This document shows positions 1-41,289 of a DNA stretch of 41,289 nucleotides, one piece after another. The notes below the pieces were generated by a model that was not told the DNA's origin, made no database searches, and saw only the letters and a program-made list of their open reading frames with translations. Location: contig JAOEUK010000014.1 of assembly GCA_028382965.1 (NCBI GenBank), forward strand, positions 1 to 41,289. The letters are read 5' to 3'. Both the position numbers and the translations under genes were made by a program. Source of the stretch: Candidatus Puniceispirillum sp. Its GTDB lineage: Bacteria > Pseudomonadota > Alphaproteobacteria > Puniceispirillales > Puniceispirillaceae. The number at the start of each line of letters is the position of its first letter. The first letter of the stretch is position 1.

Positions 1-53
1 GTTAGCCCACAGCGACCTCAACGCTGCGCGTCTACCAATTCCGCCACGGCCGC
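1..53 (-). tRNA. tRNA-Leu(GAG), 3' part beyond window edge
   Basis: Read on the minus strand, the tRNA starts with acceptor strand GCGGCCG at 53-47. A D arm follows, then an anticodon stem CAGCG/CGCTG enclosing loop TTGAGGT, so the anticodon is GAG (Leu, CUC codons). The class II variable arm begins just before position 1, and the T arm and 3' end lie outside the window. The gene is divergent from lipB. Structure was folded by eye. Confidence 0.9.
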
Positions 54-288
54 ACGTTTGAGATTATCTTTGTATCTCATCTTCACTCTTATTTATCAAG
101 CCTGTTTAAGTGCTAAAGATAAAAATCTTAGGCATCAAGAAAAGCTTGCAGCAACCAGTCCTCTCAATCACATGTTCTCATATTTTTCAAAAACTGGTAA
201 AGTTATATTTGCGTTAGCCAAATACAATGATCGAAGCTAGTGTTATACTAAAATGATAGTACTTTAGCATTAGGTAAAATTTAACTTT

Positions 289-984
289 ATGCCCACGACC
301 TCAAACCAATTTGCTCCAACCTTTCCGATTGAATGGCTTCATTTTGAAGGACTGCAGCTCTACCAGCCAACTCTAGCCTTAATGCAGGAAAGAGCTAAAG
401 CTATCCGTCAAGATGGCGCAAAGGAGGCTGTCTGGGCACTTGAGCACCACCCCATCTACACCGGGGGCACATCAGCAAAGCACGACGATTTATTAGCCCC
501 TGGTTCAGTACCAACCCTCCGGGTGGGGCGTGGCGGGCAATGGACATGGCATGGCCCTGGACAACGGGTTGTCTATGTAATGTTAGACCTTAGCATTCGA
601 GGCCAGGATGTACGTGCATTAATAGATCGTCTGGAAGGATGGATTATTGCCAGCCTCAGCATCTTTGGTGTTAGTTGCCAGCGACGTGATGGCTCACCAG
701 GAATCTGGGTCTATACTGGCAAGGGTTCCAGTGGGCTCGAAAAAATTGCCGCCATTGGCCTTCGTATCAGCCGATGGGTAAGCTGGCATGGTATAGCAAT
801 AAACCTGAACCCTAATCTTGCTGCTTTTGATGCTATTGTCCCATGTGGGGTCACCGATGGTGGGGTGACATCGCTGTCCAAGCTTGGTGTTTTAGCTAAA
901 ATGAATGATCTGGATAAGGTGCTGAAAGAGCAGTTTTTGTTGTTTTTCTCTTCCACGCAACAGCCAACAACATTAGCTAATTAG
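289..984 (+). CDS. lipB: Octanoyl-[acyl-carrier-protein]:protein N-octanoyltransferase LipB
   Basis: LipB transfers octanoate from acyl carrier protein to the lipoyl domains of 2-oxoacid dehydrogenases and GcvH, the first step of protein lipoylation in the cytosol. The 231-residue product has the family signatures: RGGQWTWHGPGQ at 81-92, the KIAAIGLRISRWVSWHG block at 152-168 with the conserved Lys152, and the catalytic cysteine in VPCGVTDGGVTSL (Cys186). Length is normal for the family. The ATG at 289 was chosen because the family N-terminus begins shortly before the EWLHF segment; the upstream Shine-Dalgarno match is weak. The gene stands alone, divergent from tRNA-Leu and convergent with the 992-1405 gene, whose stop lies 7 bp away. 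Confidence 0.97.
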   Translation: MPTTSNQFAPTFPIEWLHFEGLQLYQPTLALMQERAKAIRQDGAKEAVWALEHHPIYTGGTSAKHDDLLAPGSVPTLRVGRGGQWTWHGPGQRVVYVMLDLSIRGQDVRALIDRLEGWIIASLSIFGVSCQRRDGSPGIWVYTGKGSSGLEKIAAIGLRISRWVSWHGIAINLNPNLAAFDAIVPCGVTDGGVTSLSKLGVLAKMNDLDKVLKEQFLLFFSSTQQPTTLAN

Positions 985-991
985 AAAAGGT

Positions 992-1405
992 TTAGTCAGA
1001 CAGCTTCAGGTCCTCCAAAAAATCTAGCAGCACTGTAACAGCACGGTCGGCATCACTTGCAAGCCAGTTGCCAGATTCTGTTTCACCCATAAGGCCATCA
1101 CTTGGTCCTTCATGGTGGACAATACAATTTCGTCGCCCTCTCAACCAGCTAAGATTTGCAGTACTGCCACTATAGGCAAATGCCGCCCCATCCAGGTAAC
1201 CGGCTGGCCCTGCCTCCTCGTGCTTTATCACATCAATAATCGAGGCAGACAAAATAACGGTGCAAAGGGGAAGCCCAGCTGCCGCAACGATAACTAACTC
1301 ATGATAAAGCTTTGCTGCATGCGGGCCAAAATTGGATATTTCAAGCCGAGACAATCGCAGTAACAACTCATTTGGTAAACCCTGCATTCCCTGTCCAACT
1401 TTCAT
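992..1405 (-). CDS. Hypothetical protein with an RNxxxH (HEPN-like) motif
   Basis: I do not recognise this 137-residue protein as a named family. It looks largely helical, with a leucine-rich N-terminus and a hydrophobic helix around residues 38-60, with no signal peptide. Near the C-terminus lies WLRGRRNCIVHHEG, containing R92-N93-x3-H97, the Rx4-6H signature of HEPN-superfamily nucleases and nucleotide-binding helical domains; one motif match is weak evidence. A TTG in the same frame at 1408 is an alternative start. The ATG at 1405 is preferred, with GAGGG about 10 nt upstream. It follows the ATP12 gene by 13 bp, so it is probably the last gene of the crcB-rluC-atp12 transcript. A plain conserved protein unrelated to HEPN is equally possible. 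Confidence 0.7.
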   Translation of the reverse strand: MKVGQGMQGLPNELLLRLSRLEISNFGPHAAKLYHELVIVAAAGLPLCTVILSASIIDVIKHEEAGPAGYLDGAAFAYSGSTANLSWLRGRRNCIVHHEGPSDGLMGETESGNWLASDADRAVTVLLDFLEDLKLSD

Positions 1406-1418
1406 CAATAAGTAACCC

Positions 1419-2126
1419 TCATACAGCCGTCTTATAATTTAGCAGCAACAAAAAACACAAAACATCCTGCAATTCAGCACGCAAAACTTTATGTCGATCT
1501 ATCGCTTCAAAATCTTTGCCCCACTTTTCATTTTGCCACAGCTCATCGAGAAAGGAGAGCGCAAACATCCGATCTATATCAATCACCCCGTCTACAAAGA
1601 CAAGTCCCAAAACAAGTGATCCTGAAAGGCTGGTAACGCGGTGCAACATGCCAAGCCGCCAGTTATTATAGGCTGCAATCAAAGGAATAAATTTACCAGC
1701 ATCAGGTTGAAAAATTGGCATTATACCCGTTCCAATTCTTAAGTGGATATCAGAGTTTTTAGCCAAATGGTCCAACCATGGTTGCCACAGCTCTTGCTGA
1801 CGGATCGCCAGATCATCCTGATCATCACGGTAACATAAAAGATCGTTCCCACCATAGGATGAAAGTTCAGCAATCATAGCGTCACTCTGCGGAATTATTC
1901 TATCCACCACCGTTACTGCAAGGCTAAACAAAGGCATGCTGGGTGGATCAATTTCATCTTTCTGAGCCTTCCACTCTTTGGCAATCGCCTCAGCCAGTGC
2001 AACATTTGGCAAATGTAGCAATCTACCCGCTGGTGACAGCACATCTTTTCCATCCAGCTGAATAGAAAAACCACATTCATCACTGGCCAATGCTACTGAT
2101 TTATAAAACCGTTTCTTAGCTGCCAT
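1419..2126 (-). CDS. ATP12-family F1-ATPase assembly chaperone
   Basis: The 235-residue protein matches the ATP12 family, which in mitochondria binds the F1 alpha subunit during ATP synthase assembly. Alphaproteobacteria carry the bacterial counterpart. Visible signatures are the N-terminal RFYKSVAL segment, EWKAQKDEIDPPSMPL at 51-66, the VDR motif near 74-76 and DLLCYR at 95-100; the C-terminal half contains a family-like LHRVTSLSGSLVLGL helix. There is no signal peptide, as expected for a cytosolic chaperone. The gene lies 31 bp after rluC and 13 bp before the next gene on the same strand, so cotranscription is likely. A client in bacteria is inferred from the mitochondrial homologue. Confidence 0.92.
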   Translation of the reverse strand: MAAKKRFYKSVALASDECGFSIQLDGKDVLSPAGRLLHLPNVALAEAIAKEWKAQKDEIDPPSMPLFSLAVTVVDRIIPQSDAMIAELSSYGGNDLLCYRDDQDDLAIRQQELWQPWLDHLAKNSDIHLRIGTGIMPIFQPDAGKFIPLIAAYNNWRLGMLHRVTSLSGSLVLGLVFVDGVIDIDRMFALSFLDELWQNEKWGKDFEAIDRHKVLRAELQDVLCFLLLLNYKTAV

Positions 2127-2157
2127 GCCGTAAATAAGCCCTTTTTATCATGTGTTT

Positions 2158-3195
2158 TTATACATCTTGAAATCGCCATCCTGCACTTGGAACACCCATA
2201 CCAAGATTATCAAGGCTCGCTTTCATATGGGGACTCATGGGCGCGGTTATTAATTTACCATCAGGAAGCTTTAACTGCCAGGCATGAAGATGCAGACGAC
2301 GCACAATCAGACCTCCCGGATGCGCATCATCACCGGCATATTTTCCATCCCCACAAATTGGGTTGCCAAGATACGCCATATGGGCACGCAATTGATGCGT
2401 TCTACCGGTAAGTGGCCGCAGGGCCACCAGGGCCATTTTACGCCCAGCATGGTCTAGCCGTCGATAAAGGGTTTGCGCACTTTGTCCATCTTCATGAACT
2501 TGCATTTTCTCACCAGCTTTCCCGCCAAGCTTCAAAATAGGTACGCGAACGCTTCCTGTTTCCGGTGGCAAACCAATCACCAATGCCAGATAGGTCTTTT
2601 CGAGCCGCTGTTTTTGGAAAGCCTCAGTCAAGCTACGTGCCGCCTCTATTGTTTTTGCCAGAAGGAGAACACCGCTTGTGTCTTTGTCAATTCGGTGCAC
2701 AAGCCGTAAACGATTACCCGCATCATCAATCATAGCTTTTAGCATCCCATCAATATGGTGGTGTGTGGCAGTGCCACCCTGAACCGCGAGACCACTTGGT
2801 TTATTCAAGGCAAGCCAGCCTTTTCCCTCAGCCAAAAACATATCATCAAGCTGTTGGCGCAATGAACTGCAAGCCACAATGCGCGGCGCGGCAACAAGGC
2901 GAGCCATTCCAATTTCGGGTATTATTGGCGGGAGCCTAACCGCCTGACCTTGTTTCAGTCTTGTTGCAGCTTTGGCTTTTGCGCCATCTAGCCTTATCAA
3001 ACCATTCCGCAACATTCTTTCGATCTGCCCCTGCCCAAGACCAGGGATCAGACGCCGCAAGAAACGGTCCAGCCTTGTACCATCTTCATAAGTAGGCACG
3101 CTCTCAAAGCGCCATATCTTATCGCCAGTTTTTGTCCCAGGTTTAGCTTTGGGTTTATTGGCAGCAAGACCTTTTATGGGGATTTTATTCTTCAT
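2158..3195 (-). CDS. rluC: 23S rRNA pseudouridine synthase, RluC/RluD family
   Basis: This 345-residue enzyme isomerises uridines in 23S rRNA. It has an N-terminal S4 RNA-binding domain (about residues 38-90, GTRLDRFLRRLIPGLGQGQ onward), then the catalytic domain with HRIDKDTSGVLLLAKT. The nucleophilic aspartate is Asp170 in the HRID motif. RPLTGRTHQLRAHMAYLG near 260-277 is the second family signature. The ATG at 3195 overlaps the crcB stop in an ATGA arrangement, so translation is probably coupled; a TTG two codons upstream is less likely. The crcB-rluC-atp12 order is typical of alphaproteobacteria. RluC is favoured over RluD from this context, not from a decisive residue. Confidence 0.93.
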   Translation of the reverse strand: MKNKIPIKGLAANKPKAKPGTKTGDKIWRFESVPTYEDGTRLDRFLRRLIPGLGQGQIERMLRNGLIRLDGAKAKAATRLKQGQAVRLPPIIPEIGMARLVAAPRIVACSSLRQQLDDMFLAEGKGWLALNKPSGLAVQGGTATHHHIDGMLKAMIDDAGNRLRLVHRIDKDTSGVLLLAKTIEAARSLTEAFQKQRLEKTYLALVIGLPPETGSVRVPILKLGGKAGEKMQVHEDGQSAQTLYRRLDHAGRKMALVALRPLTGRTHQLRAHMAYLGNPICGDGKYAGDDAHPGGLIVRRLHLHAWQLKLPDGKLITAPMSPHMKASLDNLGMGVPSAGWRFQDV

Positions 3196-3590
3196 TGCCA
3201 AACCCCGCTATACCGAACGGCTAGAAAGGCCATCCCAAAAGCTGCTAAAGACAACACCACCGAGGCTAACACATAAGCACCCGCCATGATGATACCCTTT
3301 GTTTGCCAAAGCTGGCCAGCATCCAGCGCAAAGCTGGAAAATGTGGTTAAGGCTCCTATCATTCCAACCGCTAAAAAGCCACGCCAAGCTTCTGGCAACA
3401 CTAGCCCTACAGAAATGCTGCTAGCAAGAAATCCCATAAGAGCTGATCCAACAATATTCACAACCAAGGTTGCCAACGGGCCGCTTATCCCAAAAACACC
3501 AGCCCCAATTACAAGGCTCACGCTATAGCGCATAATCGCCCCAATCGCACCGCCAGCCGCTACAGCTGCCATCATCGTCAGTGTTCCCAT
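3192..3590 (-). CDS. crcB: Fluoride ion channel CrcB/Fluc
   Basis: CrcB (Fluc) is a small inner-membrane channel, active as a dual-topology dimer, that exports fluoride. The 132-residue protein has four hydrophobic segments and the family motifs: GGAIGAIMRY at 13-22, TLVVNIVGS at 41-49 with the pore asparagine (Asn45), and GALTTFSSF at 79-87, where the phenylalanine box and the central sodium site lie. Length is typical. The ATG at 3590 begins 9 bp after the rarA stop, and the stop codon overlaps the rluC start. I see no fluoride riboswitch upstream, where rarA sequence runs directly into crcB. Confidence 0.95.
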   Translation of the reverse strand: MGTLTMMAAVAAGGAIGAIMRYSVSLVIGAGVFGISGPLATLVVNIVGSALMGFLASSISVGLVLPEAWRGFLAVGMIGALTTFSSFALDAGQLWQTKGIIMAGAYVLASVVLSLAAFGMAFLAVRYSGVWQ

Positions 3591-3599
3591 TGTTGTACT

Positions 3600-4898
3600 C
3601 TAATCCTTACCCGTTGTATCTGCCCGCAGCCGGTCCCAATAGGCCAGACGTTTAGCAACGTCGCGCTCATAACCCCGTTTAACCGGTTGATAGAACCTTT
3701 GCCGCACCATGCCATCGGGAAAACAATTCTGTCCAGAAAAGCCATCTGGATCGTTATGGTCATACGCATAATCAGCTCCATAGCCAAGCTGCTTCATCAA
3801 TTTTGTTGAGGCATTAAAAAGATGGGCGGTTGGGTTTAGGGATCCTGTTTTGGCCGCCACCTGGCTTGCAGCCTTGAACGCTACATAAGATGCGTTTGAT
3901 TTTGGGGCAGTAGCAAGATAAATCACCAATCCAGCAATCGCAAGATCACCTTCAGGGCTACCCAGCCGTTCATAGGCCTGCCAAGCCGTTATTGCACGGG
4001 TCTACGCCTCGGGTTCAGCTAGACCAATATCTTCAGCAGCAAAGGGGGTTAACCGCCGCAAGATATAATGGGGATCCTCTCCTCCTGCCAGCATTCGATC
4101 CAGCCAGTAAAGTCCGGCATCCGCATCAGAAGATCGCAACGTGTTGTGTAATGCCGACATCAAATTATGATGTTGATCTCCAGACCGATCAAATGCTGAC
4201 GCACGTCCAGCCAACATTTCCATCAATGCGATGCTATCAATCTGCCTCGATGCTGGCAGTTCAACCAGAAGACTTGCAATATTTAACAAATAACGCCCAT
4301 CCCCATCTGCCATCCCAAGAAGCGCATTACGCGCATCACTATCAATCGGCAAATTTTGACCAACATGCTCCTCAAGCCGCAACAGTAAAGTTTCTAAAGC
4401 CTTATGATCTAATCTACCCAGAACAAGTACCTGCACTCGTGACAACAAGGCGTCTTTCAGCGCAAATGAAGGATTTTCTGTGGTTGCCCCGATAAGGGTT
4501 ACTGTTCCATCTTCAACCCGCGGCAATAGCCCATCTTGCTGTGCCTTGTTGAAACGGTGAACTTCGTCAACGAAAAGCAGGTTACGGTGTCCTTGTTGAC
4601 GGGGCTGCTCTGCACGGGGAAAAAAATTCCGTAGTTGAGAAACTCCATCAAACACAGCAGATATTGGCTCAAAGACCATATCAACAGCATCAGCAAGAAG
4701 GCGAGCAATCGTAGTTTCCCCAGTGCCGGGCGGACCCCAGAAAATAATTGATCCCAGCTCACCTTTAGCAAGCATCAAACTCAGCTTTCCATGTGGGCCA
4801 AGAAGCTTTTCTTGTCCCACAATATCATCAAGCGTTTTTGGACGCAACAGCTCTGCTAGAGGAGACGCGGAAACAGTCTCAAGATCAGTTTCAATCAT
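3600..4898 (-). pseudogene. rarA: Replication-associated recombination protein A (RarA/MgsA), disrupted
   Basis: RarA is an AAA+ ATPase acting at stalled replication forks. The reading frame is recognisable over 432 codons: FWGPPGTGETT (Walker A, 53-63), [17 protein letters not shown] (Walker B, 107-123), GATTENPSF (sensor 1, 137-145), a DALLSR segment, and a C-terminal WQAYERLGSPEGDLAIA block with the family ending. Two lesions are visible. The invariant Walker A lysine is Glu61 (codon GAA at 4718-4716), and an in-frame TAG at 4004-4002 interrupts the protein after AEPEA. Sequence after the TAG still reads as good RarA in the same frame, so there is no frameshift. The first part alone (298 codons) would be a truncated, probably ATPase-dead product. 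Sequencing error could explain one lesion, less easily both. Confidence 0.88.
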
Positions 4899-4936
4899 AA
4901 CGCGCTATATTCGCTTAACCAAGCTATTGGTGCAAA

Positions 4937-4967
4937 GAAAAAAGGGCTACTCAACAGTAACCCTTTT
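4937..4967 (-). terminator. Rho-independent terminator after rplQ
   Basis: On the minus strand a 12-bp stem (4967-4956 with 4951-4940, one G-T pair) closes a 4-nt loop and runs into a T-rich tract. It lies about 40 bp past the rplQ stop, so it would end the long ribosomal protein transcript before rarA. Confidence 0.85.
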
Positions 4968-5007
4968 ATTGATTATGATTTGATTAGACTAAGGTTTCCA
5001 TTAAATA

Positions 5008-5442
5008 TTAAGCCGCTACACCTGGCTCAGCATCAGTTTCTCCATCCATTTTAACCGGACCAGAGTCCTGGCCGCGCGCTTCTTCATCACGGTCAACAAG
5101 TTCGATAACCGCCATTGGTGCAGAATCACCATAACGAAAGCCAGCTTTAAGAACACGCGTGTAGCCACCTGCCCGTTCCTTGTATCGTGGCCCAAGAATG
5201 TCAAAAAGCTTTTTTGTCATACCTTCGTCACGAATGCGTGCAAAAGCCAGCCGGCGGGCATGTAAATCGCCACGCTTTCCAAGAGTGATCAGCCGTTCAA
5301 CAACAGGTCGCAATTCTTTTGCTTTAGGAAGAGTTGTGACAATCTGCTCATGCTTGATCAAAGCCTGAGCCATGTTACGGAACAACATTTGGCGATGTTG
5401 CGAGGTACGATTGAGTTTCCGACCAGCATTACGATGACGCAT
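5008..5442 (-). CDS. rplQ: 50S ribosomal protein L17
   Basis: L17 binds 23S rRNA near the exit-tunnel side of the large subunit. The 144-residue protein begins with [17 protein letters not shown], the family hallmark, followed by the conserved [19 protein letters not shown] segment. It is longer than the E. coli protein because of a charged C-terminal tail (about residues 115-144) of the kind seen in alphaproteobacteria. It is the last gene of the alpha operon, 42 bp after rpoA, and is followed by a strong terminator. Confidence 0.98.
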
Positions 5443-5484
5443 AATATTTCTCCTCAGTTCCTATGGGGCAAAACTAGCTTACCG

Positions 5485-6498
5485 CTAAAAGGGCTCATCT
5501 AGGCGTCGCGCCAATTCTTCAACATTTTCTGGCGGCCAATTAGTGATATCCATTCCCAACTCAAGATTCATGCCTTTAAGCACTTCCTTGATCTCATTCA
5601 ATGATTTTCGGCCAAAATTCGGTGTACGAAGCATTTCATGCTCAGTTTTAAGGACTAGATCACCAATATACACAATATTATCATTTTTCAGGCAATTTGC
5701 CGAACGAACAGATAGCTCAAGCTCATCCACCTTGCGCAACAGACTGCGACTAAAAGGCAACTCAGGTTCAACTGGTGCTACTTCACCCTGCGGCTCTTCA
5801 AAATTAATGAATGTTTGCAACTGTTCTTGAAGAATACGCGCTGCATAAGCGACAGCATCCTCTGGAGAAATTGAACCATCAGTTTCAATGGTCAAAAGCA
5901 ACTTATCATAATCCGTGATCTGGCCAATACGCGCATTTTCTACTTTGTAAGCTACTTGGCGAACTGGACTAAAAATCGCATCGATAGGAATGAGACCAAT
6001 TGGCGATTCTTCAGTTCTATGAACACTGGCTGGCACATAACCCTTCCCTGTATCAACAGTCAGCTCAACTGACAACTTTGCTCCTTTGTCTAAATGACAG
6101 AGCACGTGGTCAGGATTCATGATGTCAACATTAGCGGTTTCAGAAATCATCCCTGCGGTTACAGTTGCCGGCCCATCTACATTCAAACGAAGGCGTTTGG
6201 GGCCCTCTTCTTCCATTCGAACCGCAACTCCCTTTAAATTCAAAACTAGGTCAGTCACATCCTCACGAACCCCAGGAACAGAGGAAAACTCATGCACAAC
6301 CCCCTGGATTTGTGCAGACGTAACTGCAGCACCTTGCAATGATGACAACAAAACGCGTCGCAGCGCATTACCGATAGTAACTCCAAAACCACTTTCAAAA
6401 GGCCCAACAGACACAACAGCTTGGCTTGGGTTGTATTCAGAAATTTTAATTTCTATTTCGTCCGGCTTTTTGAGGTCTAGCCAATTCTTTTCAATCAT
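5485..6498 (-). CDS. rpoA: DNA-directed RNA polymerase subunit alpha
   Basis: The alpha subunit nucleates polymerase assembly with its N-terminal domain and contacts UP elements and activators with its C-terminal domain. The 337-residue product begins MIEKNWLDL. The N-terminal domain carries [17 protein letters not shown], and the C-terminal domain starts near residue 260 with [15 protein letters not shown] at 268-282. The ATG at 6498 was chosen over an upstream in-frame ATG at 6531 because AAGGA sits 5 nt before it and the family N-terminus matches there. It lies 81 bp after rpsK and 42 bp before rplQ in the alpha operon. Confidence 0.98.
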
Positions 6499-6579
6499 GG
6501 CGATATCCTTTAAATCAAGATGATCCCACACCCTGCACTACAGCAAGAGGGGGTATTAAATCCAACAGTTATTAGGCAA

Positions 6580-6975
6580 TTAAACTCGGCGCCGTTTACG
6601 TGGACGGCACCCATTATGTGGAATTGGTGTAACATCACGAATTGAAGTGACATTGAAGCCAACCGTCTGCAACGCACGAAGGGCTGATTCACGACCCGAT
6701 CCTGGACCTCGCACTTGCACATCCAGCGACTTCATACCATGTTCTGCAGCTTTTTTACCCGCATCTTCTGCAGCGAGTTGAGCAGCAAATGGAGTGGATT
6801 TCCTTGAACCTTTAAAACCCATCCCACCTGCTGATGACCAAGCTATTGTATTACCTTGGACATCGGTGATCGTAACCATAGTATTGTTAAAAGTAGAGTT
6901 AACATGTGCTACGCCACTGGTGATATTTTTGCGCTCTTTTCGACGAACACGGGTTTGGCCTGGTTGTTTTGCCAT
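6580..6975 (-). CDS. rpsK: 30S ribosomal protein S11
   Basis: S11 lines the platform of the small subunit near the E site mRNA path. The 131-residue protein shows the conserved [18 protein letters not shown] block at 22-39, [14 protein letters not shown], and the C-terminal [18 protein letters not shown] tail that marks the family. Length is normal. It lies 27 bp after rpsM and precedes rpoA in the usual alpha operon order; rpsD is absent here, as is common in alphaproteobacteria. Confidence 0.98.
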
Positions 6976-7002
6976 TTGATTAGTCTCCTGGGGTTCGCGT
7001 TA

Positions 7003-7371
7003 TTATTTCTTTTTGCCAGCAATAGCCTTTGCAGGGCCTTTGCGAGTGCGCGCATTAGTGTGGGTACGTTGACCCCGGACTGGTAGATTACGGCGATGCC
7101 GAAGCCCCCGCAAACAACCTAGGTCAAGATAACGTTTAATATTCATTGATGTCTGGCGACGGAGATCTCCTTCCACAAGGCAATCTGCATCGATAATGTC
7201 ACGAAGCCGTGTTAACTCGTCTTCAGAAAGGTCATTAACACGACGTTCATCTGGAACCCCCGCCTTTGAACATATTTTCTTAGCACTGGTTGTCCCAATA
7301 CCATGAATATAAGTCAGTGCGATCTCAACCCGTTTTTTTGTTGGAATATTTACACCAGCAATTCGTGCCAC
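7003..7371 (-). CDS. rpsM: 30S ribosomal protein S13
   Basis: S13 sits in the head of the small subunit and forms intersubunit bridges. The 122-residue protein begins with [19 protein letters not shown] and ends with [20 protein letters not shown] and a lysine-rich tail, both family signatures. The start codon is GTG at 7371, with GGGAG 7 nt upstream; no in-frame ATG fits the family N-terminus. It is the first gene of the alpha operon and has its own upstream promoter and a structured leader. Confidence 0.98.
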
Positions 7372-7465
7372 AGCTCGGCTCCCTTTTCACTCACGAGTAG
7401 TTTCAACAGCATTCCGCGACGCGGAGCCCAATTCACCGACATTGTCGGGGAATTCCCGAGACGGC
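7372..7465 (-). promoter_or_regulatory. Structured leader of the alpha operon
   Basis: Between the predicted start of transcription and rpsM the mRNA can form two compact hairpins: a 5-bp stem at 7436-7448 and another at 7413-7425. In E. coli the alpha operon leader is bound by S4; whether this leader has such a role is unknown, especially as rpsD is not in the operon. Confidence 0.4.
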
Positions 7466-7470
7466 GGCGA

Positions 7471-7498
7471 ATTATAGGCCTAAACCTGAAACAGTCAA
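7471..7498 (-). promoter_or_regulatory. Sigma70-type promoter for rpsM-rpsK-rpoA-rplQ
   Basis: A -35 box TTGACT (7498-7493) and a perfect -10 box TATAAT (7476-7471) are separated by 16 bp on the minus strand. They sit just after the adk stop and about 100 bp before the rpsM start. This would let the alpha operon be transcribed independently of the upstream spc genes. Confidence 0.8.
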
Positions 7499-7514
7499 CC
7501 ATAACGCAACAGCG

Positions 7515-8081
7515 TTACCCTAAAATAACATCTATTTGTGCGGCGACATCACTAACTGCATTCATGCCATCCACACTTTGCAACACCCCTTTTTCCGAAT
7601 AATACGGAATGAGCGGAGCTGTTCTTTCATGATATACAGCCAAACGCTTGCGAAGCGTATCAGCATTATCATCACTTCTTGCACTACCTGATTTGGCAGC
7701 TCGGTTTTCAATACGGGCGAAAAGCGCCGCTTCGTCAACCTTAATTTCAATAACGCAATCAAGCCCGAGTCCCCTGCCAATTAACATATCATCAAGCGCA
7801 AGTGCCTGAGCTACTGTCCTAGGAAAGCCATCCAAGATAACACCCTTAGCGCAATCATCATCGTCAAGACGCGCTGCCACCATACCAACAATAATTTCGT
7901 CTGACACCAGATCACCACGACTCAAAATATCCTTTGCTCTCACTCCTAACTCAGTTCCCTCAGCAATAGAAGCTCGAAGCATAGCACCAGACGATAACTG
8001 CACTAACCCTCTCTCTGCGACAAGCCTCTCAGCTTGCGTACCCTTGCCTGCCCCGGGCGCCCCAAACAAAACAATGTTCAT
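7515..8081 (-). CDS. adk: Adenylate kinase, short LID-less form
   Basis: Adenylate kinase interconverts AMP plus ATP with two ADP in the cytosol. The 188-residue protein has the P-loop GAPGAGKGTQ at 7-16, DGFPRT at 84-89 and the arginine-rich NRAAKSGSARSDDN segment in place of the zinc-type LID insertion, so it is the short form common in alphaproteobacteria. It starts directly after the secY stop with no spacer, indicating translational coupling in the spc operon. A strong promoter for the next genes follows its stop codon. Confidence 0.97.
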   Translation of the reverse strand: MNIVLFGAPGAGKGTQAERLVAERGLVQLSSGAMLRASIAEGTELGVRAKDILSRGDLVSDEIIVGMVAARLDDDDCAKGVILDGFPRTVAQALALDDMLIGRGLGLDCVIEIKVDEAALFARIENRAAKSGSARSDDNADTLRKRLAVYHERTAPLIPYYSEKGVLQSVDGMNAVSDVAAQIDVILG

Positions 8082-9416
8082 CTATCGCCGCCCCTTCAAA
8101 CGGGATTTCTTAACCAGGCCCTCGTATTGATGCGCTAGAAGATGGGATTGGATTTGCCCAACTGTATCAAGCGACACCGTAACGACGATTAGCAATGAGG
8201 TACCGCCAAAATAGAACGGTACTGAATATTTACTGATAAGTAATTCTGGCAAAATACAAACTGCAGCTAGGTAAGAGGCACCAAGCACCGTCAAACGCGT
8301 TAATACGAAGTCTAAATAATCAGCCGTCGATTTGCCTGGCCGGATACCAGGAACATAACCGCCATATTTGCGCAAATTTTCTGCTGTTTCTTCAGGATTA
8401 AATACAATTGCTGTATAAAAGAACGCAAAGAAAACAATCATAGAAACATAGATCAAGAGATAAAGCGGCTGACCACGCCCCAACAAAGCGTTTAATGTAA
8501 CTAACCAGTCAGCGCCCCCTGCTTGGCCGCCAGAAAGGTTGATAATTGAGACGGGCATCAACAACAGTGAAGACGCAAAAATTGGTGGGATAACACCTGG
8601 CACATTAATCTTAAGTGGCAAGAATGATTGATCACCGCCAAACACTTTGTTGCCATGCTGGCGTTTTGGATATTGAACAAGAATTTTTCGAACAGATCTT
8701 TCAATAAACACTATGAACGCTACCACCGCAACAGCCATCATAAGCAGTACGATAATCAGCAAAGAAGAAATCGCACCTGTCCTACCAAGTTCCAAAGTTC
8801 CCGCCAGTGCTGTCGGCAGATTTGCAACAATACCTGCAAAAATAATTAACGAAATTCCATTTCCTACACCACGAGCAGTAATCTGCTCTCCAAGCCACAT
8901 CAAGAACAAGGTTCCACCAACGAGCGTTACAACAGTTGTTACTCGAAAGAATAACCCAGGATCGTTGACTACCCCACTTGCTGACTCCAGGCCTATGGCA
9001 ATTCCGTAACCTTGAACCGTCGCCAATAAAACAGTTAAATAACGGGTATATTGGTTGATCATTTTACGACCAGATTCGCCGTCTTTTTTCATAGCCTCTA
9101 GCGATGGAACTATCGCTGTCATTAGCTGCATGATAATTGATGCCGTGATGTAAGGCATTATATTCAAGGCAAAAATAGTCATTCGGCTAAGTGCGCCGCC
9201 TGAAAACATATCAAACATACCAAGAATGCCACTGGATTGCTGCGAAAAAATATCAGCAAGCGCGCCAGGATCGATACCAGGCAGTGGCAAATAAGTACCA
9301 AGGCGATAAATGATTAGAGCTCCAACGGTAAACCAAAGGCGCTTTTTTAGTTCGTCAGCCTTTGCTAACGCCCCAAAACCTGCTCCCCCTGCCATGCGGT
9401 CTGTTGATGATGCCAT
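8082..9416 (-). CDS. secY: Protein translocase subunit SecY
   Basis: SecY forms the protein-conducting channel of the inner membrane with SecE and SecG. The 444-residue protein shows about ten hydrophobic segments and the family motifs LPLPGIDPGAL near the first periplasmic loop, GILGMFDMFSGGAL (plug region), GEQITARGVGNGISLIIF in the cytosolic loop, and the C-terminal SRLKGRR tail. Length is typical. It follows rplO by 17 bp and abuts adk. rpmJ does not lie next to it. Confidence 0.98.
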   Translation of the reverse strand: MASSTDRMAGGAGFGALAKADELKKRLWFTVGALIIYRLGTYLPLPGIDPGALADIFSQQSSGILGMFDMFSGGALSRMTIFALNIMPYITASIIMQLMTAIVPSLEAMKKDGESGRKMINQYTRYLTVLLATVQGYGIAIGLESASGVVNDPGLFFRVTTVVTLVGGTLFLMWLGEQITARGVGNGISLIIFAGIVANLPTALAGTLELGRTGAISSLLIIVLLMMAVAVVAFIVFIERSVRKILVQYPKRQHGNKVFGGDQSFLPLKINVPGVIPPIFASSLLLMPVSIINLSGGQAGGADWLVTLNALLGRGQPLYLLIYVSMIVFFAFFYTAIVFNPEETAENLRKYGGYVPGIRPGKSTADYLDFVLTRLTVLGASYLAAVCILPELLISKYSVPFYFGGTSLLIVVTVSLDTVGQIQSHLLAHQYEGLVKKSRLKGRR

Positions 9417-9433
9417 GTTGCTAATCTACCTAA

Positions 9434-9907
9434 CTATTCGGCCACAGCAGCCGGGACAACAATTTTGCCACCACCTTTTTCAACAGCTAACATAGCCGCT
9501 TTCGATGCACCTGCTGCATGGATCTCAACTTTCTTTGCTGTCAATTCGCCGTTCGCAAGTATTCGAATACCGTCACGTGTCTTAGAAATAACACCGGCGC
9601 TAACCAGCGCGGAAGCATCTATTTCTTTGGTAACGTCTAATTTACCGGCATCAATAGCTACCTGCAGGCGACCGAGATTGACCTCTGCGTAATTTTTCCT
9701 AAAAATATTGTTAAAGCCACGCTTAGGCAACCTACGGTGAATCGGCATTTGGCCGCCTTCAAATCCGTTTATTGAAACTCCTGAACGAGCCTTTTGGCCC
9801 TTGTGACCGCTGCCTGATGTTTTACCAGTTCCAGAACCAACGCCACGTCCAACCCGTTTAGCGTTCTTTGTGGCGCCTAGGTTATCTTTAACTTCGTTCA
9901 GTTTCAT
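9434..9907 (-). CDS. rplO: 50S ribosomal protein L15
   Basis: L15 is a 23S rRNA-binding protein important late in large-subunit assembly. The 157-residue protein begins [20 protein letters not shown], then the glycine-rich [19 protein letters not shown] segment and [18 protein letters not shown], all diagnostic. The start at 9907 was chosen over an in-frame ATG at 9985 because AGGAG lies upstream at the proper distance and the family N-terminus fits; the longer frame would overlap rpmD. It sits between rpmD and secY as usual. Confidence 0.98.
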
Positions 9908-9959
9908 TTGTTTACTCCTGTCGGTGCGCCATTTATCTAATGCACACCAATGATAAAAT

Positions 9960-10151
9960 CTATTGCGATTGTTCAACTTGAACAAGGTGCTTAACCTTGT
10001 TGATCATCCCACGAACTGATGGCGTATCCTCTAATTCACGGGTTCGACCAATTTTATTTAATCCAAGACCTATTAGAGTCTGACGCTGGTCAGCCCTACG
10101 GCCGATCGCACTTTTTGTTTGAGTGACGATCACTGTTGCTTTGGCAGCCAT
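9960..10151 (-). CDS. rpmD: 50S ribosomal protein L30
   Basis: L30 is a small large-subunit protein. The 63-residue product has the family pattern [20 protein letters not shown], the [20 protein letters not shown] core and a [13 protein letters not shown] ending. It lies 14 bp after rpsE and 52 bp before rplO in the spc operon. Length is normal for bacterial L30. Confidence 0.96.
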
Positions 10152-10165
10152 CTTATTCTCTCCTA

Positions 10166-10738
10166 TTAGGATGCAACGGCGGCATCGCCGGAAGACTTGT
10201 CATCATCACGTTTTACAAGAATGTCGCCTACGCGTTTTCCACGCTTTTGCGCTACAGCCCGCGGTGCTTGAATACGAGTCAAAGCTGAAAACGTTGCTTT
10301 GATCATATTGTGCGGGTTAGAGCTACCAATTGATTTTGAGACAATGTCCTGAATACCTAAGACCTCAAAAACAGCACGCATGGGGCCCCCAGCAATAATT
10401 CCTGTTCCAGCTGGCGCTGCACGAAGCAGCACCTTGCCCGCACCGTAATCGCCCTTGTTATCATGATGTAATGTACGCCCGTCCCGAAGCGGAATACGAA
10501 CCATGTTGCGCTTAGCTCCTTCTGTTGCCTTTCGAATAGCCTCAGGAACCTCACGAGCCTTACCAGTACCGAAGCCGGCTCTACCTTTACCGTCGCCAAC
10601 CACCACAAGGGCAGCAAAACCAAACCGGCGTCCGCCTTTTACAACTTTTGCCACACGGTTAATGCCAACTAATTTTTCAAGAAATTCAGGCTCTTCGCGC
10701 TCTTGGCTACGGTCCCGTCTATCGTTTTTTCGTGCCAT
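10166..10738 (-). CDS. rpsE: 30S ribosomal protein S5
   Basis: S5 lies near the mRNA entry site and affects decoding accuracy. The 190-residue protein shows the S5 double-stranded RNA-binding domain, with [20 protein letters not shown] at about 18-37, and the [17 protein letters not shown] motif, followed by the C-terminal domain with [16 protein letters not shown]. The short acidic-basic tails at both ends are normal for alphaproteobacteria. Position between rplR and rpmD is standard. Confidence 0.98.
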
Positions 10739-10750
10739 TAATCTTGCTCC

Positions 10751-11113
10751 CTAGAATTTCAAGCCGGCTTCACGCGCTGCATCGGCCAGCGCCTTTACTC
10801 GACCATGGAAAATGTAACCGCCGCGATCAAAAATCACAGCCTTAATGCCTTTTGCCTTAGCGCGTTCCGCAACCAGCTTGCCAACTGCGCTTGCCGCAGC
10901 CACATCAGCTGTCTTACTTAATTGTGACTTAAAATCAGCATCGAGAGACGATGCAGCAGCCAATGTCATCCCTGCGTTATCGTCAATAACCTGCGCATAT
11001 ATGTGCTTAGATGAACGATGAACAGATAGCCTTGGCTGACCATTTTTGCTTTTGCGCAATTTGGAACGGGTTCGCTGACGGCGGCGTTCAAATAATTCTC
11101 TAGATGTAAACAT
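10751..11113 (-). CDS. rplR: 50S ribosomal protein L18
   Basis: L18 binds 5S rRNA and anchors it to the large subunit. The 120-residue protein has the basic N-terminal [12 protein letters not shown] segment, the [18 protein letters not shown] core and the conserved [21 protein letters not shown]-terminus, and its length matches the family. It lies 9 bp after rplF and 12 bp before rpsE. Confidence 0.98.
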
Positions 11114-11122
11114 ATTTGTTCC

Positions 11123-11656
11123 CTACTTCTTCTTTCCTTCTTTGCGGACAATCTGCTCTTCAGCATATTTCACGCCTTTACCCTTGAAAGGCTCCGGCGG
11201 CCGCTTTGACCGAATTTCAGATGCAAACTGGCCAAGCAATTGCTTGTCAGCTCCAGTGATAGAAATTGCTGTGTTGTTTTCAACAATCACTTTTAAACCG
11301 GCCGGAACATCCATCTCAACAGGATGACTGAACCCAAGGCTTAAAACTAACTTATTACCTTGCATCGCCGCACGATAACCGACTCCATTAATTTCAAGCT
11401 TTCTTGTAAACCCTATGTCCACACCGACCACCATGTTTTGAATCGATGCCCGCATCGTTCCCCACAGCGAATGACCAAACTTAGTCTTACGCCTTGGCTT
11501 CAGGGTTGCCACATTATCAATGATGCTTAGCTCTACTTCTTTATGAAGACGCGCGCTTAACTCACCATTTTTTCCTTTTGCAATCACATGGCCATCTTGC
11601 TGCGACAAAGTCACATCAACTGGAATTGTAATCGCACTATTTCCAACACGAGACAT
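11123..11656 (-). CDS. rplF: 50S ribosomal protein L6
   Basis: L6 sits near the GTPase-associated centre of the large subunit. The 177-residue protein starts MSRVGNSAITIP and ends with SKRPPEPFKGKGVKYAEE and a lysine-rich tail. Both repeated L6 domains are present, the second including YRAAMQGNKLVLSLGFSHPV. It lies 12 bp after rpsH and 9 bp before rplR in the spc operon. Confidence 0.98.
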   Translation of the reverse strand: MSRVGNSAITIPVDVTLSQQDGHVIAKGKNGELSARLHKEVELSIIDNVATLKPRRKTKFGHSLWGTMRASIQNMVVGVDIGFTRKLEINGVGYRAAMQGNKLVLSLGFSHPVEMDVPAGLKVIVENNTAISITGADKQLLGQFASEIRSKRPPEPFKGKGVKYAEEQIVRKEGKKK

Positions 11657-11668
11657 CCAAACAGCTCC

Positions 11669-12067
11669 TTAAAATACGTGGCAGAGGACTTCACCGCCAA
11701 CCTTGGCTGTGCGTGCCTCATTATCAGATAAGACACCACGTGGAGTCGACAGGATCGCTATGCCAAGACCGTTGTAAACTCGCGGCAGGTCACGAAGACC
11801 ATGATAAACACGGCGACCGGGTCTTGACACACGCTTGATCTCAGAAATTACTGGCTGACCTTCATGATACTTCAATTCAATCTTCAACTCTTTAAGACCA
11901 GGGCGAACATCAACACTTGAATAGTTGCGTATATAACCTTCACGTTTAAGAACTTCCAAAACATTGCTTCGAAACTGCGATGCTGGACTCGACACAACAC
12001 TTTTGCGTGCATTTTGGCCATTACGAATACGTGTTAGCATATCGCCAAGAGGATCACTCATAGACAT
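11669..12067 (-). CDS. rpsH: 30S ribosomal protein S8
   Basis: S8 binds the central domain of 16S rRNA and, in E. coli, represses the spc operon. The 132-residue protein begins [18 protein letters not shown] and ends with the family [13 protein letters not shown] and GGEVLCHVF segments. The ATG at 12067 has AGGAG 9 nt upstream; the methionine two codons later is an alternative. It lies 16 bp after rpsN. Confidence 0.98.
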
Positions 12068-12083
12068 TTGCTTTATCTCCTCT

Positions 12084-12389
12084 CTACCAACTTGACTTCA
12101 CAACACCCGGAACTTGACCCATTGAGGCCAAGTCACGTAGGGCGATACGAGACATTCTTAATTTACGATTATAACCACGCGGACGACCAGTAATCTCACA
12201 ACGATTGCGGATGCGAATTTTAGCGCTATCACGGGGCTCTTCAGCCAATCTAATAACAGCCTGAAACCGATCTTCCATCGACACTTTCTTATCCGCAATT
12301 ATTGCCCTCAATGCAGCGCGACGAGAACCGCGGGCGGCGACAATACGCTTACGCTTATTATTCTTTTCAACGGCGCTTTTCTTAGCCAT
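12084..12389 (-). CDS. rpsN: 30S ribosomal protein S14 (zinc-independent type)
   Basis: S14 lies in the head of the small subunit. The 101-residue protein is the long form without paired CxxC zinc motifs: the C-terminal half reads [20 protein letters not shown], with a single cysteine. The basic N-terminus and the [20 protein letters not shown] ending match the family. It lies between rplE and rpsH as expected. Confidence 0.98.
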
Positions 12390-12406
12390 TTTTAACCCCT
12401 TTGCTC

Positions 12407-12952
12407 TTAAGCTTTAACGAACGGAAAATCAAAACCTACGAGCAATTCTCGAGCCTCATCATCCGTCGTTGCTGATGTCACCACGATAATGTCCATGCCA
12501 CGAATTTCATCCACCTGGTCATAATCAACTTCTGGAAAAATGATCTGCTCCCTGACACCCATTGCATAATTGCCACGCCCATCAAAGCTCCTTCCATTCA
12601 ATCCGCGGAAATCACGAACTCTAGGAAGCGCAATATTCACCAACCGGTCAAGAAATTCATACATGTGCTCACGCCGCAAGGTGACCTTACAACCAATAGG
12701 CATACCTTCACGCAGTTTGAAAGCCGCATTGGCCTTCTTTGAGCGGGTAATTACTGGCTTTTGGCCACTGATTGCAGCAAGTTCTCGGGCGGCATGTTCA
12801 ACTTTTTTGGAATCACGAACTGCTTCACCTACGCCCATATTGATCACAACCTTCTCGAGTTTTGGTGCTTGCATAACATTGGCATAACCAAATTTCTCAA
12901 TCAGAGCCGGTCGAACTGCCGTCAGATAATGTTCTTCTAAACGCGTTTTCAT
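12407..12952 (-). CDS. rplE: 50S ribosomal protein L5
   Basis: L5 binds 5S rRNA and contacts the P-site tRNA. The 181-residue protein has [14 protein letters not shown] near 31-44, the [20 protein letters not shown] block, and a C-terminal [20 protein letters not shown] segment. Length is normal. It is 29 bp downstream of rplX and 17 bp upstream of rpsN. Confidence 0.98.
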
Positions 12953-12981
12953 CTCAGCTTTTTCACTCCTTACCCTCGGGC

Positions 12982-13299
12982 TTACGCCAGGGCTTTCCCA
13001 GATCGGCGGGCGATCCGGATTTTTTTACCATCTTTTTCTTCATAACCAACACGAGTTGCCTTGCCACTCTCAGGATCGATGTGTGCAACATTTGAAATGT
13101 GCAACGGAGCCTCCATGGAAATGATTCCCCCTGCATCTGTCTGTGTTGCACGGCGATGGCGCTTAACCATGTTAATACCTTGAACGCGGACACGGGATTC
13201 AGTCCTAAAAACCTCAAGCACTTCCCCTTGCTTACCCTTGTCACGACCAGTGACAACAATTATTTTATCACCTTTTCTTATTTTAAACTTTTCAGCCAT
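12982..13299 (-). CDS. rplX: 50S ribosomal protein L24
   Basis: L24 starts large-subunit assembly by binding the 5' region of 23S rRNA. The 105-residue protein opens with a KOW motif, [20 protein letters not shown] at 7-26, followed by [20 protein letters not shown]. Its start codon overlaps the rplN stop by one base (TAATG), suggesting translational coupling. Confidence 0.98.
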
Positions 13300-13667
13300 T
13301 ACAGCACCTCCGGTGCCAAAGAAACAATCTTCATGAATTTTTTACTGCGTAACTCACGAGTTACAGGTCCAAAAATTCGAGTTCCGATCGGCTCATCCTG
13401 TTTACTCAAGAGAACTGCAGCGTTGCGATCAAAACGGATCACACTTCCATCGGCTCTACGAATTTCCTTTGCAGTGCGAACTATCACTGCACGGTGAACA
13501 TCACCTTTTTTTACTTTGCCACGGGGAATAGCTTCCTTAACCGAAACAACAATGACATCGCCAACACCAGCAACTTTTCGTCCAGAACCACCAAGCACTT
13601 TGATGCATTGAACGCGGCGCGCACCAGAATTATCCGCAACTTCAAGATTTGACTGCATTTGAATCAT
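13299..13667 (-). CDS. rplN: 50S ribosomal protein L14
   Basis: L14 contributes to intersubunit bridges and is the landing site of RsfS. The 122-residue protein begins [20 protein letters not shown], contains the [20 protein letters not shown] segment and ends [12 protein letters not shown], matching the family along its whole length. In E. coli this is the first gene of the spc operon; here it follows rpsQ by 11 bp with no visible promoter, so S10 and spc genes probably form one transcript. Confidence 0.98.
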
Positions 13668-13678
13668 GACGATCTCTC

Positions 13679-13924
13679 CTAATTCTTAGCCAAATTATCA
13701 TAGACCACTTCAAAAGTCTTTGACTTGGAAATGGGTGCGCACTCTCGAATACGTACAGTGTCACCCTCCTTAAAGTGATTGTCAGCATCATGAGCCGCAA
13801 ACTTCTTGGATTTAGTAATAAATTTTTTGTACACCGGATGCATAATGCGGCGCTCGACACGGACGGTAACCGTCTTATCAGCTTTGTCGCTTACAACAGT
13901 GCCTTGCATGGTACGCTTTGGCAT
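13679..13924 (-). CDS. rpsQ: 30S ribosomal protein S17
   Basis: S17 binds the 5' domain of 16S rRNA. The 81-residue product has [20 protein letters not shown] at the N-terminus, then the conserved [18 protein letters not shown] segment and [20 protein letters not shown]. Length is normal. It lies 12 bp after rpmC and 11 bp before rplN. Confidence 0.98.
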
Positions 13925-13936
13925 AACTAATCTTCC

Positions 13937-14152
13937 CTATTTTGCAACATTTTCTGCACTGGACATTTGACCAAGTACAGTTTTTATACGAGCGATCTCA
14001 CGGCGCACAATTTTTGCGCGTGTTGGGTTTTCAACCTGGCCACCAGCAGCTTGGAACCGCAAATTAAACTGTTCTTTCTTCAGGTCGATAAGCTGCGTTT
14101 TCAACTCATCAGGCGTCTTCGCACGAAGCGCTTCAGCTTTCACAATTGCCAT
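13937..14152 (-). CDS. rpmC: 50S ribosomal protein L29
   Basis: L29 is a two-helix protein beside the exit tunnel and part of the docking site for trigger factor and SRP. The 71-residue protein has the [20 protein letters not shown] helix and the [20 protein letters not shown] helix. Length is typical. It lies 14 bp after rplP and 12 bp before rpsQ. Confidence 0.97.
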
Positions 14153-14166
14153 CGGTGCTTCCCCTT

Positions 14167-14586
14167 TTAATCAACATCGCCAAGGCGACGAACGATGCGC
14201 GTAGCCATCGGAAGTTTGGCAGCCGCAAGAGTGAATGCCTCCCTTGCTAAATCCCATGACACACCATCAATTTCAAACATTATCCTACCAGGCTTTACTC
14301 TAGCCACCCAGAACTCTGGTGTCCCCTTGCCTTTGCCCATCCGAACTTCGGCAGGCTTCGCAGAAACAGGCACATCAGGAAAAATACGAATCCATACACG
14401 ACCTGACCGCCGAAGGTGCCGCGTAATTGCTCGCCTTGCTGCTTCGATTTGCCGTGCAGTCACACGCTCAGGGGCCGCAGCTTTCAAGCCATAAGACCCA
14501 AAATTCAATTGCGTACCACCTTTAGCAAGACCATGAATGCGACCCTTGTGGGCTTTACGAAATTTTGTACGCTTTGGCGAAAGCAT
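14167..14586 (-). CDS. rplP: 50S ribosomal protein L16
   Basis: L16 organises the A-site region of the large subunit. The 139-residue protein begins [20 protein letters not shown] and contains [20 protein letters not shown] and [20 protein letters not shown], including the arginine that YcfD-type hydroxylases modify in some bacteria. Length is normal. It is 11 bp after rpsC. Confidence 0.98.
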
Positions 14587-14597
14587 CTACTTCTCTC

Positions 14598-15299
14598 CTA
14601 AGACTTGACGTTGCCGCGTGGCGCTGAGCCAGACTGTTGCTCGGACATGCTCTTGTCCTGGGCCATTGGATCATGCGCCATGACCTCACCCTTAAATATC
14701 CAAACTTTAATGCCGCAAGTACCGTATGTTGTAAATGCAGTTGCCTCACCATAATCTACTTCAGCACGCAACGTATGAAGCGGAACACGCCCCTCACGAT
14801 ACCATTCAGTTCGGGCAATCTCAGCTCCACCCAAACGACCAGCACAATTAATTCTAACCCCAAGAGCACCAAGGCGCATAGCTGACTGAACTGCGCGCTT
14901 CATCGCCCTGCGGAAACCAACGCGGCGTTCAAGCTGCTGTGCAATATTTTCGGCCACCAGTTTAGCATCAATTTCTGGTTTACGAACTTCTACAATATTT
15001 AGGCTGACTTCTCCACCAATGCGAGTGGACAAATCTGCACGCAACTTTTCAATATCCTGTCCTTTCTTGCCGATAATCAGACCAGGGCGCCCTGCATGGA
15101 TGGTAACTCGTGCACGGCCAGCCGGGCGCTCAATCACAACTCGACTAATGGCAGCTTGCTTCAACCTGTCCATCAAATATTCACGCAGTTTAATATCTTG
15201 GTGGAGCAGGTGCCCATAGTTACGACTAGCATACCAGCGAGAGTCCCACGTACGGTTTATTCCAACACGCATGCCAATTGGCTTAACTTTTTGACCCAT
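14598..15299 (-). CDS. rpsC: 30S ribosomal protein S3
   Basis: S3 forms part of the mRNA entry pore and unwinds mRNA. The 233-residue protein begins [20 protein letters not shown] and carries a KH domain with [20 protein letters not shown]. The start at 15299 was chosen over an in-frame ATG at 15326 because the family N-terminus begins there; GAGGAG sits about 11 nt upstream, inside the end of rplV. The C-terminal tail is short and polar, as in relatives. Confidence 0.98.
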
Positions 15300-15300
15300 C

Positions 15301-15678
15301 CTACTGCTCTCCTCTTTCACCGACAATAATTGTCAGGTGTGAAAACGGCTTTAAAATCCTCGCCCCACGACCTTTTGCACGGGCGCGAAAACGCTTCATA
15401 ACAAGCCCTTTACCAACATGCGCTTCTTTTACAAACAAACGGTCCACATCCAGTGAATGGTTGTTTTCTGCGTTAGCTATTGCCGACTCCAAACCCTTTC
15501 TAACATCACCTGCAATTCGGCGCCGCGAAAAAGATAAAGTAGCGATAGCTTTGGTAACATCCATGCCTCGGATCATCGCTGCAACGAGGTTCAACTTTTG
15601 CGGGCTGACACGCAGATTACGGACAACAGATTTTGCTTCTGTATCGGCCAAACTACGTGAATTTGCTTGTTTACCCAT
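15301..15678 (-). CDS. rplV: 50S ribosomal protein L22
   Basis: L22 lines the peptide exit tunnel; its beta hairpin affects macrolide action. The 125-residue protein has [20 protein letters not shown], the [16 protein letters not shown] helix, and the hairpin segment [20 protein letters not shown] with no obvious deletion. It lies 9 bp after rpsS, and its stop is one base from the rpsC start. Confidence 0.98.
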
Positions 15679-15687
15679 TACATACCC

Positions 15688-15963
15688 CTAACGCTTTGAT
15701 TTCTTGTCGGCTGCATGTCCATAGAAAGTACGTGTTGGTGCAAATTCACCAAGCTTGTGACCAACCATTTCCTCAGAAACCGAAACAGGAATGAACTTAC
15801 GGCCGTTGTGGACACCAAACGTCAAACCTACAAACTGCGGCATTATTGTTGAGCGGCGTGACCATGTTTTGATTACATCGTTACGATCAGACTCTCGAGC
15901 CTTATCTGCTTTTTTCAATAGATGCCCATCTACAAACGGGCCTTTCCAAACTGAACGTGCCAT
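15688..15963 (-). CDS. rpsS: 30S ribosomal protein S19
   Basis: S19 sits in the small-subunit head next to S13. The 91-residue protein begins [18 protein letters not shown] and contains the diagnostic [20 protein letters not shown] and [20 protein letters not shown] blocks. Length is normal. It lies between rplB and rplV. Confidence 0.98.
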
Positions 15964-15977
15964 GATTAAATTAACCC

Positions 15978-16802
15978 TTAAGGCTTGCGACGCCGCACAA
16001 TTAGGCGGTCAGTCTTTTTGTTAGAACGAGTGCGCTTACCCTTAGTAGGCTTGCCCCAAGGAGTAACTGGATGACGCCCCCCAGAAGTGCGCCCCTCACC
16101 ACCACCGTGCGGGTGATCAACAGGATTCATCACCACACCACGAACATGAGGGCGGCGACCCAGCCAACGATTACGACCAGCTTTGCCAATCTTGATATTT
16201 TGCTGGTCAGGATTAGACACCGCACCTATTGATGCCATACACTCAGCGCGTACCAAGCGAACTTCACCGGATGTCAGCCGCAAAATTGCATAGTCACGAT
16301 CTCTGCCAACAAGTTGTATGTAAGTGCCAGCAGAGCGAGCCAACTGACCTCCCTTACCAGGCTTGAGCTCAACATTATGAACCAGCGTGCCAACGGGTAT
16401 ATTTGCTAAAGGCATTGCGTTGCCTGGTTTGATATCGGAGCCAATGCCAGACATCACTTTGTCACCAATGGAAAGACGCTGTGGAGCCAGAATATAACTT
16501 TGCTCCCCATCGTCATAGGTGATCAGAGCAATAAAGGCCGTCCGGTTTGGGTCATATTCAATTCGCTCAACCGTAGCTGGCATACCAATCTTAGTGCGCT
16601 TAAAATCAATAAGGCGATACCGACGCTTATGCCCACCACCCTTCTGCCAGGAGGTCACGTGGCCGGAATTATTGCGGCCACCAGTCTTTGACAGACCCTC
16701 AGTCAGCTTCTTAATTGGGCCGCCTTTATAAAGAGCAGATTTATCAACAAGAACAAGGTTCCGCTGGCTTGGGGTTGTCGGATTAAATTTCTTTAACGCC
16801 AT
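15978..16802 (-). CDS. rplB: 50S ribosomal protein L2
   Basis: L2 is a core large-subunit protein next to the peptidyl transferase centre. The 274-residue protein begins [20 protein letters not shown], carries the [20 protein letters not shown] segment, and has the conserved C-terminal [20 protein letters not shown] motif with the family histidine. Length matches the family. It is 4 bp after rplW. Confidence 0.99.
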
Positions 16803-16806
16803 CTCA

Positions 16807-17133
16807 CTAAACTCCCATCAGGTCAATGTTCTGACCGTCAGCCAGTGTAACCATTGCCTTCTTCATGTCAGACCTGCGCCCAAGACGACCCTTAAATGTT
16901 TTCGTCTTACCTTTCTGAACAATTGTGTTCACGGCTACAACCTTGACACTAAAAAGCATTTCAACTGCTGCTTTGATCTGTGGCTTTGTTGCGTCAATTG
17001 CAACAGCAAAGGTGACTTGGCCATTTTCATTTGCAATTGTCGCTTTTTCAGTAATGATTGGGCGAAGAATTGTGTCATAGGCAGCTGCCTTAGACACAAC
17101 AGTTTTTATTGGCTTCCGCGCACGAATACTCAT
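16807..17133 (-). CDS. rplW: 50S ribosomal protein L23
   Basis: L23 lies at the exit tunnel opening and docks trigger factor and SRP. The 108-residue protein has [20 protein letters not shown] near 19-38 and [20 protein letters not shown]. The N-terminal 18 residues form a short basic extension relative to E. coli. The start codon overlaps the rplD stop by 4 bp (ATGA), so translation is coupled. Confidence 0.98.
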
Positions 17134-17759
17134 TTGAGACGCTCCTCAAGATGTGCCGCGGCATCCTTGGATAGAACCAGAACATCCCGACGCAGAATGT
17201 CAAAAACATTAATGCCCTGTTGAGGTAGCACATCAACTAAGGGAATATTACGCGCCGCATTCACGAACGCGATATCAAGCTCAGCCCCGCCTACAATTAA
17301 GGCATTGTCTGCTCCCAACTTGACTAATTGGTCACGAAGTTTTGCTGTCTTACCGGCTAACTTACCAGTAGAAACCAAATTATCTATAACTAATAATTTA
17401 CCTCCAGCTGCCTTCGCAGACAACGCAGACCGCAAACCGAGTTGACGCACCTTCTTTGGCAGCGCGTGTCCATGATCACGGACAACTGGTCCATGAACGA
17501 CGCCACCCCCACGAAACTGCACAGCAGCGGCAGAACCATGCCGCGCGCGACCAGTACCTTTTTGCTTAAACATTTTAGCCGTGGTTATGGCTACATCTGA
17601 ACGCGATTTGACTTTGTGAGTGCCAGCACGCCTCTTAGCGAGTTGCCATTTTACCACACGCGCGACAATATCTGCACGCGGCAAGACACCAAACACTGCG
17701 TCAGCAAGGGTAATGTCACCCACAGTCTTGTTGTCAATTGTTTTTACATCAAGTTTCAT
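17130..17759 (-). CDS. rplD: 50S ribosomal protein L4
   Basis: L4 reaches into the exit tunnel and, in E. coli, represses the S10 operon. The 209-residue protein has the [20 protein letters not shown] region, the tunnel loop with [20 protein letters not shown], and [20 protein letters not shown]. Length is normal. It follows rplC by 5 bp and overlaps rplW. I see no room for an S10-type leader upstream of rpsJ, so L4 autogenous control of the enteric type seems unlikely here. Confidence 0.98.
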
Positions 17760-17764
17760 TAACT

Positions 17765-18571
17765 TTATTCCCTCTCAGCTTCCGCATCAGCAGCCACGGG
17801 AGCTTCCGCTAAAGCTTCGACAGCAGGCGCATCCTTTGATTTTAGAGCGTCTTCAGTAGGGGGAGAGCCAATGGAGGATTCCTCAACAGGCGCCTGAGTA
17901 ACCAGCAAACCAGCAGGGAATGGAGCATTATCAGGACGTGAAAACTTTATTGCATCACTAATCAATACCCAGCCATTCTTTGGGCCCGGAACTGCACCAC
18001 AAAGTAACACCACGCCCTCTTCATTATCAACTTCGACCACTTCAATACTCTGCGTAGTGCTGCGCACCGCACCCATATGGCCAGCCATCTTTTTACCTTT
18101 GAAGACCTTCCCTGGATCCTGACACTGCCCCGTAGAACCGTGCGACCGGTGAGACACAGACACACCGTGAGACGCTCGCAAACCAGCAAAATTATGCCGC
18201 TTCATCGCACCCGCAAAACCCTTGCCTTTGGTTGTTCCCACCACATCTACCTTTTGGCCGACAACAAAATGTGAGGGCGCAAGTGTTGCCCCAACATCAA
18301 GTAGCGCATCCTCACCAACCCGGAATTCAGCAAGCTTTGATTTCGGCAAAACGTTGGCCTTAGCAAAATGCCCGCGCATTGGCTTGGACACATTCTTTGC
18401 CTTAGCAGCACCAGCTCCAAGTTGAACGGCTGTATAACCATCCTTTTCATAACTACGAACTGCTACAACCTGCACGTCATCGAGCTTTAGTACGGTGACT
18501 GGCACATGGTGGCCAACATCGTTAAACACTCGTGTCATCCCCATCTTTCTTGCAATAATGCCGCTACGCAT
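17765..18571 (-). CDS. rplC: 50S ribosomal protein L3 with acidic C-terminal tail
   Basis: L3 starts large-subunit assembly and approaches the peptidyl transferase centre. The 268-residue protein begins [18 protein letters not shown] and has the [20 protein letters not shown] block and [20 protein letters not shown], whose glutamine is the PrmB methylation site in E. coli. The start at 18571 was preferred to an upstream frame opening at 18628, which would overlap rpsJ and lacks family similarity. The last 45 or so residues form an Ala/Glu-rich acidic tail absent from E. coli L3 and probably disordered. Confidence 0.98.
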
Positions 18572-18587
18572 AACTCTGGTCCCCTCC

Positions 18588-18896
18588 CTAGAGCTTGATC
18601 TCAACGTCAACACCAGCCGCCAGATCAAGCTTCATCAGCGCATCAACGGTTTGTGGTGTTGGGTCAATAATGTCAAGTAAACGCTTGTGCGTACGAATCT
18701 CAAATTGCTCGCGGCTTTTCTTATCGATATGCGGCGAACGCAGCACAGTCATGTGACGCATGTTGGTTGGCAAAGGTATAGGCCCACGCACTTCAGCACC
18801 TGTACGCTTAGCAGTGTTCACAATTTCCGCCGTGGACTGGTCAAGAATACGGTGATCAAATGCTTTCAGTCGGATTCTGATATTCTGGGTTTCCAT
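18588..18896 (-). CDS. rpsJ: 30S ribosomal protein S10
   Basis: S10 belongs to the small-subunit head and also forms the NusB-S10 antitermination complex. The 102-residue protein begins [20 protein letters not shown] and has [20 protein letters not shown] and [19 protein letters not shown]. Length is normal. It is the first gene of the S10 cluster, 61 bp from the tuf1 stop, with a terminator-like hairpin in between. Confidence 0.98.
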
Positions 18897-18923
18897 TACT
18901 GCTTCACCTCATCTGAACAAACA

Positions 18924-18948
18924 AAAAAGGGTGACAATCACCCTTTTT
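18924..18948 (-). terminator. Terminator-like hairpin between tuf1 and rpsJ
   Basis: An 11-bp perfect stem (18948-18938 with 18934-18924) with a 3-nt loop is followed on the minus strand by a run of T. It lies 9 bp after the tuf1 stop and 27 bp before the rpsJ start. It could terminate or attenuate the str transcript before the S10 genes. No promoter is evident in the remaining space. Confidence 0.8.
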
Positions 18949-18957
18949 GACAACATT

Positions 18958-20148
18958 TTATTTTATAACCGAAGCCACAACGCCTGCACCCACTGTACGT
19001 CCACCTTCGCGAATTGCAAATCGTAAACCTTCATCCATCGCGATTGGTGCTATCAGTGTAACGGTCATTGCAATATTGTCACCTGGCATTACCATTTCTG
19101 TACCTTCCGGCAGTACAACTGAACCAGTCACATCTGTTGTACGGAAGTAAAACTGCGGTCGATAATTTGAGAAAAATGGCGTATGACGACCACCTTCGTC
19201 CTTTGTCAAAACATAAGCCTCACATTTAAACTCTGTATGCGGCGCAATTGAACCTGGCTTACACAATACCTGGCCACGCTCAACCTCTTCACGTTTTGTG
19301 CCACGAAGCAACACACCAACGTTATCACCAGCCTCACCTTGATCTAACAATTTGCGGAACATCTCAACGCCCGTGCAAGTTGTCTTTTGAGTGTCTTTCA
19401 GGCCAACAATCTCAATTTCCTCACCAACATTCACAATGCCACGCTCAATACGGCCAGTAACAACTGTACCACGCCCTGAAATCGAAAACACATCTTCAAT
19501 CGGCATCAGAAACGGCTGATCCTTAGGACGCTCTGGCTGCGGGATGTAAGAATCCACTGCTGCCATCAGTTCAATAATTGCAGCTTTGCCAGTGGTTTCA
19601 TTACTGTCCTCTAAAGCGGAAAGGGCCGAGCCTTTAACAATCGGAATGTCATCACCAGGGAAATCATAGGATGACAACAGCTCGCGGATCTCCATTTCAA
19701 CAAGCTCTAACAACTCTTCATCGTCGACCTGGTCAACCTTGTTCATAAAAACAACTAATGAAGGAACACCAACCTGCCGTGCTAGTAAAATGTGTTCGCG
19801 TGTTTGAGGCATAGGACCATCAGCTGCTGAAACAACCAAAATTGCACCATCCATCTGAGCCGCACCAGTAATCATGTTTTTCACATAATCCGCATGACCA
19901 GGGCAGTCAACGTGAGCATAGTGGCGATTTGCAGTCTCATACTCGACATGAGCAGTGGAAATTGTAATGCCGCGCGCGCGTTCCTCAGGAGCTTTGTCAA
20001 TTTGATCATACGCTGAATATTCAGCTCCACCCGACTCCGCCAAAATTTTTGTAATCGCTGCAGTCAACGAAGTCTTGCCATGGTCAACATGGCCAATAGT
20101 ACCAATGTTACAATGCGGCTTGGAACGGTCAAATTTTTCCTTGGACAT
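18958..20148 (-). CDS. tuf: Elongation factor Tu, copy 1
   Basis: EF-Tu delivers aminoacyl-tRNA to the ribosome in a GTP-dependent manner. The 396-residue protein carries GHVDHGKT at 19-26 (G1), RGITIS in switch I, DCPGH at 81-85 with the catalytic histidine, and NKVD at 136-139. Length is normal. It is the last gene of the str operon, 28 bp after fusA, and is followed by a terminator-like hairpin. Its nucleotide sequence is identical to the second copy at 38227-39417. Confidence 0.99.
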
Positions 20149-20176
20149 TTTAATCTCTCCTATTCTTAAAAATCAC

Positions 20177-22315
20177 TTAGGCCATCTTGGCACGGACTTC
20201 ATCCGCAACTGCCTGTGGCACCTGTTCATAATGGTCAAATTGCATACTGTACTGTGCACGGCCCTGACTCATTGAGCGTAAATTATTGATATAGCCAAAC
20301 ATGTTTGCCAAGGGCACCATTGCATCAATTACTTTAGCGTTAGCCCGAGACTCCATACCACCAACGTTGCCACGGCGACTGTTTAAGTCGCCAATAATAT
20401 CACCCATGTACTCTTCAGGGGTAATAACCTCCACTTTCATGACGGGTTCAAGCAATTTAGGGCCAGCCTTATTCATAGCCTCTCTAAACGAAGCGCGACC
20501 AGCAATTTCAAAAGCAAGGACAGAAGAATCAACGTCATGGCTAGCCCCATCAATCAATGTAGCCTCAAAGTCGATAACAGGAAAACCTGCGATAGTACCG
20601 GTATCTTTCGCCTGATTTATGCCTTTTTCAACACCCGGTATAAATTCTTTTGGCACAGATCCACCAACAACTTTATTCGTGAATTGAAAACCACCCTCAG
20701 CCAAAGGTGCAAAAACAATCTTTACACGTGCAAATTGTCCGGACCCACCAGACTGCTTCTTGTGCGTATAATCTACCTCAACTTCTTTTGTGATAGTCTC
20801 ACGGTAAGCCACTTGAGGCGCACCAATGTTCGCCTCAACCTTAAATTCACGCTTTAAGCGGTCCACCAAGATGTCCAAGTGAAGCTCACCCATACCACGC
20901 ATGATAGTCTGGCCGGATTCTATATCGCTAGTCACCTGAAAAGATGGGTCCTCGGCCGCCAAACGCTGTAGCCCAGTAGACATCCTTTCCTGATCATTCT
21001 TAGTTTTTGGCTCAATGGCAATTTCAATAACTGGATCGGGAAACGTCATTGTCTCCAAAATCACCGGCTTGGAAGAGTCACAAAGCGTATCACCTGTTGT
21101 ACTATCCTTTAAGCCCGCAAGAGCAACAATGTCACCTGCAAATGCCTCTTCAACCTCTTCTCTGTTGTTCGAATGCATCATCATCATTCGACCAACACGC
21201 TCACGCTTACCTTTTGTCGAATTCAAAATGCTATCACCTTTTTTCAGAGAGCCTGAATAGAGACGAACGAAAGTAAGAGAGCCCACAAACGGATCATTCA
21301 TAATCTTAAAGGCCAAGCCAGAAGTCGGATCATTATCGTCGGCGCGCCGCACAATATCTCTTGTTTCTGACACATCACCTGGCGCAAACCCTTTGTAAGC
21401 CTCAACATCAAGAGGCCCTGGCAAATAATCAATAACCCCGTTAAGAAGCGGCTGAACGCCTTTATTTTTAAACGCCGAACCACAAAGAACAGGAACAAAC
21501 GACATATTTAGCGTCCCCTTGCGGATAAGGCGCTGAATAGTTTCAGCGTCTAACTCTTCACCCTCAAGAAATTTTTCCATTGCATCATCATCTTGTTCAA
21601 CAATGATTTCAATCATTTCCGCACGCATTTCAGTAGCCTTGGCAACAAGCTCTGGCCGGATGTCAGCAAGCCGCCATGTAGCACCTAAATCCTCGGAGTC
21701 CCAAACCCATTCCTTCATTGTAACAAGATTTACAAGCCCTACAAATTCGTTCTCAGCCCCAATAGGCATATGGACGGCCAATGGCTGAGCACCAGTTCTA
21801 TCTTTAATCATCCGAACACAATTAAAAAAATCTGCCCCAATTTTATCCATCTTGTTAACAAAAACGATCCGAGGCACTTTGTAACGATCCGCTTGACGCC
21901 AAACAGTTTCTGTCTGCGGCTCTACACCGGCGTTGGCATCAAGAACACACACTGCTCCGTCCAGAACTGCCAACGACCGCTCTACTTCAATCGTAAAGTC
22001 AACGTGGCCTGGTGTGTCAATAATGTTGAACCTAAACTTAGCTTCTTCAGGATCGGTTCCATGCTCACCAGATGGAATCTCACCATCATTAGTTCTAAAC
22101 CAGAAACATGTTGTTGCAGCGGAAGTGATGGTAATCCCGCGCTCTTGCTCTTGCTCCATCCAGTCCATTGTCGCATTGCCATCATGAACCTCACCAAGCT
22201 TGTGCGACCGGCCAGTGTAATAAAGGACACGCTCAGTTGCGGTTGTCTTGCCAGCGTCAATATGGGCCATAATACCAAAATTACGGTAACGATCTAATGA
22301 ATATTCACGTGCCAT
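20177..22315 (-). CDS. fusA: Elongation factor G
   Basis: EF-G is the translocation GTPase and also acts in ribosome recycling. The 712-residue protein has AHIDAGKT at 17-24, the [12 protein letters not shown] switch I segment, [16 protein letters not shown], and FVNKMDK as the guanine-specificity motif. Domains II to V follow, with [19 protein letters not shown]. It starts about 20 bp after rpsG and sits 28 bp upstream of tuf1. Its length and features fit the canonical housekeeping form rather than the FusA2 paralogue. Confidence 0.99.
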
Positions 22316-22337
22316 GATCTAGTTCCTAACCTTCCCA

Positions 22338-22820
<483 letters not shown>

Positions 22821-23192
22821 TTACTTAGGACGCTTAGCGCCGTATTTTGAACGACGCTGTCGACGATCTCCGACGCCTTGGGTGTCCAAAGTGCCTCGGA
22901 TAATATGATAACGAACTCCCGGAAGGTCCTTAACACGACCGCCACGAATCAAGACGACTGAATGCTCCTGCAGATTATGCCCCTCTCCTGGGATATAGCT
23001 GGAGACCTCAAAGCCGTTAGTAAGCCGAACTCTAGCCACCTTACGAAGCGCTGAGTTAGGCTTCTTGGGAGTTGTTGTATAAACCCTGGTGCACACCCCA
23101 CGCTTTTGAGGGCATGCTTCCATTGCCGGAACTTTAGTACGTGACACTGGACGCTTGCGCCCGTGACGAATCAACTGGTTAATTGTTGGCAT
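22821..23192 (-). CDS. rpsL: 30S ribosomal protein S12
   Basis: S12 is at the decoding centre and governs translational accuracy. The 123-residue protein begins [18 protein letters not shown]. The decoding loop [18 protein letters not shown] (about 40-57) keeps the lysines and arginine whose mutation gives streptomycin resistance, so it looks wild type. It is the first gene of the str operon, preceded by a long structured leader and a sigma70-type promoter. Confidence 0.99.
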
Positions 23193-23378
23193 TCCTGCCC
23201 CTTTTTTCTCAACCTAGACACACAAAACGTGCAATAGGGCAGTTCTGCTAATTCATATGAGCAGAACACCCATCCCCTCCGCTTACGGAGCTCAATTTTT
23301 AAACACCTAATAATTCAACCTAGCGTCTGAGATGATCACTGATTATTTTCAGGAACCCCACTACCTAAGCCTTAAGGT
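23193..23378 (-). promoter_or_regulatory. Long structured 5' leader of the str operon
   Basis: About 185 nt separate the predicted transcription start from rpsL. Two hairpins are visible: an 8-bp stem at 23242-23249 with 23260-23267, and a 5-bp stem with a 4-nt loop at 23277-23290. I see no gene in this stretch. The conserved role of such a leader, for example binding of a ribosomal protein, cannot be judged from one sequence. Confidence 0.5.
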
Positions 23379-23384
23379 TGCCGG

Positions 23385-23413
23385 ATACTATTTTTTGTGA
23401 GGCCGGCGGTCAA
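23385..23413 (-). promoter_or_regulatory. Sigma70-type promoter of the str operon
   Basis: On the minus strand TTGACC (23413-23408) and TAGTAT (23390-23385) are separated by exactly 17 bp. They sit between the rpoC stop and rpsL. An AAGCGC/GCGCTT inverted repeat (23412-23430) overlaps the -35 box. Confidence 0.75.
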
Positions 23414-23492
23414 GCGCTTTTTAGGCGCTTATACCGGTTATCTACATTTTTTTTTGATTTAGCGCCCAATTCAATCAAATCGACACCAAAAA

Positions 23493-27740
<4,248 letters not shown>

Positions 27741-27781
27741 CTAAATAATCCCAAAAAATTTTGGGTATTTTACTAACCAGT

Positions 27782-30700
27782 TTAATATTCAGCTTCATGA
27801 AGATCAACGTTCAAGCCAAGTGAACGCAGTTCTTTAACTAAAACATTGAAAGATTCCGGTATACCAGACTCAAAATCATCATCACCACGGACAATAGCTT
27901 CATAAACCTTAGTGCGACCTGAAACGTCATCCGATTTAACTGTAAGCATTTCTTGAAGAGTGTAAGCAGCACCATAGGCTTCAAGAGCCCATACCTCCAT
28001 CTCACCGAAGCGCTGTCCACCAAACTGAGCCTTACCACCAAGTGGTTGCTGGGTAACTAGAGAATATGGACCAATTGATCGAGCGTGAATTTTATCGTCA
28101 ACCAAATGATGCAGCTTTAGCATATAAATGTACCCGACCGTTACTTGACGATCAAACACCTCTCCCGTCCGCCCGTCAGTTAGCCACTCCTGTCCAGTGT
28201 TATTCAAGCCAGCTTTATCTAAAAGTGATATTACGTCCGCCTCACGCGCCCCATCAAAAACTGGAGTTCCCATCGGCACTCCTCGAGCTAAAATCCCTGC
28301 CTGCTCTATAATTTGTTCATCATCCATCATTGCCAGCTCAGCATTGTATTGCTCTGTGCTGTATATGTCACTGAGCATTTCACGGATTGGCTTGGTGTCA
28401 AGATTCGCACGGGCAGCCTCCGCCGCAGCTCCAACTTTTTTTCCAAGACCACGAGCAGCCCAACCCAGATGCGTCTCAAGAATTTGTCCTACATTCATTC
28501 GTGATGGAACTCCAAGTGGATTTAGGACGATATCAACCGGAGTCCCGTCGTCCAGATATGGCATATCTTCCATAGGAACGATTCGTGAAATCACACCCTT
28601 ATTCCCATGGCGTCCAGCCATTTTATCACCTGGTTGCAGCTTTCGTTTAATAGCAACAAAAACCTTAACCATTTTCATCACGCCTGGCAGCAATTCGTCA
28701 CCACCTTGCAATTTGTTTACCTTATCTGTAAAGCGGGCCTGCAAAGCCTCAACAGCTGTTTCGAAGTTCGCAATCTGGGCCTCAACGAGCTTTTGGACTG
28801 CGTCATCTTTGACTGCAATCTGCTGCAATTGTGATTTTGGCAGCTCATCAAGTACTTCCTGAGTTATTTCAGAACCAACTTTTAATTCTTTGGGGCCGCT
28901 AGCAATGCTCTGACCAAATAGAAGTTCATTCATTCGGCCCTGAAAACCACGCTCTAATATTGCTCGCTCATCATCTCGGTCCTTTCCGAGGCGATCAATT
29001 TCCGAACGATCAATTGCCAAAGCACGCTCATCTTTTTCAACCCCACGGCGCGAGAAGACCCTAACTTCAACAATTGTACCTGATCCACCAGGTGGTAACT
29101 TTAGCGAGGTATCACGAACATCAGATGCTTTTTCACCAAAAATAGCACGAAGCAACTTTTCCTCCGGGGTCATTGGTGACTCACCTTTTGGTGTGACCTT
29201 CCCAACAAGAATATCACCGGGCCCCACTTCAGCGCCAACATAAACAATACCAGCCTCGTCAAGATTTTTTAGAGCTTCTTCACCAACATTAGGAATATCA
29301 CGAGTGATCTCTTCTTGCCCTAGCTTTGTATCACGCGCCATAATCTCGTATTCCTCAATATGGATTGAGGTAAAGACATCATCACGAACGATCCTTTCCG
29401 AAATTAAGATCGAATCCTCAAAATTATACCCATTCCACGGCATAAACGCGACCAAGACATTGCGGCCAAGCGCCAACTCACCATCTTCGGTGGACGGGCC
29501 ATCAGCGATAATGTCACCTTGGCGCACTGTATCACCAACCTTAACAAGCGGGCGCTGATTTACAGTAGTGTTTTGATTCGACCGCTGAAATTTTAATAGG
29601 CTGTAAATGTCAACTGGTGATACATTTCCTTCAGTGTCTTCACTTGCCCGAACAACTACACGAGTCGCATCAACCTGATCAATAATGCCAGGGCGGCGAG
29701 CGACAATGGTAACTCCAGAGTCACGAGCTACGCGCGCTTCCATTCCCGTACCCACAATCGGTGCTTCAGCTCGCAACAACGGAACAGCCTGACGCTGCAT
29801 ATTTGACCCCATTAGGGCGCGATTAGCATCATCATTTTCCAAAAACGGAATCAATGCTGCCGCTACCGAAACTAACTGCTTTGGGGACACATCCATAAGT
29901 TCAATATCAGTTGGGCGAGCAAGGCCAATATCACCAGCACGGCGGATTGGAATCAGCTCACCAACAAATTTATTATCAATGTCAAGCTCAGCATTAGCCT
30001 GTGCGATTGTATAGCGACCTTCTTCCATCGCAGAAATGTAACGCACCTCAGCAGTCACCTTACCGTCAACAACTTTTCGGTACGGAGTTTCGATAAACCC
30101 ATAACGATTAATCTTTGCAAATGTTGCAAGAGAGTTGATCAACCCAATATTTGGACCCTCTGGAGTCTCAATTGGGCATATTCGACCGTAATGAGTTGGA
30201 TGCACATCACGAACCTCAAAGCCCGCACGCTCTCGCGTCAAGCCACCCGGCCCAAGTGCCGAAACACGCCTTTTATGGGTAATCTCTGATAGAGGGTTTG
30301 TCTGATCCATAAATTGCGATAACTGCGACGAACCAAAAAACTCGCGGACAGCTGCAGCCGCTGGTTTAGCATTGATTAAATCTGCAGGCATCACAGTGTC
30401 TATCTCAACCGAACCCATTCGTTCACGAATAGCACGCTCCATCCTAAGCAAACCTACACGGTATTGATTTTCCATCAGCTCACCAACAGACCGTACTCGA
30501 CGGTTACCAAGGTGGTCAATATCATCAATATCTCCCTGACCATCTTTTAGGCCAACAAGAACTTTTAGAATTGCCATCACATCCTGCTTACGCAAAACAC
30601 GAAGGTTATCGTCTGTTTCCATATCAAGCCGAGAGTTCATCTTAACTCTACCAACTGATGACAAGTCATAGCGATCAGAGTTAAAGAACAGACTTTGAAA

Positions 30701-31960
30701 AAGTGTGTGCGAACTCTCCAATGTTGGAGGTTCACCCGGACGCATTACCCTATAAATATCAACCAACGCATCTTCACGACAGACGTTTCGATCTGCCGCA
30801 AGTGTATTACGAAGATGTGGACCAAAATTTACATTATCGATAAAGAGGATATTCACTTCTTTTATGCCACTGGTATCAAGTTTGGCTATGAGCTCTTCAG
30901 TGATTTCATCACCCGCTTCAGCATACACCTCACCAGTGCTCATATTTACAACGTCCTCAGCAACAAAACGGCTAAGCAAATCTGAGTCGCCGACTAGAAC
31001 AGACTTAACACCAGATTCAGCTAATTTTTTCAGCGAGCGCGGTGTCATTTTTGTGCCGGCGCTTGCTATTACTTTTTTCGTTTTAGCATCAACCAAATCA
31101 CGGATAAGCTTACTACCCTTAAGAGTATTAACGTTGAAGTCATATGCCCAACCATCTCCCTGCCGATGGTATTTAACTGATTGATAGAAGTTACCAAGAA
31201 TCTCCTCACGACTCATCCCTGCAATTCGGCTTGGATCAACTGCGTCACCACTCTGAGCACAACTATCTAAATATGTGAGAGATTCTTCGTCAGGCAACGC
31301 CATCATAAAAGTTGTTGCTGGCAGCTTACGCTTCCGATCAATACGAACATTCAAAATGTCTTTAGCATCAAATTCAAAGTCAAGCCACGATCCACGATAC
31401 GGTATGACCCGAGCCGCAAAAAGTAACTTACCTGAAGCATGAGTTTTGCCACGATCATGGTCGAAAAAAACACCTGGCGAACGATGCATTTGGGACACGA
31501 TAACGCGCTCAGTGCCATTTACAACAAAGGTGCCATTTGACGTCATCAAGGGCATGTCTCCCATGTAGACATCCTGTTCCTTAATATCACGAATGGAACG
31601 AGAGCCAGTGTCTTCATTTTCTTCCCAAACAACAAGCCGAAGTGTGACGCGCAAAGGAGACGCATAAGTCAAACCACGTTGTTGGCATTCTTCAACATCA
31701 TATTTTGGCTTTTCAAGATCGTAAGAAACAAATTCTAAAATCGAACGTCCAGCAAAGTCTTCAATTGGAAATACCGATTTAAATGTTTCCTGAAGACCAA
31801 GATCACCTCGGTCTGGTTTTGCCACATTCATCTGCAAAAAAGTGTCGTAACTGAAGCGCTGAACATCAATGAGGTTAGGCATTGGCGTAACTTCTTCAAG
31901 TTGTCCAAAAGTGCGACGTACCCGTTTGCGGCTGTCCAAAGTGCTTACATGCGATGCCAT
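27782..31960 (-). CDS. rpoB: DNA-directed RNA polymerase subunit beta
   Basis: The beta subunit forms one jaw of RNA polymerase and the rifampicin pocket. The start at 31960 gives 1392 residues beginning [20 protein letters not shown], with GAGGA 8 nt upstream; an in-frame ATG at 31984 lacks such a site. The rifampicin region (around residues 535-575) reads [20 protein letters not shown] then [20 protein letters not shown], that is, wild type at the usual resistance positions. The C-terminus has [20 protein letters not shown]. It lies between rplL and rpoC. Confidence 0.99.
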
Positions 31961-32014
31961 CAGTGATTCCTCATCATATTTCAAGTTGCCGCGGTTTTTG
32001 TTCCAGAAACCTTG

Positions 32015-32036
32015 GGCAGCCTATAAATAGGCTGCC
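32015..32036 (-). promoter_or_regulatory. Strong hairpin in the rplL-rpoB spacer (rpoB-proximal)
   Basis: A GC-rich inverted repeat with a 9-bp stem around TTTA lies about 55 bp before the rpoB start. No T tract follows on the minus strand, so it is not a standard terminator. In E. coli this spacer contains an attenuator and an RNase III site; a similar function here is inference. Confidence 0.5.
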
Positions 32037-32071
32037 GACCGGTTTATAAACCGCCGATAATTAACTGACAG

Positions 32072-32101
32072 TGCACCGGACAGCTAAAACTATCCGGTGC
32101 A
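32072..32101 (-). promoter_or_regulatory. Strong hairpin in the rplL-rpoB spacer (rplL-proximal)
   Basis: A 12-bp stem (one G-T pair) encloses a 6-nt loop about 40 bp after the rplL stop. A 14-bp perfect palindrome lies nearby at 32040-32053. No clear T tract follows the stem. A partial attenuator or processing site between the ribosomal and polymerase genes is plausible. Confidence 0.55.
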
Positions 32102-32140
32102 AAGTTTTTAGACTGCTAAGAGGCCATCTGCGCTGCCAAG

Positions 32141-32518
32141 TTATTTAACTTCAGCAGTTGCACCGGCTTCTTCAAGCTTTGTTTTAATCTGGTCAGCTTC
32201 ATCCTTCGACGCACCTTCTTTGACAGCCTTTGGTGCACCCTCAACTAGATCCTTAGCTTCTTTTAACCCAAGTCCAGTAATGGTTCTCACTTCTTTAATG
32301 ACATTGATCTTTGACTGTCCTGCAGATGTCAGGATTACATCAAATTCTGTCTGTTCTTCTACTGCACCACCACCATCACCTCCAGCTGGCATCGCCATTG
32401 CTACTGGAGCAGCGGCGGCAGAAACACCCCACTTCTCTTCAAGCATGGTAGCCAGTTCAGCAGCTTCAAGAACTGTCAAGTTAGAAAGGTCTTCTGCAAT
32501 TTTTGCGATATCAGTCAT
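32141..32518 (-). CDS. rplL: 50S ribosomal protein L7/L12
   Basis: L7/L12 forms the multimeric stalk that recruits translation factors. The 125-residue protein has the N-terminal dimerisation domain ([20 protein letters not shown]), an Ala/Gly hinge around 33-54, and the factor-binding domain with [20 protein letters not shown] and [20 protein letters not shown]. The start at 32518 has GGAG 6 nt upstream; an ATG four codons earlier is less likely. It follows rplJ by 39 bp. Confidence 0.98.
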
Positions 32519-32557
32519 GTTATACTCCATTAGGGCTTAAACTTCAGTTTGTGGGGA

Positions 32558-33079
32558 TCAAGCCCCTTGCTGCATTTGGTCTTCACGTGCCTTAATTACA
32601 CGGGCAAGTTTGCCGGCCGGAGCCTGCGTAACCCGGGCAATTTTAGCTGCCGGTGCTTGAACAAGCCCAACAAGCGTGCTGCGCAGTTCGTCAAGAGATG
32701 GTAATTTGGCCAATGCGTTAACACCAGCTATGTCGAGAATTTTCCCGTCAATGCTGCCGCCAACAATGGTTAATTTTGCGTTCCCCTTGGCGTAATCCAC
32801 GAGAGTCTTGGCTGCTGCTACCGGGTCTTCCGACATACCAACAGCGGTTGGTCCGGCAAACAAACTGTCAAGATTTTCGAAACGCGTACCTCTAAGCGCT
32901 AGCTTGGCAATCCTATTTTTGGTTACCTTGAAGCCAGCTTTGGTATCCCGCATCTTTTGACGCAGGTCACTACTTTCCGCAACGGTCATACCAACCTGAT
33001 GCGCCACAACAATCGTTGTTGCGCTGTTAAAGGCTGTTTGCAGCTTTTCGATCAGTTCGGATTTTTCTGTTCTATTCAC
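32558..33079 (-). CDS. rplJ: 50S ribosomal protein L10
   Basis: L10 anchors the L7/L12 dimers to the large subunit and, in E. coli, autoregulates its operon. From the GTG at 33079 the product has 173 residues, beginning MNRTEKSELIEKLQTAFNSA, close to the usual family length. GGAG lies 7 nt upstream. The frame stays open to an ATG at 33175, but the added residues do not resemble L10 and overlap the leader. The C-terminal helix (LVGLVQAPAAKIARVTQAPA onward) is the stalk-protein binding site. Confidence 0.95.
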   Translation of the reverse strand: MNRTEKSELIEKLQTAFNSATTIVVAHQVGMTVAESSDLRQKMRDTKAGFKVTKNRIAKLALRGTRFENLDSLFAGPTAVGMSEDPVAAAKTLVDYAKGNAKLTIVGGSIDGKILDIAGVNALAKLPSLDELRSTLVGLVQAPAAKIARVTQAPAGKLARVIKAREDQMQQGA

Positions 33080-33089
33080 CGATCGTCTC

Positions 33090-33300
33090 CGCTCAGTTTG
33101 GGCAGTGCGGGACATCCAACACTTGCCTTGTTGCAAAATAGACTGACAAAAACGCCAATCCGCTGGCCTGCCCATAAGAAGTTCAAGCGGTATAATCCGC
33201 CTTTGCTCCCCGTCTATTACGGGACATTAAGCCCTGTAAACGGGCCCCCGTAGTCTAGGACAGGTATGAAACAAATGCGTATTACAATTGTTTCATTTTC
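33090..33300 (-). promoter_or_regulatory. Structured rplJ leader (possible L10 autoregulatory leader)
   Basis: The 270-bp rplA-rplJ spacer has no gene. It contains an 8-bp AT-rich inverted repeat at 33266-33296 and, closer to rplJ, a set of GC-rich complementary segments, for example CCCGTTTA pairing with TAGACGGG around 33205-33245. L10 leaders occupy this place in many bacteria. I infer the same here from position and structure, without a covariance-model match. Confidence 0.5.
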
Positions 33301-33349
33301 CATTCACTTAACATATCTAAGCAAACTGGAAATTCTAATTTACGACGCT

Positions 33350-34042
33350 TTATTGACTAGCCGCGTCTTCAACAAACACACCAGCGCCCATCGTTGATGA
33401 GATAGTGATCCTTTTAACATATTGACCTTTAGCACCTGAAGGACGCGCCTTGCGGACAGCATCAATAAATACAGCAGCGTTTTCCACAATTTTGGCTTCG
33501 TCAAAACTAACCTTAGCAACACCTGCATGCACCACCCCGGCTTTTTCAGCGCGGTACTGAACTTCCCCTGCTTTGGCCGCCGCGACAGCCCCTGAAATAT
33601 CAGCAGTAACCGTACCTAATTTAGGGTTTGGCATTAGACCACGAGGACCAAGAACCTTACCAAGCCGACCAACTACTCCCATCATATCAGGAGTCGCAAT
33701 CACGCGATCAAAACCCGCCTCACCATTTTGAATAGCTTCAGCTAAATCCTCTGCGCCAACCAATTCCGCACCAGCCAATTTTGCTTCTTCAGCCTTTGCA
33801 TCTTTAGCAAAAACTGCAACTCTCATTGATTTTCCAGTTCCATTGGGCATTGCCACAACACCGCGAACCATTTGATCTGCGTGCCGAGGGTCTACACTTA
33901 AATTCATCGAGATTTCAATAGTCTCATCAAATTTTGCTTTTGCATTCCCCTTAACAAGAGCAACAGCTTCAGCCAAATCATATGCTTTGTTGCGGTCGAT
34001 CGTCGCGTAAGCTGATTTCATATTCTTACTAGTTTTCGGCAA
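33350..34042 (-). CDS. rplA: 50S ribosomal protein L1
   Basis: L1 forms the mobile stalk at the E site. The start is probably the TTG at 34042, which gives 230 residues beginning [20 protein letters not shown], aligning with the usual family start about 25 residues before [12 protein letters not shown] lies 9 nt upstream, inside the last codons of rplK, and the start is only 4 nt after the rplK stop. An in-frame ATG at 34114 would overlap rplK and adds unrelated sequence. Family blocks include [20 protein letters not shown] and [15 protein letters not shown]. Confidence 0.96.
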
Positions 34043-34046
34043 AACC

Positions 34047-34478
34047 TTAACCCTCCACGACTTCAAGGCCCATGGCCTTTGCAGACCCCATGACCATTTG
34101 CATTGCACCTTCAACGTCTATTGCGTTCATATCACCCATTTTCTGGTCAGCAATTTCACGCACTTGCGACACAGTAACCTTGCCAGCAACTGCTCGACCA
34201 GGCTCTTTCGATCCACTTTTCAACCCCGCAGCTTTTTTTAAAAAATAACTAACTGGAGCTGTTTTTGTAGCAAACGAAAACGATTTGTCCTGAAAGACGG
34301 TAATCACTACTGGCACTGGCATATTTTTTTCAAGCGAATCTGTTGCCGCATTAAATGCCTTACAAAATTCCATAATATTTACGCCACGCTGGCCAAGAGC
34401 AGGCCCAACTGGTGGTGACGGATTTGCAGCGCCAGCTGGAATATTCAGTTTGATATAGCCTTCAATCTTCTTCGCCAT
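34047..34478 (-). CDS. rplK: 50S ribosomal protein L11
   Basis: L11 binds the GTPase-associated centre of 23S rRNA and is needed for RelA activation. The 143-residue protein has [20 protein letters not shown] and [18 protein letters not shown], including the proline pair of the thiopeptide-binding region. Length is typical. The start has AGGAAAG upstream. It lies 88 bp after nusG and is tightly coupled to rplA. Confidence 0.98.
34052..34056 (-). promoter_or_regulatory. Shine-Dalgarno GGAGG that fixes the rplA TTG start
   Basis: GGAGG on the minus strand is placed 9 nt before the TTG at 34042 and lies inside the 3' end of rplK. It supports TTG over the upstream in-frame ATG and suggests coupled translation of L11 and L1. 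Confidence 0.75.
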
Positions 34479-34566
34479 TTTAAATTCTTTCCTAGTATGG
34501 ATAGCGCCCTACAAAAGCAAAGACCCAATGATGTTTACCACACACAAATCTGGCAGCAGTAAAAAA

Positions 34567-35097
34567 TTATACTTTTTCAACCTGACTATACTCTAATTCT
34601 ACCGGAGTAGAACGTCCAAAAATCGACACTGCTACCTTTAATCGAGCCTTGTCATCATCTGCCTCTTCCACGAACCCGTTGAACGATGCAAACGGTCCAT
34701 CAGATACGCGGACTTGTTCACCAATATCAAAGGTGATTGTAGCCCTTGGCCTTTCAACCCCTTCACTCATCTGCAGAAGAAGACGATCAGCCTCACGATC
34801 GGTAATCGGAATTGGACGACCCTTCCCTCCGAGAAAACCTGTCACTCGCGGTTGACTCGTAACTAACTGCCATGCCTCATCACTTAATTCAAGCTTAACT
34901 AAAATATATCCAGGGAAAAATTTTTTCTCTCCCTCAACACGAACACCGCGTTTGACCTCAACCACGTTTTCAGTTGGAACCATAACGTCTTCGATGTGAT
35001 CTTCCAGTCCGTGAGACACAGATTGCTCGCGTATGGACTGCGCTACCTTTTTCTCAGAACCTGAGAAGACGTGAAGGACATACCAGCGTTTGGCCAT
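34567..35097 (-). CDS. nusG: Transcription termination/antitermination factor NusG
   Basis: NusG binds RNA polymerase and links it to Rho and to the ribosome. The 176-residue protein begins MAKRWYVLHVFSGSEKKVAQ. The NGN domain contains FFPGYILVKLELSDEAWQLV, and a C-terminal KOW domain holds VRVSDGPFASFNGFVEEAD. The start at 35097 matches the family; the longer frame from 35139 adds unrelated residues. It is 57 bp after secE. Confidence 0.98.
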   Translation of the reverse strand: MAKRWYVLHVFSGSEKKVAQSIREQSVSHGLEDHIEDVMVPTENVVEVKRGVRVEGEKKFFPGYILVKLELSDEAWQLVTSQPRVTGFLGGKGRPIPITDREADRLLLQMSEGVERPRATITFDIGEQVRVSDGPFASFNGFVEEADDDKARLKVAVSIFGRSTPVELEYSQVEKV

Positions 35098-35154
35098 TGT
35101 TATTCTTTCCCGATGCGATCCGCAAAAGCGAAACGACAAAAAACCAGCAAGCCC

Positions 35155-35352
35155 CTAGCCACCAAAGCCAAGGACAAATTGGACCCCATTTGATAACACC
35201 CAATCAACCAGCAGAAAAAATAGAGCTGCAATTGTTGTCATAATAAACACAGTTAGCGTTGCCGTTCCAGTTTCACGACGAGTAGCCCAAGAAATGCGGT
35301 TAATTTCTTGGCGGACTTGCCTAACAAACTGTGCGGGAGATACTTTAGCCAT
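35155..35352 (-). CDS. secE: Protein translocase subunit SecE
   Basis: SecE clamps the SecY channel. The 65-residue single-spanning form begins MAKVSPAQFVRQVRQEINR, with the conserved amphipathic helix (SWATRRETGTATL) followed by one membrane segment at about 34-54. The start at 35352 was preferred over an in-frame ATG at 35370, because proteins of this short family start at the MAKVSP-type sequence. It is the first gene of the block, and its promoter must lie in the long spacer upstream because the next gene is on the opposite strand. Confidence 0.96.
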   Translation of the reverse strand: MAKVSPAQFVRQVRQEINRISWATRRETGTATLTVFIMTTIAALFFLLVDWVLSNGVQFVLGFGG

Positions 35353-35909
35353 CGATAACTGCCAATTCAAGTTCTAAATTGTTAAGAATGTTTTATCAAA
35401 CATCCTATTTTTTCCGCTAATTACAACAAAATTTGACGATCTTTGCGTTGCAAAGCCGCCGTGACGCTTTTACCTTCAAACGAATAATAATTCGATCTTG
35501 GATGTCGGCTTCTATCAAAACAAGTGCGTGAAGGCAACTACTTATCGTTATTTTATTGACAGAAAAAACGACTTAAGTGTTGGGGCTACTTTAATCAACA
35601 AGTTGTTAATTGTTAATATGAAGCAATCACCTTAATTGAACGTCATGATTTAAACTGTCAACATTCATCACCATCATCATCTTCCGTATTCAACAAAAAT
35701 CATTTTAAATCCTCAGTTATCGATGATAATACCCAGTCTAAAAATCGTCATGTTTGTGACTAAAACCATTAGGACAACATCTAATCAACGCTTACACCTT
35801 TGATGAAAATGAGTTAAGTTTCATTTGTAATAATTAGTCACATCAAAAGACAAAGAGATCAGAGTTAATAAAATTAATGACTATTTGATTGGCAAGGGAA
35901 TCACAAAAA
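35353..35909. other. 557-bp AT-rich non-coding spacer between secE and the dehydrogenase gene
   Basis: I see no gene in this divergent spacer. It must contain the promoter for the secE operon and one for the plus-strand dehydrogenase. Codons in all frames are soon interrupted. A TTGACA occurs on the plus strand at 35556-35561 but has no suitable -10 box 16-18 bp later. Confidence 0.6.
35371..35399 (-). promoter_or_regulatory. Candidate promoter for secE
   Basis: TTGATA (35399-35394) and TAGAAC (35376-35371) are 17 bp apart on the minus strand, ending 19 bp before the secE start. The -10 match is only moderate, and the resulting leader would be very short, so this is tentative. Confidence 0.3.
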
Positions 35910-36758
35910 ATGAAATTAATTGGATTTGTTGGATTGGGCGCTATGGGGTCTGCCATGGCACCTTTGCCGTTAAAGGCTGGATATAACGTAATGGGATTTG
36001 ACCCAGTAACTAGCCTCAACGAAAATAGTGGTGTGAGGATGGCCAGTCGGCTAATTGATCTTACTGAGTGTGATGCTATCATTTTTATGTTGCCAGATGG
36101 AGCAGTTGTTACCAATGTTGCCAGAGAACTTTTAACGAATGGCTTTAATGGTCTTTTTATTGACATGTCATCCAGCCAACCTGATAGCACAATTGCACTG
36201 GGCCACGAACTTGAAGACAATGAGGCGCGCCTCATTGATGCTCCTGTTTCTGGTGGGCGCAAAAAAGCTGTTCTTGGTAAACTGATGGTGATGACAGGTG
36301 GAGATCAGATCAATTTCAACAGTGCTCGAAGGTTGCTTGAATGTTTTGGCAACGTAGTTCACGTTGGGCCTTTGGCTGCTGGCCATGCAATGAAAGCTTT
36401 AAATAACTACGTTTCAGCAGCCGGCATGCTAGCTAGCATGCAAGCATTAGCAACTGCAGAATCTTATGGCATCATATCAGAAACCTTTTCCAAGGTCATT
36501 AACGGCTCGACCGGACGCAACAATACAACTGAAGTCAAATTAGAATCATATATCATTTCACGTCGCTATGACTCAGGGTTTTCCCTAAGCCTCATGGCGA
36601 AAGATGTTACTATAGCTAGCAAATTAATAAATGATGCGGGGTTTGACACTCCGATTACCGCAGCCTTGAATAATTATTTATCTGAAGCTGTTGATACGCT
36701 AGGCCCTAACACAGATCACACAGGCATCTATGAGATGGTCAATCCAGCAATCAATTAA
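35910..36758 (+). CDS. 3-hydroxyisobutyrate dehydrogenase-family NAD(P)-dependent oxidoreductase
   Basis: The 282-residue protein is a beta-hydroxyacid dehydrogenase: an N-terminal Rossmann fold with GFVGLGAMGSAMA at 5-17, the substrate motif DAPVSGG at 110-116, the catalytic lysine in GHAMKALNN (Lys162, Asn165 and Asn166), and AKDVTIA at 230-236 near the C-terminal helical domain. Family members oxidise 3-hydroxyisobutyrate, tartronate semialdehyde, glyoxylate-type or related substrates; the substrate here cannot be told. The segment after DAPVSGG (RKKAVLG) departs from the usual glycine-rich wording. The ATG at 35910 has AAGGGA about 10 nt upstream. The gene stands alone and ends directly against the convergent next gene. 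Confidence 0.93.
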   Translation: MKLIGFVGLGAMGSAMAPLPLKAGYNVMGFDPVTSLNENSGVRMASRLIDLTECDAIIFMLPDGAVVTNVARELLTNGFNGLFIDMSSSQPDSTIALGHELEDNEARLIDAPVSGGRKKAVLGKLMVMTGGDQINFNSARRLLECFGNVVHVGPLAAGHAMKALNNYVSAAGMLASMQALATAESYGIISETFSKVINGSTGRNNTTEVKLESYIISRRYDSGFSLSLMAKDVTIASKLINDAGFDTPITAALNNYLSEAVDTLGPNTDHTGIYEMVNPAIN

Positions 36759-37526
36759 TTATTTTATTTGCCAGTAACCCATTGCTTGTAAGGCTTTTGT
36801 AGAGAAGTCAACAAGTTCTGATTTCTCTGCAAGAGCTCTCATCTTCGCCCTCAACCCAGCAGAACTCTGAGGCAAGAGTGGTGTAATAACGTAAGAGGCG
36901 CCTTTTGAAAAATTTTTTTCGAATATCAACAGAACCTCATCTATTTGATCATCAAGTGTGGTTTCAACAAGATTAAGATCCCTGGCCATACCAGTTATAA
37001 ATGTGCCACTGGCCTCTTCCCCTGACTGTTCAACGGCCAAAAGTTCATCGTCTAAGTCACGCAGGTAAGAGTTCACACGTGTCCATGAAGCAGCTATACC
37101 AGCCGCTCGTTCGACTGTTTCGCGGGCAGCAAACTCCAAACGAAACTTTTTAATAAAATAGCGTTGCCGCCGGTCAAATAAGGTGTTTTTACTAGTCGTC
37201 GACACAATGCGAGCCGAGGTATAATTTGATCCCTCAGGTTTGTCTTTTGCCTCATCATTCGAAGTCGAATTAGATCCAGATGAAGAAGGCAATACTTCGA
37301 GAGCTGAATTCTCTGAAACAGACCTATCTTCAACAGAAAAATTGTAATCGCTAGCAACCACGCTTCCAGATGGAGCTCCACTCTTTCCTCCAAATTGTGC
37401 ATAGGCAATGTCAGAAGAAAACAATGCTGTAAATAGTCCAATTAGCACCCACTGCGCACTAGAAAAATTGTGACAATCAGACTCATCTTTAGGACTTGAT
37501 TTAAGCGCCCAGCTCATTAAAGCCAT
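36759..37526 (-). CDS. Hypothetical exported protein
   Basis: I do not recognise this 255-residue protein. Residues 25-43 form a hydrophobic segment ending in AYA, consistent with a signal peptide cut before QFGG; a 24-residue N-terminal region precedes it, which is long for a signal peptide, so a later internal methionine start is not excluded. Residues 44-115 are Ser/Asn-rich and low in complexity, probably disordered. Residues 117-255 look helical, with FDRRQRYFIKKFRLEFAARE and acidic helices around 155-205, and one possible coiled-coil stretch. The stop codon abuts that of the convergent dehydrogenase. GGGGA lies about 11 nt before the ATG. Periplasmic or surface location is inferred. Confidence 0.75.
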   Translation of the reverse strand: MALMSWALKSSPKDESDCHNFSSAQWVLIGLFTALFSSDIAYAQFGGKSGAPSGSVVASDYNFSVEDRSVSENSALEVLPSSSGSNSTSNDEAKDKPEGSNYTSARIVSTTSKNTLFDRRQRYFIKKFRLEFAARETVERAAGIAASWTRVNSYLRDLDDELLAVEQSGEEASGTFITGMARDLNLVETTLDDQIDEVLLIFEKNFSKGASYVITPLLPQSSAGLRAKMRALAEKSELVDFSTKALQAMGYWQIK

Positions 37527-38048
37527 TATTTCAAAATCCCCATAATATTAATTTATCAGAAATAACGTCCAGAAGTGACTCTTTTTTAGGTATTTATTAA
37601 ACTAATGACAGCGCTCAGAGATCAATTCTTACGATTAGTTAATAAAAATAAAAATGGAACTCGTAAAAATATTAAATTAAAACAATCAATTGCTTTAAAC
37701 AACATCAAAAATTATCAGCACAACCCTGCGATAGTCATATATTTAGGTTTAATTTTTGTTACCAATGCTCTATCAAATTTTTAACTTGGTCACCCATTAA
37801 AGCAATAGTAGGCAATAGTGAATAAAAACCTGACAATATGGCTGGAGCGTTTTGGTTTCGCTGCCTTCATATTCTTTTTATTAAAGGGTATGGCGTGGCT
37901 TGCTGTTTTGTATTTTGGAGTTCAGCTATTTTGAATAAGCCTTCATTATCAAACATTATTAAAAAAACCTCTTGAACGATAGGAACCCTTGATATTTAGT
38001 GTTCGACATAACTTTTTCTTCTGTCTTTTCTAAAGATTAAGCAATTCT
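37527..38048. other. AT-rich spacer with one possible micro-gene
   Basis: Apart from the small reading frame at 37818-37934 I see no coding sequence, tRNA or clear repeat here. The stretch is strongly AT-rich, particularly at 37640-37760. It separates the exported-protein gene from the terminator that ends the tuf2/tRNA-Trp transcript. Confidence 0.5.
37818..37934 (+). CDS. Possible 38-residue single-span membrane protein
   Basis: A GTG-initiated frame encodes MNKNLTIWLERFGFAAFIFF followed by LLKGMAWLAVLYFGVQLF and a TGA stop. It is a single hydrophobic segment with a positively charged, amphipathic start and a lysine inside the membrane stretch. An in-frame TAG at 37809-37811 bounds it upstream, so GTG is the only likely start; the Shine-Dalgarno match (TAGG) is weak. 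Composition is unlike the surrounding AT-rich DNA and unlike random translation, which is the main reason to list it. Function unknown; it could be chance. Confidence 0.45.
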   Translation: MNKNLTIWLERFGFAAFIFFLLKGMAWLAVLYFGVQLF

Positions 38049-38080
38049 AAAAATCCCTTGGTTCTGTCAGAAATCAAGGG
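38049..38080 (-). terminator. Rho-independent terminator after tRNA-Trp
   Basis: On the minus strand a CCCTTG/CAAGGG stem with an inner TTCT/AGAA pairing is followed by ATTTTT. It lies about 33 bp past the tRNA-Trp 3' end and would close the tRNA-Tyr/tuf2/tRNA-Trp transcript. Confidence 0.7.
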
Positions 38081-38112
38081 GGATAGGTTGGCTGTTAAAT
38101 AAATTTTTTAAG

Positions 38113-38188
38113 TGGCAGGAGTGGAGGGGCTCGAACCCCCAGCCCCCGGTTTTGGAGACCGGTGCTCTACCAATTGAGCTACACTCCT
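38113..38188 (-). tRNA. tRNA-Trp(CCA)
   Basis: The minus strand folds as a 76-nt tRNA: acceptor AGGAGTG/CACTCCT, anticodon stem CCGGT/ACCGG around loop CTCCAAA (anticodon CCA, at 38155-38153), TTCGAGC T loop, and an encoded 3' CCA. In many proteobacteria tRNA-Trp lies between tuf and secE; here secE is separated from it by about 2.8 kb. Confidence 0.97.
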
Positions 38189-38226
38189 CAAGTGCCCAGC
38201 AAAATAATTGTCGCTGGGAACTCATT

Positions 38227-39417
38227 TTATTTTATAACCGAAGCCACAACGCCTGCACCCACTGTACGTCCACCTTCGCGAATTGCAAATCGTAAACCTT
38301 CATCCATCGCGATTGGTGCTATCAGTGTAACGGTCATTGCAATATTGTCACCTGGCATTACCATTTCTGTACCTTCCGGCAGTACAACTGAACCAGTCAC
38401 ATCTGTTGTACGGAAGTAAAACTGCGGTCGATAATTTGAGAAAAATGGCGTATGACGACCACCTTCGTCCTTTGTCAAAACATAAGCCTCACATTTAAAC
38501 TCTGTATGCGGCGCAATTGAACCTGGCTTACACAATACCTGGCCACGCTCAACCTCTTCACGTTTTGTGCCACGAAGCAACACACCAACGTTATCACCAG
38601 CCTCACCTTGATCTAACAATTTGCGGAACATCTCAACGCCCGTGCAAGTTGTCTTTTGAGTGTCTTTCAGGCCAACAATCTCAATTTCCTCACCAACATT
38701 CACAATGCCACGCTCAATACGGCCAGTAACAACTGTACCACGCCCTGAAATCGAAAACACATCTTCAATCGGCATCAGAAACGGCTGATCCTTAGGACGC
38801 TCTGGCTGCGGGATGTAAGAATCCACTGCTGCCATCAGTTCAATAATTGCAGCTTTGCCAGTGGTTTCATTACTGTCCTCTAAAGCGGAAAGGGCCGAGC
38901 CTTTAACAATCGGAATGTCATCACCAGGGAAATCATAGGATGACAACAGCTCGCGGATCTCCATTTCAACAAGCTCTAACAACTCTTCATCGTCGACCTG
39001 GTCAACCTTGTTCATAAAAACAACTAATGAAGGAACACCAACCTGCCGTGCTAGTAAAATGTGTTCGCGTGTTTGAGGCATAGGACCATCAGCTGCTGAA
39101 ACAACCAAAATTGCACCATCCATCTGAGCCGCACCAGTAATCATGTTTTTCACATAATCCGCATGACCAGGGCAGTCAACGTGAGCATAGTGGCGATTTG
39201 CAGTCTCATACTCGACATGAGCAGTGGAAATTGTAATGCCGCGCGCGCGTTCCTCAGGAGCTTTGTCAATTTGATCATACGCTGAATATTCAGCTCCACC
39301 CGACTCCGCCAAAATTTTTGTAATCGCTGCAGTCAACGAAGTCTTGCCATGGTCAACATGGCCAATAGTACCAATGTTACAATGCGGCTTGGAACGGTCA
39401 AATTTTTCCTTGGACAT
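38227..39417 (-). CDS. tuf: Elongation factor Tu, copy 2
   Basis: This second EF-Tu gene encodes the same 396 residues as copy 1 and carries the same [13 protein letters not shown] and NKVD motifs. The two genes are identical at every base compared by eye, from 18954/38223 to 20150/39419, so identity stops 2 nt before the start codon and 4 nt past the stop. Flanks differ: this copy lies between tRNA-Tyr (135 bp upstream) and tRNA-Trp (38 bp downstream) and probably shares their transcript. Its own leader has two weak hairpins (39445-39550) and no obvious promoter. Confidence 0.99.
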
Positions 39418-39552
39418 TTCGCTATCGCCCTTTTCCTTGTTTTTAAAGGCCCAACGACTCAGGCGTTGTTAAAAACCTTATAATTTCAATCAGCGACGTT
39501 GGTCTTCTTCCAACATCTATCAAACGCAACACCTTCAACAACGTAATAGCAA

Positions 39553-39637
39553 TGGTGGTGGGGGTAGGATTCGAACCTACGTACGCTACGCGGGCAGATT
39601 TACAGTCTGCTGCCTTTAACCACTCGGCCACCCCACC
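39553..39637 (-). tRNA. tRNA-Tyr(GTA)
   Basis: An 85-nt class II tRNA on the minus strand: acceptor GGTGGGG/CCCCACC, anticodon arm CAGACTGTAAATCTG giving GTA, a long variable arm, TTCGAAT T loop and encoded CCA. It lies upstream of tuf2 and is divergent from the rlmB-like gene. Confidence 0.97.
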
Positions 39638-39734
39638 GGATTGCCATTTCTACCACACACTCTATGCTTACAAAATTGCGTTAGTCTTGCGAGATAAAAA
39701 GACCCAGCTAATTTGTCAACAAAGAAGTCGTTTT

Positions 39735-40679
39735 ATGACCCCAAAAAACACGAAAAACCAACATTCGGCAAAAAACTCATACCGAAAACGTCAAAAGACA
39801 AATATCATTGACTATTCAGAAAACAATAGAATTGAGGGAAACGGTTCAGGCGAAAAACTGTGGAAGCCGGTAAAATCTATTTATCAAGCAAGGAAGGCAC
39901 CACCAAAACCACCTCAGAATGGCTATTTTATTTGGGGACGGCATACTGTTTTTGCAGCCCTTGCGAATCCGGAAAGAAGATTACAAAATATTTATGTCAC
40001 ACCAGACAGTGCTGATGAGCTTGAAACTGCCCTTCACAAATTGGAATCCTATCGCCAACGTGATATTCCCTCACCTCAGATTACTGAGCGTAGCAGACTT
40101 GATGGAGTGGGTGGGGCAAAAGAAAACGCCGTTCATCAAGGCATTGTAGCGGCAGTTTGGCCACTTGATTCGCCAAGCCTTGATGCCTTCCTCGATACCC
40201 TGCCCAAAGAAACAAGCAGGGTGAACATCAGGCTATTGATTCTTGATCAGTTATCAGATCCAAGGAACGTAGGCGCCATTATGCGGTCCGCTCGTGCTTT
40301 TGGCGTCGCAGGTATTATCACTACTTTCCGGAATGCTGCAGAAGAAAACGGTGCTTTAGCAAAAGCGGCATCCGGAGCACTTGATCATGTACCCCTAATC
40401 CGTATTGTCAATCTGGCACGTGGTATGGAACGATTGCAAGATAATGGATTTACTGTGGCTGGACTCGCTGGAGATGCTGACAAAGACGTTAGTTCCCTCT
40501 CTTTCCACAAACGCTTGGCAATTGTTCTGGGCGCAGAAGGCAGTGGACTACGACGCCTTAGCCGCGAACATTGTAATCTATTAGTCCGGATCAACATCGA
40601 CAATAACGCCGAAAGTTTAAATGTATCAAATGCCTCCGCAATTGCACTCTATGCGGCAAGCGTTGATTTCCAAACTTAA
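39735..40679 (+). CDS. rlmB: 23S rRNA 2'-O-methyltransferase, RlmB/TrmH (SpoU) family
   Basis: SpoU-class enzymes methylate ribose 2'-OH using S-adenosylmethionine through a trefoil knot; RlmB acts on G2251 of 23S rRNA. The 314-residue protein has a basic N-terminal region (1-60), the substrate-binding domain beginning YFIWGRHTVFAAL at 64-76, and the three SpoU motifs: LDQLSDPRNVGAIMRSARAF at 170-189, IVLGAEGSGLRRL at 263-275, and SLNVSNASAIAL at 294-305. The ATG at 39735 was chosen because the open frame to 39552 runs through the tRNA-Tyr gene. RlmB is the best name; another TrmH-family target is possible. Confidence 0.9.
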   Translation: MTPKNTKNQHSAKNSYRKRQKTNIIDYSENNRIEGNGSGEKLWKPVKSIYQARKAPPKPPQNGYFIWGRHTVFAALANPERRLQNIYVTPDSADELETALHKLESYRQRDIPSPQITERSRLDGVGGAKENAVHQGIVAAVWPLDSPSLDAFLDTLPKETSRVNIRLLILDQLSDPRNVGAIMRSARAFGVAGIITTFRNAAEENGALAKAASGALDHVPLIRIVNLARGMERLQDNGFTVAGLAGDADKDVSSLSFHKRLAIVLGAEGSGLRRLSREHCNLLVRINIDNNAESLNVSNASAIALYAASVDFQT

Positions 40680-40885
40680 TTCAGTAACGCAGTCTTTCAC
40701 TAAGGACTAGTGTTAGATCACCAACTCACCCAAGCGTATCTTGTTAGCAAACAAATTGTTTGCTGCAGCAAAAGCTAAAATCGCACACTTTAATTAATAA
40801 TCAGCCTTGCAACTTCAACCAAAAGCCAAATTATTCCTATAACAACTATTGACCAACCAGAAATCTCTGTTAAAAAACCGATAAT

Positions 40886-40961
40886 GCTGGCGTGGCTCAA
40901 TTGGTAGAGCACCCGATTTGTAATCGGGCGGTTGGGAGTTCGAGTCTCTCCGCCAGCACCA
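40886..40961 (+). tRNA. tRNA-Thr(TGT)
   Basis: A 76-nt tRNA: acceptor GCTGGCG/CGCCAGC, D arm GCTC/GAGC, anticodon arm CCCGA-TTTGTAA-TCGGG giving anticodon TGT, TTCGAGT T loop, encoded 3' CCA. It lies 206 bp after rlmB, a gap in which I see no gene. Confidence 0.97.
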
Positions 40962-41289
40962 TTCCCCCCATTGCATCATGTGTTAACACATTGAAATTGA
41001 AGTGTTGTCGTCCGTTTTGATTGATGTGGGTAGACCATATGGTAGACCATTTTAGTACTTATCTTTACCAATGGCGATTTGAGAGTCACTGAGTGGGGTT
41101 AAAAGGTTGAGACACACTTGCCTAGCAAACACCCCCTAAAGAGGCTTCAGAGAGTCTTGAATCGAGATTTAGAAAACACTGACCTCAGCACCTTTGGTTA
41201 ACCAGTGTCAGACAGCCTCGATTAAGACAACAACAACATCATCATCTCCCTCTATAGTAACTACAGGTAACTATAATGTCCTTAGTTAA
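40962..41289. other. Non-coding tail after tRNA-Thr, possible accessory-region edge
   Basis: No full gene is visible. A 12-bp near-tandem repeat (GGTAGACCATAT, then GGTAGACCATTT) lies at 41029-41052. A 22-codon frame at 41024-41092 translates with a VDHMVDHFSTYLYQW start, loosely like the beginning of a tyrosine recombinase, but it ends at once. The composition is unlike the coding parts of the window. tRNA 3' ends are common integration sites; this remains inference. Confidence 0.35.
41029..41052. repeat. Short tandem repeat (GGTAGACCAT, two copies)
   Basis: GGTAGACCAT occurs at 41029-41038 and at 41041-41050, separated by AT. It lies 68 bp beyond the tRNA-Thr CCA end. The sequence is seen directly; its function is not known. 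Confidence 0.6.

Follow-up and report, generated by a model that had tools for sequence, protein, structure and literature searches.

The rarA (mgsA) gene of the Candidatus Puniceispirillum genome analysed here is very probably a genuine gene that has been inactivated recently, adding to several other losses of this gene in the order SAR116. rarA is a widespread DNA-repair gene. The window, i.e., the whole stretch of DNA that was analysed, comprises 41,289 nucleotides and represents the entire contig C6 of a genome (G000) of 2.38 Mb in 39 contigs, which is rated 99.63% complete. Within the window, rarA is located on the minus strand and flanked by rplQ and crcB. The relevant features are as follows.

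3600-4898, minus strand: probable rarA (mgsA) pseudogene with 432 codons before the normal stop, a single in-frame TAG and no indels seen
4002-4898, minus strand: open frame of 298 amino acids ending at the TAG, with the AAA core and AAA_assoc_2; the MgsA C-terminal domain is represented only by its first 42 of 167 profile positions
4716-4718, minus strand: codon 61, Walker A lysine changed to glutamate, based on the sequence and on alignment across the order
4002-4004, minus strand: codon 299, in-frame TAG, based on the sequence and on comparison with relatives
4143-4145, minus strand: codon 252, K252N, in a column without variation among the sequences of the order taken as intact
4044-4046, minus strand: codon 285, R285P, in a column without variation among the sequences of the order taken as intact
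3192-3590, minus strand: crcB, intact neighbour, omega on the window's branch not raised
5008-5442, minus strand: rplQ, intact neighbour, omega on the window's branch not raised

The 298-residue open frame is matched by the profiles PF12002, PF16193 and AAA, identifying the gene product as RarA/MgsA, and the best solved relative of the frame is E. coli RarA (3pvs, E 1.7e-70), in which a lysine is aligned to codon 61. Of the domain set of this family (AAA, AAA_assoc_2, MgsA_C), the MgsA_C match is only partial, as it is restricted to profile positions 2-43 of 167. A degenerate DNA pattern for GPPGTG has a single match in the window, at rarA, and none of 100 shuffles yielded any. The PF12002 profile also produced only one match in the whole of G000, so that no second rarA copy was found by this search. 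Two features of a functional RarA/MgsA ATPase are lacking: the full-length frame with a complete MgsA C-terminal domain, which is interrupted by the TAG at codon 299, and the Walker A lysine, which is replaced by glutamate. The AAA motifs DEVH (Walker B), TENPSF and LLSR are unchanged. No frameshifts were seen along the 432 codons. Among 15 relatives compared, codon 299 is CAG or CAA in eight and GTG, CTG or TTG in seven; relative to intact orthologues, the frame of the window is disrupted.

A search of the order with PF12002 yielded matches in 69 of 136 genomes, and together with G014, which was reached via the neighbouring gene rluC, the comparison comprised 70 regions matching rarA. Codon 61 was covered in 67 of these regions and specifies lysine in 66, including four broken or suspect ones (G014, G019, G117 and G120); glutamate occurs only in the window. 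The exchange of the Walker A lysine reported by the initial annotation at 4716-4718 was thereby upheld: the codon reads TTC on the plus strand and GAA on the coding strand, resulting in the P-loop GPPGTGETT, and all of the 66 other covered regions retain lysine. Conservation of the glutamate in otherwise intact relatives, which would have pointed to functional divergence rather than decay, was found in 0 of 66.

K61E is not the only private change. In total, G000 departs from three of 101 order-invariant columns, namely by K61E, K252N and R285P (masked bases were left out of these counts). Of 64 sequences taken as intact, 42 show no such departure, 18 show one, three show two and one shows four; the latter, G114, is thus changed at more positions than G000 (4 of 105 columns). 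At the level of the genus, G000 changes 17 of 248 invariant columns, compared to 0-8 of 214-256 in 15 relatives from the genus or close to it. The initial annotation had regarded the stop codon and the Walker A change as more than one lesion, and K252N and R285P extend this count by two further private hits. As the four named lesions (K61E, the TAG, K252N and R285P) are split into two transitions and two transversions, they do not conform to a single pattern of damage. Most simply, the Walker A change is one of several hits that occurred after or around the end of selection.

Selection was analysed by a codon model of the GY type (F3x4, 17 taxa) on a topology obtained from the concatenated neighbouring genes. 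On the terminal branch of the window, omega of rarA was 0.191 compared to 0.096 elsewhere (2dlnL 10.3; approximate 95% interval 0.13-0.29). Among the nine genes tested, rarA was the only one with a significant rise on this branch; omega was below background in seven of the eight neighbouring genes and higher, albeit not significantly, in adk. Selection is, hence, relaxed in rarA but not in its neighbours, with a weaker rise on rarA's own topology (omega 0.161, 2dlnL 5.7). An omega of 1 over the whole branch was rejected (2dlnL 42.6), indicating that the decay is recent and that selection acted along much of the branch. If the branch is composed of constrained and neutral time, the estimate (0.191-0.096)/(1-0.096) suggests that about 10% of it, in synonymous time, would have been neutral. 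Each of the 17 leaves was also tried as foreground, without correction. G010, which has a very short branch and in which no lesion was seen, reached an omega of 0.305 (2dlnL 6.25), G022 went down to 0.055 (2dlnL 5.24) and the decayed G014 showed 0.185 (2dlnL 3.8). As G010, in which no lesion was seen, rose as well and G022 fell, the branch test does not settle the matter by itself.

Assembly or sequencing errors in an intact rarA could also account for the lesions, which are all single-base substitutions and are read from the assembly alone, with one genome of the species; two other genomes of the order, G019 with just one stop and G127 with just one frame change, may represent such errors. 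For the window, however, errors are unlikely to be the explanation. They would have to place a stop and three order-invariant changes within 1.3 kb and alter 17 genus-invariant columns in a genome that is 99.63% complete by rating and assembled into 39 contigs, and none of the eight neighbours on both sides displays a significantly raised omega. Genuine decay, which the initial annotation had preferred over a single sequencing error, is thus supported by the private changes at invariant columns, the raised omega and the losses in relatives.

The initial annotation had also considered that the gene might persist as a repurposed, ATP-independent relic. In this case, the 298-residue fragment would work without ATP, e.g., by binding DNA or SSB as a scaffold. 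Its 298 codons do form an open frame, DEVH, TENPSF and LLSR are retained, and omega on the branch is still well below 1. However, when dN/dS was determined along the frame, both parts turned out to be relaxed on the window's branch, codons 1-298 (omega 0.172 vs. 0.089, 2dlnL 6.7) as well as codons 300-432 (0.242 vs. 0.105, 2dlnL 3.7), which does not favour an ATP-free function of the fragment. In addition, K252N and R285P alter invariant sites within the fragment itself, the C-terminal domain is mostly removed, and the glutamate is present in no relative examined. The proposed relic is, therefore, not supported and appears highly improbable. Read-through or recoding of the TAG, which would give full-length RarA with an altered P-loop, can practically be dismissed: the frame does run to its normal end without indels, but TAG is a working stop here that terminates 13 of 42 genes checked in the window, the codons beyond it are relaxed too, K61E would be left unexplained, and ARAGORN detected no suppressor tRNA in the window, the three tRNAs found there (for Trp, Tyr and Thr) having ordinary anticodons.

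Under the preferred reading of a recently inactivated gene, selection on rarA would have ended late in the lineage, leaving about 10% of the branch as neutral time under the above estimate, and substitutions would then have accumulated along the frame. In the available part of a study on E. coli (PMC8735627), the RarA variant K63R has lost ATP hydrolysis altogether and behaves like a rarA deletion in a ruvB background. By analogy with this literature, K61E is expected to inactivate the ATPase. If the gene still yielded a product, this protein of 298 residues would be devoid of most of the C-terminal domain and probably unable to hydrolyze ATP.

Several other losses of rarA were identified in the order. 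In G014, a member of the same genus, rarA is gone from about codon 137 by a deletion that reaches into crcB; the remaining part shows E112K in Walker B along with further changes at invariant positions and has kept the Walker A lysine. In the tree, G014 groups with G003, G007, G008, G010 and G013 and is separated from the lineage of the window. In none of these five species was a lesion seen; the rarA regions of two of them (G007 and G008) are truncated by contig ends. The position of G014 among species without a visible lesion and away from the window's lineage indicates that its decay was a separate event. A single inactivation common to G000 and G014 was rejected due to this placement, the retained lysine and the different lesions. 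In family f1, G117 and G120, both of genus g7, have several stops and frame changes in rarA. G113 contains only a stub, with codons 400-424 located beside rplQ and another frame lying between this remnant and crcB. In G019 (L151, contig C6 of that assembly; genome rated 97% complete), one in-frame stop at codon 156 represents a possible fresh pseudogene or an error, and the one frame change of G127, near codon 366, may be an error.

In family f4, PF12002 matched in 0 of 58 genomes, only six of which are at least 90% complete. At eight loci from six genomes of this family, no match to rarA was obtained beside rplQ, which is present in all of them, and rluC was found at seven. The gaps between rplQ and rluC in G042 and G059 did not contain a rarA remnant at E values up to 1. 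The six f4 genomes with a completeness of 90% or more all have RuvB_C, strongly indicating that the absence of rarA from this family is not due to general incompleteness. Absence was not accepted as loss in G005, G012, G121, G047 and G050, where rplQ was also not found, nor in G015 and G026, where contigs end beside or inside rarA.

Some further observations concern the surroundings of the locus. A frame of about 290 amino acids with a GIDWSG motif near its start occupies the place of rarA in G042 and G059 and lies beside the stub in G113 (L213, L214 and L211; between rplQ and rluC or crcB). The frames of f4 and G113 were judged by eye to be relatives, and the copy of G059 has no Pfam match. 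The crcB gene adjoining rarA in G006 (L137:9306-9720) contains stops in the matched frame and looks broken, that of G014 (L149:3010-3183) is cut, and no crcB match was found in the stretches of G001 and G002. Elsewhere in the window, an open reading frame of 255 amino acids (36759-37526, minus strand) is without a Pfam match.

With regard to tolerance of the loss, the available part of PMC8735627 states that strong effects of losing rarA in E. coli appear when ruvB is also lost, and that additional loss of recG or recQ renders the rarA ruvB double mutant inviable. G000 has matches for RuvB_C, for RecG (656 bits, 3 below the curated cut-off) and for the RQC domain of RecQ. Judging from E. coli genetics, the cell presumably copes thanks to the remaining, partly redundant RuvB, RecG and RecQ. 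RecQ of G000 is a protein of 606 amino acids (L198:3249-5069, contig C1). Within the order, the RQC domain has a patchy distribution (24 of 136 genomes). In genus g1, to which the window belongs, it was found only in G000 and in G005, whose assembly lacks the rarA region, and the only carrier in genus g10 is the stub-bearing G113. This distribution gave rise to the idea that RecQ permits the loss: RarA would be dispensable in SAR116 and lost many times, with patchy gain of RecQ helping to tip individual lineages, a proposal that we consider unlikely. RecQ of G000 is 74% identical to that of G005, which also fits vertical descent, and 69% identical to those of G113 (f1) and G056 (f2). The RecQ proteins of G113 and G056 are 76% identical across families, which hints at transfer, with moderate tree support for the pairing (71).

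RecQ as a general replacement of RarA was not upheld. In family f1, RecQ was found in two of six genomes with broken or stub rarA and in four of 49 with intact rarA (Fisher p 0.12); this count omits G005, G012, G015, G026 and G121, for which the state of rarA is undetermined, as well as the doubtful G127, and takes rows cut by contig ends and the partly N-masked G028 as intact. Across 242 genomes of the class, drawn at a completeness of at least 97%, the association is opposite in direction: RecQ occurs in four of 26 genomes without a RarA match, six of which were deduced from numbering gaps in the matched list, and in 121 of 216 with a match (p 0.0001, kinship ignored). Small genome size is the plainer correlate of RarA absence in the class, again with kinship ignored, as the RarA-less genomes for which a size was obtained (at least 20 of the 26) all range between 0.7 and 2.5 Mb.

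Taken by itself, a single broken copy is ordinary, and the case of the window is ordinary gene decay in a neat setting. The more useful result is the repeated loss across the order, ranging from a fresh stop to full absence, which provides natural knock-outs for comparing the partners of RarA. If a RecQ-tipped loss were true, it would provide natural evidence for the redundancy of RarA, RuvB, RecG and RecQ known from E. coli. The main text of a phylogenomic study on SAR116 (PMC8547437) contains 0 occurrences of rarA, and no report of bacterial rarA loss was found among the matching titles and abstracts examined, a small part of the broadest set.

The window's gene resembles the RarA/MgsA (WRNIP1, Mgs1) family of AAA+ ATPases in its sequence over 432 codons, in the arrangement of its domains and in Walker B as well as further AAA motifs, and its translation is 73-82% identical to the proteins of 11 congeners. 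It differs from the family in the stop after codon 298, the missing Walker A lysine and the two further altered invariant residues. With the E. coli rarA K63R allele, as described in the available part of PMC8735627, it shares a change of the Walker A lysine at a site matched by the 3pvs alignment; however, K63R is a laboratory arginine allele in an otherwise intact protein, whereas the window combines a natural glutamate with truncation. Gene loss within the same clade is also known from streamlined marine bacteria among the SAR116 subclades (PMC8547437, as far as the available part of that study goes). In contrast to that streamlined case, the genus of the window, with Candidatus Puniceispirillum, would belong to the less streamlined SAR116 subclade.
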